A stretch of 64,000 nt of DNA, from positions 1 to 64,000 of the forward strand of contig JACJOC010000077.1 in assembly GCA_014695345.1 (NCBI GenBank). The letters run 5' to 3'. Position 1 is the first letter of the stretch, and each line of letters begins with the position of its first letter. This document shows positions 1-64,000 of the stretch, piece by piece. The translations under genes and the position numbers were made by a program. The notes under the pieces were generated by a model that did no database searches, was not told the DNA's origin, and worked only from the letters and a program-made list of their open reading frames with translations. Source of the DNA: Cyanobacteria bacterium FACHB-471. Its GTDB lineage: Bacteria; Cyanobacteriota; Cyanobacteriia; Elainellales; Elainellaceae.

Positions 1-240
1 TACGGCAACCAGCATCTATCAACTCAAGAGCAGACTGTTATCCCACTATTTGATTGGGCAACTCAAATCACCCACTCTTGCTATGAAGTTGGGCTAAGCT
101 GACCACCACATTTAGTACATCTGCGTAAGTCCTGACACATTCAAGACTAATGCCGAGAACGCAGCATTAACTCTAAACCCTCATGCCCCAGCTCATACAT
201 CCCTGCCTTACGCCAAGTTTTGGGTTCTCGTTTCATGAGG
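1..240. other. Intergenic or gene-end sequence at window start
   Basis: Two forward frames stay open from base 1 to about base 100, one ending at TGA 100-102 and the other at TAA 95-97. One may be the last ~30 codons of a gene beginning outside the window, but neither has a recognisable motif and they cannot be told apart. From about 103 to 240 I see no gene, RNA or repeat. Confidence 0.3.
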
Positions 241-269
241 TTGCAACTCGTACTCATAATGAGTATGAT
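241..269 (+). promoter_or_regulatory. Putative sigma-70-type promoter of srx with palindrome in the spacer
   Basis: TTGCAA at 241-246 and TATGAT at 264-269 are separated by exactly 17 bases, matching the -35/-10 consensus geometry. The spacer holds a perfect 7-1-7 palindrome, TACTCAT-A-ATGAGTA at 251-265, whose last bases overlap the -10 box. A protein bound there would block polymerase. The downstream gene is a peroxide-defence gene, so a Fur/PerR-type repressor is a plausible but unproven occupant. Confidence 0.5.
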
Positions 270-300
270 TTAGAAAGAAGAGAGCAGAAGCTAAAGTAAG

Positions 301-564
301 ATGGCAAAAGTTCAAGAAATTCCCATCAACCAAATCCGCCGACCTCTATTTCGGCAAAATGACCAGGCAAAAGTTGCCGCTCTGATGGAGTCTATTCAAG
401 AAATTGGTTTACAAGAGCCAATCGATGTTTTAGAGGTCGAAGGGCAATACTACGGCTTCTCTGGCTGTCACCGATATGAGGCTTGCAGCCGCTTAGGGCA
501 CGAAACAATTTTGTGTAATGTCCGCCGTGCTCCTAAATCTGTTTTGCGGATGCATCTGGCTTAG
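301..564 (+). CDS. srx: Sulfiredoxin
   Basis: ATP-dependent sulfiredoxin reduces cysteine-sulfinic acid in over-oxidised 2-Cys peroxiredoxins, restoring peroxidase activity in the cytosol. The 87-residue protein has the compact ParB/Srx fold and the family signature FSGCHR at residues 53-58. Cys56 is the catalytic cysteine; plain ParB proteins have arginine-based nuclease motifs here and no such Cys. Length and motif fit bacterial Srx. The ATG at 301 lies 31 bases after a good promoter, although no strong Shine-Dalgarno is visible. A Dps-type ferritin follows 110 bases downstream on the same strand, which makes this a peroxide-defence pair. Confidence 0.92.
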   Translation: MAKVQEIPINQIRRPLFRQNDQAKVAALMESIQEIGLQEPIDVLEVEGQYYGFSGCHRYEACSRLGHETILCNVRRAPKSVLRMHLA

Positions 565-674
565 GTCAATTTGAATTATTTCAACCCAGAATCACTCTTC
601 AAGAGGCTGTGCGAATTGCATTTTGCAGCTAAAACAGTCATTAACCCCACTTCTTGCTGAATCAGGAGAAACAT

Positions 675-1163
675 ATGCAAGCTCAAGAACGTACCGTTCC
701 CGTTGATATCGGCATTAACGAAACAGACAGACATGCGATCGCTGACGGGTTATCTCGCCTGCTAGCAGATACCTACACGCTCTACCTGAAAACCCACAAC
801 TTCCATTGGAACGTGACAGGTCCAATGTTCCAAACGCTGCACATCATGTTTGAGACGCAATACACCGAGCTGGCAGTAGCAGTAGATGATGTCGCTGAGC
901 GAATCAGATCCTTGGGCTTCCCCGCCCCCGCGACCTACAGCGAGTTTGCTAAACTCACCTCCATTCCTGAAACTACTGGCGTACCTAAAGCAGAAGACAT
1001 GATCGCGCTATTGGTAGAGGGCAATGAAGCCGTCGTTAAAACTGCTCGTAGCACATTTCCCGCAGCAGAACGGGCTGGCGATGAATCCACTGCTGACCTG
1101 CTAACGGAGCGGATGCGTCTGCATGAGAAAACTGCCTGGATGCTCAGAAGCTTGTTGCAGTAA
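675..1163 (+). CDS. dps: Dps-family ferritin-like DNA-protection protein
   Basis: Dps proteins form 12-subunit shells that oxidise Fe(II) with H2O2 at inter-subunit ferroxidase sites and store the iron, so preventing Fenton damage. With ATG 675 the protein is 162 residues, normal for the family. The ferroxidase ligands align as His44, His56, Glu60, Asp71 and Glu75 ([10 protein letters not shown] ... LHIMFE ... DDVAERI). The start at 675 is chosen because AGGAGA at 664-669 precedes it at good spacing; an in-frame TTG at 654 lacks one. A perfect hairpin terminator follows at 1321. The N-terminus has no long Lys/Arg tail, so DNA binding may be weak. Confidence 0.93.
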
Positions 1164-1320
1164 GAGTCATTAGGCGTTGGTCTTTTGCCTATCGGCTCGT
1201 GACCCAACCTCAGCTTGGATAATGCCAGATTAGACGCTCTAGCTTTCCTAAAGATTGAAGGAATCTAGAGCCGCTTAGAGGAAAGTTCCCATCTCCAGTT
1301 TGGGAACCAGAGAACGAAGG

Positions 1321-1359
1321 AAGAGCGGGGATCGTAACACTATTACGATCCCCGCTCTT
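1321..1359 (+). terminator. Strong hairpin terminator after dps
   Basis: A perfect 17-bp inverted repeat (arm AAGAGCGGGGATCGTAA) with a 5-base loop is followed by a T-rich tract (TATTTGGGTTTT). This is the expected form of an intrinsic terminator and separates dps from the next gene. The rest of 1164-1471 shows nothing else recognisable. Confidence 0.8.
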
Positions 1360-1471
1360 CTATTTGGGTTTTAATGATCATGTTCTTGAGAACAAGAGTA
1401 GGGCGATTTCCATCTAACTCTTGGTTACGAAGCTCTGCCTCTTGCATCTCCGTTTAGAAAACCATCAGGCT

Positions 1472-2128
1472 ATGAATCAGACCGCCAGTTCAAATCACAG
1501 CGGCTTGCTGCGATCGCTCATGCAACCGCTCAACATTCCTAGCTTCAAAGCCCTCAGCCGCACTGCTGGTGTTTCTGAATGGCAGGTCAAACAATTGCGC
1601 CAAGGTCGCGCCGCGCAAATGCAAGCAGAGCCACTCTTTAAACTAAGCCAAACCCTTCAAATTTCGCTTAATGAACTGCTAACGAAATTTTCCGACTTGC
1701 CGCTTCCGTCACCACAACCTGACTCAACCCAGAGCTTAAATCCTCTCCAGCAGGAATATCGCCGCTTAGAGTCCCAGCTTGCCGAACAACAGCAAACCCT
1801 CCAGCAAGAATTTCAGCGCTCCAGCTTACAAATACTAGAATCTCTCTTGCTGCAACTGCCCACAGCCGCCTATGCTGCCGAAAACAATCCTCAAATTCCG
1901 GCTGCTCGGCTATTGCCTTTGCTGCGTCCGATCGAACAATTGCTCAAAAGTTGGGGAGTGGAAGCGATCGCCCCCGTTGGCAGCGAAGTCGCTTATGATC
2001 CTCAAGTGCATCAGTTGATGGAAGGTAGAGCGGAGGTGGGCGATCGCGTCAAAATCCGCTACACAGGTTACACTCAAGGCGGTAAACTCCTCCACCGCGC
2101 TAAGGTTAGCCCCGTCTCTGATCCCTAA
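1472..2128 (+). CDS. HTH-domain protein with GrpE-like C-terminus
   Basis: A 218-residue protein built in three parts. Residues ~10-75 read as an Xre-like helix-turn-helix (FKALSRTAGVSEWQVKQLRQG), ~85-120 are a Gln-rich coiled coil, and the C-terminal ~100 residues resemble the GrpE beta-domain tail (GDRVKIRYTGYTQGGKLLHR). GrpE proteins release ADP from DnaK; whether this one does so, or is a regulator using a GrpE scaffold, is not decidable here. ATG 1472 is preferred over TTG 1421. The gene stands alone, and its end overlaps the end of the convergent gene by 4 bases. No dnaK or dnaJ is nearby. Confidence 0.65.
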   Translation: MNQTASSNHSGLLRSLMQPLNIPSFKALSRTAGVSEWQVKQLRQGRAAQMQAEPLFKLSQTLQISLNELLTKFSDLPLPSPQPDSTQSLNPLQQEYRRLESQLAEQQQTLQQEFQRSSLQILESLLLQLPTAAYAAENNPQIPAARLLPLLRPIEQLLKSWGVEAIAPVGSEVAYDPQVHQLMEGRAEVGDRVKIRYTGYTQGGKLLHRAKVSPVSDP

Positions 2129-2934
2129 TCTCCTTCTGGCTGCTGAATCTGAATCCTTCCCTGCTCATCCACAGAAACATTGCCACCTAACGCTTCAATT
2201 TGGCTAATGGCATAACGCTGAGTCTCTTCATCAAACGCATTGCCTAAAACCATTACCCAAGCTGCAATTTGGGCTGATTTACTTTGAGGATTGTCAGCCA
2301 AGAACTTAGCCGTTTGCTGTGAAACTTGTGCAGCAGCCTGGCTCTCTGGATCAGAATAAAGACTTGCCCACTCTGCTGCCGTTTCAAAAGACTGTTGAGC
2401 AGCCTGACTGTCTCCCAAAAACAGCAGTTCATCGGTGCCCTTATATCGCCAAACAATATATGCCCTATCTGGCAATCTGGGCGACAGTTGGGACACATGT
2501 TCATTCATGATTTCTGTTGTGCGATCGGGTCTACCCGCGTAGAGCGTCGTGCTTCCTGATAAGAAGAAGTAAGCATCACGGAAGTAAGGATCACTATCTA
2601 GAATCACCTCAAAAAAGTTAGGACTGAGATCGTAGCCAATTTGGTTTCTGGCAGATGTATCTCCGAAGTACTGCAAAAAACTCAAGAACGTCCAGTCAGC
2701 AATTAAATTTTCAAAGCCAAACTTAGGAGCTTTATGAAGTAAATTAAGCTGAACCTGCTCTGACTCTACCTGCCTATTTAACTCTGCCTCAGATAGTGTT
2801 TCACTTCTATTGTTTAAGTGGTTGAGCTGAGGTAGTTGAAGTACGCTAATTCCTACAATACTGACTAGAGCAACAGTAAAAAGTCCTAAGAACTGCCCTC
2901 GATTAGAATTGGATCGATTTAGAATAGATTGCAT
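2125..2934 (-). CDS. Membrane-anchored protein of unknown function, TPR-like
   Basis: A 269-residue protein with one N-terminal transmembrane segment (~residues 14-34) after a short basic stretch, then an alpha-helical, Gln/Ala-rich domain whose pattern (YFFLSGSTTLYAGRPD, AAEWASLYSDPESQAAAQ) resembles degenerate tetratricopeptide helices. I do not recognise a catalytic motif. It directly follows the GT4-FkbM gene: the stop of that gene ends at 2977 and an in-frame TTG starts at 2976, with the first ATG at 2934. Co-transcription is likely. A periplasmic scaffold for polysaccharide or glycoprotein assembly is an inference from context only. Confidence 0.6.
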   Translation of the reverse strand: MQSILNRSNSNRGQFLGLFTVALVSIVGISVLQLPQLNHLNNRSETLSEAELNRQVESEQVQLNLLHKAPKFGFENLIADWTFLSFLQYFGDTSARNQIGYDLSPNFFEVILDSDPYFRDAYFFLSGSTTLYAGRPDRTTEIMNEHVSQLSPRLPDRAYIVWRYKGTDELLFLGDSQAAQQSFETAAEWASLYSDPESQAAAQVSQQTAKFLADNPQSKSAQIAAWVMVLGNAFDEETQRYAISQIEALGGNVSVDEQGRIQIQQPEGD

Positions 2935-2976
2935 TGTCTTTAGAAAACTTGCTTTCTTCTCGGCTATTACACCCAA

Positions 2977-5001
2977 CTAATGGCTCAATTCTTGACTTCG
3001 GATCTGCTCAAATAGATCTATGTCTTGCTGGCTAAAAGCACAGATATCAAGGTAGTATACAACCGCTCTGCCACTCTTTTTATGATTGGATCTCAAATAA
3101 GCATTTAAGTCATAGAAGCGATCACCATCCATGGCTGTCAAACTTAATAGGTAGTTACCGAAATTGTCGTAAATAATAAACTTCTCATAGCCTATCTCCG
3201 TTAGTGCTTGAAGGGTTAACAAGCTCTCTCTTTCCCCATTAGGAGTAACAAATATATCGTATTCAAAAAAGAGAATGGGTTGATGGGTTTTGAGAATTTC
3301 GAGAGAGGACTGGATAATTTGAAAGTCATATCCGTCCGTATCTATTTTTAGAAGTTTGGAGGTTCGAAACTGAGAATAGCTTTGAAAGAGCGTAGCCAGA
3401 CTTTGCATCGGGATTGAATGTTTAGCGCCCGATTTGACTGCCTCTAAAACAGAAGTCGTACCGCCATGACTGCTAATTTTTTCTGCATCTACTTCTTTGT
3501 TATCGTTGCCGATGAAGCATTTAGCAATTTTAACATTACCAATCTGTTGAGCATTTGTTTCTAAGTAGAATAAGAATTCTGGGTTGCCTTCAACACAAAG
3601 CAGAGGAACATTTTTGTTGTAAGTGCGAATTAGAGCTGCTGTGTCACCAACATTTGCACCAATGTCAATTGCAGTGCTATTGGGATACTTTTTGAAGGTA
3701 ATCTGCGAAATATAACCAAGGGCTTTGTCGTATCGCTTCCAAGTTGCCTGGTAGGCATCCAAATTGTGGTCGCTGGGTAGCATCAAAGCAAATGTACCAA
3801 CCTGGTGCTTTTTTGAAACAGCTATTTTGTAAGCTTCACTGTGTTTATAGGCAATCAGTTCTTCGAGCAATTCAATTAACTCTTCTACTGCTTTACGCTG
3901 AGTAAACTGAGTCATTGCTTTCTGTTGTCCTTGCTGAGCGATCGCTTCCCATTCTTCAGGGTTAGATACTAGATAAGACAATGCTTCTGCCAATGCAAAA
4001 GGATTTTCAGACTCAAATTTTAGCCCATTAACTCCATGCTCTACAATCTCTGCCGCGCCTCCTGTACCGCTGGTAATTAGGGCTAATCCAGCAGCCATTG
4101 CTTCAATTTGGCTAATGCCAAACGGTTCTTGAAAGCGTGAAGGAAAAACTAGTACATTATGGGTTTTATATAATTCCTTAAGTTCTTGACGAGATAAAGG
4201 CCCAGCAAAGGTTACTCGGTCAAGAAACCCTTCGCTTTCAATAAAGCGCTTCAATTCTTCGACAAACTGAGGTTCTAAGGTGTCACCTGCAAAAGTTGCA
4301 GAAAAGTCAACGCCCATTGCGTTTAGCAGACTCAAAGCTTCCACTAAAACGTCGGCACCCTTGTACAGCATTACGATACTAGCGTAGGCAATGCGTAGGC
4401 GATCGCGTGTAGGCAAAGCATCCTGATAAAACTCTTCAACAATGGCACCGGGATAGATAGTTTTTGTGGTTTCAGTCGGGTAATTTCCCTCTCGTAAAAC
4501 ATCAGTAAGCCAATTGCTACAGGTGATGTAGCGGTGAAGTAGGCTGTTGGGTGTCCGCTCTGGTAAGTAGCTAGGAGCCATATTCATGACGTAGTGAGCG
4601 ACAGGTATTTCCCGTGATAACAGGAACTCCAACAGATGAACACCTAAAAAGTCAATGTTTCCGGCTAGAGCCACATCTGGTTGAAAGCGGCTTATCCAAT
4701 CTGCCAATGCATTTAGATTGAGTTGACTAATCCGTTCTACTTCTGCTGGTGTGAACCAATCTGTCCCACTGCCACGTCTCCATTCGCCTGCTAAGGTCAG
4801 GCAGCGCTCAACAGTCGGATCAGGATAGCTTTGACTGACGTGGCTAGTGGCAAATGCAGGGTTATCGGTTGTAAGTACAAGTACTTGATGTCCTAGATGG
4901 TGCAGTAGTCTGGCAAAGTCAGCAATGGAGCGTTCATATCCTCCAAGAACCTGTGGCGGATAAAGATTGCTGATAATCAGAATTCGTCGTGATTTCTCCA
5001 C
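2977..5001 (-). CDS. Bifunctional GT4 glycosyltransferase - FkbM methyltransferase
   Basis: A 674-residue fusion. Residues 1-~395 are a GT-B glycosyltransferase of family GT4, with the N-terminal GGYERS loop and the EPFGISQIEA nucleotide-sugar motif near residue 291 (EX7E-type). Residues ~440-620 are an FkbM-family SAM methyltransferase, with the SAM-binding motif AIDIGANVGD near 443 and KIDTDGYDFQII further on. FkbM enzymes O-methylate sugars and polyketides, so the fusion probably adds a sugar and methylates the product. It lies 26 bases downstream of the SPINDLY-like gene, in one operon. Each half is full length with no frameshift. Substrates are unknown. Confidence 0.85.
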   Translation of the reverse strand: MEKSRRILIISNLYPPQVLGGYERSIADFARLLHHLGHQVLVLTTDNPAFATSHVSQSYPDPTVERCLTLAGEWRRGSGTDWFTPAEVERISQLNLNALADWISRFQPDVALAGNIDFLGVHLLEFLLSREIPVAHYVMNMAPSYLPERTPNSLLHRYITCSNWLTDVLREGNYPTETTKTIYPGAIVEEFYQDALPTRDRLRIAYASIVMLYKGADVLVEALSLLNAMGVDFSATFAGDTLEPQFVEELKRFIESEGFLDRVTFAGPLSRQELKELYKTHNVLVFPSRFQEPFGISQIEAMAAGLALITSGTGGAAEIVEHGVNGLKFESENPFALAEALSYLVSNPEEWEAIAQQGQQKAMTQFTQRKAVEELIELLEELIAYKHSEAYKIAVSKKHQVGTFALMLPSDHNLDAYQATWKRYDKALGYISQITFKKYPNSTAIDIGANVGDTAALIRTYNKNVPLLCVEGNPEFLFYLETNAQQIGNVKIAKCFIGNDNKEVDAEKISSHGGTTSVLEAVKSGAKHSIPMQSLATLFQSYSQFRTSKLLKIDTDGYDFQIIQSSLEILKTHQPILFFEYDIFVTPNGERESLLTLQALTEIGYEKFIIYDNFGNYLLSLTAMDGDRFYDLNAYLRSNHKKSGRAVVYYLDICAFSQQDIDLFEQIRSQELSH

Positions 5002-5027
5002 TGCTCACCCTCCCTGTTCCCAATGTT

Positions 5028-7247
5028 CTACTCTTCAATATAGTTCTGCCACATTTGCTCGTAAGCTTGTTCCATTTGACGGGTAAACTGCTTTGCATCC
5101 CACAGTGGAGCAGTTTGGCGCGATCGCCATAATTTCCAATGGATTTGTTGGCGCAAAGCCGGATCATCTCCCAAACGCACGCCCCACTCCACATATTCCT
5201 CATCAGTCCAGGCGATTCCTTCGGTAATTTGGGCATTGACCATCATGGTGTAGCTATTACGAGCGGCGAACTGTTCACCGATACGAGTAACAAGAGGAAT
5301 TCCCAGCCAAAGCGTTTCTAATGTAGTTGTCGCACCATTGTAAGGATAAGTATCAAGTACCACATCAGCAATTGCTAAGTTGGCCCGATGAACCAATTCA
5401 GAAGGGGCTTCTGGCAAAAATCGTAAGCGGCTTTGGTCAACACCTTCTTCTTCTGCAATTTGCACAAACAGCTTTTGAATGGCTTCTGCATCGGATAAAC
5501 CTTTAATCAGGAAGTAGCTGTTGGGCACAGCTTTAATAATCTGCATTTGCAGTCGAACTGTTTCGGGATGGCGCTTGTGTCCTCTTTGGGCACTCAGATA
5601 AACAATGGCATCATCAGCAATGCCCAACTGATCGCGTCGCAGCGAGGGAATTCCGATTTCAAATCCATCTACAGCAATGTAGGTTTGGGGCAACCGCCAA
5701 ATCTTCTCGGAATAGTGTGCCTCAGCAGAATCAGGCAGTACATAAGGGTCAGCAATAAAGTAGTCAATTGCAGGTAGCCCACTCGCATCCCACCCTAGCC
5801 AGGTCGCTTGCACGGGGGCAGGTTTTAACGCCATGATTTCGCAGGTTGTGTCTAGCGTGATGCTGTCTAGGTCAATCAGAATATCGATTTCATCTTGATG
5901 GATTTGTTGGGCAATAGTGAAGCTTTCAGCAGGTAACTTGTGGGCGTGTTCGACCTGTTTAACATACCATTCCTGCAATGGATCAAAGCCTTGAGATTTG
6001 TAGCCGATGAAGTAGGCATGAATCTCAAACTGCTCACGGTCGTGATGCTTTAACAGCCACCGGGCAAGCCAGCCAACCGAGTGAGTTCTAAAGCAGTGAG
6101 AAAGATAGCCGATTTTTAGCCGTTTGCTCTTTGAGGGAGTGAAAGGCTTAGCAAAACGTTGCCGAAATTGTTCTACATGGCTTGCTGCATAACGTTCAAT
6201 GTTAGCCTGAACGAGCTGCATCACCTGATTTTGCATTAAGCGATTCTGGATTAGATCGTCCCTAAAGTAGGGTTGAAAGAAGAGAGTGCCATCTAGCCGT
6301 CGGGCTTCGATTTGCTCCAGTGAGGTCAGGTTTGCTTGAAGGAGCGATCGCAACAAATTTTCTTGCTGCTGAAAGGTTGACAAAGCCTTTTCCCATCGTC
6401 CGCCTGCTAGCATCAAGCCTCGGAGAATCAGGTAAGAAGCGTAAATTTGATCGGGTAAAGTCTTAGAAAGCGTATAGCATGTTCGAGCAGCTTCAATGCC
6501 TTTCTCAAACTGATGGGCACTTTGATAAAACGCTGATAGCTGCTTCAGTACTTCTAAATGCTGAGGGTCAAGACGCAAGCACAACTCCATCAATCGGGCA
6601 GCTAGTTCTGGTTGACCTTCACTGTAAGCCAGCTTTACAGCAGGTGGAATTAGCGTATCAATAAAGCCTTGTGCATAGGGTGCTGGCGGTGAGCAAACTT
6701 CTAGAAATTCTAAAATAGAGGGTTCGAGTGGGGCATAGTTCAGAATGTCTGTGATGGTTTGGTAGAGCAAACTGAGATCAAGCTCAACTTGCTGGAATCG
6801 CAACAAATCAATAATCTCTGAACCTACCAAAGTCTCATTGTCAAACCTCTCAAGCTTTACCGAGAGCTGAAGAATTTTGAGCAGATTCTCCACATCCTCT
6901 GGACGCACTTCGCGCAAGTGCTGTCGAATCGTCCAAGCAAGTGAATGATCCTCTAATTGCTCCTGTCGCTTAGCCTCTGCTTGCAAAACCGTAGCTAACT
7001 CAGTAGACCGCTGCTCTACTTGCTCTGGCTCACTCTCGGACAGAGCCAACAGCCAAGTTGTCTGCGCTTCAACTTCCTGCTCCTGAAGCAACATCAGCAA
7101 ACCTAGATACCAGTAGTTCAGCCAAACCTCTGGCTCTGACTCAATCAACTGCTCAAACAGACTAGCAGCTTTAGCATAATTGCCCTGCACCAGAATTTGA
7201 TAGGCTTGCTGTTGTTGGGGAGAAAAGCCTAAAGCTTCAGTATTCAT
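5028..7247 (-). CDS. SPINDLY/OGT-like GT41 glycosyltransferase
   Basis: A 739-residue cytosolic protein. The first ~375 residues are helical TPR-like repeats (NYAKAASLFEQLIESEPE). The rest matches the O-GlcNAc transferase (SPINDLY) catalytic region of GT41: GYLSHCFRTHSVGWL near residue 378, then WLGWDASGLPAIDYFIAD near 481 and DTYPYNGATTTLETLWLG near 629. The family transfers GlcNAc, fucose or other sugars to Ser/Thr of proteins. ATG 7247 is preferred to an in-frame TTG three codons earlier. It sits between a pilin-like gene and a GT4-FkbM fusion, so surface-protein glycosylation is plausible. Substrate and sugar are not shown by the sequence. Confidence 0.85.
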   Translation of the reverse strand: MNTEALGFSPQQQQAYQILVQGNYAKAASLFEQLIESEPEVWLNYWYLGLLMLLQEQEVEAQTTWLLALSESEPEQVEQRSTELATVLQAEAKRQEQLEDHSLAWTIRQHLREVRPEDVENLLKILQLSVKLERFDNETLVGSEIIDLLRFQQVELDLSLLYQTITDILNYAPLEPSILEFLEVCSPPAPYAQGFIDTLIPPAVKLAYSEGQPELAARLMELCLRLDPQHLEVLKQLSAFYQSAHQFEKGIEAARTCYTLSKTLPDQIYASYLILRGLMLAGGRWEKALSTFQQQENLLRSLLQANLTSLEQIEARRLDGTLFFQPYFRDDLIQNRLMQNQVMQLVQANIERYAASHVEQFRQRFAKPFTPSKSKRLKIGYLSHCFRTHSVGWLARWLLKHHDREQFEIHAYFIGYKSQGFDPLQEWYVKQVEHAHKLPAESFTIAQQIHQDEIDILIDLDSITLDTTCEIMALKPAPVQATWLGWDASGLPAIDYFIADPYVLPDSAEAHYSEKIWRLPQTYIAVDGFEIGIPSLRRDQLGIADDAIVYLSAQRGHKRHPETVRLQMQIIKAVPNSYFLIKGLSDAEAIQKLFVQIAEEEGVDQSRLRFLPEAPSELVHRANLAIADVVLDTYPYNGATTTLETLWLGIPLVTRIGEQFAARNSYTMMVNAQITEGIAWTDEEYVEWGVRLGDDPALRQQIHWKLWRSRQTAPLWDAKQFTRQMEQAYEQMWQNYIEE

Positions 7248-7311
7248 GGCGAACAATAGATTAGATATCTGTTAACACAAGCAGTGGTCTACCCTCATGG
7301 TGAAACCGACA

Positions 7312-7350
7312 CTAAACAAAAATAGAGTGAGCAGTATTACTTACTCACTC
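7312..7350 (-). terminator. Terminator of the pilin-like gene
   Basis: On the minus strand GAGTGAG and CTCACTC pair (7325-7350), followed at once by TATTTTTGTTT (7312-7323). The stem is short but the U-tract is clear. It should separate the pilin-like transcript from the SPINDLY-like gene beginning 65 bases further. Confidence 0.6.
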
Positions 7351-7399
7351 CATTTAAAAGTTTTAATTAGGTCAGTCAATGCAGCTAAAACTGACAGCC

Positions 7400-7975
7400 T
7401 TACTGGATGTCTTCGTAAGCACCGGCTGTCTTACAGTCAGCAGTGGTATCACCAGTCAATTGACCCTTGAATGATTCGGTGCCCTGCACGCCTTTGTTAA
7501 CTGGAGCATTTAAAGCCTGGCATAGAACAGACAATGTAGTTGCCTCACCAGTGCCCTTCACTACACCAGTGGAAACACCACCAATGTATGAACGAACTGT
7601 AGCCGTTGCCCCTTTAGTGGGCTGAGCCTGGTTAGTTGCAACTGATGAATTCGTACCGCCTCCAGCAATTTTGTAAGAATAATTATTGGTGGAAGTAGTA
7701 ATACCTAGACCTAAATTCTCAAAGTTAGCCTGGTCAACAAATTCTTGGCGTTCCAGGAAGTAAGCTTGCTGACCCCGGTTCATGGAACCAACGTATGACT
7801 TAGCTTCAGATTCACGCGCTTTGTTTGCCTGGTTGAGGAAGGAGGGCAAAGCAATAGCAGCCAAAATACCGATAATGATGATGACGACAAGCAGCTCAAT
7901 CAGGGTAAAACCTTGATCGCCCTTTTTCTTTTGGAGCATGTGCTGCAAAAACTTGGCTTTAAGTTCGGTCTTCAT
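7400..7975 (-). CDS. Type IV pilin-like protein (PilA family)
   Basis: A 191-residue prepilin. It has a 22-residue basic leader ending in Gly, then the FTLIELLVVIIIIGILAAIA hydrophobic helix. PilD-type cleavage is expected at Gly22/Phe23, placing the conserved Glu at mature position 5 (Glu27). The C-terminal domain is Thr/Ser/Asn-rich with two cysteines (~167 and ~182) that could form the usual D-region disulphide. AGGAG eight bases before ATG 7975 fixes the start. It is either the major pilin for twitching and DNA uptake or a minor pilin. Neighbouring sugar-transfer genes suggest that it may be glycosylated. It has its own terminator. Confidence 0.9.
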   Translation of the reverse strand: MKTELKAKFLQHMLQKKKGDQGFTLIELLVVIIIIGILAAIALPSFLNQANKARESEAKSYVGSMNRGQQAYFLERQEFVDQANFENLGLGITTSTNNYSYKIAGGGTNSSVATNQAQPTKGATATVRSYIGGVSTGVVKGTGEATTLSVLCQALNAPVNKGVQGTESFKGQLTGDTTADCKTAGAYEDIQ

Positions 7976-8078
7976 GAAATGTTTCTCCTTGAGTTGCGGG
8001 ATACTGGATTTCTAACTCCTGCATATAACCTGCCCATTCCAATCCCGTTTCATATCACTCCACTACAAATTTTTTTCT

Positions 8079-9419
8079 CTAACCAGCTTGTACAAGGATG
8101 TATAGAAAAGCCTCTAGTTTGCTCAAAAATGTTCTAACCTGCTCAAACCCCTCTACTTCGCTAATCGGTTCTAAGCTAATTGGATCATAAGACCGAACCT
8201 TGAGCCAGCGATTAACTAGCTCCATCATAGGCTGTGGTCCTTCCCACAATGGCAACAGACAGCAAGCTGCAAAATAGCTGTCTACATAGACAGGTTTGGC
8301 GACGGCAACAGGAATGTACTGACTGATTTCAAATGGTTTTTGTTTGTTGAGACAGTTGTTTAACTCCTGCTTAACTTCAGTCCGCTTTAACTGAGGATGC
8401 AGGTGAATCTGAGCGTTGCGCCAGTCTTCCACATCCCATTCTGTAATTGGGTTGAACGAAACCATTTGTTCAGGATAGCTACACCAAAAGTCAATCAAAC
8501 GATGAATTGGGTGCAACAGGTTAAACAGGTGCAATCGCTCTTCAATGGAAGCTCCCGGCAGACTGAGCGCTAAGAACATAGGTAAATCGTCAGGATCTAT
8601 GAATAAATCGGTTAGCTCCCAATGCCGCCAGTTTGTCATGCTAGTAAACTCTAAATTAGCGGTTTCTAGCGCTGCAAACAGTTCAGGAATTCCATACCCC
8701 TTATCTCCTTGAAACAAAAAGTTCATCAAGATAGTTTCTACATGCTGTTCCTTTGCATAGTCGGGCTGCCATGTTTTCGCTTTGACTTCAACGACATCAT
8801 GTAGAGCCTTCATTGTTTCTATGACTAACCCAACTTCTAACTCACCAGGGTTTTCCTCAGTGAGTCCCATTAGCCTAAAAGCTTCCTGAGCACGAAAGTA
8901 ACCTTGGCGCTGTAGCTTGTTGTGTAGGTTAGAGCGAATGATGCCTGTTGGCTTGAGTACAGACTTAAAGCTGCTTAGGACCGCAGCTATATCAGGAAAG
9001 AGATAGAGAACCTCATCACAGTTTATGTAATCAAATTCCATCCCTAGCTTAGTCAGCTCTTCGATCTGGAGAACATGAAATTCAACGTTCTCTTCAAACC
9101 CGTGATGGCGTAAACGTTTTTCAGCTAACTTGACCGATTGTTCAGATAAATCAATACCGACAATCCTTGCGCCCGGGTTTGCCTCTGCCAAAACCAGGCT
9201 TTTATAACCGCTGCCACAGCCCGCATCGAGGATAAGTTTGCCTTTGGGGTCAACCACCTGCTGATTTCGCAAGTAAAAAGGAGTGACTAAGCTGTGAAGG
9301 TAGAGCTGATTGAAATTTTTGTCGTCCTTGGGTGATTTCTCTGGTGAAACTCTAGGGTAAGGGGCACCTTCAAACTGTTGGCGAATTTTTTCAAGTAATT
9401 CTGAGCTTTGGGTATTCAT
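8079..9419 (-). CDS. Class I SAM-dependent methyltransferase
   Basis: A 446-residue protein. The Rossmann SAM-binding motif LDAGCGSGYKS lies at residues 64-74, followed by GIDLSEQSVKLAEKR (motif II), and VLKPTG is typical of post-motif III. The C-terminal ~200 residues (from about YGIPELFAAL) are an unassigned helical domain. The substrate is unknown; the location upstream of pilin and glycosyltransferase genes suggests a sugar, lipid or protein target at the cell surface. ATG 9419 is chosen, although a 30-base-spaced direct repeat spans the start and an in-frame TTG lies at 9557. The gene is divergent from the M16 peptidase genes. Confidence 0.8.
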   Translation of the reverse strand: MNTQSSELLEKIRQQFEGAPYPRVSPEKSPKDDKNFNQLYLHSLVTPFYLRNQQVVDPKGKLILDAGCGSGYKSLVLAEANPGARIVGIDLSEQSVKLAEKRLRHHGFEENVEFHVLQIEELTKLGMEFDYINCDEVLYLFPDIAAVLSSFKSVLKPTGIIRSNLHNKLQRQGYFRAQEAFRLMGLTEENPGELEVGLVIETMKALHDVVEVKAKTWQPDYAKEQHVETILMNFLFQGDKGYGIPELFAALETANLEFTSMTNWRHWELTDLFIDPDDLPMFLALSLPGASIEERLHLFNLLHPIHRLIDFWCSYPEQMVSFNPITEWDVEDWRNAQIHLHPQLKRTEVKQELNNCLNKQKPFEISQYIPVAVAKPVYVDSYFAACCLLPLWEGPQPMMELVNRWLKVRSYDPISLEPISEVEGFEQVRTFLSKLEAFLYILVQAG

Positions 9420-9442
9420 AACAGCTATTTCTGAGCTTTGGG
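9399..9442. repeat. Short direct repeat spanning a start codon
   Basis: TTCTGAGCTTTGGG occurs at 9399-9412 and again at 9429-9442, exactly 30 bases apart, bracketing the ATG (9417-9419) of the minus-strand methyltransferase. It looks like a small tandem duplication. Because the spacing is 10 codons, the frame is kept. Confidence 0.6.
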
Positions 9443-9606
9443 GTGCAAGGAAAGCGGCTAGACTAAAAAGTCTGTCTCTAACATGCCCATGTTTAAGAGC
9501 AATGCTATAACATCTTTTACCCCAAAAGGGATGGGAGAAAACGCTAAGATAGTTCAAATACTAGAACCTTAGTTAGGATTTGAGTTGAGAGGACTGGTCT
9601 GCACTA

Positions 9607-10872
9607 TTGGCAACTAACAGCGTTCCGCCACATTTTCCAGCGCATCTCTCCAGGTTGGATAATGGCTTGACGATAATTCATCAAAATATTCCGACAACAT
9701 CGGTAGTTGCGGTTGATGTATGGGTGAGGGCGGGGGCGATCGCTGAGCCAGAACCCTGGACTGGGATGGCGCATTTCCTCGAACATATGGTCTTCAAGGG
9801 CACTGATCGCCTGCTACCAGGGCAGTTCGATCAAGTGATTGAAGATCGCGGTGGGATGACAAATGCCGCAACTAGCCACGATTACGCTCATTATTTCATT
9901 AACACAACTGCGCCTCACTTGGAAGAAACGCTCCCTTGCTTGGCAGACCTGCTGCTGAATGCGGCAATTCCTGAAGACGAGTTTGTGCGGGAGCGAGACG
10001 TTGTTTTAGAGGAAATTCGTCAGGCAAACGATGATCCTGACTGGCTAGCGTTTCAAGCCTTGATTGAAAGCGTCTATCAGTCACATCCTTACGGTCGTCC
10101 AGTGCTGGGAGATGAGGCGGGGTTGATGCAGCGATCGCCCGAGGAAATGCGCTGTTTTCATCGCGCCCACTACCAGCCTGAAAATATGACGGTAGTAGTG
10201 GTGGGCAACGTTGCTGAAGCGCAAGCTTTGGACTTGGTGAATCAAGCATTTAGCCAGTTTCCGTCTCGTCCAAATTGTCCTGTGGCGATCGCCCATGCAG
10301 AGCCTCCGATTACTGAAATTCGCCGACAAGAGCTGTATCTCCCCCGGCTAGAGCAAGCGAGGCTGATGATGGCATGGATTGGCCCCGGTGTGGATCAGTT
10401 GCGAGATGCCTATGGGCTAGATTTGCTTTCAGTGTTGCTGGCAGGCAGCAGGTCTTCTCGGTTAGTTAGAGAACTGCGTGAAGAGCGGCAGTTGGTGCAA
10501 GCGATCGCCAGCGACTTTTCGCTCCAGCGGGATTCGAGCCTATTTACGATTAGCGCCTGGTTAGCGCCAGAAGATGTTGATCGAGTAGAAGCACTGATTG
10601 GCGATCGCCTCTCTGAGCTAACCACCACTGCCATTTCTGAGGCTGAATTGATCCGGTACAAACGGTTACTGTGTAACGATTATGCCTTCTCGACTGAAAC
10701 AGCGATCCAGTTAGCAGGGCTATATGGGTACTACAACACCATTGCCCAGGCGGAGATTGCAGTGAATTACCCCAATCAGATTCAAACCCTTCAGGCTGAA
10801 GAGTTGCAGCAGCTTGCTAGTCAATACCTTTCGCCTTATCACTACGCCGCAACGATACTCAAGCCTCTGTAG
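9607..10872 (+). CDS. M16 zinc peptidase, catalytic subunit
   Basis: A processing-peptidase/pitrilysin-type protease of 421 residues. The inverted zinc motif HFLEH is at residues 56-60 and the distal Glu ligand falls in VVLEEIRQA (~E136), so the active site looks complete. The C-terminal half carries the usual second M16 domain. The start is TTG 9607: the frame holds no ATG before the zinc motif, and GAGAGGA lies upstream. The paralogue downstream lacks the zinc site, so the two very probably form a heterodimer as in bacterial M16B pairs, degrading peptides. No signal peptide is evident. Confidence 0.9.
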   Translation: MATNSVPPHFPAHLSRLDNGLTIIHQNIPTTSVVAVDVWVRAGAIAEPEPWTGMAHFLEHMVFKGTDRLLPGQFDQVIEDRGGMTNAATSHDYAHYFINTTAPHLEETLPCLADLLLNAAIPEDEFVRERDVVLEEIRQANDDPDWLAFQALIESVYQSHPYGRPVLGDEAGLMQRSPEEMRCFHRAHYQPENMTVVVVGNVAEAQALDLVNQAFSQFPSRPNCPVAIAHAEPPITEIRRQELYLPRLEQARLMMAWIGPGVDQLRDAYGLDLLSVLLAGSRSSRLVRELREERQLVQAIASDFSLQRDSSLFTISAWLAPEDVDRVEALIGDRLSELTTTAISEAELIRYKRLLCNDYAFSTETAIQLAGLYGYYNTIAQAEIAVNYPNQIQTLQAEELQQLASQYLSPYHYAATILKPL

Positions 10873-10993
10873 CTATCTCTAGTAAATCCCGACGTAGAGT
10901 AAGCTGTTGCTCGTACGTCAGTCAAGTTTATTTGTCCATTTCTCTGCCACTTGCCCCAACGTTGGATTTATTTAACCTTATTTGAGGATCTTC

Positions 10994-12310
10994 ATGTCTG
11001 TAAATTTGAGTGCTGCCCAACTGCTAGAAAATCGTCAGGTTCACCGTGCTGTCCTGGACAATGGGCTGGTTGTGCTAGCAGTAGAAAACTCGGCTGCCGA
11101 TATTGTCTCTGCCCGCATTTTTGTCCGAGCTGGCGGTCGATATGAACCACCGGAGCAAGCAGGACTATCCCATCTGCTGACATCAGTTTTGACAAAAGGG
11201 ACGGGCAACCTTTCCTCATTAGAGATCGCTGAACGGGTTGAGTCAGTAGGTGCAGGGTTGGGGGCAGATGCCGCTGCAGACTATTGCTTGCTTAGCCTCA
11301 AAACCGTCTCAGCAGACTTTGCTGAAATGCTAGAACTGGCGGCTCAACTGCTGCGATCGCCCAGCCTGCCTGAAGCCGAAGTCGAACTTGAGCGCCGCCT
11401 CACCCTACAGGGCATTCGTTCGATGCAAGAGCAGCCTTTCTCAATTGCCCAAAAACAACTGCGGCAGGCGATGTATCAGCAGCATCCCTATGCGCTGCCC
11501 AGCTTGGGAACTGAAGAAACCGTCGCCCAGATTAGCCGAGAAGATTTGCAGCAGTATCACCAAACCTATTTCCGCCCTGATAATTTTGTAGTCAGCATTG
11601 CTGGGCGAATTGCACCCGAAGATGCGATCGCCCTAGTAGATCAGATATTTGGTGATTGGCAGGTACCCACAACGCCTGAAGGAAAAATTCCGCTTCCGGC
11701 GCTGGCGTTACCTGGCATTACTTCCCATCCTAAACAAGTCATCTCTACTCAAGATACGCAGCAAGCGATTGTTATGCTGGGCTATCTTGCTGCTGCAGTG
11801 CATAGTCCTGAATATGTCGCTTTAAAGTTGCTGAACACCTACTTAGGTAATGGGCTGTCCAGCCGACTATTTGTGGAATTGCGTGAAAAGCGAGGTCTAG
11901 CCTACGAGGTATCTGCCTTTTACCCTACTCGACTGGATGCATCTCAGTTCGTCGTATATATGGGTACGGCTCCTGACAATGCCGCGATCGCTTTGGATGG
12001 CTTGCGCCAGGAAGTTGAGCGACTTTGCACTACCTTGCTGACTTCAGAAGAATTGCAGTCAGCTAAGAACAAACTGCTCGGTCAATATGCTTTAGGTAAA
12101 CAGACCAATGCTCAAATTGCTCAAACATTCGGCTGGTATGAAATCCTGGGCTTGGGCGTTGAGTTTGATCAGCAATTTCAGATTGAAGCAGCTAACGTTG
12201 CGGCTGAAACATTGCAAGCGGTAGCTCGCCAACATTTTGCTGAACCTTATGTCTCATTGGTGGGTCCGGCGATCGCCATCGATCAAGTTGCAACTCCCGC
12301 TGCTTCCTGA
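10994..12310 (+). CDS. M16 peptidase-like protein, non-catalytic subunit
   Basis: A 438-residue M16 homologue in which the zinc motif is destroyed: the HXXEH position reads HLLTS (residues 60-64), lacking both the Glu and the second His. The C-terminal R/Y substrate-binding region is kept (SSRLFVELREKRGLAYEV, near residue 292). This is the pattern of the inactive partner that supplies substrate-binding residues to the catalytic subunit encoded 121 bases upstream. ATG 10994 is chosen for GAGGA at 10984-10988; an in-frame TTG at 10982 is less likely. A terminator follows at 12378. Confidence 0.9.
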   Translation: MSVNLSAAQLLENRQVHRAVLDNGLVVLAVENSAADIVSARIFVRAGGRYEPPEQAGLSHLLTSVLTKGTGNLSSLEIAERVESVGAGLGADAAADYCLLSLKTVSADFAEMLELAAQLLRSPSLPEAEVELERRLTLQGIRSMQEQPFSIAQKQLRQAMYQQHPYALPSLGTEETVAQISREDLQQYHQTYFRPDNFVVSIAGRIAPEDAIALVDQIFGDWQVPTTPEGKIPLPALALPGITSHPKQVISTQDTQQAIVMLGYLAAAVHSPEYVALKLLNTYLGNGLSSRLFVELREKRGLAYEVSAFYPTRLDASQFVVYMGTAPDNAAIALDGLRQEVERLCTTLLTSEELQSAKNKLLGQYALGKQTNAQIAQTFGWYEILGLGVEFDQQFQIEAANVAAETLQAVARQHFAEPYVSLVGPAIAIDQVATPAAS

Positions 12311-12377
12311 GCATGGATTCGACATTGAGCCTACTAGCCAGGTCTGCCTAATGAACTTTGCAATTTATAAGGTTTGG

Positions 12378-12400
12378 AAACCCGCGAAAGCGGGTTTTAT
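12378..12400 (+). terminator. Terminator of the M16 pair
   Basis: AAACCCGC - GAAA - GCGGGTTT is an 8-bp perfect stem closed by a stable GNRA-type loop and followed by TTAT. It lies 67 bases after the stop of the second M16 gene. Confidence 0.8.
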
Positions 12401-12707
12401 ACTTGCAGCCATGCTTTTTAACGACCCAAATAGGGAATAAGTTAGATATCCAGGCTTTTTCGGGTATCTGATGCAAAATACCAAACAGCTAACTTTAAGG
12501 GATTCCTTTAAATTCGCAACTTAGTTTGAATCTCCCTTTACAACTCACATTCTGAACTGGTGTGAGTGCTAACTAAAGCCATCCGTATGACAGTCAAAAG
12601 CTACAGCAATTGAAAAACCTAAAGTTCGGAACATTACCTTAGGGACTTCTACAGCTTATTGGTTTGCAAAATCTAAACCTAATACTTTGAAAGTTGAGAA
12701 AAGTGTA
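12401..12707. other. Intergenic region before pseudogene
   Basis: About 300 AT-rich bases between the M16 terminator and the decayed glycosyltransferase-like gene. A 6-bp inverted repeat (CTCACA/TGTGAG around 12545-12567) is the only structure seen. No reading frame, tRNA or promoter is convincing. Confidence 0.4.
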
Positions 12708-13647
12708 ATGACATCTTCCAACTGTTCACTATCAATCATGGTCGCTCGGACTGATGTTCCGTTTATGATGCATACTATTCCACATCAATTAAGAGTATGC
12801 AATTTCCCGTTTACCAACGGTTGCTAGCGGTTGATACTGCGCCCTTATCGGGTGACAAAGTAAATCGTTCAGAACTTGGCACAATGGAGCAATTATGCAA
12901 CTATTGTAATCAACTGTTAGATTCAGATGTTGTTGATAAAGTTGTTGACATTGATTATTCAGAAAACCTTCATAGAAAAGTTTATCAAAAGCATTTTGGT
13001 CGGCAAATTAGGCAGACTCATAACTACAAAGGCTATCCAATCTTAGGTTCTCTTTTTGCTATTGAAGTAGTTGAAAGTGATTATTTGCTTCGTATAGACA
13101 ATGATATGCTGTTTCATCAAGAACCTTATTAAAACTGGATTGAAGAAGGTATTAAACTGCTGCAAAAAATCCGCAAGTTGTAGAGTTAGACCTTTGACTG
13201 GTCCGCCTGCAAAAGATGGCTCCCTTTACCAGAAAGTGCCCTTCAGTTCAGATCCTAATGACTTTTATCAAGTCAAATTCTTTAGTAGTCGAGCCTACTT
13301 AATTAGTCGCAATCGCTTTGACCAGCTTCTTCCGCTAAAAGTTCTATGGAAGACTTACAAGTGCAAATTTATGAATAGCTTGCCAACAGATATTCAAACG
13401 TTTGTAAATTATATCTTTAACAAAGGGAGCATTAGGTTCTTGGGAGGTCATGGTGTCACGCCGTTTAGAAGAGACAGAATACGTTCGTGCTGTACTCGGC
13501 TCTCCTAAAGCGTGGACACTTCATCCTATCGACCGTAAGCCCAAATTTATCAAAGCCCTACCTGATATCATCTAGAAAATTGAGTCAGGTTGGTATCCAC
13601 CGGAGCAGGGTGGACATTATGACCTGATTCTTAAATACTGGCTTTAA
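12708..13647 (+). pseudogene. Decayed glycosyltransferase-like gene
   Basis: Concatenating three frames gives one protein-like sequence of about 310 residues. It begins at ATG 12708 (MVARTDVPFMMHTIPHQL), continues in another frame with LLAVDTAPLSGDK and RIDNDMLFHQEP (a DXD-like acidic motif typical of GT-A enzymes), then RPLTGPPAKDGSLYQK, and ends with RRLEETEYVRAVLGSPKAW up to TAA 13645-13647. Lesions seen: a frameshift near 12797-12825, TAA at 13130, a shift in an A-run near 13165, TGA at 13195 plus a shift, a shift near 13450-13470, and TAG at 13573. With so many lesions it is a true pseudogene. The family is inferred and not certain. Its end overlaps the convergent sipA end by 4 bases. 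Confidence 0.75.
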
Positions 13648-13922
13648 TCTGAAGGACGCTCAAGAATGTGTTCGTCTGGAGTGGAGGAATTAGACGAAGC
13701 AGACGCTAATTCAAGATACTGGGTATCCATTAAAAACATTCCTTGGGAAAAGCGAACGCTCCAAAACCCTCCAGGACGCCGATTAATAACAATTCCTTCT
13801 TCGCCTAGGCTAATGACGTTGGGAGGACGCAGCATCGGCATGGGTTCAGCAGTTTTAACGTAAGGCGGAAGGGCAACCACTCGAACGCGATCGCCCACTG
13901 TAAATTCTTGGGATTCAGACAT
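13644..13922 (-). CDS. sipA: SipA, NblS-interacting regulator
   Basis: A 92-residue cyanobacterial/plastid-lineage protein. It has the SipA signature GDRVRVVALPPYVKTAEPMP, then LRPPNVISLGEEGIVINRRPGG and an SH3-like end (FLMDTQYLEL). In Synechococcus SipA binds the histidine kinase NblS and modulates light and nutrient-stress signalling. ATG 13922 matches the usual N-terminus better than an upstream TTG at 13955. The start is 17 bases after the cbiX stop, so the two are almost certainly co-transcribed, placing sipA downstream of a cobalamin riboswitch. The C-terminal Ser/Asn-rich tail is poorly conserved. Confidence 0.88.
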   Translation of the reverse strand: MSESQEFTVGDRVRVVALPPYVKTAEPMPMLRPPNVISLGEEGIVINRRPGGFWSVRFSQGMFLMDTQYLELASASSNSSTPDEHILERPSD

Positions 13923-13939
13923 AATATTCAGACGCAATT

Positions 13940-15013
13940 CTAAGGGGCTTGCCAAATCCTTTGATGATACTGCTCTGGGTTTGCGTAAGGATCTACATCT
14001 AGGTGACTATGTCCATGCTCATGACCGTGATGGTGATGGTGATCATGCCCATGCTGATGAGGTAGCTCATGTTCTCCCATTTGGGCGGTCGCAGCTAGCC
14101 GAAACTTGCACATTTCGCAGTTCATCTGTACTTGCCCTAACTGAGTTTCGATTTCTCGTTCTCTCAATACCGAAAACAACTGAGGATGCAACCCCATTTC
14201 TGGTAGACAAACCATCGAAACTTCAGGATGCTGCTCTTGTTGCTGTATGGTGGTGTCAAAGATCTTTTTGACTAATAAACCAGTAAACAGAAAGTAAGGC
14301 AGCACAATAATTCGCTTAGGTTGATACAGCAGCGCACGGCGAAAACCTTCTTCTAAGCGGGGGTGAGTAATTCCAATAAAACAGGTCTCAACCGTTTGGT
14401 ATCCGCTCCCCTCCCACACTATTCGCGCTAGTTTCGCAACATCGCCATTTGCATCAGGATCGCTGGAGCCACGTCCTACAAACAGCAGTACTGTATCAGC
14501 GCGAGAGATTTCTTGGGGGTTTTGGTCGGCTTGATCAAGCTGCTCTAGACGCGATCGCCATAGCTCTAAAATTCCAGGGGTAATCCCAAAATGGCGACCG
14601 TAATGGAAGTTAAGTTGAGGATGTCGCTGTCGAGCGCGATCCAGTTCGTTGGTAACGTCAAATTTGTTGTGTCGAGCTGCAAAAAGCAGCACAGGCAGCA
14701 CCGAAAGATCGGTATAGCCCTGCTCCACGCATTGGTCTAAGCTTTGTTGAATCGAGGGTTCAGTGAGTTCCAGGAAACAAGGAAAGACTGGTCGAGAAAC
14801 ATCAAGCGCTTGATAAGCAGTGGCAAAATCCAATAGGCTTTTCCTTCCATCTGCATCGCGACTGCCATGTCCAACTAGTAATAGTGGGCGGTTGAGGGGT
14901 AACGGAGGCAGCATGATTGACTGATCGAGGTTCACATCGGCATCGAAGGGTGTGCCTATTTTAGAATTTGCAGCGCTTGTTGGAGACAGAGTGTTGTCTG
15001 TCGAAATAGTCAT
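13940..15013 (-). CDS. cbiX: Sirohydrochlorin cobaltochelatase CbiX, long form
   Basis: Inserts Co(II) into sirohydrochlorin, the entry step of the anaerobic-type cobalamin pathway. The 357-residue protein has two CbiX-like domains. The first has [13 protein letters not shown] with the catalytic His49. The second has the equivalent [16 protein letters not shown] with Arg181 replacing His, so catalysis must rest on the first domain. A CXXC (NCEMCKF, ~295-298) and a His-rich tail (~310-336, more than 10 His) follow, probably for a metal cluster and metal binding or storage. ATG 15013 has GGGAG just upstream and lies directly behind a cobalamin riboswitch. sipA follows in the operon. Confidence 0.93.
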
Positions 15014-15019
15014 CGTTAA

Positions 15020-15204
15020 ACTCCCTTTCCTGTGCAGCGCAGGAAATAGAGTGAATAAGCAGCGGATTGGCGTTCTGGCTTCTAAAGAATAAAAGTGCTT
15101 TTCATCCTTTAGTTTACAGTTGCGGCACAGCGCCGGACTCGCACCGGACTTTCCCAATCAGGTTGCTGTTTCACGTGTGCCTCGTCATCTTATCCCAAGT
15201 GCCG
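15020..15204 (-). ncRNA. Cobalamin riboswitch in the cbiX leader
   Basis: Reading the minus strand, the leader contains the hallmark core GGGAAAGTCCGGTGCGAGTC with GCGCTGTGCCGCAACTGTAA, preceded by GAGGCACACGTGAAACAG and followed by the P13-like GAAGCCAGAACGCC. This is the cobalamin aptamer consensus. Its last element is a 7-bp hairpin (TTTCCTG/CAGGAAA, 15026-15046) abutting the Shine-Dalgarno GGGAG (15021-15025). There is no U-run, so control is probably at translation. The aptamer begins only ~15 bases after the stop of the upstream ABC gene. Confidence 0.92.
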
Positions 15205-15218
15205 ACATTTGTTTATAT

Positions 15219-17264
15219 TTATCGGGCGACTTCAAGCTCTTCTGGGCTTTGAATCCCTGTCTCGAAGGATTCTAAGCTCTTCAGAAGGTTGAGAGCTGAG
15301 TAATACGCTTCTTCGGTCAATTCGGTTTCTTCTTCCGGAGTATCTAACATGCCGTCAACCAGTAGCCTTAGAGAACCAATCATTGTGTTCAGGCGGGTCC
15401 GAATTTCGTAGGATGTTTTGGCGATCGCTTTTCGATCAGAGAGCCCTGACATTTGAGATTTCTCAGCAAACTGCATGGCACAGAGCCTCGCGTAATAACC
15501 GCTTGTCTGCATCAATTCTTCGTGATTGCCCAATTCCACAACTTGCCCCTTCTCCATCACCGCAATTTGATCTGCCTTACGAACTGTAGAGAGGCGGTGA
15601 GCGATGACTAGGGTTGTGCGATCGCGACTTAAATCATCGATTGCTTCTTGAACTAAACGCTCTGAAACTGAATCCAACGCGCTTGTTGCTTCATCTAAAA
15701 TCAAGATCTCTGGGTTTTGAAGTAGAGCCCTAGCGATCGCAAGTCGCTGGCGTTGCCCACCTGAGAGTAGTACGCCACGATCGCCAAGCTGAGTATCTAA
15801 GCCTTGAGGTAGGCGCAAAATAAATTCATAAGCATTTGCCCGCTTGGCAGCCTCAATAATTTCATCTTCTGTCACGTTTGATCGCGCGTAAGCGATATTG
15901 TTACGAACAGAATCATTAAAGAGAAAAGTATCTTGGCTGACAATGCCCATCGCCCTTCTTAGTGTGCGGACATCATAATCTCTTATGTCTGTACCATCTA
16001 TTTTAATAGAGCCTTCAACTGTATCGTAAAACCTCGGCAGTAGATCTGCGACAGTTGATTTACCGGCACCTGACGCACCAACTAAGGCGAGAGTTGTTCC
16101 CTTAGGAATCCAAAGGTTAATACCATTAAGAACTAAATTTTCATGTTCAGGATATTTGAACGAAACATTCTCAAAACTTATTCCCTTCACTAAATGTGAA
16201 TAAGGGATGACTCCATTAATAATAAAGTTTTTATTGTCACGCCTTAAAAAATCATCAACTAGATCGACACTAGCAATTGCGTTTGCGTAAGAATTGCGAG
16301 CACCATTTAATTGTCCAATAATCGGCATTAACCGAAATAAAACAAAAAGATAAGTTGACATCGTGTAAACCGAGAAAGAGCCAACTTGCTCTGCAAAAAA
16401 AACACGACTTAATAAGACGATGGAGAGTACAGCTACAATTCCACTCATTTCATTGATGGGTGGAACAGCAGCATTGTTTGCTTGAGATTTAAACTCAGCT
16501 CTCTCTCTTTCAAGAATTAGATGCTCTACTCTTTGATATTCTTGCTCTTCATTGGAAGTGGCTTTAATTAACCTGATGCCAGTTAAGACATCTAGCAGTG
16601 CGTTGGAGTAATCTCTTGAATTCTGTGCCAGTGCTTTTCCAAAAAACTTGGCGCGAACAATAGAAAATTGATTTGCCAGACCGACTAGAAGCAATAAACC
16701 AGTCGAGGCTAAAGTAAGTTGCCAGGATATCCGTATTAGCAATCCGATAAAAACTAGAATTGTTAATACGATTGTTAAAATATTAATTGAAATTTTAATA
16801 GATTGAGCCGTTCGATTAATCTCTTGTCCTATACGATTAATCAAATCCCCAATTCTCATTTGAGCATAAAAATCTAAGTTGACCTCTAAAAGTATTCGTA
16901 ATCCTTCTCTTCTTAAGCTATTCGTTAATAGTCTTGATAGATGACCGTTTGATAACGTACTCAAATAGCTTGCTAAGTTCTTTAAGAGAAGAGTTAGCAG
17001 AATAGCCCCGGTCATAGCGTATATACGAGATTCTTCTGGAAGGTTATTAAATGGTGCTAGAAGCCCCTCAACAAGCCCAGGAGAGCCTCCTCCAGTTAAT
17101 TCCTCTTCAGGGAGGTTTAAGCCCAAAAAATTCAGCAGAATCGGCACGATTAAAATGGTACTAATTCCATTAAAAAGCGCGCCGGAGAAACCTAACGCTA
17201 TACTTATGATGATCCAGCCAGGGTGCCGCTTTGCAAATTTTAGGAGCAATTTATGGGAGGACAT
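15219..17264 (-). CDS. ABC exporter (MsbA/HepA-like) with a kinase-like tail
   Basis: A 681-residue half-transporter that would work as a dimer. An N-terminal six-helix membrane domain (~residues 10-330) is fused to an ATPase domain with Walker A GASGAGKST (~394), signature LSGGQRQR (~500) and Walker B ILILDEATSALD (~520). It resembles lipid/glycolipid flippases such as MsbA and HepA. Unusually, after the ATPase a ~65-residue tail beginning SYEIRTRLNTMIGSLRLL reads as the DHp helix of a histidine kinase, with Tyr619 where the phospho-His should be, and no HATPase domain. It lies 143 bases downstream of a glycosyltransferase gene on the same strand. The substrate is inferred to be a glycolipid or oligosaccharide-lipid. 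Confidence 0.88.
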   Translation of the reverse strand: MSSHKLLLKFAKRHPGWIIISIALGFSGALFNGISTILIVPILLNFLGLNLPEEELTGGGSPGLVEGLLAPFNNLPEESRIYAMTGAILLTLLLKNLASYLSTLSNGHLSRLLTNSLRREGLRILLEVNLDFYAQMRIGDLINRIGQEINRTAQSIKISINILTIVLTILVFIGLLIRISWQLTLASTGLLLLVGLANQFSIVRAKFFGKALAQNSRDYSNALLDVLTGIRLIKATSNEEQEYQRVEHLILERERAEFKSQANNAAVPPINEMSGIVAVLSIVLLSRVFFAEQVGSFSVYTMSTYLFVLFRLMPIIGQLNGARNSYANAIASVDLVDDFLRRDNKNFIINGVIPYSHLVKGISFENVSFKYPEHENLVLNGINLWIPKGTTLALVGASGAGKSTVADLLPRFYDTVEGSIKIDGTDIRDYDVRTLRRAMGIVSQDTFLFNDSVRNNIAYARSNVTEDEIIEAAKRANAYEFILRLPQGLDTQLGDRGVLLSGGQRQRLAIARALLQNPEILILDEATSALDSVSERLVQEAIDDLSRDRTTLVIAHRLSTVRKADQIAVMEKGQVVELGNHEELMQTSGYYARLCAMQFAEKSQMSGLSDRKAIAKTSYEIRTRLNTMIGSLRLLVDGMLDTPEEETELTEEAYYSALNLLKSLESFETGIQSPEELEVAR

Positions 17265-17407
17265 TTACACACTTCCTGTCGAACAAATACTTCGTAACTT
17301 GATTACTACAATTCCTAAAATTAACACTTTATAATTCATCAGCTTCTAAGCTTTTCATGCTAACTAAGTATTAATTTGCTACGGTAAAATATGGTCCGAT
17401 ACCTTTA

Positions 17408-18589
17408 TTAAGCTATAGATTTAATGACATCTGAGAGTATGGTGGACATTGAATCAATACTGTAATGTTCTACGCATCTTGCTCTTGCTTGATGTCCTCG
17501 ATTGTTTGCCTCCTCCATATTTTGGAAAATGTACTGAATCTGCTCAGCAATCTGCTTGGGAGAGTCAGGTTCAACTAGATAGCCCGTGCCTCCTAGAATT
17601 TCAGCAATGTCCCCAACTCGAGTAGCTAGTACGGGTTTTGCCATTGCCATTCCATCCGTTAACTTCAGTGGAAATTGAGCCTGAGCCGCAGGTGTGTCAC
17701 GTTGTGGAACAACCACAACATGAGCTGCAGCAATTACTTCAGGCATTGCTTGGTGAGGAATCTTAGGTAATTTAATAATCCAACGTCCCCATTTTTGGAT
17801 CAGCTTATCATCGTAGTCATCATAGGGACTACCGCCTACAATAACTAGCCTTAAGTCTGGCTCATTCAAGTAGTCAAGTGCCATTAAGACATCTTCAAGT
17901 CCTTTGTATGGACGAGGTGCCCCAGGAAACATCAAGACACGATAGTCTGCAAGATTTAAGCGAATTCGGCTGTTTTCGGGGTTGTGCTGTTGAGGGTCAA
18001 ATAGTGAAGTATCTTTCCCGTTAGGAACGTATGTACCGCCAAAGCGCTTTTGAAGGAACTGAGTGTGGATTGTCACAGCATCTGCATAGTTGACAAAGTT
18101 TTCTATCCACTTCAAGTAGAGGGGATGATCGGGTTGTCTGAGTGCCCCATCAGATTTGAGGATGTCCCTAAAAAATTGTTTTGGTTGTGGTCGATATCTC
18201 CACTGTTCACCCCCGTACCAGCTCAACTCCCAGTCATCGATATCAAGAATAACTGGGCAGCGAGAGCGTAACTTTTTTAGCAAGGCTGTACCAAAACTAG
18301 TTGGCTTTGGTTTGATAGCGTAAACGATATCTCCACTGATTTTTGACAAAACTTGTTCCATTGAAGTGACAAATCCAGGATAGTTTTTGCCACAGACCGT
18401 GGTAATTGAAAACTCAGTGGAAACAACAGTGTCGGAGACATCTCCAAAAACGAAGCCTACAATCTCGACCTCATATTCAAGTTTTTGGAGGGCTTGAGCC
18501 AGTAGAAAAGTGCGAACAGCTCCACCCCATCTACCGGCTCCACTTTGAGATAAGTCACTAACAACCAGTGAAACTTTCGACTGCTTCAT
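17408..18589 (-). CDS. GT4-type glycosyltransferase
   Basis: A 393-residue GT-B enzyme. The N-terminal domain has SGAGRWGGAVRTFLLAQAL. The C-terminal nucleotide-sugar domain has MFPGAPRPYKGLEDVLMAL, LRLVIVGGSPYDDYDD and VVPQRDTPAAQAQFPLKLTD, with GTGYLVEPDSPKQIAEQI near the end. The EX7E motif is not in its standard form, which is seen in some GT4 subgroups. It probably builds a cell-surface glycan exported or flipped by the ABC transporter encoded just downstream. ATG 18589 is preceded by an in-frame GTG. No membrane segment is seen. Confidence 0.82.
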   Translation of the reverse strand: MKQSKVSLVVSDLSQSGAGRWGGAVRTFLLAQALQKLEYEVEIVGFVFGDVSDTVVSTEFSITTVCGKNYPGFVTSMEQVLSKISGDIVYAIKPKPTSFGTALLKKLRSRCPVILDIDDWELSWYGGEQWRYRPQPKQFFRDILKSDGALRQPDHPLYLKWIENFVNYADAVTIHTQFLQKRFGGTYVPNGKDTSLFDPQQHNPENSRIRLNLADYRVLMFPGAPRPYKGLEDVLMALDYLNEPDLRLVIVGGSPYDDYDDKLIQKWGRWIIKLPKIPHQAMPEVIAAAHVVVVPQRDTPAAQAQFPLKLTDGMAMAKPVLATRVGDIAEILGGTGYLVEPDSPKQIAEQIQYIFQNMEEANNRGHQARARCVEHYSIDSMSTILSDVIKSIA

Positions 18590-19027
18590 CACGTTGAGAA
18601 TTCACTACTCTTAGATTCGGATTGAATGAGATAGCTATTTAAGTAAAGAACAGCCTGTATAAATTCCTTGAAGCTGAAGAATGGGTCGTAAAATAGCTAG
18701 TTTCTCCAAGTCCAAGTTCAATACGTAAAGCTGATGCTTGCGTAAGTCTATTGTCGCTAGCGCAAGAACTCTTCCTCTCTTAGAACTGTTGACTACTAGC
18801 AGATTGCAAGTAAGGTAAAATTCAAGCTTGCTTCTGATGTCCGACCATTCACTTGCCGTTTTTAGAGGGCTAATCTTGAACTCTAAAAAAAACTGACCTT
18901 ATAGAAGTGATGGACTGTAGATTGAGTGGCGACAAACTCGATTGGAGCTATCACACTCTTCCTCAGAATTTATTCAACTCAGAAGCCTATTTTAGGCACC
19001 CACCGGATCATAATCCTGTAAGTATTG
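18590..19027. other. Intergenic region with AT-rich inverted repeat
   Basis: This 438-base gap lies upstream of the minus-strand glycosyltransferase and downstream of the small minus-strand gene. The clearest structure is a perfect 9-bp inverted repeat TTTTTAGAG / CTCTAAAAA at 18859-18889 with a 13-base loop. It may act as a weak terminator or an operator. No gene is seen. Confidence 0.45.
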
Positions 19028-19234
19028 TTAGTCAACCAATTTCAGACGCCCCGTCTGAATGTAATCAAACGCCCGGTTAATCTGACGGCGTTCCTCTTCT
19101 GTGATTTCATTGTCTGACAAGATGGCGGAGGTAAGACGAAGATGATCTTGGCGGCTCATCTTGCCTGATGTAGTAATGCTGTCAACAAGTTGCCTAATGG
19201 TTAAGTTTGATCTAATCTGAACGGTCCACATCAT
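19028..19234 (-). CDS. Small conserved cyanobacterial protein of unknown function
   Basis: A 68-residue protein, mostly helical, starting MMWTVQIRSNLTIRQLVD and ending INRAFDYIQTGRLKLVD. I recognise this as a type of short protein seen across cyanobacteria but know no function for it. The segment DHLRLTSAILSDNEITEEER reads like a two-helix or EF-hand-like segment, but the acidic residues do not make a full calcium loop. There are no membrane segments or cysteines. The gene stands alone between long non-coding stretches, which fits a small regulator but does not prove one. Confidence 0.75.
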   Translation of the reverse strand: MMWTVQIRSNLTIRQLVDSITTSGKMSRQDHLRLTSAILSDNEITEEERRQINRAFDYIQTGRLKLVD

Positions 19235-19537
19235 GGAGTTTGTGCCCTAATTTAGTAGATGAGTCAGTTTTTCCCTGACTAGACTTTTAAGTGAGTCTAG
19301 AATCATTCTCTTTTCAAACAGTTAGCAGTTGGGCAAAGCTCCGATGAGAAATTAATGAAGAGTTGATGAAAGCCAAGCCAGCTTCGCAGCCACTTTTTCA
19401 ATCAACTAGTAAAAGTAGTAGTTACTAGAAGCGTTCAGTTGAGTTTTGCGTTTTCTGCCGTTCAGAGTCTTGATTTTGCACAAAATCTCTAAGCTCAGAG
19501 GTAGGGCTTAAAAGCTTTTGATTCTAGGAGAGTAGAT
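19235..19537. other. Divergent intergenic region before gloB
   Basis: About 300 bases between the small minus-strand gene and gloB, which should hold both promoters. Apart from the gloB Shine-Dalgarno (AGGAGA near 19526) I find no clear -35/-10 pair, repeat or RNA. Confidence 0.35.
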
Positions 19538-20311
19538 ATGCACATTCATCAACTGGCTATGTTGCAGGACAACTACACGTTTTTGCTACATGACCCTAAT
19601 AGTTGGATAGCTGCTGTGGTAGATCCAGCAGAAGCTAAGCCAGTACTGGATTGTTTAAACAATTTGAAGTCAGAGTTGGTGGCTATTCTAAACACCCACC
19701 ATCACGAGGATCACGTTGGTGGAAATGTGCAGCTTCTCAACCAATTCCCTGATGCTGTCGTTTATGGAGGAGCGCATGATCGAGGCAGAATTCCTGGACA
19801 GCAGGTGTTTTTGCAGGAGGGCGATCGCATTTCCTTCGCAGAGCAACAGGCTGAGATTTTCTTCGTTCCTGGACACACGAGAGCGCATATCGCCTACTAT
19901 TTCCCACCAGAGACACCAGAAGCCCCTGGGGAGCTATTTTGTGGAGACACGCTGTTTGCTGGAGGCTGTGGCAGGCTATTTGAGGGAACACCGAGTCAAA
20001 TGCTGAATTCCCTTGAGAAGTTGCGATCGCTCCCTGACAACACTCGTGTTTGGTGTGCTCACGAGTACACTCTGAAGAATCTACAGTTTGCTTTGACTGT
20101 AGATGGACAAAATCTAGATCTGCGACAGCGAATTGAGCAGGTTGAAAAGATGCGTAGTCGTTCAGAGGCAACAGTTCCCTCTACGTTAGAGGTAGAAAAG
20201 CTAACCAATCCCTTCCTACGCTGGGATCAGCCTGCTTTACAGTCCGCCGTGAAGAGTCAAGATGCTGTAAAAACCTTTGCTCGATTGAGAGGCATGAAAG
20301 ATCAGTTCTAA
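19538..20311 (+). CDS. gloB: Hydroxyacylglutathione hydrolase (glyoxalase II)
   Basis: Second enzyme of the glyoxalase system: hydrolyses S-lactoylglutathione to D-lactate and glutathione. This metallo-beta-lactamase fold protein of 257 residues carries THHHEDH at 53-59 (His54, His56, Asp58, His59 bind the two metals), VPGHTRAH (~His112), the bridging Asp in [11 protein letters not shown] (~137) and WCAHEYT (~His174). The C-terminal glyoxalase II domain is present ([19 protein letters not shown]), which separates it from general MBL hydrolases. AGGAGA precedes the ATG. It is a single gene with a likely terminator at 20388. Confidence 0.95.
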
Positions 20312-20387
20312 AGACTCAACCTTGAGGGCTAATTATCCTTGCTGAAGCCTAGCTTGAGGGATTTGTCGCAAACTTTCGCGGAATTTT

Positions 20388-20425
20388 AGTGGAGCTAGTA
20401 GCTTGCGATCGCTCCACTCGTTTCG
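20388..20425 (+). terminator. Possible terminator of gloB
   Basis: AGTGGAGC and GCTCCACT (20388-20418) pair perfectly around a 15-base loop and are followed by CGTTTCGTT. The U-tract is imperfect, so efficiency is uncertain. Confidence 0.45.
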
Positions 20426-20453
20426 TTAGGATAATGTGTCTGGCTAGAATCGA

Positions 20454-20459
20454 TATAAT
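20454..20459 (+). promoter_or_regulatory. Possible -10 box upstream of rplI-dnaB
   Basis: A consensus TATAAT lies 221 bases before rplI, with no clear -35 at 16-18 bases. If used, it gives a leader of ~215 bases. The remainder of 20312-20680 has no gene. The rplI start itself has no evident Shine-Dalgarno. Confidence 0.3.
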
Positions 20460-20680
20460 TCGCAAGGCTGCTTCCTTTCAGGATGTACTTCTTCAGGAAT
20501 AAGCTTGAAGGAAATTCTAGGCGATAGGTGATAGGCTGCTGTCGAATGCGTCTAAGTGATTTGCACAGAGCAATTTCTTAGACGGTCCGTAATAAGTGGC
20601 ATTCTGGCTTTTGGGCGCTAATCAACTGAAACTCTCAGCCTGGTACACACTGGCACGCACAAGTAAAAATAAAAAAGATC

Positions 20681-21139
20681 ATGGCGAAACGCATTCAACT
20701 AGTCCTAAATCAGGATGTCAGTAAACTCGGTAGGGCTGGCGACCTCGTAGAGGTGGCACCTGGATATGCTCGGAATTACTTGATCCCCACTGGAGCTGCA
20801 GTTCGCACAACTCCGGGCATCCTTAAGCAGGTAGAGCGGCGACGCGAGGCAGAGCGGCAAAGGCTTTTAGAATTGAAGAGTGAAGCCGAAACTCAAAAGA
20901 CAGCGTTGGAAAAGGTCGGGCGCTTCACGATTCTCAAGCAGGTCGGTGAAAAGGATGCTATTTTTGGCACCGTGACTGATCGGGAAGTAGCGGAAGTCAT
21001 CCAGGAAACGACGGGTCAAGAAATCGATCGGCGTGGAATTACTGTTCCAGACATTCACAAAACTGGTTCTTATAAAGTAGATATCAAGCTGCATCCTGAA
21101 GTTACAGCAGTTGTTGAAATTCAGGTTTCGCCTCAGTAA
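20681..21139 (+). CDS. rplI: 50S ribosomal protein L9
   Basis: Binds 23S rRNA domain V near the L1 stalk base. At 152 residues it has the full two-domain form: the N-terminal domain with [20 protein letters not shown], a long charged connecting helix ([21 protein letters not shown]), and the C-terminal domain with [19 protein letters not shown]. Start MAKRIQLVL is standard. dnaB follows after 37 bases, a pairing common in cyanobacteria that links ribosome and replication genes in one transcript. Confidence 0.97.
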
Positions 21140-21176
21140 CTTGTAACTTGCTCCCCTTCCCAGGTTCGTTATCGTT

Positions 21177-22532
21177 ATGGTTCAAGAGCTTAATTTTCAG
21201 GCTTATAGCGATCGCCTACCGCCTCAAAATATTGATGCAGAGGAGGCAATCCTGGGAGGGGTGCTGCTAGATCCAGAGGCGATCGGCCGAGTCGCAGAGC
21301 TTCTCCGCCCCGAAGCCTTCTACATCAGCGCCCATCAGGAAATTTATCGGTCTGCTCTAGCTCTTCATGGGCAGGGCAGACCTACTGATCTGATGAGTGT
21401 TACGAGTTGGCTGTACGATCACGGCGTACTAGATAAAATTGGTGGACAAAGCAGGCTGGCACAGCTTGTAGACCGGACGATTAGTGCAGTTAATATCGAC
21501 CAATATGCTCAACTGGTTACTGATAAGTACCTGAGACGCAAATTGATTCAGGTCGGTGGCGAAGTTGCTCAATTAGGCTACGAAACTGATACGCCACTAG
21601 AGAAAGTTCTAGACCAGTCAGAGCAAAAGATCTTTGGTATTACCCAGGCGCGTCCGCAACAAAGCCTCGTTGCAACTGCCGACATCCTGACCTCAACCTT
21701 CTCAGATATTGAAAGCCGCTCCCTTGGCATGGTGCTACCGGGAATTCCATGCGGCTTTTACGATCTAGATGCTATGACTCAGGGGTTCCAGCGTTCTGAT
21801 TTAATCATTGCGGCTGGTCGTCCCTCAATGGGAAAAACCTCTTTTGTTCTCAATATTGCGCGGAATATTGCTGCTTTTCACAAAATGCCTGTAGCTGTCT
21901 TCAGTTTGGAGATGTCAAAAGAGCAGCTAGTCTATCGTCTGCTTTCGAGTGAGGTAGAAATCGAAAGCGGCAGACTGCGGGCAGGTCGAATTAGTCAAAA
22001 CGAATGGGAACCTTTGGGACACGCCATCAGCGCCTTGTCTCAGCTTCCCGTGTTCATTGACGATACGCCTAACATTTCGGTCACGGAAATGCGCTCAAAA
22101 GCTCGACGGCTTCAGGCGGAGCAAGGTGGAGCATTGGGCTTGATTCTGATTGACTACTTGCAGCTTATGGAAGGCAGCGGCAGCGAGAACCGGGTGCAGG
22201 AGTTGTCTAGGGTCACACGCGCGTTAAAAGGGTTGGCCCGTGAGCTAAGTGTTCCGGTCATCGCGCTGTCTCAGCTTAGTCGTGGGGTTGAATCCCGTAC
22301 AAATAAGCGCCCAATGATGTCGGACCTGCGGGAAAGTGGCTCGATCGAGCAGGATGCTGACCTGATCATCATGCTTTACCGCGATGAGTACTACAATCCT
22401 GATACGCCTGATCGGGGAGTTGCTGAAATTATTATTACCAAACATCGAAATGGGCCGGTTGGCACTGTCAAACTGTTATTTGAACCTCAATTCACGCGAT
22501 TTCGGAATTTGGCAGCGCCGAACCGTTCTTAG
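21177..22532 (+). CDS. dnaB: Replicative DNA helicase DnaB
   Basis: Hexameric 5'-3' helicase at the replication fork that loads primase. The 451-residue protein has the N-terminal primase-interacting domain (PPQNIDAEEAILGGVLLDPEA), a linker, and the RecA-like domain with Walker A GRPSMGKTS near residue 213, LILIDYLQLM (Walker B) and VIALSQLSRGVESR. Many cyanobacterial DnaB proteins carry inteins at the P-loop; this one is uninterrupted. It lies between rplI and secE on the same strand. Confidence 0.97.
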   Translation: MVQELNFQAYSDRLPPQNIDAEEAILGGVLLDPEAIGRVAELLRPEAFYISAHQEIYRSALALHGQGRPTDLMSVTSWLYDHGVLDKIGGQSRLAQLVDRTISAVNIDQYAQLVTDKYLRRKLIQVGGEVAQLGYETDTPLEKVLDQSEQKIFGITQARPQQSLVATADILTSTFSDIESRSLGMVLPGIPCGFYDLDAMTQGFQRSDLIIAAGRPSMGKTSFVLNIARNIAAFHKMPVAVFSLEMSKEQLVYRLLSSEVEIESGRLRAGRISQNEWEPLGHAISALSQLPVFIDDTPNISVTEMRSKARRLQAEQGGALGLILIDYLQLMEGSGSENRVQELSRVTRALKGLARELSVPVIALSQLSRGVESRTNKRPMMSDLRESGSIEQDADLIIMLYRDEYYNPDTPDRGVAEIIITKHRNGPVGTVKLLFEPQFTRFRNLAAPNRS

Positions 22533-22668
22533 ACAAGGACTGCAAAAGTTGTAGTTTTCGAGTAGACTAATTGTTTGGGTGGTTTGTAGCGAACTGCGGC
22601 ATCCAGTTTGGGTTGCTTCGCAGTTTTGACTTAGCTATTCCGACTCGCACCAAGAGGGAATCAGGACT

Positions 22669-22890
22669 GTGGCAAAGAAAGACGAGACAGAAGCGCAGGA
22701 GACATCTGCTGGCTTTAGTGTCAATAGTTTTTTACAAGGGACTAAGGAGGAGCTAGATAAAGTTGTTTGGCCTAGCCGCCAACAGCTAATCAGCGAATCT
22801 TTGGCAGTCATCCTTATGGTGACGCTCTCTGCCAGCCTCATTTACTTTGTTGACAATTTCTTCAGTTGGGCTGCTGGAAAGGTATTTTAA
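22669..22890 (+). CDS. secE: Preprotein translocase subunit SecE
   Basis: Stabilises SecY in the SecYEG channel of the plasma and thylakoid membranes. The protein has 73 residues: a short amphipathic stretch with the conserved KEELDKVVWPSRQQ motif, then one transmembrane helix (~40-62). This single-helix form is usual outside enterobacteria. The start is GTG 22669 with GAGGGA 15 bases upstream. The stop TAA overlaps the ATG of nusG by one base, so the two are translationally coupled. No tRNA-Trp precedes it. Confidence 0.95.
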   Translation: MAKKDETEAQETSAGFSVNSFLQGTKEELDKVVWPSRQQLISESLAVILMVTLSASLIYFVDNFFSWAAGKVF

Positions 22891-23525
22891 TGACTTTTGC
22901 ATCAGACGAATCAGACAACGTGTTTTCACCCGAAGAAGAGGAAGGTGCCATTGAGCTTGAGCGATCGGCTCGTTGGTATGCCGTTCAGGTTGCTTCTGGC
23001 TGTGAAAAGCGAGTAAAGATGAACCTGGAACAACGGATCGAAACCCTGGATGTGGCAAACCGCATCGTCCAGATCGAAATTCCTCAAACGCCGATTCTGA
23101 AACCGCAGAAAGGCGGCAAGCCAAAGGAAACGGCGGAAAAAGTGTTTCCAGGCTATGTCTTGATCCGTATGGTGATGGATGATGATACCTGGCAGGTCGT
23201 TAAGAACACACCCAATGTGATTAACTTTGTTGGGGCTGAACAGAAGCGCCGCTATGGAAGAGGAAGAGGGCATGTCAAACCGATGCCTTTGGGTGCTTCA
23301 GAAGTAGAGCGAATCTTTAAGCAGGCTCAAGAGCAAAAACCAATTGTCAAAATTGACATGGCAGCGGGAGACAAAATCTTGGTGCTGTCTGGCCCTTTCA
23401 AAGATTTTGAAGGGGAAGTGATTGAGGTTAGCCCAGAGCGTAGTAAGCTCAAAGCCTTGCTCTCAATCTTTGGTCGAGATACGCCCGTAGAGTTGGAATT
23501 CAATCAGGTTCAAAAACAGAGTTAG
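22890..23525 (+). CDS. nusG: Transcription termination/antitermination factor NusG
   Basis: Binds RNA polymerase and couples transcription to Rho or to the ribosome. At 211 residues it has an acidic N-terminal extension, then the NGN domain ([33 protein letters not shown]) and a C-terminal KOW domain ([20 protein letters not shown]). The ATG at 22890 shares a base with the secE stop. Seven bases separate it from rplK. The order secE-nusG-rplK-rplA is nearly universal in bacteria. Confidence 0.97.
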
Positions 23526-23532
23526 CAGGTCA

Positions 23533-23958
23533 ATGGCAAAAAAGGTTGTTGCGGTCATTAAGTTAGCGATTACGGCAGGAAAGGCAAACCCTGCTCCTCC
23601 GATTGGTCCCGCGCTGGGTCAGCACGGGGTCAATATTATGATGTTTTGCAAGGAATACAACGCCCGAACTGCTGATCAGGTGGGTTTGGTTGTTCCCGTA
23701 GAGATCTCTGTCTTCGAAGATCGCAGTTTTACGTTCATTCTAAAGACTCCTCCTGCGTCTGTACTGATTCGTAAAGCAGCGGGAATTGAGCGAGGTTCAG
23801 GTGAGCCCAATAAGAAGAAAGTAGGTTCTCTAACCCGAGCACAATTGCAAGAAATTGCTCAAGCCAAGATGCCTGACCTGAATGCAAATGACATTGAGGC
23901 GGCAATGAAGATTGTCGAAGGCACTGCTCGAAATATGGGCGTGACGATTAAGGAATAA
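23533..23958 (+). CDS. rplK: 50S ribosomal protein L11
   Basis: Part of the GTPase-associated centre, binding 23S rRNA with L10-L12. At 141 residues it is full length. The N-terminal domain has [20 protein letters not shown], the proline-rich thiostrepton-site helix; the C-terminal rRNA-binding domain has [20 protein letters not shown]. It lies seven bases after nusG, and an 80-base spacer containing two RNA-structure candidates separates it from rplA. Confidence 0.98.
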
Positions 23959-24026
23959 AAGTTCACCTTGGTGAACTTGTCGAATGTAAACCTTAGTGGG
24001 GGAGAGTTAAACTCGTTAGCACCCCA
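23959..24026 (+). promoter_or_regulatory. Candidate L1 autoregulatory RNA element between rplK and rplA
   Basis: A perfect 20-base palindrome (AAGTTCACCTTGGTGAACTT, 23959-23978) sits at the rplK stop. A second element at 23996-24026 pairs GTGGGG with CACCCC around an inner GAG-TTAAA-CTC hairpin and an unpaired GTTAG. That shape, a G/C stem with an asymmetric internal loop just before rplA, resembles the 23S-mimicking sites through which L1 represses its own mRNA. The assignment is by shape only. Confidence 0.4.
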
Positions 24027-24038
24027 GGGATGGAAAGA

Positions 24039-24755
24039 ATGACAAAGAAGTTATCGCGTCGATTACAGGAACTGCAGAAGAAGGTTGAGGATCGTCCTTA
24101 TGAGCCTCTAGAAGCTTTGACATTGCTCAAGGAGACGGCGACTGCTAAGTTTTCTGAGTCGGCTGAGGCCCACATTCGCTTGGGGATTGACCCAAAGTAC
24201 ACCGACCAGCAATTGCGGACTACTGTAGCGCTGCCTAAAGGAACCGGACAAACGATTCGGGTGGCGGTGATTGCTAGAGGTGAAAAGGTAACAGAGGCAA
24301 CAAATTCTGGAGCTGATTTGTCTGGTTCTGAGGAACTGATTGATGAGATCCAGAAGGGCATGATGGATTTTGACGTACTGGTGGCAACGCCAGACATGAT
24401 GCCTCAAGTCGCCAAGTTGGGTAGATTGTTAGGTCCTCGCGGTTTAATGCCTTCTCCAAAGGGTGGTACGGTAACGTTTGATGTGACGCAAGCGATCGCC
24501 GAATTCAAAGCCGGAAAACTAGAGTTCCGCGCCGACCGCACTGGAATTGTCCATGTCATGTTTGGCAAAGCCACCTTTACACCAGAAGACCTGCTAACCA
24601 ACCTAAAAGCGCTGCAAGAGACGATCGACCGCAACCGTCCATCTGGTGCTAAAGGTCGCTACTGGAGATCTGTGTATGTGTCTGCCACAATGGGACCATC
24701 CATTCAGATTGATGTGAACGCTTTGCGCGATCTAAAATTAGGGGATGTGGCTTAG
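24039..24755 (+). CDS. rplA: 50S ribosomal protein L1
   Basis: Forms the mobile L1 stalk at the E site and commonly represses its own operon. The 238-residue protein has [12 protein letters not shown] at the start and the family signature [13 protein letters not shown] (residues ~138-150). ATG 24039 is preferred to ATG 24030, which would follow its purine tract too closely and add three residues absent from the usual N-terminus. Downstream is a 319-base leader before rplJ. Confidence 0.96.
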
Positions 24756-25074
24756 GCAATTCACGCTATTCTGGAAGCTAGGCTGTATCTTCTAGAATTG
24801 ATTATTCTAGAAAAGCAAAGGTTTATTGCTCAATTCTTCAATTGAATAGTTAAAGCCAGAGACAGCAGGTGCTAGAAGCTTAATTGTCCTGCCGAGGTTT
24901 TTCCCAGTTTTTCGGTTTCTGAAACCTTTTTGTAGAGAGGGGGTTGCAAAAATCGAAAAGCTGAGAGAGCCCCGGCTAAATGTCCGGGGTTTTTGGCTTG
25001 TAAGGCTTTATCTAGGAAATTGGAAAGGGCAGCAGGTTTGGTCGTTTGTACCCGATTCAGGAGGTGAGAGATGT
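24756..25074 (+). promoter_or_regulatory. rplJ (L10) leader with attenuator-like hairpin
   Basis: This untranslated stretch fits the L10(L12)4-binding leader known upstream of rplJL in bacteria. It contains a terminator-like hairpin, CCCCGG / CCGGGG at 24970-24989, followed by TTTTT (24990-24994), and a strong Shine-Dalgarno AGGAGGTGAGAG just before ATG 25075. The hairpin 80 bases before the gene suggests attenuation. Upstream pairings (e.g. TCTAGAA repeats at 24790-24812) are less certain. No ORF here is credible. Confidence 0.6.
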
Positions 25075-25620
25075 ATGGGTAGAACACTGGAGAATAAGCA
25101 GGCAATTGTAGCCGAACTCAAAGATGAGTTGAGTCAGTCTCAACTGGCGCTCGTCATTGACTACAAAGGGCTGTCTGTTGCTGAAATCACGGATTTGCGG
25201 AACCGACTGCGTCCGACAGGGACATCCTGTACGGTCACCAAAAATACGTTGATGCGATTCGCTGTAGATGGTGATACGAGCTGGGAGCCAATTACGGAGT
25301 TCTGTAAAGAATCCTCTGCGTTCCTGCTGGTTAAGGATGATATTGGTGGAGCGATTAAAGCTTACCAGGATTTCCAAAAAGCCTCTAAGAAGACCACCAT
25401 TCGTGGTGGAGTGATGGAGGGACGCGCCCTCAGCGAAGCCGATGTGAAGGCGATCGGAGATCTGCCATCGAAGGAACAACTGATGGGTCAAGTGGCTGGT
25501 GCGATCAACGCGGTTGCAACCAAGCTTGCTACAGGTATCAACGAAGTTCCTGCGTCTTTGGCTCGCGTTTTGCAAGCGGTTGCAGACAAGGACAAAGACC
25601 AAGACCAAGAAGCGGCTTAG
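25075..25620 (+). CDS. rplJ: 50S ribosomal protein L10
   Basis: Anchors the L7/L12 dimers to the GTPase-associated centre. The protein has 181 residues: an N-terminal rRNA-binding domain (LENKQAIVAELKDELSQSQL, VIDYKGLSVAEITDLRNRLR) and a C-terminal helix (ALARVLQAVADKDKDQDQE) that binds L12 dimers. A strong Shine-Dalgarno fixes the ATG. The long structured leader suggests autoregulation. rplL follows after 97 bases. Confidence 0.97.
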   Translation: MGRTLENKQAIVAELKDELSQSQLALVIDYKGLSVAEITDLRNRLRPTGTSCTVTKNTLMRFAVDGDTSWEPITEFCKESSAFLLVKDDIGGAIKAYQDFQKASKKTTIRGGVMEGRALSEADVKAIGDLPSKEQLMGQVAGAINAVATKLATGINEVPASLARVLQAVADKDKDQDQEAA

Positions 25621-25717
25621 TCATCCTTTAGGTTCTGAATATTCTTCAAAATTCAGACTGTAAGAGCTCAAGCTAAACCTTTAGACCAAGATAGAAACTA
25701 AACATTGGAGTAATTCT

Positions 25718-26107
25718 ATGTCTGCTACGACTGATGAGATTCTTGAGAAGCTTAAGTCGCTAACCTTGCTAGAAGCGGCTGATCTAGTGAAGCAAATTGA
25801 AGAAGCCTTTGGTGTCACGGCTGCTGCCCCTATGGGTGGTTTTGCAATGGCAGCTCCGGCTGCTGCAGCTCCGGCTGAAGAGGTCGAAGAAAAGACCGAA
25901 TTCGATGTAATTTTGGAAGAAGTCCCTGCGGATAAGAAGATTGCAATTCTCAAGGTAGTACGGACTTTGACAGGTCTAGGCTTGAAAGAAGCCAAGGATC
26001 TAGTCGAGGCTGCACCCAAGCCTGTGAAGGAAGCGATCGCCAAGGAAGCAGCGGAAGACGCTAAGAAGCAGATCGAAGAAGCAGGCGGCAAAGTTTCTAT
26101 CAAGTAA
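25718..26107 (+). CDS. rplL: 50S ribosomal protein L7/L12
   Basis: The multi-copy stalk protein that recruits translational GTPases. It has 129 residues: an N-terminal dimerisation helix pair ([19 protein letters not shown]), an Ala/Pro hinge ([11 protein letters not shown]) and a C-terminal factor-binding domain with [20 protein letters not shown]. Unlike most bacteria, rpoB does not follow: a terminator ends the transcript 28 bases later, in keeping with cyanobacterial gene order. Confidence 0.98.
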
Positions 26108-26135
26108 GCTTGTTAGGTTGATTGCTTCCACTAAT

Positions 26136-26178
26136 TAAGGGCGTTATTCTCATTGAGAATAACGCCCTTACCTTTTTT
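26136..26178 (+). terminator. Terminator of the rplJL transcript
   Basis: A near loop-less perfect inverted repeat (arm TAAGGGCGTTATTCTCA, 17 bp) is followed by CCTTTTTT. It is among the strongest intrinsic terminators in the window. It also faces the end of the convergent kinase gene. Confidence 0.88.
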
Positions 26179-26190
26179 CAGCGAGTATCT

Positions 26191-26263
26191 GTAAGGGCGT
26201 GGCATTCGGCAGGTAGACCTTGGAATAGTCCAAAGATTTTTGCCCGAATGCTACGCCCCTACC
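26191..26263. repeat. MITE-like imperfect inverted repeat
   Basis: A 73-base element with ends GTAAGGGCGTGGCATTCGGC and GCCCGAATGCTACGCCCCTAC, which pair with few mismatches. Inside is a second, smaller hairpin (TTGGA - ATAG - TCCAA). The motif GTAGGGGCGTAGCATTCGGGC is, from memory, of a kind dispersed in many filamentous cyanobacterial genomes. No flanking target duplication is evident. It lies between the rplL terminator and the convergent kinase gene. Confidence 0.6.
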
Positions 26264-26303
26264 GTTGTGGGTGACGAATTTGGCTGTTGTTCTCTTAATT
26301 GGA

Positions 26304-27785
26304 TTAGCGATCGCCCCCATCAAAAATCTCGATAAGATTTCCGTCAGTAGGTCGACTGGTGTCAAGGTCAGCACTCACAGGTGAGAAAAGTTGTCCTGAA
26401 CCAAGCGGTCGGGGAACGTTTTGCTCTTCTGGTGTTTCAAATGCTTCAGGATTGATGATCGCAGCTACGATCAGCACTCCAAGTAAAGAGAAAATGCTGC
26501 CCCAGGCTACGGAGCCTGCGATCGCCCAGGTTTTTTGGTGCGCCTTGAATGCTTCTACACTGGTCCATCTGCGGCTTTTCCAAGCCCACTCATTGCCTTT
26601 TGTGCCCAACAAGCCTGCTGCTACTAGCCAACCGATGCCACCAGTAAAAGTGCCTGTCCAGGCTATCAGTCCGATCCAAACCTGATTACTAAGGCACCAA
26701 AGTCCAGGCATCATAAACGCACCCCAGTTCCAACCCAGAATTTCATGGGGAACTTCTTTCGCAGACCAATCGGTTAGTCGATCGACAAGGGGGTTCCCTT
26801 TTGACTGCTCAGGCTGATGGATGGTTTGAGGTGTTTGAGCATCAATTATGGTAGCCGGAACAGGGCTGGGGGAATCAATAGACAAAGGTAAATCTTGATG
26901 GCTCTGATGGAAAGTTTGGGGCGGTAGGGTTGGTGGCGTAGGTGAGCCTGACTGAGTACCCACACTGCTTTTCAAAGCAGTTAGCATTTCATCAGCCATC
27001 GCAAAGCGATCGCGTGGATGATACTGAATCGTCTTGTCCAGCAGGTCAGCAAATGTAGAACTCACCTGAGCCGCATATTTCCGCCAGGTAATGTCTCCTG
27101 TGCGAGGGTCGAGATCTAGCTCCTGCGGAAACCGTGCAGTCAGCATGTAGATCATCGTTAACCCTAGACTGTACAGGTCGCTAGAATACATCGGTCGCCC
27201 TGCTGCCTGCTCAGAAGGCATAAAACCCGGTGTACCGATCACAATCGAGCTAGCCGAGTTGCCCTGAGAATTGACAACCGTTCCCATGGTTTCTCGAACT
27301 GCTCCAAAGTCAATCAGAACGGGCTTTCCGTCTCGTTTGCGAAGAATAATGTTGTCGGGTTTGATGTCTCGGTGGACAATGCGCTGATCGTGGACGTAAG
27401 TTAGGACAGGCAGAATATCGCGCAGAATTTGTTGGGCGATCGCCTCCGTCACGACACCCTCTGCCTGAACTTTGTCTCTCAGAGTTACGCCTTCAACCCA
27501 TTCTTGAATCAGATAGAAAAGACCTTCTTCTGAAAAATAGGCATAGAGGCGAGGAATTTGGCTATTTCCATCACCCAACTCCTCTAAAATTGCTGCTTCT
27601 CGCTGAAACCGCTCCTGCACAAGCTGGTAAATTTCTGGATTATTGGCGATCGGCTTGAGCTGTTTGATCACACACTTTCGCCGAGAGGGCATCTGAATGT
27701 CTTCAGCCAGAAAAGTTGTGCCAAAGCCACCAGCCCCTAGTGTCTGGATGACTTGATAGCGGTTATTCAGGAGCGCTGGTGTCAT
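26304..27785 (-). CDS. Ser/Thr protein kinase with C-terminal membrane domain
   Basis: A eukaryotic-type (Hanks) kinase of 493 residues. The Gly loop GAGGFGTTF is at 17-25, catalytic Lys41 (CVIKQLK), HRDIKPDN at 138-145 and DFG at 159-161, so it should be active. A Pro/Ser-rich linker follows (~285-340), then a membrane domain with at least three hydrophobic segments containing GWNWGAFMMPG and GTKGNEWAWKSRRW, a module found attached to cyanobacterial Spk kinases. Targets are unknown. ATG 27785 is the start. Confidence 0.93.
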   Translation of the reverse strand: MTPALLNNRYQVIQTLGAGGFGTTFLAEDIQMPSRRKCVIKQLKPIANNPEIYQLVQERFQREAAILEELGDGNSQIPRLYAYFSEEGLFYLIQEWVEGVTLRDKVQAEGVVTEAIAQQILRDILPVLTYVHDQRIVHRDIKPDNIILRKRDGKPVLIDFGAVRETMGTVVNSQGNSASSIVIGTPGFMPSEQAAGRPMYSSDLYSLGLTMIYMLTARFPQELDLDPRTGDITWRKYAAQVSSTFADLLDKTIQYHPRDRFAMADEMLTALKSSVGTQSGSPTPPTLPPQTFHQSHQDLPLSIDSPSPVPATIIDAQTPQTIHQPEQSKGNPLVDRLTDWSAKEVPHEILGWNWGAFMMPGLWCLSNQVWIGLIAWTGTFTGGIGWLVAAGLLGTKGNEWAWKSRRWTSVEAFKAHQKTWAIAGSVAWGSIFSLLGVLIVAAIINPEAFETPEEQNVPRPLGSGQLFSPVSADLDTSRPTDGNLIEIFDGGDR

Positions 27786-27813
27786 GGATCTAGAAGTATA
27801 AATTACCCAACGA

Positions 27814-28353
27814 TCACTTCAAATCGAGTAATCCACTTTCCTTAAGTTTGGGATTAAACCGGATTTGCATTTGCACCCCACGAGCTTCAAGCGCGGCTAA
27901 AAGTTGCTCTTCTACCCGTCGTGCTGCTTGCTTGAGCAGCTTGATTTGAGTTAATCCATCACCTGCCGCATAGCTTGCTTGCTCAGCGGCTGTCATTGCA
28001 GGCTTAGCATCAATCGGCTGATTCCATAAAGCCTCATCTGCACTGTTTCCTGAAGGCAACGTACCGTTTTCAGCAATCCAGGCGTCTCGGATTTCTTCCA
28101 AGACAGTACGGCTAGGACGCTCTATCGTTTGGACTTTTAGCCAATAGCAATGTTGCGGTTGCCGGACTAAATGCTGTTTAAGGCTGAGGTAGACATCACG
28201 GGAATAGCCGATAAATTGCAGAGTTTTCTCTTGGTCAAAGATGGCATATACGCCGACCTTGCCTTCAAACTGGTCGGTCAGTTGCCCGTTCTGGTCGATA
28301 TAAGGAATGTAATCCAGGCTGTCCAGTGATGGAATGTTGGGAGTGGAAGTCAT
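27814..28353 (-). CDS. GIY-YIG-like domain protein
   Basis: A 179-residue protein. Residues ~30-75 contain VGVYAIFDQEKTLQFIGYSRDVYLSLKQHL cut as two motifs: VGVYAIFD for GIY and FIGYS for YIG, followed by the Arg helix. A Glu for metal binding may be in TVLEEIRDAW. The C-terminal half is helical and Ala/Gln-rich. GIY-YIG folds are nicking nucleases, but this cyanobacterial type has no demonstrated activity known to me. Its ATG overlaps the stop of the upstream gene by 4 bases, so the two are translationally coupled. Confidence 0.75.
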   Translation of the reverse strand: MTSTPNIPSLDSLDYIPYIDQNGQLTDQFEGKVGVYAIFDQEKTLQFIGYSRDVYLSLKQHLVRQPQHCYWLKVQTIERPSRTVLEEIRDAWIAENGTLPSGNSADEALWNQPIDAKPAMTAAEQASYAAGDGLTQIKLLKQAARRVEEQLLAALEARGVQMQIRFNPKLKESGLLDLK

Positions 28354-28673
28354 CTTTTTCGATAAATTGCACAGAGGCGACTGGGCTGAAAAATTTTTGC
28401 CTTAAACATGAAGTTGGGCGGCACGTTGATGATGGCGTAGTCTGGAGACTCGTGATATTTTTCGTATTCAACGGGCATCCCTTTGGGCGCAGCTTCGGTG
28501 TAAGGGATAGGTTGAAATAGCAGTTGGGTAAATTCGAGGCGATCGCACGTCACAGCCTGACCTACCTGTGCCAAAAAATTCTCCTGAGTCAACAGTTCAA
28601 ACAAAGCTGCCTTCGCCTCTGGATCAAGCGTAAAGCTGCTGTCAAACTGATTCACAATTTTGAGTCGAGCCAT
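28350..28673 (-). CDS. Conserved hypothetical protein coupled to the GIY-YIG-like gene
   Basis: A 107-residue soluble protein without recognised motifs (MARLKIVNQFDSSFTLDPEA ... PPNFMFKAKIFQPSRLCAIY). Predicted secondary structure is mixed. Its TGA overlaps the ATG of the next gene (ATGA, 28350-28353), so both products are probably made together and may act together. No cysteine clusters or membrane segments are present. Confidence 0.65.
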   Translation of the reverse strand: MARLKIVNQFDSSFTLDPEAKAALFELLTQENFLAQVGQAVTCDRLEFTQLLFQPIPYTEAAPKGMPVEYEKYHESPDYAIINVPPNFMFKAKIFQPSRLCAIYRKR

Positions 28674-28783
28674 AATCTAGCCAGCATCATTGATATGAAT
28701 TCAGCCTATGAGATTCTGAAGCGTCTGTCATTATGCAAAGATGACTCTGCGAGTTAAGAATTGTACGTGGGGAGATTGCTGTT

Positions 28784-29206
28784 GTGTCGATTGAATTCGC
28801 TACCGCTGACGCTGATATTGCAAAGTGTTTTCCAGTCGTTGTTCAGCTTCGACCCCATCTGACCGAGACTGCCTTTGTGGAGCAAGTCAAGCGTCAGCAG
28901 GAGAATGGCTACCATCTGGTGTACTTGGAAGAGAATGGGGTGAAGGCGATCGCTGGATTCAGAATCCTAGAAATGCTAGCTAATGGGCGGTTTTTGTATG
29001 TCGATGATTTAGTCTCAGATGATTCAGAACGCTCTAAAGGGCACGGCAAGTCCTTGCTGAATTGGCTGACTGACTATGCTAGATCTCAAAACTGCATCTC
29101 CCTCCAGCTTGACAGCGGCACACACCGCGTCAGAGCACATCGCTTTTACTTTCGCCAGGGAATGGCGATCACCTCTTTCCATTTCAGCCTCAAGTTAAAC
29201 GACTAG
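28784..29206 (+). CDS. GNAT-family N-acetyltransferase
   Basis: A 140-residue acetyltransferase fold. The acetyl-CoA pyrophosphate loop appears as ERSKGHGKSLLNWL (R-x-x-G-x-G/A type, residues ~84-97), preceded by the beta-4 strand FLYVDDLVSDD and followed by SLQLDSGTHRVRAHRFYFR. The substrate cannot be predicted. The start is GTG 28784. It is divergent from the GIY-YIG-like pair. Confidence 0.82.
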   Translation: MSIEFATADADIAKCFPVVVQLRPHLTETAFVEQVKRQQENGYHLVYLEENGVKAIAGFRILEMLANGRFLYVDDLVSDDSERSKGHGKSLLNWLTDYARSQNCISLQLDSGTHRVRAHRFYFRQGMAITSFHFSLKLND

Positions 29207-29308
29207 CGATCGAGCTATCACTAGGTTTGAGCTTTGAAGAGAAAGAAGATACTACGCCGGGGTTTGATATTAAACTGAATGGCGTAGCGCGTATGAGACG
29301 TAGAACCC

Positions 29309-29791
29309 TTGTTAGACGAACAGGCTAAAAAAACAATATTGCGTAAGATTCCTCATGGACTTTATGTGTGCGGCGTGAAAGAGGGCGAAGAGGTGAACGG
29401 CTACACGGCTAGCTGGGTGATGCAGGCTTCTTTTCAGCCGCCGCTGGTTGTGAACTGCGTGAAGCAAGATTCTAAATCTCACGCCATGATCAAATCCAGC
29501 CAGGTCTTTGCACTCAGCGTTCTGGACGCAGGGCAAAAAGAGGTTGCTCAAAAATTCTTTAAACCTCAGCGTCGGGTTGGCAATAAGTTTGAAGACATTG
29601 AGTTTTACCTTGGTGAAGCAACAGGCTGTCCAATTATTTCTGACTCGCTCGGCTATGTAGAGTGTCGGGTAGTCAGCGCAGTTGAGCATGGCGATCACAC
29701 TGTTTTTGTGGGTGAAGTCATTGCTGCTGGCGTTCATCGCGAAGGCGATCCGCTGCTTTTAGAAAGCACAGGTTGGAATTACGGTGGGTGA
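29309..29791 (+). CDS. Flavin reductase-like FMN-binding protein
   Basis: A 160-residue split-barrel protein of the flavin reductase/flavoredoxin family, which binds FMN and uses NAD(P)H. Visible are NGYTASWVMQASFQPPLVV (FMN-phosphate segment, residues ~30-48), HAMIKSSQVFALSVLDAGQ and GCPIISDSLGYVECRV, with HTVFVGEVIAAGVH near the end. The start is TTG 29309, since no ATG or GTG in frame gives the expected N-terminus. A tautomerase gene follows after 9 bases and a HAD phosphatase 33 bases after that, so a three-gene operon is likely. Confidence 0.85.
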   Translation: MLDEQAKKTILRKIPHGLYVCGVKEGEEVNGYTASWVMQASFQPPLVVNCVKQDSKSHAMIKSSQVFALSVLDAGQKEVAQKFFKPQRRVGNKFEDIEFYLGEATGCPIISDSLGYVECRVVSAVEHGDHTVFVGEVIAAGVHREGDPLLLESTGWNYGG

Positions 29792-29800
29792 TCAAGTTTT

Positions 29801-30154
29801 ATGCCATTGATTAAAGTTCAAACCTCTATTTCGGCTCCCGAGAAGTCTGAAGTTGAGACGTTGCTGAAAAGCCTGTCAAAGAGCCTGTCAAAACATTTGG
29901 GTAAACCAGAATCTTATGTGATGACCGCATTTGAACCCAATGTGTCGATGACTTTTGCAGGCACGACCGATCCCGTCTGCTACATCGAGGTGAAAAGTGT
30001 TGGGTCGATGAGCCCAACGTTAACTCAAGCGATGAGCCGAGATTTTTGCCAGCAGATTAATCAGGCATTGGGAATTGCAAGCGATCGCACCTACATCGAA
30101 TTCGCAGATGCCAAAGGCTACATGTGGGGCTGGAACGAGTCCACATTTGGCTAA
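29801..30154 (+). CDS. MIF/tautomerase-family protein
   Basis: A 117-residue homologue of macrophage migration inhibitory factor. After removal of Met the N-terminal Pro (MPLIKVQTS) is the catalytic base for keto-enol tautomerisation of phenylpyruvate-like compounds. The MIF pattern continues with KPESYVMTAFEPNVSMTFAG and DRTYIEFADAKGYMWGWN. It is cytosolic and trimeric in the family. It is part of the run with the flavin reductase; a physiological substrate in cyanobacteria is not known. Confidence 0.9.
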   Translation: MPLIKVQTSISAPEKSEVETLLKSLSKSLSKHLGKPESYVMTAFEPNVSMTFAGTTDPVCYIEVKSVGSMSPTLTQAMSRDFCQQINQALGIASDRTYIEFADAKGYMWGWNESTFG

Positions 30155-30187
30155 CCGAATCCTTCTACAACTACTGCAGGGGAAACC

Positions 30188-30883
30188 ATGCTCAAGGCAC
30201 TTTTGTTTGACCTGGATGGGACCATGGTTGACTCTGACCCCATCCACTTTCAGACTTGGCAGGAAGTTCTAAGGGAGTATGGGATCGAAATCGATAGTGA
30301 GTTCTACAGAACCCGCTTTAGCGGCAAGCTCAATGTTCAAATCATCCAGGATTTACTCCCTCAGCTTTCCCCTGAAGAGGGGAAAGAATTGGGCGATCGC
30401 AAGGAAGCCGAATTTCGCAAACGTGCTGAAACCTTACTGACTCCTTTGCCTGGGTTATTTGAACTGGTCGCTTGGGCAAAGGCTCAAGGGCTTAAACAAG
30501 GAGTGGTGACGAACGCTCCTAAAGAAAACGCTGAGTTCATGTTGCAAGTTTTGGGAATTCGAGATTCCTTTGCGGTAGTTGTGCTGGGGGACGACTTGCC
30601 CAAAGGGAAACCTGACCCCATGCCTTACCAGGTAGCAATGAATTTTCTGGAAACGTCGCCAGAAACTACGCTGGCATTTGAGGATTCTCCTTCAGGGATG
30701 TGTTCTGCTGTCAGCGCCGGAATTCCAACTATTGGGCTTGCCTCAACTCAATCTCCCCAGAAGCTTTATGAGTTGGGCGCAATGCTCGTAATTCCAGATT
30801 TTGTAGATTCACGGTTGCAAGATTTGCTGCGATCAGGGCAAAGCGCAATTCCGAAGGAACCGCCCCGCCCCTCCTCCAACTAA
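30188..30883 (+). CDS. HAD-superfamily hydrolase, phosphoglucomutase-like
   Basis: A 231-residue HAD enzyme. Motif I DLDGTMVDSD carries nucleophile Asp8 and acid/base Asp10, motif II is VVTNAP, motif III a Lys in PKGKPDPMPY, and motif IV FEDSPSG. The helical cap (~15-85) is of the beta-phosphoglucomutase/phosphatase type. It could dephosphorylate small sugar phosphates such as phosphoglycolate or act as a mutase; sequence alone does not decide. It is the last gene of the flavin reductase-tautomerase-HAD run. Confidence 0.88.
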   Translation: MLKALLFDLDGTMVDSDPIHFQTWQEVLREYGIEIDSEFYRTRFSGKLNVQIIQDLLPQLSPEEGKELGDRKEAEFRKRAETLLTPLPGLFELVAWAKAQGLKQGVVTNAPKENAEFMLQVLGIRDSFAVVVLGDDLPKGKPDPMPYQVAMNFLETSPETTLAFEDSPSGMCSAVSAGIPTIGLASTQSPQKLYELGAMLVIPDFVDSRLQDLLRSGQSAIPKEPPRPSSN

Positions 30884-30901
30884 TCTCTACACCCTACGCT
30901 C

Positions 30902-31243
30902 CTAAGCCTCATCCTTCGCCTTTTTTGAATGCCACCACTCCTTCACGGGCTGTGGTAGCTTCACCGCGTATAGAGTTAGCACAATCGGCTCTCCAAAATA
31001 TTCCTGCCCTAAAATCTCGACCGAGTAGGACGGCGAATTTTGGGTTGCAAGGTCAACTACAAAGCGTTTACCGATGCGTCGCCAACTAGGTTCCTTCCCC
31101 TGCCACTGGAGGCGACAGCAGGGCCACGGAAGTTCCTCCCGATCAAACAAACGACAGCAGGGACCGACGACCCGATAAGTAAAATGGGAGCCAAAACTTT
31201 GAAAAGTTTGTCCCGGTTGGAGAGGATGCTGGGTAGAGTGCAA
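30902..31243 (-). CDS. Hypothetical protein with paired cysteines
   Basis: A 113-residue protein with two CC pairs (VVGPCCRLF and PWPCCRLQW) 14 residues apart and a Trp-rich composition. I recognise no family. The only possible start is TTG 31243: a stop codon lies two codons upstream, and GGAGG sits 10 bases before the TTG, which supports translation. The CC pairs could bind a metal. It is convergent with the HAD gene and divergent from the downstream acetyltransferase. Confidence 0.55.
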   Translation of the reverse strand: MHSTQHPLQPGQTFQSFGSHFTYRVVGPCCRLFDREELPWPCCRLQWQGKEPSWRRIGKRFVVDLATQNSPSYSVEILGQEYFGEPIVLTLYAVKLPQPVKEWWHSKKAKDEA

Positions 31244-31336
31244 CGGAACTCAACCTCCGACGTCACAGTAAAGCAGTTTTCTAAGCCTATTATGTGACTT
31301 GTCCTGAAAACTTGCGAAGAGTTGAGGGGAAAGGCA

Positions 31337-31903
31337 ATGGAACTGTTTGACAAATTCCCGCAGTTAGAAACCGAAAACTTGATTTTGCGGCAAATTCAAC
31401 TGTCCGACGCAGAAGCCGTCTTTAAAATCTTTTCAGATGCCAGCGTGACAAAGTATCACGATCTAGATACTGCGACGAGGCTTGATCAGGCACAGTTTTT
31501 GATTAATCGTCGAGCAGAACTCTTTAAGAGCGGACAGAGAATTCGTTGGGGCATCGCCTGTAAGACAAATGACGTGATTATCGGGTCATGTGGCTACAGT
31601 TCTTGGGTCAAAAACTCCTTTCGTGCAGAGATTGGCTACGAGCTTGCCAAAATCCACTGGCAAAAAGGCATTATGACAGAAGCTTTGAGAGCCATGATCA
31701 ATTTTGGCTTTCAAGAGATGGGGCTTAACCGCATTGAAGCAAGGGTAATGCTAGAAAACATAGCCTCAATCAGGCTATTGGAGAAGCTAGGTTTTGAGGA
31801 AGAAGGAATACTGCGAGAACATGGTTACTGGAAAGGAAGCTTCCATAACCTGAAGCTATTTTCAATCTTGAAGAAGAGTTGGTCGTCGAGACAGCAAGAA
31901 TAG
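31337..31903 (+). CDS. GNAT-family acetyltransferase, RimJ/RimL type
   Basis: A 188-residue enzyme of the group that acetylates ribosomal-protein N-termini or amino groups of other substrates. Features: LETENLILRQIQLSDAEAVF near the start, YELAKIHWQKGIMTEALRAM (acetyl-CoA loop, Gln/Lys/Gly, ~103-122), GLNRIEARVMLENIASIRL and LEKLGFEEEGILREHGYW, which is the RimJ/RimL C-terminal signature. ATG 31337 with GAGGGGAAAGG upstream is preferred to the in-frame start at 31322. The true substrate is unknown. Confidence 0.88.
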   Translation: MELFDKFPQLETENLILRQIQLSDAEAVFKIFSDASVTKYHDLDTATRLDQAQFLINRRAELFKSGQRIRWGIACKTNDVIIGSCGYSSWVKNSFRAEIGYELAKIHWQKGIMTEALRAMINFGFQEMGLNRIEARVMLENIASIRLLEKLGFEEEGILREHGYWKGSFHNLKLFSILKKSWSSRQQE

Positions 31904-31912
31904 ACTTCCTAC

Positions 31913-31949
31913 GTGAATGGTAGCGCGGCGGAGCCGCGCTACCATTCAC
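31913..31949. repeat. Palindromic repeat
   Basis: A perfect 17-bp inverted repeat (arm GTGAATGGTAGCGCGGC) with a 3-base loop lies just after the acetyltransferase stop. No U-tract follows, so it looks like a dispersed palindromic element rather than a classic terminator, though the stem could halt RNA polymerase or protect mRNA. Confidence 0.65.
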
Positions 31950-31993
31950 GCTTCAAAAAGTGATTCATGCAGAAGGTCTAATGAAAGCAGCTA

Positions 31994-32038
31994 AAAACTG
32001 GGGGTGAGACAAACTTAGCCTGCCTCACCCCCAGTTTT
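31994..32038 (-). terminator. Terminator of the R3H/AAA gene
   Basis: AAAACTGGGGGTGAG and CTCACCCCCAGTTTT form a perfect 15-bp stem around a 15-base loop, 21 bases after the minus-strand stop codon. The T-rich arm end lets it act in both directions. Confidence 0.75.
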
Positions 32039-32058
32039 GCCTGACCAGTCAACTGAAC

Positions 32059-33987
32059 CTATGCTGGATAGATCCGCAGACGACGGTTTGGCTCTTCACC
32101 GAAGCTAGAAGATTTGAGACGATAGTGTTCGACTAGCTCATGCTGCATCTTGCGGACTTTGGCAGAGCGAGGCAAAAGTTCTACGGGTTGCCCTCTGGGA
32201 ATGACAATCTGCTCCACAGCAAGCCGAGCTTCTTCCAGCGCCTCAATTTCATCTTCATCACCACTGCGATAAAACAGATTGAGGTTCACCGGTTCGTTAC
32301 TACCCGGATCATCCAGATTTAGCATTCGCTGGAGTGCCCGAACAATCTGCGGCATACTATTGGACTTGACTGTATGAACCGCTATCTGGTGAGCTTTTGC
32401 CGCATGACGCAGCTTGGAGTGATTTTTGACGTGCGATCGCATTGCCAATACTGCATCTGCACTATCTAAATCCTTCGTCAACACAACCGGCAAGTTTAAC
32501 GTTTGAATCGCCTGATCAAGGAGTTGACGGCTCACTGCATAGGGGTAGATGTGCAGGGGCAAATCTTCGCCGTTTGGACCTGCAGGAGGCAAATCCTCAA
32601 AGGCGTTAGCATCTCTTGGGTCTCTAAATGAGCGATCCAGAGATTCATTCAGCAGTTGGTCAAAGTCCTGCTGCTCCAGGTATGCCTGCTGCAAAGGCTC
32701 CGCTGATGAACGACTCTTTAATTCATTGCGACTATAGGATGGCAAAGGTGTCATTTGCCCAGAGCTTCGCCATCCCGTTCGCTGAGAAGATTCTCTGCTA
32801 CCGCCGCGTGACTCAGTTAGAGAAAGCCCACGTGCCTGACCAAAGCTACCGCTGCGGGGTTCGCCCATGGCGCTGCGCGATCGCCTCGACATTGAGCCTA
32901 CCGAATCGCTAGATAGTTCGTGCGTAATCACGACTTTGCCTGTTTCGCTCACCGTCCTGACTTGCGGATTGGGTTGCCGTCCTCGCAGCAGACTATCTAC
33001 CGTCTCAGAAACTTCTTCATGAACAACCCACTTTTGTCGCTCCAGCATTTCAACAGCAATATCGAAAGTCGGAGGAGCTTTACGTTCCAAAACGCTCTTC
33101 TGGCTGCCTCTACGCCTTGCCTCATCATCACCCAGCGTTACCGACTGAATTCCTCCTACTAAGTCGGACAGGGTTGGGTTCTTGATCAGGTTCTCAATCT
33201 GATTACCGTGAGCCGTGCCAACTAACTGAACGCCTCGCTCAGCAATAGTACGAGCTGCCAAAGCTTCTAATTCAGTGCCAATCTCGTCAATTACAATGAC
33301 TTCTGGCATGTGGTTTTCGACTGCCTCAATCATCACCTGATGCTGAAGCTCCGGTCGAGCTACCTGCATTCGTCTCGCTCGACCAATTGCTGGGTGGGGA
33401 ATATCACCGTCTCCAGCAATTTCGTTTGAGGTATCGATGATTACGACTCGCTTGTTCAGTTCATCAGCCAGAACTCGCGCAATTTCGCGCAGAGCCGTCG
33501 TTTTTCCAACGCCAGGACGACCCAACATGAGAATCGATCGCCCCGTTTCTACCAGGTCACGAATCATCCCGATTGTGCCATAGACCGCTCGTCCCACCCG
33601 GCAGGTTAGTCCAATGACTTCACCTGCCCGATTTCGCATCGCACTGATCCGGTGAAGCGTCCGTTCAATTCCGGCTCGGTTGTCGCCGCTAAACATCCCG
33701 ACACGGTCCACACAATAGCTTAGGTCTACAGCTGAGACTGGAACATCAGAAAGATATTCTGCCTGACCCAAAAATCGAGCTTCTGGACGGCGACCTAAAT
33801 CTAAGACAACTTCGATCAGCTTTTCTCGCTGGGGATGCTGCTCTAAATGCAGGCGAATCTCGCCAGGTAAAATTTCTAGCAGTCGGTCAAGGTCGTCTGT
33901 AATCTGCATCGCTGTAGGAACACTCTGATCTGCGGCAATCTCAGAATCAATTGGCTGTTCAGAGGAGTTGTTACCGTTGAGCGTCAT
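32059..33987 (-). CDS. R3H-domain AAA ATPase (Ycf45/SpoIIIAA-like)
   Basis: A 642-residue protein related to plastid Ycf45. Walker [10 protein letters not shown] is at 156-164, Walker [11 protein letters not shown] near 205. A low-complexity Ser/Arg/Gly linker (~365-425) follows. The C-terminus has a ~150-residue domain ending in an R3H motif ([20 protein letters not shown]), which binds single-stranded nucleic acid. The family role is unknown; binding of RNA or ssDNA driven by ATP is inferred. ATG 33987. It is followed by a strong terminator, and ldpA lies 99 bases upstream. Confidence 0.88.
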
Positions 33988-34086
33988 GAGTAAATGGCTT
34001 TAAAGGTGTTAAATGACCAGCAGGAAGTTCAAGGAAAGAAATTTGACGAAATGCCGAGCCGTAATAGGGCACTGCATCAGGTCAGC

Positions 34087-35400
34087 TTATCCGGTTTGCT
34101 TAGGAATGGTTTGCCTTAGCCTCATAGGTGATTTGATTTGAGAAACAAGAGAATCAGCAAGTCCAACGGCTTTGTGTAGCAAATCCGGATGAACCTCTAG
34201 ATGAGTGGAATTTGATCTAGGAATCCATGAAGTCATAGTGTCAGCTCTATGAAATCCATTGGGAAAATTCCTAGAAAAATTTATAGTAACTGATGAATCT
34301 TCCGTGCTGTGTTGCGCTAGCTGATCCAAAACAGGAGCTAAAAGGGTGCGGGCATAGCTACCATAGGCAATTCCAGCAACCCTGTAGGGCGGTTGCGCTG
34401 TAGTATCAACGGGCTGTGAGACACCTGCTGTCAAGACGGAAGCGTTCTCTACACAGGTGTCTGAGTAATTAATGTCCTGATTGATCACTACATTGCGCTG
34501 GTTTGCCAACGCTGCACGTTCCCCTAATAAGCCTTGTTTTACTAGCTTAGAGACCGTATAACTATTTGTTCCTCCCGCTAATTGCACATATCCCGGTAAC
34601 TTGGCTGCTAGAACCTTTTGTCCTAGCCTGATGGTGGCACGAGTGGCACCATCACCAATATCACCGCTCATCGGTCTACCGTCTGTTTGCCAAACCAGTG
34701 GGCAGGGCAAGGGTGAGATCAGCTCATACAGTGCCCAGAGGTAGTCAATCAGCCCCTCTCCGTCGGGACAGCTAATTGCAATTAGTTTGAGCTGGTCAAG
34801 CGAAGGAGCGATCGCCTGCCAAAGCCGCTTGAAGTCTGCCAAACGCCCTACCTGCGTATGAATTTCAACTGCATCCACTCCGGCTAGCACTAGAGGCGCG
34901 ATCGCTGCTGGTGTGAACACATAGGAGCGAGTCGAAATCTGCTGAATCGGACACACAGTTAAGCAGCGACCGCAGCCATAGCAAAGATCGTCAATTACGC
35001 CTGAAAAATTATTGTGGCTATGGTTGAAGGCGATCGCCTCAGCAGGGCAGATCGATTCACAGGGTCGAGTGCAGTCCGCTGGACATTTCGCAGCATCAAA
35101 CTCAGCCTTGCGAAAATGCGGATCTTCGCCATCATTCAAACTCACCATCAGCCAGGGCAAGCCGTTAAACTTAAACGCCTCAGAACCAGCAGCGGCTAAA
35201 CGACTCGCTGCCCACATTGCCTCTCGCGCAGCAGTGATGACAGCCGGATCTGCGGCAACATCAACACAATCAGCACCAGCAAGCGTATAGGCCAGGGTGA
35301 GATTGCGTACAGCAGGGAGGTGTTGAAAGCTGGCTCCACAAATGAGTTTGAACCAGTTGCCCTCCCTTAAAGATCGTAAGGGACGGTACAAATCAGTCAC
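34087..35400 (-). CDS. ldpA: LdpA, redox-sensing circadian clock input protein
   Basis: A 437-residue iron-sulphur protein. The first half has two Cys clusters, CPADCTRPCESICPAEAI (~99-116) and CYGCGRCLTVCPIQQ (~139-153), typical of two [4Fe-4S] centres. The N-terminus (LREGNWFKLICGASFQHLP) and the C-terminal domain (VAGIAYGSYARTLLAPVLDQL) match the LdpA family. In Synechococcus LdpA reports redox/light state to the KaiABC clock and co-purifies with CikA and KaiA. It is encoded next to ndhN, fitting a link to electron transport. Direct repeats at 35480-35506 lie upstream of it. Confidence 0.92.
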   Translation of the reverse strand: MTDLYRPLRSLREGNWFKLICGASFQHLPAVRNLTLAYTLAGADCVDVAADPAVITAAREAMWAASRLAAAGSEAFKFNGLPWLMVSLNDGEDPHFRKAEFDAAKCPADCTRPCESICPAEAIAFNHSHNNFSGVIDDLCYGCGRCLTVCPIQQISTRSYVFTPAAIAPLVLAGVDAVEIHTQVGRLADFKRLWQAIAPSLDQLKLIAISCPDGEGLIDYLWALYELISPLPCPLVWQTDGRPMSGDIGDGATRATIRLGQKVLAAKLPGYVQLAGGTNSYTVSKLVKQGLLGERAALANQRNVVINQDINYSDTCVENASVLTAGVSQPVDTTAQPPYRVAGIAYGSYARTLLAPVLDQLAQHSTEDSSVTINFSRNFPNGFHRADTMTSWIPRSNSTHLEVHPDLLHKAVGLADSLVSQIKSPMRLRQTIPKQTG

Positions 35401-35479
35401 CCTTACATGCTAATGGGTTACTCGAAAAATGACGAGGGATCAATCTGCGGTCAGTCTACTACAAAGATTGAATACTGAG

Positions 35480-35506
35480 ACGTATTACAAGCTGCACGTA
35501 TTACAA
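35480..35506. repeat. Tandem 11-bp direct repeat upstream of ldpA
   Basis: ACGTATTACAA at 35480-35490 and again at 35496-35506, spaced 16 bases apart (about 1.5 helical turns), 80-106 bases before the ldpA start. This could be an operator pair. Confidence 0.5.
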
Positions 35507-35559
35507 ATTGCTGAAATACTTTTCCATAAAGGGCGATCTGCTCGGTTTAAACTAAGTGC

Positions 35560-35584
35560 GGAGACGCAGCAGTGCTGCATCTCC
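35560..35584. repeat. GC-rich hairpin upstream of ldpA
   Basis: GGAGA-C-GCAGC / GCTGC-A-TCTCC around AGT forms a 10-bp stem with one C/A mismatch. Similar hairpins occur dispersed in cyanobacterial genomes. It has no U-tract and lies between the small-peptide gene and ldpA. Confidence 0.5.
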
Positions 35585-35677
35585 ACAGGGTTGAATATGT
35601 TTCCTGACTATTTCTCACCCTTCTCCTGAACCTATAATCTCGAACCGTAAGGTATGAGCCCTCTCAATAAAAAGCCT

Positions 35678-35821
35678 TTAACCTACTGTAGGTGGATTGG
35701 GATTATCAGGATTGGTTGGATCAGGGAGATTTTGAGCGCCTTCTGCCTTTTGCCTAGTGCCCCCAGCATCAAGACGATTGGGAAAGCCCGGACGAGGAGG
35801 AACGTACTTTTTGTTACTCAT
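35678..35821 (-). CDS. Small proline-rich peptide, hypothetical
   Basis: A 47-codon frame starting ATG 35821: MSNKKYVPPRPGFPNRLDAG, then GTRQKAEGAQ and the Asn/Pro tail LPDPTNPDNPNPPTVG. The composition is far from random (11 Pro, 6 Asn). It has no signal peptide or membrane segment, so it would be cytosolic and unstructured. There is no good Shine-Dalgarno. I know no family; translation is likely but unproven. It lies between ndhN and ldpA on the same strand. Confidence 0.5.
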   Translation of the reverse strand: MSNKKYVPPRPGFPNRLDAGGTRQKAEGAQNLPDPTNPDNPNPPTVG

Positions 35822-35907
35822 GAGTAGATGCCTGAATTGAGATATCTCAATCCTAGTTGGCATTCTGAGATTTTCTGGAGTCAGCTTAATACAACGTCCT
35901 ATTTACC

Positions 35908-36384
35908 CTAAGCTGCAACCAGAGTTTCCTTTAATGGCTTCCAGGTAAAGCTGCGATCGCCTCCCAATTCAATCGCTACCTTGATCTGGGGCTCATAGCT
36001 GGGCAGCGCAGCCAAAAATTCCAACTCTTGCTGCGAAAGAATCCCTCCGTCCAAAAACCACAATGCCAAACCTTTAGAACCTGGTGGTAGCTGTTCCAAC
36101 TGATACCCTGCAACGGGAGGAACATAGTATCTCGCACCAACAGCTGCTCCGCGTCCTGTATCTTTCTTGCCTAAATGGGGTGGACGAACTCCATGAACAT
36201 CTAACAAATATGCAGAGAGATCGCCTAGCCCACGCGCATTGATGGTTAGCAATCCGTATCCTGCTGCTCTAAGACGACGCTGATATCGCCCTTCATACCC
36301 TCCCTCCAGGGGAATGTACAGCCCCAAAGCACCCGCTTTTTCTAAATCACGGATAAACTGCTTGCCTGTTGTAATCAACGCCAT
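35908..36384 (-). CDS. ndhN: NAD(P)H-quinone oxidoreductase subunit N
   Basis: A peripheral, oxygenic-phototroph-specific subunit of NDH-1, the thylakoid complex for cyclic electron flow and respiration. At 158 residues it is the usual length. It has MALITTGKQFIRDLEKAGAL at the start, GGYEGRYQRRLRAAGYG, VHGVRPPHLGKKDTG and GARYYVPPV, all characteristic. ATG 36384 is chosen over TTG 36417 because it gives the standard N-terminus, with GAGGA upstream. ldpA follows downstream on the same strand. Confidence 0.95.
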   Translation of the reverse strand: MALITTGKQFIRDLEKAGALGLYIPLEGGYEGRYQRRLRAAGYGLLTINARGLGDLSAYLLDVHGVRPPHLGKKDTGRGAAVGARYYVPPVAGYQLEQLPPGSKGLALWFLDGGILSQQELEFLAALPSYEPQIKVAIELGGDRSFTWKPLKETLVAA

Positions 36385-37103
36385 AAGCTTTGCGTCCTCA
36401 CTGCCCAGAAGTTTCAAGAGGGTCTAAGTATCTCCGTTAGCGATCTCATTATAAATGTGGATATGTAAGCAGCGATCGCCCCCTTGGCGCAGGATTGATT
36501 CAATTCACCTTATCCACCGATAGCAATTCCTAATTCCTAGTGGCATCACAGCCATAAATTACGCCACAATAGGGTCATTCAGGAATTCACAGGCAATTAA
36601 AAATTAGAGTAAGAATTGCTAGACAAGTTCGTTTTAATTGTCTATGATATTTAATTGTCGCCGAAATCAGGGTTTATGGATTTCACGGGACAAAGGTAAT
36701 GAGCTAGAGTTCACTACTAATCATCCCTTGACTGCTAAGCCTCTTGATTGGGAGAAACTTTTCAGATTCTCCTGCTTCCGAAAAGCCTGCTCGTAATAGT
36801 AGAGACAGCGCGGTTCAGATCAAGAGTTGCAGGCGAAACCCGTAGGATACTGAACAGATATCTGTTTAAGTCCTGGCGAAGTGAGAAAGTGCAGCGTTGA
36901 GCAGTTCGCTGAAAGCGAGTGTTCCCTGCGATCTCTAGACTGCCTAAGCCGCTACTTTCGTAGAACTTGGAGTGATTGCTGGAATTGCAACAGCAGAGCT
37001 CTAGGGTGGTTTTTGCGAAAAATCTGTTGAAGTTTGATGGGCTAGCGAGGCGATCGCAGTTCCAAGATTTTTGCAGTGTTCAAAACAAGGGAGACTCGTT
37101 ACT
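36385..37103. other. Long divergent intergenic region and rplC leader
   Basis: About 700 bases between ndhN (-) and rplC (+). Near ndhN the minus strand has TATAAT at 36448-36453 with no clear -35. On the rplC side there is structured sequence: GTTCAG (36813-36818) can pair with CTGAAC (36850-36855), whose last bases belong to a perfect 14-base palindrome AACAGATATCTGTT (36853-36866), and TCGCT-GAA-AGCGA lies near 36908-36920. These alternatives suggest a regulatory leader for the ribosomal operon. No ORF or known RNA is recognised. Confidence 0.5.
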
Positions 37104-37742
37104 GTGTCTGTTGGTATCCTCGGCACTAAGCTTGGCATGACCCAAGTATTTGATGAAGTAGGGAAAGCGATCCCTGTGACTGTTGTGCAGGCTGGCCCAT
37201 GCACCATCACCCAGATTAAAACTGCTCAGACAGATGGCTATGCAGCCATTCAGGTTGGTTATGGAGAAGTAGCAGCTAAAGCGCTTAACAGACCAGAATT
37301 GGGTCATTTAACCAAGTCTGAAGCCCCTCCTCTGCGTCACCTCCATGAGTATCGGTTGGATAACGTCGCCGAGTTCCAACTGGGACAGCAAATTACTGCT
37401 GATACATTTGCGTCAGGGCAAATCGTGGACGTGATTGGCACTAGCATTGGTCGTGGTTTCGCTGGTTATCAGAAGCGACACAACTTCAAGCGTGGACCCA
37501 TGGCGCACGGTTCTAAGAACCATCGCCTACCAGGTTCAACCGGCGCAGGTACTACGCCTGGGCGCGTCTATCCGGGTAAGAGGATGGCGGGTCGTTTAGG
37601 TGGTAGCCGAGTCACAGTTCGTAAGCTTACTGTGGTGCGTGTCGATGCCGAGCGCAATCTATTGCTCATCAAAGGCGCTGTTCCAGGCAAGCCCGGAGCC
37701 TTGTTAAATATTGTTCCTGCCAAGCAAGTAGGAAATTCATAA
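37104..37742 (+). CDS. rplC: 50S ribosomal protein L3
   Basis: Early-assembly protein near the peptidyl-transferase centre. The protein has 212 residues: [18 protein letters not shown] (start GTG 37104), the long loop [20 protein letters not shown] with the conserved Gln-containing tip, and [20 protein letters not shown] precedes the start. It is the first gene of the cluster; rpsJ (S10) is absent upstream, as in other cyanobacteria, where it lies with the str genes. Confidence 0.97.
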
Positions 37743-37839
37743 ATCCGAGTTTTTAGCTGTGAGTTCTGGCGTTTCTCAATTTAAAAACCTGTCGCTCAAA
37801 GCTGATTAATTCCAAGGCTCATCAGTCGGAGGGAAAAAT

Positions 37840-38472
37840 ATGGTTGATTGTATAGTTCGAGATTGGCAAGGCGAAGAGGTTGGACAAGCCTCCTTAGAGT
37901 TGAAAGTTGCGAGTGAAGCAAGTGCTTCTCACATTGTGCATCGAGCTGTTGTACGGCAATTGGCCAATGCTCGACAAGGCACTGCCTCAACAAAGACTCG
38001 CGCAGAAGTGAGCGGTGGAGGTCGCAAGCCTTGGCGACAAAAAGGTACAGGACGTGCTCGTGCAGGTTCTAACCGCTCTCCGCTATGGCGGGGGGGTGGC
38101 GTAATCTTTGGACCCAAGCCCAGAGACTACAGCACCAAAATGAACCGCAAAGAGCGCAGACTAGCTTTGCGGACAGCTTTCCAGAGCCGTGTTGGAGACC
38201 TGGTTATCGTTCAAGACTTTGCTGATCAGTTGCCTCGTCCTAAGACGAAAGAGTTGACGCAGGCGATCGCCCGTTGGGGAATTGATCCTACCGCTAAAAT
38301 TCTGCTGATTCTCTCAGAGAGAGATGAGACGGTTTACCTTTCAGCTCGAAATATTGTCAACCTTAAGCTGATTTCTGCTAGCAGTCTTAATGTCTATGAC
38401 CTGCTAGACGCAGACAAAATTTTGGCAACTGCGTCTGCTCTTGCAAAAATTCAGGAGGTTTACGGTGACTAA
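37840..38472 (+). CDS. rplD: 50S ribosomal protein L4
   Basis: Lines the peptide exit tunnel; in enterobacteria it also represses the S10 operon. The 210-residue protein has [20 protein letters not shown] and [19 protein letters not shown], the basic loop that reaches the tunnel constriction. A good Shine-Dalgarno (GGAGGG) precedes ATG 37840. The end overlaps the GTG of rplW by 8 bases, so the two are coupled. Confidence 0.97.
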
Positions 38473-38767
38473 GTTTGACTCCCGTGCGCTAGCGGACCTG
38501 GTGCGTCGCCCGATTGTGACTGAGAAAGCAACCTTGCTATTGGAGAACAACCAGTACACATTCGAGGTTGATCCCCGCGCAACTAAGACAGAAATCAAGT
38601 CTGCGATCGAACAACTTTTCGAGGTCAAAGTCGTACAAATCAATACTCAAAATCCGCCTCGCAAGAAGCGGCGCATGGGTCGATTTGTAGGATTCCGTTC
38701 CAGCTACAAGCGGGCAGTCGTGACCCTCGCCCCCGGAGATTCGATCACGTTGTTCCCCGAAGTTTAG
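38465..38767 (+). CDS. rplW: 50S ribosomal protein L23
   Basis: Sits at the tunnel exit and docks trigger factor, SRP and the translocon. The protein has 100 residues, starting [20 protein letters not shown] from GTG 38465, which is preceded by AGGAGG inside rplD; an upstream ATG at 38441 would add eight residues foreign to the family. It has [20 protein letters not shown] and [20 protein letters not shown]. Confidence 0.96.
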
Positions 38768-38825
38768 TGCCTATACTAACCTCCGCCAACTGAATGCCGT
38801 CTAGCAGTGCAACCAAATTTGAGTT

Positions 38826-39689
38826 ATGGGTATTCGTTACTATCGACCATATACACCTGGCACCCGCGAACGCACAGTTTCGGAATTTTCCGAAATTACC
38901 AAAACTGAGCCAGAAAAATCTCTAACCCGTTCGGTACACCGTCCCAAAGGTCGGAACAATCGTGGTGTAATCACGACCCGTCATCGAGGCGGTGGGCACA
39001 AGCGCCTTTACCGAATCATTGATTTCTACCGCAACAAGCACAATATCCCAGCGAAAGTAGCAGCGATTGAATACGATCCCAATCGCAACGCTCGAATTGC
39101 TTTGGTCTATTACCAGGATGGTGAGAAGCGATATATTATCCATCCCCTTGGATTGGCTGTTGGTGCCACTATCATTTCTGGACCAGATGCCCCTTTTGAA
39201 GTGGGTAATGCGCTTCCTCTGGGCAACATTCCTCTAGGAACTGCTGTTCATAATGTGGAACTAGTTCCTGGTAAAGGTGGACAGATTGTCCGAGCAGCGG
39301 GTGCTTCAGCGCAAGTTGTCGCTAAAGAAGGTAATTTTGTAACCCTCAGACTGCCTTCTACTGAAGTTCGCCTGGTTCGACGCGAATGTTACGCAACCAT
39401 TGGACAGGTGGGTAATACCGATTCTCGCAACGTCAGCCTTGGTAAGGCGGGTCGTAAGCGCTGGAAAGGTCGCCGTCCAGAGGTCCGCGGTAGCGTGATG
39501 AACCCTGTGGATCACCCTCATGGTGGTGGTGAAGGTCGTGCTCCGATTGGTCGTAGTGGACCGGTTACTCCTTGGGGTAAGCCAGCTCTGGGTTATAAGA
39601 CTCGCAAGAAGAAGAAAATTAGTGATGCTTTGATTGTGCGTCGTCGCCGTCGTTCTTCTAAGAGAGGTCGTGGCGGTCGGGATGCATAA
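38826..39689 (+). CDS. rplB: 50S ribosomal protein L2
   Basis: Essential for subunit joining and peptidyl transfer. The 287-residue protein has [20 protein letters not shown], the SH3/OB-fold core and the C-terminal signature [20 protein letters not shown] with the conserved His near residue 230. It ends in a basic tail ([16 protein letters not shown]). It lies between rplW and rpsS. Confidence 0.98.
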
Positions 39690-39770
39690 GCTGGCTGGCA
39701 ATCTGCAAACCCTAAACCTGAGCGATCAAATTCTGTTAAGCGATAGTTACTTCATTAGGTTGACCCAGCT

Positions 39771-40049
39771 ATGTCTCGCTCTCTGAAAAAAGGCCCGTTC
39801 GTAGCAGACCATCTGCTCTCAAAAATTGAAGCCCTCAATGCAAAGGGCGACAAGCAAGTGATCAAAACCTGGTCACGCGCATCAACTGTTTTGCCCCAGA
39901 TGATTGGGCACACGATTGCCGTTCACAATGGGCGTCAACATGTTCCGGTCTACGTAACGGAGCAAATGGTAGGACACAAATTGGGAGAATTTGCCCCAAC
40001 TCGCACCTTCCGAGGTCACGCCAAAAGTGACAAGAAGGCCCGTCGCTAA
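39771..40049 (+). CDS. rpsS: 30S ribosomal protein S19
   Basis: Head protein of the small subunit, contacting S13 and the A-site tRNA. Its 92 residues include [40 protein letters not shown] and [14 protein letters not shown]. Standard length and position between rplB and rplV. Confidence 0.98.
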
Positions 40050-40114
40050 AAGTCGTTAGCTGCCAGCAAATGGCAGTCAGCCACCGCTGGAGTTAAGGAC
40101 TGTAGGAGAAAATC

Positions 40115-40477
40115 ATGGCTATCACCGCTGCTGAAGAAGTTAAAGCTGTTGCTCGATATATTCGGATGTCACCTCACAAGGTGCGTCGGGTCTTAGACCA
40201 AATTCGTGGACGTTCCTACCGGGAAGCTCTGATTATCCTGGAGTTTATGCCCTATAGAGCCTGTGAGCCTGTTCTCAAGGTTCTTCGCTCGGCTGTGGCT
40301 AACGCAGAACATAATGTGGGCCACACCCCTGCTGACCTGATTGTTAGCCAAGCCTACGCAGATCAAGGCCCTGTGCTCAAGCGCTTTCGCCCTCGGGCAC
40401 AAGGGCGGGCCTATCAGATTCGGAAGCCGACTTGCCATATCACTATTGCGGTTGCTCCCGGAGCAGAAGAGGAATAG
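40115..40477 (+). CDS. rplV: 50S ribosomal protein L22
   Basis: Its long hairpin lines the exit tunnel and takes part in macrolide sensitivity and nascent-chain stalling. The 120-residue protein has [20 protein letters not shown] at the start and [20 protein letters not shown] in the hairpin. It is between rpsS and rpsC with a normal Shine-Dalgarno (GTAGGAGAAA). Confidence 0.98.
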
Positions 40478-40556
40478 CCAGGTATTTATATCTGTTCTGT
40501 AAATATTGCTCTTATCTAACTAACCCTTTTACTGCTTACATTTCAGAGGACGAGTC

Positions 40557-41300
40557 GTGGGACAAAAGATACATCCAGTTGGCTTCCGCCTCGGCATCAC
40601 TCAAGAACATCGTTCTCGATGGTTTGCCGACTCTGGTCGATATCCGGACCTGTTACAGGAAGACTACAAAATCCGTAACTACATCGCTACAGATAAAAAT
40701 CTCAGCAACGCTGGGATTTCCGAAGTACGTGTCGAGCGGAAAGCTGACCAAATCGATTTAGAGGTTAGAACAGCTAGACCAGGCGTTGTAGTGGGTCGAG
40801 GTGGTGCAGGCATTGAGAACTTGCGTGCCGGACTTCAGAAAGAATTGGGAAGTAGCGATCGCCAAATTCGCATCAATGTCGTAGAAGTAGCCCGTGTCGA
40901 CGCAGACGCAGGACTTATTGCTGAATATATTGCTCAGCAGCTAGAGCGCCGAGTCTCTTTCCGCCGAGTGGTTAGACAAGCCATTCAACGGGCACAGCGG
41001 GCCGGAGTCCAAGGGATAAAAGTTCAGGTCAGTGGTCGCTTGAACGGCGCAGAAATTGCGCGGACAGAATACACCCGCGAGGGTAAGGTGCCGCTACATA
41101 CACTCCGGGCAGACATTGACTACTCCTACCGAACAGCTCAAACCATTTATGGTGTATTGGGCATCAAGGTTTGGGTATTCAAAGGAGAAATTATTCCAGG
41201 AGAAGAAGAACCTGCTACTCCCGGAAATGTTCAGCCCCGTCGCCGCCAGCAGCAGCAGCGTCGCCGTCAACAGTTTGAAGATCGTTCAAATGAGGGGTAA
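40557..41300 (+). CDS. rpsC: 30S ribosomal protein S3
   Basis: Forms the mRNA entry site with S4 and S5 and has helicase-like activity. The 247-residue protein starts at GTG 40557 ([20 protein letters not shown]). It has the KH domain ([20 protein letters not shown]) and the C-terminal domain ([20 protein letters not shown]). The Arg/Gln-rich tail ([20 protein letters not shown]) is longer than in E. coli, as in other cyanobacteria. Confidence 0.98.
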
Positions 41301-41308
41301 GGCGAGTC

Positions 41309-41728
41309 ATGTTAAGTCCTAGAAGAACTAAATTTCGGAAGCAGCATCGGGGCCGGATGCGAGGGTTGGCCAACCGGGGCAATGACTTGAACTTTGGTGA
41401 TTTTGCCCTTCAAGCACTCGAACCCTCCTGGATCACTGCTCGTCAGATCGAAGCTAGCCGACGAGCAATGACGCGATATATCCGCCGGGGTGGAAAAATT
41501 TGGATTCGTGTCTTTCCAGACAAGCCGGTAACCATGCGCCCAGCTGAAACCCGAATGGGATCAGGTAAGGGAAACCCAGAGTTTTGGGTTGCAGTAGTTA
41601 AGCCAGGTCGGATTCTGTTCGAAATCGCTGGCGTTCCGGAGGCGACTGCGCGTGAGGCGATGCGCCTTGCTGCCTTTAAACTGCCTATCAAAACGAAGTT
41701 CATTACGCGCGAAGCGGAGGAAGTATAA
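41309..41728 (+). CDS. rplP: 50S ribosomal protein L16
   Basis: Contacts the A-site tRNA elbow and organises the peptidyl-transferase centre. The 139-residue protein has [20 protein letters not shown], the segment [20 protein letters not shown] and [20 protein letters not shown]. It is eight bases after rpsC and three before rpmC. Confidence 0.98.
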
Positions 41729-41731
41729 GCC

Positions 41732-42001
41732 ATGCCTCTGCCTAAGATTGAGGAAATTAGGGATCTAAGTGATCAAGAACTCAGCGAGCAGATCGTAGAA
41801 ACCAAAAAGCAGCTGTTTGAGTTGCGGTTTCAAAAAGCTACTCGACAGTTAGAGAAGCCTCATCAGTTTAAGCATATGCGCCATCGTCTCGCTCAATTGA
41901 TGACGTTGGAGAGAGAGCGTCAGTTAGCAGCTTCTATTAAACAGACATCCGGTTCTGGGGCTGCATCTTCAGATTCAAAATCGGATGCAGAAGAGGAGTA
42001 G
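41732..42001 (+). CDS. rpmC: 50S ribosomal protein L29
   Basis: Small two-helix protein by the tunnel exit. Its 89 residues make it longer than the ~65-residue E. coli form because of a Ser/Asp/Glu-rich C-terminal extension ([11 protein letters not shown]). The core has [20 protein letters not shown] and [20 protein letters not shown]. It is tightly packed between rplP and rpsQ. Confidence 0.95.
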
Positions 42002-42007
42002 GTTTCA

Positions 42008-42259
42008 ATGGCAGTCAAAGAGAGAGTTGGCTTAGTTGTCAGCAACAAAATGGACAAAACGGTGGTGGTGGCTGTGGAAAACCGCGCCCCTCATCCCAAG
42101 TACCGCAAAATTATGGTTCGCACCAAGCGGTACAAAGCGCATGACGAAGAAAATAAATGTCAAGAGGGCGATCGCGTTCGTATTCAGGAAACCCGCCCCC
42201 TTAGTCGGACTAAGCGCTGGGTTGTAACTGACATCATTAGCACCGCCCCCAAAGTTTAA
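42008..42259 (+). CDS. rpsQ: 30S ribosomal protein S17
   Basis: Primary 16S rRNA-binding OB-fold protein of the body. Its 83 residues include [40 protein letters not shown] and [20 protein letters not shown]. Six bases after rpmC. Confidence 0.98.
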
Positions 42260-42274
42260 CCGCGGAGATTCACC

Positions 42275-42640
42275 ATGATTCAACAAGAGTCTTACCTTAA
42301 CGTGGCAGATAACAGCGGTGCTCGCAAGCTGATGTGCATTCGAGTTCTAGGTGGCAACCGTCGCTATGCTGGCGTAGGCGACGTCATCATCGCTGTTGTC
42401 AAAGATGCGATCCCAAACATGGCGATCAAAAAGTCGGACGTAGTGCGAGCCGTTGTGGTTCGTACTCGCAAAGGGTTACGTCGCGACAGCGGCATGAGCA
42501 TTCGCTTTGACGATAATGCAGCTGTCATCATTAATGCCGAGGGCAACCCTAGAGGAACTCGTGTATTTGGGCCTGTAGCCCGTGAGCTGCGCGACAAAAA
42601 CTTCACCAAGATTGTTTCTCTAGCTCCGGAGGTGCTGTGA
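42275..42640 (+). CDS. rplN: 50S ribosomal protein L14
   Basis: At the subunit interface; contacts L19, bridge B8 and the RsfS site. Its 121 residues include [40 protein letters not shown] and [20 protein letters not shown]. Its TGA shares one base with the rplX ATG, so translation is coupled. Confidence 0.98.
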
Positions 42641-42987
42641 TGCCAAAAGCTAAGCAACCCAAAGTTGGATACAAAATGCACGTCAAGAAGGGAGACACCG
42701 TTCAGGTAATCTCCGGAAAGGAGAAGGGTACAGTTGGTGAAGTCTTGCAGACTTTTCCAAAACTGAGCAAGGTCATCGTCAAAGGGGTCAACATCAAGAC
42801 CAAGCACGTTAAGCCTCAGCAAGAGGGAGAGTCAGGTCAGATTACGACGACTGAGGGTCCGATTCACAGCTCAAACGTGATGCTTTATTCGACCAAACAG
42901 AAAGTAGCGAGTCGTATCTGTTACACCTACAACTCTGATGGACGCAAGGTTCGGATGCTAAAGAAGACCGGCGAAATTCTTGACTAA
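42640..42987 (+). CDS. rplX: 50S ribosomal protein L24
   Basis: Assembly initiator with a KOW motif. The 115-residue protein has [20 protein letters not shown] (KOW) and [23 protein letters not shown] 42640 is used, overlapping the rplN stop by one base, with GGAGG inside rplN as ribosome-binding site. Start, size and position are standard. Confidence 0.97.
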
Positions 42988-43043
42988 GTAGTTCATCAAG
43001 CAGCAATCCTGACAAAGCCCAGGAAGCATCAAGGATAAAAAAT

Positions 43044-43589
43044 ATGGCAGAAAAGCTCAAAGTTACTTATCGAGAAAAAATTGTTCCAAAGCTGATGGAA
43101 CAGTTTCAGTACGAAAACGTTCATCAAGTTCCTAAGCTTGTTAAGGTCACTGTTAACCGAGGGTTAGGGGAAGCTGCTCAAAATGCGAAAGCATTAGAAG
43201 CATCCTTGAATGAGATTGCGATGATCACAGGGCAAAAGCCTGTTGTTACTCGTGCGAAAAAGGCGATCGCAGGCTTCAAAATCCGTAAAGGAATGCCTGT
43301 AGGTATTATGGTCACCTTGCGTTCAGACCGGATGTACGCATTCCTGGAACGGTTGATCAATTTGTCCCTACCCCGGATCCGAGATTTTCGTGGGATTAGT
43401 CCTAAAAGCTTTGATGGTCGTGGCAACTACACTTTGGGTCTGCGAGAACAGCTCATTTTTCCTGAAGTGGAGTACGACAGAATTGACCAGATTCGCGGGA
43501 TGGATATTTCAATCATCACCACTGCAAACACCGACGAAGAGGGCCGCGCTTTGCTGAAAGAAATCGGTATGCCCTTTCGAGACAATTGA
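43044..43589 (+). CDS. rplE: 50S ribosomal protein L5
   Basis: 5S rRNA-binding protein that forms bridge B1b and touches P-site tRNA. The 181-residue protein has [40 protein letters not shown] and [20 protein letters not shown]. In this cluster rpsN (S14) does not follow, unlike in E. coli; rpsH comes next after 23 bases. Confidence 0.98.
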
Positions 43590-43612
43590 GGCAGTTTCAT
43601 AAAGAGGAAACT

Positions 43613-44014
43613 ATGGCGGTTAACGATACGATTGCAGACATGCTGACGCGCATCCGAAATGCTACTTTGGCACGGCACCAGACAACAGAGGTTCCGTCAA
43701 CTCGGATGACTCGCGATATTGCTAGGGTTCTACGAGAAGAAGGTTTTATTGCTGATTTCTCGGAATCTGGGGAGGGAGTTAAGCGCAATTTAGTACTCTC
43801 CCTTAAGTACAGAGGCAAAAATCGTCGGCCTATTATCAATACTTTAAAGCGCGTCAGCAAGCCAGGTTTACGAGTTTACTCCAACCGCAAAGAGCTACCC
43901 AGAGTCTTGGGTGGGATCGGTATTGCAATTATTTCTACATCCAGCGGAATCATGACTGATCGAGATGCACGCCGCCAGGGTTTAGGAGGAGAAGTGCTCT
44001 GCTACATCTGGTAG
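43613..44014 (+). CDS. rpsH: 30S ribosomal protein S8
   Basis: Binds 16S helix 21 and in enterobacteria represses the spc operon. At 133 residues it starts [20 protein letters not shown] from ATG 43613, preceded by GAGGAAA; an upstream start at 43586 overlapping rplE is less likely. It has [20 protein letters not shown] and the C-terminal [20 protein letters not shown]. Confidence 0.97.
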
Positions 44015-44129
44015 GCATTACTCAGAGCAGTTGTTAGCTGTTAGTTCTTTGCGGTCAGATAGGCGGTGAGAGCTGACGACCATCAACTACTAGCAATTAA
44101 TCACTGTTGTTCAGGAGCAATTTTCAGTT

Positions 44130-44669
44130 ATGTCTCGTATCGGAAAACGTCCCATCCCTCTCCCTGCCAAGGTGACTGTCACCATTGCAGGTCAGCAGGT
44201 GGCAGTAAAAGGTCCAAAAGGTGAATTGTCTCGTATCCTCCCCGCCGAAGTAGAGGTGAGCCAGGAAGGAGAAACTCTGCTGGTTAAGCGCCGCAACGAT
44301 TCCCGTGTGGCTCGGCAACGTCACGGACTTAGCCGAACTCTGGTTGCCAATATGGTTGAAGGAGTCTCTCAAGGGTTTCAGCGTCGTCTAGAAATTCAGG
44401 GAGTTGGTTATCGTGCTCAAGTTCAGGGCCGTAACTTGACGCTAAACGTCGGTTATAGCAATCCTGTGCAGATCGCTCCTCCGGAAGGCATTCAACTAGC
44501 AGTAGAAAACAACACCAACGTTTTGATCAGCGGCATTGATAAAGAGATTGTTGGTAACATCGCAGCTCAAATCAGAGCGGTTCGTCCGCCCGAACCTTAT
44601 AAGGGTAAGGGAATTCGCTATGCAGGCGAGATGGTCAGACGCAAAGCTGGAAAGGCAGGGAAGAAGTAA
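44130..44669 (+). CDS. rplF: 50S ribosomal protein L6
   Basis: Two-domain protein near the sarcin-ricin loop and factor-binding site. The 179-residue protein has [40 protein letters not shown] and the signature [21 protein letters not shown] 115-base gap precedes it; two bases separate it from rplR. Confidence 0.98.
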
Positions 44670-44671
44670 AA

Positions 44672-45034
44672 ATGAAACTTACTCGAAGAGAATCAACACA
44701 GCGTCGTCATGGTCGTATTCGGCGCAAAGTCATTGGAACCGCAGAGCGTCCTCGTTTGGCTGTTTTCCGTTCAAACCAGCATATTTACGCTCAGATCATA
44801 GACGATACTCGCCATCACACTCTAGTTTCTGCCTCTACTTTGGAGCCATCGTTGAAGTCAGAATTGAATTCTAGCGGCAACTGTGCTGCATCCGTGCAAG
44901 TAGGCAAGCTAATTGCACAGCGATCGATTGAGCAAGGTATCCGCCAGGTTGTCTTCGATCGAGGCGGCAAACTCTATCACGGACGAGTCAAAGCTCTTGC
45001 AGATGCTGCTCGAGAGGGTGGTTTGGACTTCTAA
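44672..45034 (+). CDS. rplR: 50S ribosomal protein L18
   Basis: Binds 5S rRNA with L5. Its 120 residues include [40 protein letters not shown] and [20 protein letters not shown]. It is coupled to rplF by its two-base spacing. Confidence 0.97.
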
Positions 45035-45121
45035 GTAGATTTTTATTGAACTGTTGTCCTTTAAAAATGTGTCAAAGGCAAGCCCTCTAAGCAGACCAAG
45101 CTAAGTTTAAGGATTAAAGAC

Positions 45122-45643
45122 ATGGCAAATCGTCGCAAAAACAATAAAGCGAAAGAGAAAGAAACAGATTGGCAGGAGCGGGTTGTTCAGATTCGCCGGG
45201 TCACTAAAGTTGTTAAAGGTGGTAAAAAGCTGAGCTTTCGAGCCATTGTTGTAGTTGGCAATGAACGAGGGCAAGTCGGTGTTGGTGTTGGTAAAGCTAG
45301 TGACGTAATTGGTGCAGTTCGCAAAGGCGTAGCAGATGGAAAGAAGCATTTAGTTGATGTGCCCCTAACCAAAGCTAACTCCATTCCCCATCCCGTTAAT
45401 GGAGTGGGTGGCGGTGCCAAAGTGATGATGCGTCCTGCAGCCCCGGGAACTGGGGTAATTGCTGGTGGAGCGGTGCGAACTGTACTGGAGCTAGCTGGAG
45501 TGCGTAATATCTTGGCAAAGCAGCTAGGGTCAGACAACCCTTTAAACAATGCCAGAGCTGCTGCCAATGCGCTGGCATCTTTAAGAACTTTTTCTGAAGT
45601 TGCAGAAGAGCGAGGGGTTCCTATCGAATCTCTCTATGCCTGA
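45122..45643 (+). CDS. rpsE: 30S ribosomal protein S5
   Basis: Decoding-fidelity protein at the mRNA entry. The 173-residue protein has [20 protein letters not shown], the S5 signature [20 protein letters not shown] and [20 protein letters not shown]. rplO follows with no rpmD (L30) between, which is the cyanobacterial arrangement. Confidence 0.98.
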
Positions 45644-45730
45644 ATTAATGGTTAGTGCACACCGATTGCTATTCACGACAAAGCATAAGCAAACGACTAA
45701 CTAAATTCTTTTTTGGAGAAGAACAAGCTT

Positions 45731-46177
45731 ATGAGATTAGAAGACGCTTCACCTCAAAAAGGTTCTCGAAGACGGCGGCGACGCATCGGTAGAGGTATCT
45801 CTGCTGGTCAGGGTGCTAGCGGTGGGTTTGGAATGCGGGGTCAAAAATCGCGCTCTGGTCGCAGTACTCGTCCTGGCTTCGAGGGGGGACAAATGCCTTT
45901 GTATCGGCGTATTCCCAAACTCAAGCACTTTACAGTAATCAATCGTCTGCATTACACCGTCATCAATGTTGGCGACCTAGAGTCACTGCCTGCTAAATCT
46001 GAAGTGACGCTTGAGTCTTTGATGGAAGCAGGAATTGTTACCTCAGATGATGGACCTTTGAAAGTTTTGGGAAATGGTGACCTAACTACTCAGCTTGAAG
46101 TGACGGCTGCTGCTTTTACGGCATCGGCTCGCACCAAGGTTGAGGCGGCAGGCGGTACCTGCAAGCTGCTAGATTAA
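45731..46177 (+). CDS. rplO: 50S ribosomal protein L15
   Basis: Late-assembly protein. The 148-residue protein starts [20 protein letters not shown] from ATG 45731 (GGAGAA upstream); an in-frame ATG at 45713 would place the ribosome-binding site inside the gene. It has [20 protein letters not shown] and [18 protein letters not shown]. Confidence 0.96.
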
Positions 46178-46326
46178 TAAATAGCTTGTACCTTATGCTT
46201 GAGAGTTCTACTTTGATCAAAGGGCAGAGTATTTCAGCGATGCTGTCATGCTTGGATTAGGCACAACTCAAAGAAGCTGTTCTGAGGAAAGCTGCGATCG
46301 CATATATCGGTAGAGGAACTCCTTAA

Positions 46327-47634
46327 ATGGTCGTTAGTAAAGATAAAGCCCCAACGGCTCAAGAAACGTTCATGCAAATGGCGCAAGCAGCAGGACTGAG
46401 AGGTCGGCTGCTTGTTACCGTTGGGATGTTACTTCTGGTTCGTCTAGGTATTGTAATTCCCGTACCTGGAATTAACCGCGATGCCTTGCAAGCAGCACTC
46501 AGTGACAGTGGCTTGGGAGGTCTACTTAGCTTTTTAGACATCCTGGCAGGCGGCGGAATTTCTGCGGTAGGGATATTTGCTTTAGGAATTTTGCCCTACA
46601 TCAACGCATCCATTATTTTACAGCTTCTAACGGCAGCGATTCCAGCTCTAGAAGACTTGCAGAAGAACGAAGGCGAAGCAGGAAGGCGCAAAATTTCCCA
46701 GATTACTCGTTATGTTGCCTTGGGCTGGGGATTAATTCAAAGTGTTGGCATCGCTTTGTTCGTTCGTCAATTTGCCGAAAACCCAAGCATCCTTTTTGTT
46801 GTAGAAACTGCTTTGGCGCTCACAGCAGGTTCCATGTTTGTGATGTGGGTTGGTGAGCTAATTACAGAGCGAGGAATTGGCAATGGAGCTTCTCTACTGA
46901 TTTTTGTAAGTATTGTCTCAACCCTGCCTCGTTCATTAGGTAATACTGTTGAACTTGCTCAGGGTGGCGATCGCAGCCTTGTTGGCGGCATCATCATTCT
47001 GATGCTGGTCTTCCTGGTTATGATTGTTGGCATCGTTTTTGTCCAAGAGGGAACTCGTCGAATTCCTATCATTTCTGCTCGACGGCAGGTGGGGCGCAGA
47101 CTCTACTTAGAAAGAAGCAGTTATTTGCCACTTCGCTTGAACCAAGGTGGGGTGATGCCAATCATTTTTGCTTCTGCAGTCATGGTTGTGCCAGCATCCT
47201 TGTCGCAGTTCATTCCCAACCAGTTTCTAGGACAGGTTGTCAGCTACCTGAGCCCTGGTACATGGGTTTATATAGTGGTTTACTTGGTGCTCATTCTGTT
47301 CTTCAGTTATTTCTACGCTTCCTTGATTGTTAATCCTGTGGACATGTCCCAGAACCTCAAGAAGATGGGAGCTAGTATTCCAGGAATTCGCCCCGGTAAA
47401 GCAACGAGTGAATACATTGAACGCGTTTTGAATCGTTTAACTTTTTTAGGCGCTGTATTCTTGGGGCTAGTTGCAATCGTTCCAACTGCGGTCGAAGGTG
47501 CAACCCAAATTAGGACTTTTCAGGGATTAGGAGCGACTTCACTGTTAATCCTAGTCGGTGTAGCAATCGATACAGCGAAGCAAATTCAGACTTATGTGAT
47601 TTCTCAGCGCTATGAAGGGATGGTGAAGCAGTAG
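46327..47634 (+). CDS. secY: Preprotein translocase subunit SecY
   Basis: Channel subunit of the Sec translocon, with ten transmembrane helices expected in 435 residues. Seen are [16 protein letters not shown] after the first helix, [20 protein letters not shown] (plug and helix 2), [16 protein letters not shown], and the C-terminal [20 protein letters not shown] and [20 protein letters not shown]. Its stop shares one base with the adk GTG. Confidence 0.98.
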
Positions 47635-48188
47635 TGGCAAGATTGATCTTTCTGGGGCCTCCAGGTGCAGGAAAAGGGACTCAGGCAGATACCCTTGCCC
47701 ATCTATGTAATATTCCTCACATTTCTACTGGGGACATCTTACGTGGTGCAGTTGCCCAACAAACTGATCTTGGCATAAAGGCTCAGTCCTATATGGACCA
47801 AGGTGAGCTAGTGCCAGATCAGCTGATTTTGGATCTGGTGCGCGATCGCCTTGGTCAACCCGATATAGAAAAAGGTTGGATTCTTGACGGCTTTCCTAGA
47901 AATGTGAATCAGGCTGTGTTTCTAGATGAGCTTCTGCAAGAGATTGAGCAAACGTGCGACTGTGTTGTCAATCTAGAAGTTCCCGATGATGTTCTAGTAG
48001 CTCGTCTTTTAAGTCGAGGGCGCAAAGATGATAGCGAAGAGGTAATCCGCAACCGACTTCAGGTTTATCGAGAGCAAACCGCTCCTCTGATTGATTTTTA
48101 CAGCGATCGCCAGCAGCTAATTTCTGTAGATGGAAATCGCTCCGTTGAGCACGTTAATGTAGATCTTCAGCAGATTATTCAAGACTGA
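47634..48188 (+). CDS. adk: Adenylate kinase
   Basis: Converts ATP + AMP to 2 ADP. Its 184 residues make it the short-lid form, without a zinc-type LID. P-loop [10 protein letters not shown] at 7-16, AMP-binding [19 protein letters not shown] and the LID Arg in [18 protein letters not shown] are present. The start GTG 47634 overlaps the secY stop by one base. Gene order secY-adk-infA is typical. Confidence 0.97.
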
Positions 48189-48412
48189 GGTATTAAATTC
48201 TCTAAGTCTTGAGTGTGTCAACCGTCGAAAAGCAATTGGGTCAAGTGAAGCTGTTTTCGCTAATTCTCCTTAAAGCTGTTTAGTATAGAGATTTGTTAAT
48301 CTTGAAATAAGCGTTAATGAGCAGAAACCATAGAAAATTCGTAGACTCAGGTCAAATTGTGAATTTCTAAGTTTCCGAGATCGTTTTGTACTTTAGTTTG
48401 AGGAAAAGCGCA
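48189..48412. other. Intergenic region before infA
   Basis: A 224-base AT-rich gap breaking the otherwise tight cluster. GAGGA at 48399-48403 serves infA. No methionine aminopeptidase gene is present here, unlike many bacteria. I see no clear promoter or hairpin. Confidence 0.35.
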
Positions 48413-48637
48413 TTGTCTAAACAAGATCTAATTGAAATGGAAGGTACGGTAACAGACTCGTTACCTAACGCAATGTTTCGGGTTGACCTAGATAACGGCT
48501 TTAATGTTTTGGCTCATATCTCGGGCAAAATTAGGCGAAACTACATCAAGATTCTTCCGGGCGACCGAGTGAAGGTTGAATTAACTCCTTACGATTTGAC
48601 AAAAGGTCGAATCACTTATCGGCTTCGCAAAAAGTAG
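48413..48637 (+). CDS. infA: Translation initiation factor IF-1
   Basis: OB-fold protein that blocks the A site during initiation. Its 74 residues match the highly conserved cyanobacterial sequence ([20 protein letters not shown] ... [20 protein letters not shown]). The family N-terminus requires TTG 48413 as start, with GAGGA 9 bases upstream; the in-frame start at 48386 would add nine unrelated residues. A rare start may keep IF-1 synthesis sensitive to its own activity. Confidence 0.93.
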
Positions 48638-48698
48638 AGGTAGCTATCTTCTGAGTAGAAGAAATAACAAACAGCCTCCTCAGAAGTCGGTTCGCAGT

Positions 48699-48727
48699 TT
48701 GACCAGAGCAAGAATAATTGCTATAAT
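48699..48727 (+). promoter_or_regulatory. Internal sigma-70-type promoter before rpmJ
   Basis: TTGACC (48699-48704) and a perfect TATAAT (48722-48727) are exactly 17 bases apart, the best promoter match noted in the window. It lies between infA and rpmJ and would start a transcript near 48734 covering rpmJ-rpsM-rpsK-rpoA-rplQ. Confidence 0.7.
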
Positions 48728-48761
48728 GACAACTTTGTACAAGATTGGAATAGCCTAAGAG

Positions 48762-48875
48762 ATGAAGGTTCGCGCATCCGTTCGTAAGATTTGTGAAAAA
48801 TGCCGCGTCATTCGTCGACGTGGCAGGGTTATGGTAATTTGCTCCAACCCAAAACATAAGCAGCGTCAAGGTTAG
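48762..48875 (+). CDS. rpmJ: 50S ribosomal protein L36
   Basis: The smallest ribosomal protein, here 37 residues ([20 protein letters not shown] ... PKHKQRQG). The zinc ligands are complete (Cys11, Cys14, Cys27, His32), so this is the C+ (zinc-binding) form. It is directly behind a strong internal promoter and 99 bases before rpsM. Confidence 0.96.
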
Positions 48876-48974
48876 CTGTGTTACTAGTAGACGGTTTGGG
48901 TTTAAGCGAGAAAATCGCTTTTATTGGTAGATAGAGCAGTATTCCAGAATTTAACGTTAGGGGGAGATGGCAGA

Positions 48975-49358
48975 GTGGCACGTATTGCCGGAGTAGACCT
49001 TCCACGTGACAAGCGTGTCGAAATTGGTCTGACTTATATATTTGGAATTGGGTTGTCGAGTTCTAAAGCAATCCTAGTTAAAACAGGTGTGAACCCAGAT
49101 ACGCGGGTTAAGGACCTTAGTGATGCGGACGTTGGTGCGCTTCGGGAGGTCGTTGAAGCCGATTACCAGGTAGAAGGTGATCTTAGGCGCTGGAACCAGA
49201 TGAACATTAAGCGTCTAATGGACATCGGAACCTATCGAGGACGTCGTCACCGTATGGGATTACCCGTTCGTGGTCAGCGAACTCGAACTAATGCCCGCAC
49301 AAACCGGGGTGGTCGTCGAACAGTTGCTGGTAAGAAGAAGGCTCCAAGCAAGAAATAG
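48975..49358 (+). CDS. rpsM: 30S ribosomal protein S13
   Basis: Head protein that contacts L5/L31 and P-site tRNA. At 127 residues it starts [20 protein letters not shown] from GTG 48975 with GGGGGAGATGG upstream; an in-frame GTG/TTG start at 48924 would add 17 unrelated residues. It has [20 protein letters not shown] and a basic tail. A 254-base gap follows before rpsK. Confidence 0.96.
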
Positions 49359-49612
49359 TTTTAGGGCTCCAGACACGCGCCACAATATCCCTAGGTTCTT
49401 GCATAGGAGCAAATTGCGAACATTGGCTCTTGCATGATCAAAAATTTGCTGGATTGCCTCAATCTATTTTTGGTCTAAGTGCATGTTCGAGTATGGAGTT
49501 AAGTATAGGTTTGAGCTTCTTCTGTCTTACCTGATCAGCTCCATAAGGCTAGGAAAATGAGATTTTGGCTTCCCTAGATACAAAGTTTAAGTTTTTATCC
49601 AGAGAGTAAAGT

Positions 49613-50008
49613 ATGGCGAGACAACCAACTCGTAAGTCCGGGGCAAAGAAGCAGAAAAAGAATGTGCCGAGTGGTGTTGCACATATTCAGTCAACTTTCA
49701 ATAACACCATCATTACGATTACAGATATTAATGGGGAAGCTATTTCGTGGGCTTCGTCTGGTTCTAGTGGCTTTAAAGGTGCCAAGAAGGGTACACCGTT
49801 TGCTGCTCAGACAGCTGCTGAGGGTGCAGCTCGGCGGGCTGTTGATCAAGGTATGCGTCAGATTGAGGTTATGGTAAGTGGTCCAGGATCTGGCAGGGAA
49901 ACCGCAATTAGAGCCCTACAGGGCGCTGGACTAGAGATTACGCTTATCCGTGACGTTACTCCCATTCCTCACAATGGTTGTCGTCCTCCTAAGCGACGGC
50001 GGGTTTGA
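49613..50008 (+). CDS. rpsK: 30S ribosomal protein S11
   Basis: Platform protein near the E site and the Shine-Dalgarno cleft. Its 131 residues include [40 protein letters not shown] and [17 protein letters not shown]. In this cluster rpsD (S4) is absent between S11 and rpoA, as in cyanobacteria and plastids. Confidence 0.98.
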
Positions 50009-50134
50009 GGCGAACTGGAAGTAAACAGTTCGAGAGATATTGAGAGCGGTGCATCCGGTAACCTACCGGGAGATAAATTGAGTCAGGAAAGTGTTGTTTG
50101 CCTTTCCAATGCTAGGGAAGAGGGAGGTTGGTCT

Positions 50135-51082
50135 ATGGCACAGTTTCAGGTCGAGTGCGTAGAAACAGATAATGTTGATGATCGAAATCTTTATGGGCGA
50201 TTCATTCTAGAACCGTTGGAAAGAGGTCAAGGCATTACAGTCGGAAATGCTTTGCGTCGAGTGCTTCTCTCGAATTTAGAAGGAGCGGCAGTAACGGCTG
50301 TGCGTGTTGCTGGGGTAACGCACGAATTCATGACCATTCCTGGTGTCCGTGAAGATGTCTTGGACATTATCTTGAACATGAAAGAGATTGTGCTGAAGAG
50401 TTACTCCTCTCAGCCTCAAATTGGGCGCTTGCTCGTCCAAGGTCCTGCGACTGTCACAACGGAACATTTCGAGCTTCCTTCTGAAGTTGAGATTATTGAT
50501 CCGACTCAGTATATCGCCACAGTTGGAACTAACTCGACTCTAGAAATGGAATTTAGGATTGAGAAGGGCATTGGCTACCGGGCTGTTGAAAAGGGACGCG
50601 ATGAAACGGCAGCTTTGGACTTTCTTCAAATCGATTCAGTTTTTATGCCTGTCCGTAGGGTCAATTACACGATTGAAGATGCTCGAGTCGGCGGTTCCCT
50701 TGAAAAAGACCGTCTGATTATGGAGGTTTGGACGAACGGAAGCTTAACTCCTCAGGAAGCATTGAGTCAAGCCGCAAGTATTCTAGTTGATCTATTCAAT
50801 CCTCTCAAGGATGTCACTTTTGAGCCGTTGAGGGATGACTTCCCAGAGGACGAAGACCCAACCAATCAAATTCCTATTGAAGAGCTTCAGCTGTCGGTTC
50901 GAGCGTACAACTGTTTGAAACGGGCACAGATTAATTCAGTGGCGGATCTTCTGGATTACAGCCAAGAGGATCTTTTGGAAATCAAGAATTTCGGTGCTAA
51001 GTCGGCTGAAGAAGTAATTGAAGCACTGCAAGTTCGGCTTGGCATTACTCTGCCTCATGAGAAACCAGCTAAGACTAGCTAA
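50135..51082 (+). CDS. rpoA: RNA polymerase subunit alpha
   Basis: Dimerises to start polymerase assembly; its C-terminal domain contacts UP elements and activators. The 315-residue protein has the NTD motifs LEPLERGQGITVGNALRRVL and VRRVNYTIEDARVGGSLEKD, and the CTD SVRAYNCLKRAQINSVADLL and ILVDLF linker segment. ATG 50135 with GGAGGTT upstream is standard; a start at 50078 adds 19 unrelated residues. Confidence 0.98.
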   Translation: MAQFQVECVETDNVDDRNLYGRFILEPLERGQGITVGNALRRVLLSNLEGAAVTAVRVAGVTHEFMTIPGVREDVLDIILNMKEIVLKSYSSQPQIGRLLVQGPATVTTEHFELPSEVEIIDPTQYIATVGTNSTLEMEFRIEKGIGYRAVEKGRDETAALDFLQIDSVFMPVRRVNYTIEDARVGGSLEKDRLIMEVWTNGSLTPQEALSQAASILVDLFNPLKDVTFEPLRDDFPEDEDPTNQIPIEELQLSVRAYNCLKRAQINSVADLLDYSQEDLLEIKNFGAKSAEEVIEALQVRLGITLPHEKPAKTS

Positions 51083-51154
51083 TCTCTTGCAGTTCTAAGT
51101 TTCTGTAGCAGTCAAATCGATTTCAAATTCATCTTCTATTTCTACATTGGTATC

Positions 51155-51505
51155 ATGCGTCATCGTCGTCGTGTTCATCAGCTTGGAAAACCCGCTGACC
51201 AGCGTAAAGCTCTCTTAAGAGCTTTAACTACTGAGTTGATTCGTCACGGTCGTATTACTACGACCAAGATACGGGCTAAAGCAGTTCGTTCTGAAGCAGA
51301 CAAAATGATTTCTCTGGCTAAGGACGGCTCTCTGTCTGCTCGCCGTCAAGCGTTGGGTTATCTTTACGATAAGCAACTCGTTCATGCGTTATTTGAGCAA
51401 GCCAAAGAGCGCTACAGAGATCGCCAAGGAGGTTACACTCGCGTTCTTCGCACCGTTAATCGTCGAGGTGATAATGCTGAAATGGCAATTATTGAACTGA
51501 CTTAA
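51155..51505 (+). CDS. rplQ: 50S ribosomal protein L17
   Basis: Near the tunnel exit. Its 116 residues include [40 protein letters not shown] and [20 protein letters not shown]. It ends the alpha-type segment, and truA follows after nine bases. Confidence 0.98.
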
Positions 51506-51514
51506 GCTGTTGTC

Positions 51515-52423
51515 ATGTCTACACCTGCTATGCAGTCTTCATGGGTAACAGCTGCTCCTAGTTCTGATGTTGAACCAACACCGGAAAAGTTACAGAGAGT
51601 TGCCTTGGTGATTCAATACTTAGGCACTCACTTTCATGGTTGGCAACGTCAACCTCAGCAGCGGACCGTACAAGAAGAAATCGAAAATGCATTGCAGTCT
51701 GTATTAGGATACTCAGTCACGTTGCATGGGGCTGGTAGGACTGATGCTGGAGTACATGCAGCGGCACAGGTTGCTCACTTTGATGCGCCTGCAATTGTTC
51801 CAACCCATCGATGGGCAGATATCCTCAATCATCGGCTTTCGTCAGATATTGTGGTTCGAGCTTCGGCCGCGGTTGATTCCAATTGGCACGCTCGATTTTC
51901 AGCTTTGTGGCGACGCTACCGTTACTCGCTCTATACTGACAAACGTCCCAACTTGTTTGTGCGCCCCTTTTCCTGGCATTATTATCAAGCTCCTTTGAAT
52001 GAGGGTTTGATGCAAGAGGCGCTAACGCCGATGATCGGACGCCATCATCTGGCAGCTTTCCATCGAGCAGGATCAAGTCGTCCTCATTCTTGGGTGGAGG
52101 TTCAAACAGCGAAATGTAGTCGCGATGGAGCGTTTATTCACATTGAGCTGCAAGCAAGCGGGTTTTTATATGGGATGATGCGGTTGCTCGTGGGTCTGCT
52201 GGTGCAGGTTGGGCGAGGGTTGCGATCGCCTGCTGAATTTACCGAGCTTTGGATTTCCGAAAGGCGAGACCAAGTTAGATATGCCGCTCCCCCGCATGGT
52301 CTTTGTTTGTTACGGGTTGGCTACCCCGACTTCCCTTTTCCTACTGAGCTTTGGTTTGATACGCAGCCCAAGTTTGTCTTGCCTACTGTGGATGAGTTGA
52401 GATTCGAACATTTGCTCGGTTAG
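51515..52423 (+). CDS. truA: tRNA pseudouridine synthase A
   Basis: Makes pseudouridine at positions 38-40 of the tRNA anticodon arm. The 302-residue protein has a ~30-residue N-terminal extension, then VALVIQYLGTHFHGWQRQPQ and the catalytic motif GAGRTDAGVHA (nucleophile Asp near residue 75). ASGFLYGMMRLLVGLLVQVG is the conserved C-terminal signature. Placement between rplQ and rplM is typical. Confidence 0.96.
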   Translation: MSTPAMQSSWVTAAPSSDVEPTPEKLQRVALVIQYLGTHFHGWQRQPQQRTVQEEIENALQSVLGYSVTLHGAGRTDAGVHAAAQVAHFDAPAIVPTHRWADILNHRLSSDIVVRASAAVDSNWHARFSALWRRYRYSLYTDKRPNLFVRPFSWHYYQAPLNEGLMQEALTPMIGRHHLAAFHRAGSSRPHSWVEVQTAKCSRDGAFIHIELQASGFLYGMMRLLVGLLVQVGRGLRSPAEFTELWISERRDQVRYAAPPHGLCLLRVGYPDFPFPTELWFDTQPKFVLPTVDELRFEHLLG

Positions 52424-52479
52424 ATCATAAGTTCTCAATTTGATTTTCTATACTGAATGATTGAAGGATATTTAGAGCT

Positions 52480-52932
52480 GTGAACAAAACATACGTCCCC
52501 GAAAAAGCTTCTCTAGAACGAAACTGGTACGTCGTAGACGCTGCTGAGCAGCGTCTAGGGCGATTAGCCAGCGAGATTGCTATGGTTCTGCGAGGTAAGA
52601 ATAAGCCAACTTATACGCCTCATTTGGATACAGGTGATTTTGTGATTGTGGTCAACGCTGAAAAAGTCAGCGTTACTGGCAAGAAGTATTCACAAAAGCT
52701 TTATCGTCGCCATTCGGGTCGTCCTGGTGGAATGAAAACTGAGACATTTGCAAAGCTGCAAGCCCGTGTGCCGGAGCGAATCATTGAGCAAGCCGTTAAA
52801 GGGATGCTACCTAAGAACACATTGGGCCGGCAACTATTTACGAAGCTCAAAGTTTACGTAGGCCCTGACCATCCTCACCAAGCTCAAAAGCCCGAAGTAT
52901 TGCAAATTAAGACCATTCCAGGAGAAGAGTAA
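52480..52932 (+). CDS. rplM: 50S ribosomal protein L13
   Basis: Early-assembly protein. The 150-residue protein starts at GTG 52480 ([20 protein letters not shown]). It has [40 protein letters not shown] and [20 protein letters not shown]. Its TAA shares one base with the rpsI ATG, so the two are coupled, as almost everywhere in bacteria. Confidence 0.98.
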
Positions 52933-53345
52933 TGCAAGCCACCGAAAAGTCAAATCAAGTTGTGTATTGGGGAACGGGGCGACGCAAGTCATCTGTAGCG
53001 CGAGTTCGTTTGGTTCCAGGAAGTGGTCAAATTACAGTCAATGGTAAGCCTGGCGACCTGTATCTTCAGTTCAATCCTGCGTATCTTTCAGCAGCTAAAG
53101 CTCCGCTTGAAACGTTGGGCTTAGAGAACGAGTACGACATCCTAGTGAACGCGAGAGGCGGTGGCTTGACTGGACAGGCAGATTCTATTCGCCTCGGAGT
53201 TGCGCGTGCGTTGTGTGAGCTAGACCCAGAGAACCGTAAGCCGCTTAAGGTTGAAGGATATCTAACCCGTGATCCTCGTGCTAAAGAGCGGAAAAAATAT
53301 GGCTTGCACAAGGCTCGTAAGGCTCCTCAATACTCTAAGCGCTAA
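52932..53345 (+). CDS. rpsI: 30S ribosomal protein S9
   Basis: Its C-terminal tail reaches the P-site anticodon. Its 137 residues include [40 protein letters not shown] and the tail [17 protein letters not shown] with the terminal Arg. It is coupled to rplM by a one-base overlap. Confidence 0.98.
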
Positions 53346-53438
53346 AGTTTGGCTAGATGTCTGTAGTGTCATAGCGCTTAAGGCTAATGCAAAAAAGTTA
53401 GAATTGTACAAAGTAATCAATTAGGACAGAGAAAAGCT

Positions 53439-53690
53439 GTGGCTAAGGCTGATATTCATCCCCAGTGGTATCCAGAGGCAAAGGTTTATTGCAACGGTGA
53501 ATTCGTGATGACCGTTGGTTCTACTAAGCCAGAACTTCATGTAGATGTTTGGTCGGGCAATCATCCCTTCTACACCGGGACTCAGAAAATCATTGACACT
53601 GAGGGTCGAGTGGAGCGGTTCTTGCGGAAATACGGCATGATGGATACTCAACAATCTACTTCTGAGACACCCCAGGAAAAGGAAAAGTAG
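53439..53690 (+). CDS. rpmE: 50S ribosomal protein L31
   Basis: Bridge protein between the subunits. The 83-residue protein starts at GTG 53439 (MAKADIHPQWYPEAKVYCNG) and has HVDVWSGNHPFYTGTQKIID. Only one cysteine remains and there is no CXXC, so it is the zinc-free (C-) form. The C-terminus has a polar tail (TSETPQEKEK). Confidence 0.95.
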   Translation: MAKADIHPQWYPEAKVYCNGEFVMTVGSTKPELHVDVWSGNHPFYTGTQKIIDTEGRVERFLRKYGMMDTQQSTSETPQEKEK

Positions 53691-53779
53691 AGATGCTGGC
53701 TGTCATATTTAGCCTGGTTGTACTGTGTGCAACTGAGGTTGAATATGGAGAACTGTTCAAATCCCTATTACCTGGATAA

Positions 53780-54904
<1,125 letters not shown>

Positions 54905-54937
54905 ACTACTTGATCTTCGCTGTGTAGGAATTAAGCT

Positions 54938-56209
54938 GTGCCTCGTTTTTTGCACCTAGCTGACGTTCACTTGGGTTTTGATCGCTACGACAGCAAGGAA
55001 CGAACGCGAGATTTTTTCTACGCCTTTAACGATGCATTAGAGAAGTACGCAGTTGACGCAGATGTTGATTTTGTTGTCATCGCGGGGGATCTGTTCGAAC
55101 ACCGCAACATTCAACCTGCAACTTTAAACCAGGCTCAGACGTGCTTGCAAATGCTGAAGCAAGCTGGAATTCCGGTACTGGCAATCGAGGGTAATCATGA
55201 TAATCGTCCCTACGGCACTAAAACAAGCTGGCTGCGCTATTTAGCAGATTGGGAATTGTTGTTGTTGCTAGAACCAGGCGATATTTCGGCGGGAGAACCG
55301 TTTTATCAGCCTTGGGATTTGGAGAGTCGGCGGGGCGGCTATATTGACCTAGATTGCGGTGTGCGGGTGCTGGGATCTAACTGGTATGGTGCGGCTGCGC
55401 CTAAGTCGATTGAGCAAATTGCGGTTGCAATTGAGGCATTACCGTCTGGGGCGATGCATACGCTGATGCTGTTTCATCATGGTTTGGAGGGGCAGATCGC
55501 TCGTTATGCGGGAGCCTTGCGCTATGCAGATTTGTTGCCTTTGAAGCAGGCTGGTGTTGACTACTTGGCATTGGGGCATATTCACAAGAACTATGAAGTA
55601 GAAGGGTGGATTTTTAACCCCGGTTCGGTGGAGGCAAACAGCGTTGAGGAGTCTCGTTATGAGCGGGGTGTTTACCTGGTCGAGATGAATGGTTCTGGCG
55701 TTCAAGCCGAGCTAAAGCAGGATTATTATCAGCGTCCGATTGTGCGCTTGAGGTTTATGACCCGGGGTCAGGAAAGCCAGGAAGAGGTGGAGCAGGAAGC
55801 GATCGCCAAAGTTACAGAGGCTATCCAATCCAAACAGCTTGATCCGTCTCAGAAGCCGATTGTGGAACTGCGGATTGAAGGGCAGGTTGGGTTTGACCGA
55901 TTAGACCTGGATGTGCGAAAGCTCCAGCAACAGCTTCAACGGCTCAGCGGTGCGATTATTTTTCTGCTCAAGTATGAAGTGCAGGCTGTGGCTTATGCTT
56001 CCCCGCTTTCTGAAGAGGCTAGCCGGACACAGATTGAGCAGGAAGTCTTTATGGATTTGCTAGCGGCGAATAATCTTTATAAGAAGCGATCGCCAGAACT
56101 CACCCAAGGATTGATTAACCTGAAGGATCTACAGCTAGAAGGGCGATCGGAAGCAGAGTTATATGAATTTGTGCAGTCCTTACTAATACCTGAAGAGGAA
56201 CAAGCCTGA
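54938..56209 (+). CDS. SbcD/Mre11-like DNA repair exonuclease
   Basis: A calcineurin-like metallophosphoesterase of 423 residues. Metal-binding motifs: HLADVHLG, VIAGDLFEHRN, IEGNHDN, LFHHGLEG and LGHIHKN. A C-terminal capping domain follows (~270-423). It resembles the SbcD/Mre11 nuclease, which works with the SbcC/Rad50 ATPase on DNA ends and hairpins; no sbcC is in the window. The start is GTG 54938, 33 bases after prfA, so it may be co-transcribed with it. Confidence 0.88.
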   Translation: MPRFLHLADVHLGFDRYDSKERTRDFFYAFNDALEKYAVDADVDFVVIAGDLFEHRNIQPATLNQAQTCLQMLKQAGIPVLAIEGNHDNRPYGTKTSWLRYLADWELLLLLEPGDISAGEPFYQPWDLESRRGGYIDLDCGVRVLGSNWYGAAAPKSIEQIAVAIEALPSGAMHTLMLFHHGLEGQIARYAGALRYADLLPLKQAGVDYLALGHIHKNYEVEGWIFNPGSVEANSVEESRYERGVYLVEMNGSGVQAELKQDYYQRPIVRLRFMTRGQESQEEVEQEAIAKVTEAIQSKQLDPSQKPIVELRIEGQVGFDRLDLDVRKLQQQLQRLSGAIIFLLKYEVQAVAYASPLSEEASRTQIEQEVFMDLLAANNLYKKRSPELTQGLINLKDLQLEGRSEAELYEFVQSLLIPEEEQA

Positions 56210-56258
56210 CTTTGAACAAGCGAAGGGCTTGAGCTATGGCAATTCTCAGTGGTACGAA

Positions 56259-56289
56259 TACAGCAGTGGCATGGTACACCACTACTGTA
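56259..56289. terminator. Possible bidirectional terminator between convergent genes
   Basis: TACAGCAGTGG and CCACTACTGTA pair over 11 bases with one mismatch around a 9-base loop, midway between the convergent sbcD-like and phosphohexomutase genes. It lacks a U-tract on either side, so its strength is uncertain. Confidence 0.4.
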
Positions 56290-56317
56290 TGTCGTTCCCC
56301 CTTAAGCGTGCATTTTC

Positions 56318-57778
56318 CTAGACTGCCCAGTCTTTTGCCCAACCAAGAATCTGGTGGACTCGCTCCAAGGTGGCGGCTTCAGAGTAGAGACGCAGGACAG
56401 GCTCCGTACCGCTGAATCGAATCAATAGCCAGCTTTGGTCAGCAAGCTGGAATTTGTAACCATCAATTGCAAGACAGTCAGTTACCTCAGCACCCGCAAT
56501 TTCCTTAGGGGTTCGGGTTTTGAGTTGCTCTAGTAGGCGCGATCGCACCTCCATGCTGGCGAGAGGCAGGTCAATCCTGTCATAGGCAGCAGTGAAGCCT
56601 GTTTTTTCCTGAAGCTTTTGGTAGAGGTCGCTTAAATCCATTCCCGATTGGACAATTGCTTCTAGCACATATAGTGCGGAAAGCAGCGCATCTCGTTCGG
56701 GAATGTGATTGCCGTAGCCGATGCCACCGGACTCTTCACCGCCCAGCAATACAGGAGTTTCGAGCATTCGGTCAGCGATGTACTTGTAGCCAATGGGAGT
56801 TTCATGAACGGATAGGTTGTGCATCTTGGCAACCAGCGGAATCAGGTTGGAGCCGCTGATTGTTTTGACAATTTCTCCGGTGAAACCGCGTTGGGTCGCC
56901 AGGTGATCCATCAAAATTGGAATCAGAATTTGAGAACTGAGGAAATTTCCCTGTCCGTCTACAGCGGCGATGCGATCGCTGTCTCCGTCAAACACCAATC
57001 CTACGGTTAGACCACCCGGTATGTTTCGCTGATAGGAGCGAATCTGCTGAAACAGGTCAGACAAGTAACGCGGTAGAGGTTCTGGAGCGCCACCCCCAAA
57101 CAAAGGATCGCGGTTGCTGTTGAGTTCTTGAATGGGAACTCCTAGCAGTTGCCCCAACCCTCCTGCTGCTGCTCCATGCATGACATCGGCAAAGACAGTT
57201 AATTTGCCTCCAGCGATCGCCGCTTGCAGGGCTGGAATATCAACCTTGCTGCGAAGAACTTCACAGTAGCTCTGCCATGGGTTAAACGTTTGTAGTGTTC
57301 CAGTGGCGGTACTTGTAACCGTTTCACCTGCTTGCAGCATTGCTTCGATCTGCTTAGTGACTTCAGGTGGAACGGAGCCGCCAAAGCACCCTTTAACTTT
57401 TAACCCGGAGTAGCCACCTGGATTATGGCTTGCGGTAATGACGAGCGCACCCAATGCATCATGCTGCTTTGCTGCCCAACTGAAAGCCGGAGTTGGGGCG
57501 TAGCTTTCTGACAGCAGCACATCAAACCCTGCGGATTGAACTGCCTCAGCGGTTGCCTGAGCAAACTCTTCTGAGAGAAATCGGCGGTCGTACCCGACCA
57601 CAATGGTACGGGTGCCCACCTTGCTGCCGTATTCTTTTTCCAACGCTTTTGCGGCCAAAGGCGCAACGTGAACTAAGCGTTCGAAAGTAAAATCGGCTGC
57701 AATCAAGCCTCGCCAGCCATCTGTCCCAAATGCAATGGGTTTAGTGGCCAGAGAAGCGGGGGAAGGGTGAACTGCCAT
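56318..57778 (-). CDS. Phosphoglucomutase/phosphomannomutase family protein
   Basis: A 486-residue alpha-D-phosphohexomutase that interconverts hexose 1- and 6-phosphates through a phosphoserine. Motifs: N-terminal IAFGTDGWRGLIAADFTFER, active-site Ser in TASHNPGGYSG (~113), Mg loop DGDSDRIA (~265), sugar-binding GGEESGG (~353) and phosphate-binding RFSGTEPVLRLY at the end. All are intact. Glucose versus mannose preference cannot be told. It feeds sugar nucleotides or glycogen. Single gene. Confidence 0.93.
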   Translation of the reverse strand: MAVHPSPASLATKPIAFGTDGWRGLIAADFTFERLVHVAPLAAKALEKEYGSKVGTRTIVVGYDRRFLSEEFAQATAEAVQSAGFDVLLSESYAPTPAFSWAAKQHDALGALVITASHNPGGYSGLKVKGCFGGSVPPEVTKQIEAMLQAGETVTSTATGTLQTFNPWQSYCEVLRSKVDIPALQAAIAGGKLTVFADVMHGAAAGGLGQLLGVPIQELNSNRDPLFGGGAPEPLPRYLSDLFQQIRSYQRNIPGGLTVGLVFDGDSDRIAAVDGQGNFLSSQILIPILMDHLATQRGFTGEIVKTISGSNLIPLVAKMHNLSVHETPIGYKYIADRMLETPVLLGGEESGGIGYGNHIPERDALLSALYVLEAIVQSGMDLSDLYQKLQEKTGFTAAYDRIDLPLASMEVRSRLLEQLKTRTPKEIAGAEVTDCLAIDGYKFQLADQSWLLIRFSGTEPVLRLYSEAATLERVHQILGWAKDWAV

Positions 57779-57907
57779 ACACGTTCTGCCTCAAATGAAA
57801 ACTTTAACGCCGCTTCGAGTCTATCCGGGGAGTCACCGGCTCCGCCAGTTTAAAGGTGACTGAACTTTCTCAAATTGAGCAATGCTGGTTTAGTAATGTT
57901 GGCTCTT

Positions 57908-59626
57908 TTAGAGGGTTTTGACGCGATCGCGCCCCTGGCGTTTGGCATGATCAAGTGCCCGATTAGCCCGCTGCAAAACATCCCAAGCGTTGCGATCGTG
58001 GGCTGAATTTTGCTGAGCGATGCCAAAGCTAGCCGTGATGCTGATTTCACCTGCGCTTGTTTTCATCGGAGCCGCCCGAATTGCCTGCCGTAATCGTTCT
58101 GCAACATCGACTGCTTCTGTTAACGTCGTTTCGGCTAATAGCACCACAAATTCTTCGCCGTCATAGCGATAGATAGCTGTTTCTTTCCGCAACTGGCGCT
58201 GGAGCCGTTGAGCTAGATGTTGCAGCACTTCATCCCCAACTGAGTGCCCGTAGGTGTCATTGACCAATTTGAAGTAGTCGATGTCGAGGATAATGACACA
58301 GAAATTTTCTTGTACAGCCCAAACTGCTTTGGTACTAAATTGCTCTAGCTCTCGTTCTAAAGAACGGCGATTCATCAACTGGGTGAGATCATCACGAACG
58401 ATTTCTAGCTGAACTGAATTGTTTTGCATTCGCAGCGCTTCTTGTTTGTGCCAGAGGCTCTGGTAGTGCTGGGCATTGGTGAGGGCGATCGCTGCCTGAT
58501 CTGTCACTTGGCGAATCGTTTGCAATTCATCTAGCTGATAAACCCTGTCAGATTGATAAGACAATAGCGAAACTGCCCCAAAAAATTCTGCTTGGATAAA
58601 CAACGGTACAATCAGCGCTGAAACTGCCCCAATTGTGTGCAGCCAATCCTGCAAGGGGTCAGGATTAACTCCGTCTTGCTCTACTTCCAGGTAAGAAACC
58701 CCATCTTGAATAAATATGTCAACGACGCTTTGCCAGCGGGCGAGATCCACCTGTCGCTCCAGTGGCGGCAACTGTTGGTCTGGGTGTTCCCAGGCTGCCA
58801 AAATGCTCGGCGGGGTGCTGCGTAGATCGATCAGGATACAGCGATCGCAGTTTAACCCTTGCCCTAACTCTGCAACAATTCGCCCAACGATTTCATCAGG
58901 ATTAAGATTGGAGTTCAGCAACCGGACGATGCGTCCTACTAAAGATGCCTGCCGTCGGGCTTGTTCTAAGCGTTGTTGCCAATATAGAGCGCTGTAAGCT
59001 AAGCCTAACTGGCTACAGATAACTTCTAAGGACTCAACTTCTGCTAAAGACCAACCTTGAGGGGATGCAGGGGCCGCAGGGTCAGTTTTGCTTATTGCTT
59101 CAGTCGCTTGGGAAGGCAACGGTCGATTGAGCAAGAGTACAAGCTGGAGTGAACGAACCGAGTCTGCACTGGTGGCGACCGCCCCAACGCTAAAACTGCC
59201 GGTAAAGTCAGCACTTAAACGCCCGTTGTGGGTGGCAGGTACAATCAGTTCGCCTGTTTCTAGTTGGGTTACTTGAGGAAGTCGCTGTTGTGTGACCAGC
59301 CACTCCGGTAGAGTCTCTGGATAAATTTGCCAAACCGCCGGAAATGAATCGTTTGAGGATAAATCGTCTTTGAGAACTAGCTCTGTTGGAGACAAAGACT
59401 GTTGAACGGCACGTCCTGTAACGAAGTGTCGTGCTCCCGAGGTTGCGTAAACTTGAAATGAATCTGGATTTTCTGTCTCTAACCCTGCCCACAGCAAACA
59501 ATCTGTTTGGTAGAACGCAGCAAGAGTTCTGACAGCTTGTGTTAACAGCAGATCGATTGACTCTAGATAAGCGACTGCTGTTTTAATTGAGGGGTAAATT
59601 TGCTTCCAGGTTGATTGAGTGGACAT
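57908..59626 (-). CDS. GAF-domain diguanylate cyclase-like protein
   Basis: A 572-residue cytosolic signalling protein with a GAF-like N-terminal region, a GAF domain (~200-375) and a GGDEF domain (~405-570). In the GGDEF domain the active loop reads RYDGEEF (Asp489 in the first Gly position of the usual GGEEF); ILDIDYFKLVNDTYGHSVGD supplies the metal Asp. No RXXD inhibitory site precedes the loop. It is probably a c-di-GMP synthase, but the loop substitution leaves activity open. It is divergent from a GAF histidine kinase across ~600 bases. Confidence 0.85.
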   Translation of the reverse strand: MSTQSTWKQIYPSIKTAVAYLESIDLLLTQAVRTLAAFYQTDCLLWAGLETENPDSFQVYATSGARHFVTGRAVQQSLSPTELVLKDDLSSNDSFPAVWQIYPETLPEWLVTQQRLPQVTQLETGELIVPATHNGRLSADFTGSFSVGAVATSADSVRSLQLVLLLNRPLPSQATEAISKTDPAAPASPQGWSLAEVESLEVICSQLGLAYSALYWQQRLEQARRQASLVGRIVRLLNSNLNPDEIVGRIVAELGQGLNCDRCILIDLRSTPPSILAAWEHPDQQLPPLERQVDLARWQSVVDIFIQDGVSYLEVEQDGVNPDPLQDWLHTIGAVSALIVPLFIQAEFFGAVSLLSYQSDRVYQLDELQTIRQVTDQAAIALTNAQHYQSLWHKQEALRMQNNSVQLEIVRDDLTQLMNRRSLERELEQFSTKAVWAVQENFCVIILDIDYFKLVNDTYGHSVGDEVLQHLAQRLQRQLRKETAIYRYDGEEFVVLLAETTLTEAVDVAERLRQAIRAAPMKTSAGEISITASFGIAQQNSAHDRNAWDVLQRANRALDHAKRQGRDRVKTL

Positions 59627-60305
59627 ATTCTGAAGTACTTTGGATTCATTTTGACACTAGTAGCACCCCCTTGCATTTGATGCGACAGCAACCTGCTAAA
59701 TGGAGCCAATAAGATTGCAGGCTCAAGCAAAGAATTGGAGAAAGTTAGCCCCGACAGCGATCGCTCAGAACCGTCCGCTAAGAGTTTCTGGTGAGTCACC
59801 TTGTTGGAACACAAATATTCACGTTTCTATCTAACGGTGGATTTCTAATAGTGTTTGCAGTAGCTATACTACGCATCAATTCATAATTGAAATAGACAAA
59901 AGTTGAAATAGAAGCAATCAGTCTAACTCAAATAGGGTTTTCTAGTCTGAGCGTGGCTTTTTTTAATTATCGGAGTGTGGCGAGTGGATCAAAAGTCGCA
60001 AAAAGCGCACTTGGCAGTGCTGGAAACCTGAAAGTTGTTGGGTTAGTCAAGAGGTCTTAAGCCTAACTTTTCGATTAGACTTAAGACGGTTGAGTTCCCT
60101 GCTGGTGTTGCCTGACATTTAGGCTAGCGGTGACAGAGAGTTTAAGCCAAAATGCTGACGAGTGTTCGCTGTGCTTATGCTCTAATCAGAGTTTACTCGT
60201 AGATTTACTTCAAGATGCGATCGCTTAACTAGGGTGCATTGGTTGAGATTTCCACTGATTCTGCAATGGAGTGATTCCAGGGCAGGGTTACCTATTAGCA
60301 AGTTT
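59627..60305. other. Divergent intergenic region with 13-bp inverted repeat
   Basis: The gap between the divergent GGDEF and histidine-kinase genes. It contains a 34-base inverted repeat at 60054-60087 (arms GTCTTAAGCCTAA and TTAGACTTAAGAC, one mismatch). No U-tract follows, so it is more like an operator or leader hairpin than a terminator. No gene was found. A GTG at 60234 could extend the kinase upstream. Confidence 0.5.
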
Positions 60306-62336
60306 ATGTCTCCTGAAACACCCTGGTTTTTGAGTCAGCTATTCGTGACTGAGCCTATTCAACCTTCTGACCTGAGTGCAGAAAGTCAGAGCTTACGTCT
60401 ACAGCAAATCGTCGATGGCGAACAGGTTGTTGCACTACAGTTGCAACGGCAGGTTCAACTGTCTAATTTGGTAAGCCAAATCAACAACGAGATTCGTAGC
60501 ACTTTGGATTTAGATGAGGTGCTTAACTCCGCTTGTCGAATCTTGTGTCAAGTGCTTAACTGTAGCCGAGCTGACATTCTAATTACAGAACCGGGTGAAC
60601 AAAAAACGTTGATCTGTCAGGGCGAGTACTGTCGGGGAGACTATCCTACTCAAATCGGTGATCGCGTTCCAATTGAGGGAAATTCTTACTTACGGCTGCT
60701 AATGCAGCAGCCAAGAGCGCTGGGCTTGAGACGCTATTCAGAATTTCCTGGCTTAAGTAAGCAAGCGTGCCAGCTCGCAGAATCGCTAGAAATCCGCTCA
60801 ACGCTCGCTACAGCAATGTGGTATCGAGGGCAAGTCAACGGCATTATTGGGCTACACCAGTGCGATCGCGAGCGAGAATGGCTGGACTGGGAGCAACAGC
60901 TTTTAGAGGAAGTCGGCAACCAGGTGGCGATCGCCATCAACCAGTCCAAAATCTACAGTGAGACTCGTCGCCAGGTAGAGCGAGAAGGCTTGCTGCGCCT
61001 TGTGACGAACCAAATTCGTAGCACGCTTGATCTAGATACAATCTTGCAAACGGTGGTTCGAGAAGTGCGGCAGTTGCTCGACACTGACCGAGTTGTAATC
61101 TATCAGTTTTTTCAAGACTGGCAAGGCTCGGTTGTGGTGGAAGACGTTGCTGAGCCTTGGGTATCGGTGCTGGGAGAAATGGGGCAAGACAATTGCTTTT
61201 CTAGCAAATATGCCAATCTGTACCAGGGAGGACGGATTCGAGCAATTAACAACATTCTGCAAGCAGGGTTGGATGACTGCCACATCAACTTTTTGAGACG
61301 TTTACAGGTTCAGGCTAATTTAATTGTGCCGATCCTCATTGGGACGAAGCTTTGGGGCTTGTTGATTGCCCACGAGTGTTCCGGACCAAGGGTTTGGCAA
61401 AACTGGGAAATGGATCTGCTACAGCAGCTTGGAAACCAGGTGGCGATCGCCATTCACCAAGCAGAATTGCATGCTCAGGTACAGGAATCAGCCATTCAGG
61501 CTCAAGCACAAGCGCGTCAGCTAGAGCAAGTGCTATACGATTTACGGGCAACGCAGGCGCAGTTAATTCAGACAGAGAAATTGTCTAGTCTGGGGCAGAT
61601 GGTTGCTGGTATTGCTCATGAATTGAACAATGCCACTACTTTTGTTTATGCTAATCTGCCTTACGCTCAAACTTATGCAGAGTCAATGATAGAAGCACTT
61701 TCTCTGTATAAAACGACGTTTCCAGACCCACCGGATGCGATCGCCCAGTTCAACTCCCAATCTGAGCTAGAGTTTGTCCGAGAAGATTTTCCGAATTTGC
61801 TTCAGTCTATGAAGATAGGAGCCGATCGACTCAAAGAATTAGTGCTAACCCTACGAAATTTTGCTCGACTGGACGAAGCAGACCGAAAGCCCGTCGACCT
61901 ACACGAGGGGATTGAAAGTAGTCTTGTCATTCTGCAACATCGTCTCCGAACAGGAGTCAGGATAGACAAACACTATGGTGCGTTGCCAAAAGTAGAATGT
62001 CGCGCTGGACAAATCAATCAGGTATTTCTAAATTTGTTGAATAATGCTCTGGATGCAGCAGGCAGTAGGGGCGAAATCACAGTCCATACTTGGCACGATT
62101 CCAACTCTGTGACGGTCTCGATTCGGGACAATGGAGCGGGAGTTCCTGTGGATATTCAAGCTAGAATCTTTGATCCTTTCTTTACAACCAAAGCAGTAGG
62201 ACAAGGTACAGGTTTGGGATTGTCGATTGCTCACCGCATTGTAGTTGAAGGGCATGGCGGTCAGCTTCGCTGTATCAGTCAGCCTGGACAAGGTGCAGAG
62301 TTTCAGGTTGAATTGCCGTTGACAGGTCAGTCATGA
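60306..62336 (+). CDS. GAF-domain sensor histidine kinase
   Basis: A 676-residue cytosolic kinase with two GAF domains (~35-190 and ~215-385; phytochrome-like in sequence, but the usual bilin Cys is not evident), a coiled coil, and a HisKA-type domain with phospho-His438 in GIAHELNNATTFVYANLPYA. The HATPase domain has VFLNLLNNALDAA (N box), RDNGAGVP, FDPFFTTKAVGQ and GTGLGLSIAH. ATG 60306 is preferred; GTG 60234 would add 24 residues. No response regulator is adjacent, so it is an orphan kinase. Its ligand is unknown. Confidence 0.9.
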   Translation: MSPETPWFLSQLFVTEPIQPSDLSAESQSLRLQQIVDGEQVVALQLQRQVQLSNLVSQINNEIRSTLDLDEVLNSACRILCQVLNCSRADILITEPGEQKTLICQGEYCRGDYPTQIGDRVPIEGNSYLRLLMQQPRALGLRRYSEFPGLSKQACQLAESLEIRSTLATAMWYRGQVNGIIGLHQCDREREWLDWEQQLLEEVGNQVAIAINQSKIYSETRRQVEREGLLRLVTNQIRSTLDLDTILQTVVREVRQLLDTDRVVIYQFFQDWQGSVVVEDVAEPWVSVLGEMGQDNCFSSKYANLYQGGRIRAINNILQAGLDDCHINFLRRLQVQANLIVPILIGTKLWGLLIAHECSGPRVWQNWEMDLLQQLGNQVAIAIHQAELHAQVQESAIQAQAQARQLEQVLYDLRATQAQLIQTEKLSSLGQMVAGIAHELNNATTFVYANLPYAQTYAESMIEALSLYKTTFPDPPDAIAQFNSQSELEFVREDFPNLLQSMKIGADRLKELVLTLRNFARLDEADRKPVDLHEGIESSLVILQHRLRTGVRIDKHYGALPKVECRAGQINQVFLNLLNNALDAAGSRGEITVHTWHDSNSVTVSIRDNGAGVPVDIQARIFDPFFTTKAVGQGTGLGLSIAHRIVVEGHGGQLRCISQPGQGAEFQVELPLTGQS

Positions 62337-62512
62337 TTTCGTGACAACATCCTAATAACGAACTGGTACTCTCTTAGGACATCTGTTTTTCGGGTATCTG
62401 TTCAATATTTGTTTGGATATTAAAATTGTTTCGGTATCTATCTAAGATTCAACGATTGAGTTAACTACTCAAAGACTAATGCACCCTGAATTTGAAACTG
62501 AACTTAGAAAAG

Positions 62513-62893
62513 TTACGCCAGGAGTAGTTTGGAGCGCCAAAGTTCAGCCCGGCAGATGGTTGGGCAGTAGCGCTTGATCAACTCCTTTTGCTCATGGTTG
62601 GGGCGTTTTTTGGCAGCGTCATAGCGGGCGATCGCCTCAGCAATATCGTGAGCTTCATTAATGGGTACGCCCAACTCGATCAGCTTGCGCCAGTAGACCG
62701 GCACAATTTCTCGCACAATCAGATTGATTGCGATTCTTTTGGCATCATCAAGTGATACACCCAATATCATCAGCTTGCGCCAATCAAAGGGCAGTAGCTT
62801 TTTAACGTCAATTGACTCAACACCCTCATCAATGGGTTCAACAGTCTCGACGAGTTCTTCTTCTACATAGGGTCGATCCAGCACGTTCGTCAT
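62513..62893 (-). CDS. Small helical-repeat protein of unknown function
   Basis: A 126-residue cytosolic protein with a 30-residue internal duplication: DWRKLMILGVSLDDAKRIA (from residue 37) and YWRKLIELGVPINEAHDIA (from residue 67). The N-terminus is acidic (EEELVETVEPIDEG) and the C-terminus basic with two cysteines (RYCPTICRAE). The repeats look like alpha-helical pairs that could bind a partner protein. ATG 62893 with AAAGGA upstream is chosen over 62989. No family is recognised. The gene is isolated between the kinase and porin genes. Confidence 0.65.
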   Translation of the reverse strand: MTNVLDRPYVEEELVETVEPIDEGVESIDVKKLLPFDWRKLMILGVSLDDAKRIAINLIVREIVPVYWRKLIELGVPINEAHDIAEAIARYDAAKKRPNHEQKELIKRYCPTICRAELWRSKLLLA

Positions 62894-63178
62894 GGGGGCA
62901 TCCTTTGGTAAGTGGTAAAGCACTCCGTCGTTATTTCTCTCATACAGATAAGAATCGCAACTTTCCGTGGTGAGCCTGGTGATTCTCAACTCACAAAAAT
63001 GTGAGAATTGTGAGCTAAATGAGTGATCTTTATCACGTCTCAGCTAATTGGCTCAACGCTGGTAGGCAACCGCAGTGCGCCCTTACAGAAATTGATGTGT
63101 CACGAAACTCGTTTAAATCGGTATCAGCTTAAATCGGTATCAGGAAGGAGCGATCGCACTTTTGAACGAGCCAAACAA

Positions 63179-63219
63179 AGCGCCATTTCAGCCGTAAAAA
63201 GTGTGGCTAAAATGGCGCT
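63179..63219 (-). terminator. Terminator of the porin gene
   Basis: AGCGCCATTTCAGCC and GGCTAAAATGGCGCT pair with one mismatch around an 11-base loop, 25 bases after the porin stop. On the minus strand TTGTTT follows. It is a good match to an intrinsic terminator. Confidence 0.7.
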
Positions 63220-63243
63220 ATCAAACTCACGTTATTAGCGTGA

Positions 63244-64000
63244 TTAGAAAGTGAAGGTAGTTCTGATAGTGCCGATGACGTAGTCGTCCAAACCGCTATT
63301 TTGGTCCGGAGCCGTAATCCAAACCAAACCAGGAGTAACGGAAATATTGTCGCTGAGCTGTAGCTTGTAGAAGGCTTCAACGTGCAGTGAAGTATCGTTT
63401 TGCAAGGTCGTGTCTGTTTCAAAGCCAGCGCTGCGATAGGTGAGTCCACCATCCAGCCCACCCAGATATGGCTCTACGCCGACAAAGATGCCGCCCAAAT
63501 TGCCTGGCTGAAATAGGTCAGGGAGGGCTATACCTAAGCCGTAGTACCAAATTTCACCCCCTTCAGTGCCAATCAAGGTCAAATCTGTGTAGCCCCCAAA
63601 AGCGTTAATTACTAATCGAGGACTAAGCTGAAGAGATGCTTCGATGCCGTAGGAATTGGTGACAGCAGGCACGTTGCGGTCGATATGCACCAAGTTGGCG
63701 GGAGAGGTGCCGACAAAAATTTCATCTCCAACGCCTAAATCAAAAATCGGATTGTCGGAGGAATGGTAGCCGTGAACGTAGGTTAGACCCAACTGAAAGC
63801 GATCGCTTGGGGTAAACGTAAGCTGCCCCAAGGCGGCATAGTCACCATTAAACAAGCCGCTACCGGGGCTGGGGTCATTAGCTGTCTCAGCCAGGTAACC
63901 TAGACTTAATACAAAAGTGTCGTCCTCATCAAAGGCAAAGTTTAAGGCTGCGCCTGCACCGCCCCCGATTCGATAGATGGGGCTTTCCTGACTGAAGGTG
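63244..64000 (-). CDS. Cyanobacterial (iron-uptake-type/OprB) porin, 3' part
   Basis: The gene runs off the right end; the visible ~250 residues are its C-terminal half. The reading frame stays open to 64000 (IYRIGGGAGAALNFAFDEDD ... FVLSLGYL). It shows alternating beta-strands, EASLQLSPRLVINAFGGYTD, YYGLGIALPDLFQPGNLGGI and the terminal Phe of an outer-membrane barrel (TIRTTFTF). This pattern matches OprB-like cyanobacterial porins that carry an SLH domain at the N-terminus, which lies outside the window. Some family members pass iron or other small solutes. A terminator follows. Confidence 0.88.
   Translation of the reverse strand, partial: TFSQESPIYRIGGGAGAALNFAFDEDDTFVLSLGYLAETANDPSPGSGLFNGDYAALGQLTFTPSDRFQLGLTYVHGYHSSDNPIFDLGVGDEIFVGTSPANLVHIDRNVPAVTNSYGIEASLQLSPRLVINAFGGYTDLTLIGTEGGEIWYYGLGIALPDLFQPGNLGGIFVGVEPYLGGLDGGLTYRSAGFETDTTLQNDTSLHVEAFYKLQLSDNISVTPGLVWITAPDQNSGLDDYVIGTIRTTFTF

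What the first reader, a model, noticed from the sequence alone, without database searches (positions are those of the whole stretch)
13644..15204. Cobalamin riboswitch may control sipA as well as cbiX
sipA starts 17 bases after cbiX, and no promoter fits in that gap. A B12-sensing RNA would then set the dose of a regulator of the NblS stress kinase, linking cobalt/B12 status to light and nutrient signalling. I am not aware of this link being described.
Basis: inference. Interest (0 to 1): 0.55.

Follow-up and report, generated by a model that had tools for sequence, protein, structure and literature searches.

The report
B12 riboswitch–cbiX–sipA cluster in cyanobacteria
A vitamin-B12-sensing RNA switch sits directly before a cobalt-chelatase gene that is followed, here by 17 bases, by the light-stress regulator gene sipA; the order recurs in many cyanobacteria, but the switch looks built to control translation of the chelatase, and an effect on sipA is possible and unproven.

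Summary
On the minus strand an AdoCbl riboswitch (15179-15017; 51.0 bits, cut-off 50) ends 3 nt before the cbiX start codon, and sipA begins 17 nt after the cbiX stop. The order is not a one-off: sipA lies within 300 nt downstream of cbiX in 49 of the 80 best-matching named cbiX loci, 39 of them with riboswitch core motifs, and cbiX is directly upstream of sipA in 19 of 35 genomes of the window's family.

The inference is weaker. In 67 aligned leaders the switch ends in a conserved, covarying hairpin that buries the cbiX ribosome-binding site, so it should control cbiX translation. The window's leader shows no terminator and the genome has no Rho. Riboswitch presence is not significantly tied to sipA adjacency (p = 0.09, leaning that way), and 12 genomes carry riboswitch-cbiX with sipA elsewhere. 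One genus appears to have lost cbiX and kept sipA behind a cbiX remnant. Short-gap loci show weak constraint at the end of cbiX, perhaps a sipA start signal. Against my reading, an Anabaena B12-riboswitch operon does change its downstream genes. Verdict: real, recurrent order; B12 control of SipA unproven, about one in four.

The parts
15017..15179 (-). AdoCbl (cobalamin) riboswitch: aptamer plus expression platform
   Evidence: RF01482, 51.0 bits, gathering score 50
15020..15052 (-). 3' hairpin (13-position arms, 12 of them paired, 7-nt loop) that sequesters the cbiX ribosome-binding site; translational expression platform
   Evidence: MFE fold; conserved and covarying in 67 leaders; coordinates counted from the sequence
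15021..15025 (-). ribosome-binding site GGGAG of cbiX, 7 nt before the ATG, inside the 3' arm of the hairpin
   Evidence: sequence, fold
13940..15013 (-). cbiX, long (two-domain) CbiX-family chelatase with His-rich C-terminal tail, 357 aa
   Evidence: PF01903, 201 bits, 2 stretches
13964..13969 (-). TATCAT hexamer at the Tyr-His codons near the cbiX end, 41 nt before the sipA ATG; candidate -10 element of a sipA promoter (inference)
   Evidence: kept in 11 of 15 short-gap loci, 5.1 expected; post hoc, no transcript data
13923..13939 (-). 17-nt gap between cbiX and sipA, no Shine-Dalgarno-like motif
13644..13922 (-). sipA, regulatory protein SipA (NblS-interacting), 92 aa
   Evidence: NF045913, 131.6 bits, cut-off 100
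15219..17264 (-). upstream same-strand ABC transporter (MsbA/HepA-like, below the NCBIfam cut-offs), stop codon 39 nt before the riboswitch; possible source of read-through transcription
   Evidence: an ABC ATPase gene also precedes the switch in same-genus locus L144

Best explanation
The riboswitch is a cbiX regulator. When adenosylcobalamin (or the cell's own pseudocobalamin) binds, the 3' hairpin closes and hides the cbiX ribosome-binding site, so less cobaltochelatase is made: feedback on corrin synthesis. sipA lies directly behind cbiX in a recurrent gene order and is probably carried on the same mRNA in this organism, but its dose is set mainly by transcription, possibly including a start signal inside the end of cbiX, and only secondarily, if at all, by B12. 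Shown by computation: the parts, the order, the ribosome-site-hiding hairpin with covariation, the absence of a Rho match. Inferred: ligand binding, co-transcription, the internal sipA start, and the weak effect on SipA.
For: Hairpin: a Shine-Dalgarno-like site is paired in the MFE fold of 66 of 75 distinct motif-positive cbiX leaders (picked by pattern, in a few rows not the true site). All 67 leaders that could be cut cleanly (of 75) were aligned: 87.2% of cells pair, 31 cells changed on both sides against 12.1 in shuffles, covariation score 0.264 against 0.185, 0 of 500 shuffles as high for these three; sliding the partner by 1-3 columns gives 41-64% paired and scores up to 0.162. Window leader: no terminator-like site; the ribosome-binding site is followed by TTTAACG and the ATG. 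No Rho: best match 24.5 bits, cut-off 509. 12 genomes have a cobalamin riboswitch match directly before long cbiX with sipA elsewhere (7 at or above the RF00174 cut-off, 5 below), and 2 more (genus g57) with sipA about 4 kb downstream (coordinates). sipA is not directly behind cbiX in 85 of 101 non-f19 genomes and 20 of 20 f19 genomes examined. In genus g29 no long CbiX was found, and L055 has a decayed cbiX tail (AKLEDYHDRI-stop) before the sipA ATG. Short-gap loci: TATCAT 11 of 15, 5.1 expected, P = 0.001; codon conservation excess in the last 18 codons 0.11 against 0.05 and 0.03, permutation p = 0.02; own family 0.13 against -0.02.
Against: The order recurs in many genera, which hints at a benefit of joint expression, and riboswitch presence leans towards sipA adjacency (39/8 against 18/10, p = 0.09). 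In Anabaena a B12-riboswitch operon responds to cobalt as one polycistronic unit, with about 100-fold change of the first gene's mRNA (PMC10878165, passages), and in S. elongatus RNA polymerase peaks near the B12 riboswitch suggest pausing or termination (PMC3219970, passages). Two of the five pair measures do not stand out: pairs with a change on both sides 7 against 5.9 (157 of 500 shuffles as high) and pair types 21 against 17.1 (16 of 500); slid by +3 the both-side cells are 32, as many as observed. The terminator scan covered the window only; in a rough count 15 of 67 leaders hold a 5-of-8 T window between hairpin loop and ATG, none tested as terminators. The TATCAT and codon signals were looked for after seeing the sequences, with incomplete control for relatedness (own family TATCAT 7 of 7 against 7 of 12, p = 0.07). 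The promoter scan finds no sigma-70-like site on the minus strand of 13400-15500. 15 of 66 distinct adjacent loci have gaps of 30 nt or less, one an overlap, which favours coupling there.
Confidence: 0.6

Rival explanations
1. One reading: the switch sets the dose of both CbiX and SipA. B12-bound mRNA is untranslated at cbiX and is decayed or terminated early, or sipA translation depends on ribosomes arriving from cbiX, so SipA falls when B12 is plentiful and the NblS pathway senses B12/cobalt status.
For: 17-nt gap without a Shine-Dalgarno-like site; the order recurs in many genera; riboswitch presence leans towards sipA adjacency (p = 0.09); Anabaena precedent of an mRNA-level response in a riboswitch operon (PMC10878165, passages); polymerase peaks at the B12 and thiamine riboswitches in S. 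elongatus (PMC3219970, passages).
Against: Lack of a Shine-Dalgarno-like site is usual for sipA: pairing energy with the 16S tail of -4 or lower in 3 of 9 short-gap against 19 of 85 stand-alone starts. The sipA start is no less accessible in short-gap loci (mean unpaired 0.53, n = 20 including repeats of the same genome, against 0.50, n = 103; p = 0.18). Gaps vary from -4 to 253 nt, median 87, n = 66. No Rho match. Riboswitch-cbiX occurs with sipA elsewhere.
Confidence: 0.25
2. sipA is fully independent: its own promoter inside cbiX supplies nearly all sipA mRNA and the closeness to cbiX is historical only.
For: TATCAT and codon constraint in short-gap loci; cbiX remnant in genus g29; most sipA genes are not behind cbiX.
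Against: A 17-nt same-strand gap nearly always means shared mRNA in bacteria (general knowledge); no promoter match by the simple scan; the post hoc nature of the motif.
Confidence: 0.12
3. The Rfam match is spurious and cbiX has an ordinary leader.
For: 51.0 bits against a cut-off of 50; RF00174 sub-threshold at 21.8.
Against: The leader has the core motifs and the same hairpin as dozens of relatives, four of those scanned with Rfam at or over a cut-off.
Confidence: 0.02

Closest known systems
AdoCbl riboswitch, Rfam RF01482 (cobalamin clan CL00101), translational type as in E. coli btuB
   Same: Aptamer core, terminal hairpin directly before the start codon covering the ribosome-binding site
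   Different: Target is cbiX, and sipA lies behind it; ligand binding not tested
Anabaena sp. PCC 7120 cobalamin-riboswitch operon alr4027-btuB2-btuFCD (PMC10878165, passages seen)
   Same: Cyanobacterial cobalamin riboswitch at the head of a multi-gene unit; a further promoter proposed for later genes
   Different: The genes there serve cobalamin uptake or metal binding; here the last gene is a signalling regulator
CbiX-L cobaltochelatase with Fe-S centre and His-rich tail, as in Bacillus megaterium (PMC7689651, passages seen)
   Same: Two CbiX domains and a His-rich C-terminal region with a conserved CxxC
   Different: Cyanobacterial protein, activity and metal not tested here
SipA, NblS-interacting protein of Synechococcus elongatus PCC 7942 (Salinas 2007: title and citation seen in PMC7760821 passages; paper not read)
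   Same: Same NCBIfam equivalog family NF045913
   Different: Gene context: behind riboswitch-cbiX here; no paper in the library holds cbiX and sipA together

Membership tests
AdoCbl riboswitch RF01482 | covariance-model score at or above the gathering score | tested here: met
   51.0 bits against 50, whole model 1-149
AdoCbl riboswitch RF01482 | gene context: B12/cobalt gene directly downstream | tested here: met
   cbiX ATG with 3 nt between it and the match
AdoCbl riboswitch RF01482 | expression platform: terminal hairpin that hides the ribosome-binding site | tested here: met
   66 of 75 MFE folds; covariation in 67 leaders, three of five measures above all 500 shuffles
AdoCbl riboswitch RF01482 | selective binding of adenosylcobalamin | not testable with these tools
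   needs in-line probing
riboswitch-controlled operon including sipA | same strand, short distance | tested here: met
   17 nt
riboswitch-controlled operon including sipA | association of the riboswitch with sipA adjacency across genomes | tested here: inconclusive
   39 with and 8 without against 18 with and 10 without, p = 0.09; 12 genomes have riboswitch-cbiX with sipA elsewhere
riboswitch-controlled operon including sipA | common transcript and B12-dependent sipA level | not testable with these tools
   no transcript data for this organism
SipA family NF045913 | score over the equivalog cut-off of 100 bits | tested here: met
   131.6 bits
CbiX (PF01903), long form | two CbiX domains in one chain | tested here: met
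   2 stretches, 201 bits

The most novel reading that the evidence does not exclude
In many cyanobacteria with riboswitch-cbiX-sipA, a B12-sensing RNA tunes the amount of the NblS activator SipA by mRNA decay, early termination or translational coupling, so corrin/cobalt status feeds into light and nutrient stress signalling.
Probability: 0.22. Interest if true: 0.65.

Novelty: new member of a known kind. Interest (0 to 1): 0.36.

Why it matters
If SipA did follow B12, a cofactor-sensing RNA would feed directly into the NblS/Hik33 stress-kinase pathway. Even if not, the survey shows a recurrent cbiX-sipA order and a well conserved translational B12 switch on cbiX, and gives isolates in which the link is simplest to test: Oculatella sp. 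LEGE 06141 (gap 5) and Halomicronema sp. CCY15110 (gap 16), both motif-positive for the riboswitch.

Tried and rejected
Translational coupling signature: compared Shine-Dalgarno strength and start accessibility of sipA in short-gap, longer-gap and stand-alone loci; no difference worth the name. Homology of stand-alone sipA upstream regions in family f6 to cbiX ends: the blastn hits looked at (L026, L030, L032 and others) are short TTATGAGTTATGAG-type repeats, not cbiX remnants; only genus g29 shows what I take for a remnant, with modest scores (L055 E 3e-4, L059 E 1e-3, L057 no hit), best supported by the reading frame in L055. Terminator-type platform: rejected for the window, whose leader gives no terminator-like site and has TTTAACG between ribosome-binding site and ATG. 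For the relatives no terminator scan was run; the only figure is a rough T count, 15 of 67 leaders with a 5-of-8 T window between hairpin loop and ATG, so a terminator-type platform is not excluded in every relative. The motif search for the riboswitch core has about 5% false positives (118 of 2450 random windows, 7 of 123 upstream of stand-alone sipA, 3 of 120 antisense leaders), so its counts are approximate. Wrong core positions were picked at first for L140, L157, L174, L200, L214 and L242; re-placed the first four and dropped L214 and L242. Found on checking: the cbiX stop of L202 and the sipA start of L217 had been misplaced; corrected (L202 gap 217, L217 gap 26 with a probable frameshift in the contig). 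A first pair count used 57 of the 67 clean leaders, leaving out L160 and L161, which lack the usual platform, among others; the report uses the count on all 67. Literature: no paper in the library holds both cbiX and sipA as whole words; NblS with cobalamin gave 6 papers, of which I saw the listing only. The library lacks most subscription papers, so absence in print is not shown.

Full report
What is there. On the minus strand of the window, in transcription order: an ABC-transporter gene (17264-15219), 39 nt, an AdoCbl riboswitch (15179-15017), cbiX (15013-13940), 17 nt, sipA (13922-13644). The identities rest on Rfam, Pfam and NCBIfam matches. The Rfam match is barely above its cut-off (51.0 against 50; RF00174 gives 21.8, below its cut-off of 31.5). 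A second cobalamin riboswitch lies elsewhere in the genome (C23; 37.3 bits with RF00174), with a same-strand ORF for a protein with an FAD-binding oxidoreductase domain.

How the order is distributed. sipA was found in 138 of 291 phylum genomes; the listing shows 141 genomes of the window's class, 3 of them without a match. I fetched 100 sipA loci outside the picocyanobacterial family f19 and 20 of the 35 from it; two genomes with sipA near a contig end (G229, G231) were not fetched. With the window that is 101 non-f19 genomes: cbiX is directly upstream of sipA in 16 of 101, in 11 families of the handle table, and in 0 of 20 f19 genomes. Rfam finds a cobalamin riboswitch before cbiX in 10 of the 16 (5 at or above the cut-off of the matching family, 5 below it, the weakest 23.7 bits at E 0.058), and none in 6. 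In the window's own family cbiX is directly upstream in 19 of 35 genomes with sipA (36 searched); core motifs of the riboswitch are present in 18 of these 19, the nineteenth being cut by a contig end. In a scan that started from cbiX and so was not picked through sipA, the 80 best named loci (of 415 confirmed; some are the same genomes as in the unnamed set) have sipA on the same strand within 300 nt in 49, 500-1900 nt away in 8, and not found in the stretch in 23; motif-positive riboswitch in 39, 5 and 15 of these.

Whom the switch serves. If the riboswitch existed for sipA, it should go with sipA adjacency. In the 75 named loci with enough flank the table is 39 with and 8 without for adjacent, 18 with and 10 without for not adjacent, p = 0.09: no significant tie, with a lean towards adjacency. 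By comparing coordinates, 12 genomes carry a riboswitch match directly before long cbiX with sipA elsewhere (G125, G241, G083, G173, G027, G064, G171 at or above the RF00174 cut-off; G274, G079, G033, G042, G129 below it), and G179 and G283 carry it with sipA about 4 kb downstream on the same strand. The match table was cut at the weak end and the filters were strict, so these are lower bounds.

How the switch acts. The stretch from the core GCCAG to the cbiX ATG is strikingly uniform: TTCACTCTATTTCCTGCG-TGCACAGGAA-GGAG, mostly 3-13 nt, ATG. It folds into a hairpin whose 3' arm contains the ribosome-binding site; a Shine-Dalgarno-like site is paired in the MFE fold in 66 of 75 distinct motif-positive leaders (picked by pattern, in a few rows not the true site). 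67 of the 75 could be cut cleanly (dropped: L164, L182, L189, L198, L199, L208, L214, L242). On the alignment of all 67, 87.2% of cells pair, 31 cells have changes on both sides against 12.1 in shuffles and the covariation score is 0.264 against 0.185 (0 of 500 shuffles as high in each); sliding the partner lowers pairing to 41-64% and the score to 0.162 or less. Two measures are unremarkable: pairs with a change on both sides (7 against 5.9) and pair types (21 against 17.1, 16 of 500), and the +3 slide has as many both-side cells (32). The outer helix is weaker (75.5%) than the inner (96.8%). L160 and L161, two of the leaders without sipA nearby, have a different platform. Terminator evidence exists for the window only: no terminator-like site in its leader. 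For the relatives I made only a rough T count (15 of 67). This is the anatomy of a translation-controlling B12 switch such as btuB (PMC7689651, passages).

What follows for sipA. Repression at the cbiX start does not by itself stop transcription. The usual route from blocked translation to lost downstream mRNA is Rho (general knowledge), and this 99.87%-complete genome has no Rho match worth the name (24.5 bits, cut-off 509), in line with the literature on cyanobacteria (PMC13289151 and PMC3219970, passages). Two routes remain: decay or early termination of the whole mRNA, and translational coupling. For the first there is a precedent: in Anabaena the operon behind a cobalamin riboswitch responds to cobalt at the mRNA level as one unit, with a further promoter proposed for later genes (PMC10878165, passages), and S. 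elongatus shows polymerase peaks at its B12 riboswitch (PMC3219970, passages). For the second I found no signature: sipA lacks a Shine-Dalgarno-like site about as often when it stands alone, and its start is not more hidden in short-gap loci.

Does sipA have its own start? No promoter can lie within 17 nt, but one can lie within cbiX. In the 15 distinct loci with a gap of 30 nt or less, the Tyr-His codons near the end of cbiX read TATCAT, a -10-like hexamer, in 11; their own codon usage predicts 5.1 (P = 0.001). With longer gaps it is 20 of 51, without sipA nearby 15 of 36; Fisher test short against the rest p = 0.018. Codon conservation in the last 18 codons exceeds that of the rest of the gene by 0.11 in short-gap pairs, 0.05 and 0.03 in the others (permutation p = 0.02, made before the L202 and L217 corrections, which leave the short group unchanged); inside the own family 0.13 against -0.02, TATCAT 7 of 7 against 7 of 12, p = 0.07. 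The hypothesis came from looking at the data, relatedness is not fully controlled, and the consensus scan, which demands a -35 box, finds nothing on this strand of 13400-15500; I treat it as a lead. A natural experiment points the same way: in three genomes of genus g29 no long CbiX was found, and sipA is preceded by what looks like the remains of a cbiX tail, clearest in L055, where the frame reads AKLEDYHDRI-stop just before the sipA ATG; L059 is more degenerate and L057 gave no match. There sipA lives without cbiX before it.

Verdict. I put a real B12 effect on SipA in this organism at about one in four. Interest is moderate: the question is cleanly testable in named isolates.

Noticed in passing
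window 15219-17264 and L144:577-1623: An ABC transporter (MsbA/HepA-like) directly precedes the riboswitch on the same strand, 39 nt away here, and an ABC ATPase gene precedes it in the same-genus locus L144; the B12 leader may sit inside a longer transcript.
   Followed up: partly
L055, L057, L059 (genomes G089, G247, G091, genus g29): What looks like a decayed cbiX tail in front of sipA in a genus where the long CbiX was not found (clear in L055, degenerate in L059, no match in L057).
   Followed up: partly
L023 (G223:C263): Two sipA copies about 7.6 kb apart on one contig, one of them 198 nt behind cbiX.
   Followed up: no
L158, L159 (Myxacorys, same contigs as L197 and L203): Riboswitch-cbiX with sipA 4.1-4.3 kb downstream on the same strand; genes in between not examined.
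   Followed up: no
L003 (own genome C23:196842-197011): Second cobalamin riboswitch of this genome; the same-strand ORF at L003:797-1636 has an FAD-binding oxidoreductase domain (PF00970).
   Followed up: partly
L160 (G125) and L161 (G064), leaders of cbiX without sipA nearby: Riboswitch-positive cbiX leaders with a 3' platform unlike the common hairpin; they may work differently.
   Followed up: no
window 12797-13508: Region downstream of sipA holds short plus-strand ORFs; the one tested (12797-13132) has no Pfam match, possibly a decayed gene.
   Followed up: no
window 24838-24922: Rfam L10_leader match (RF00557, 51.9 bits, gathering score 44).
   Followed up: no
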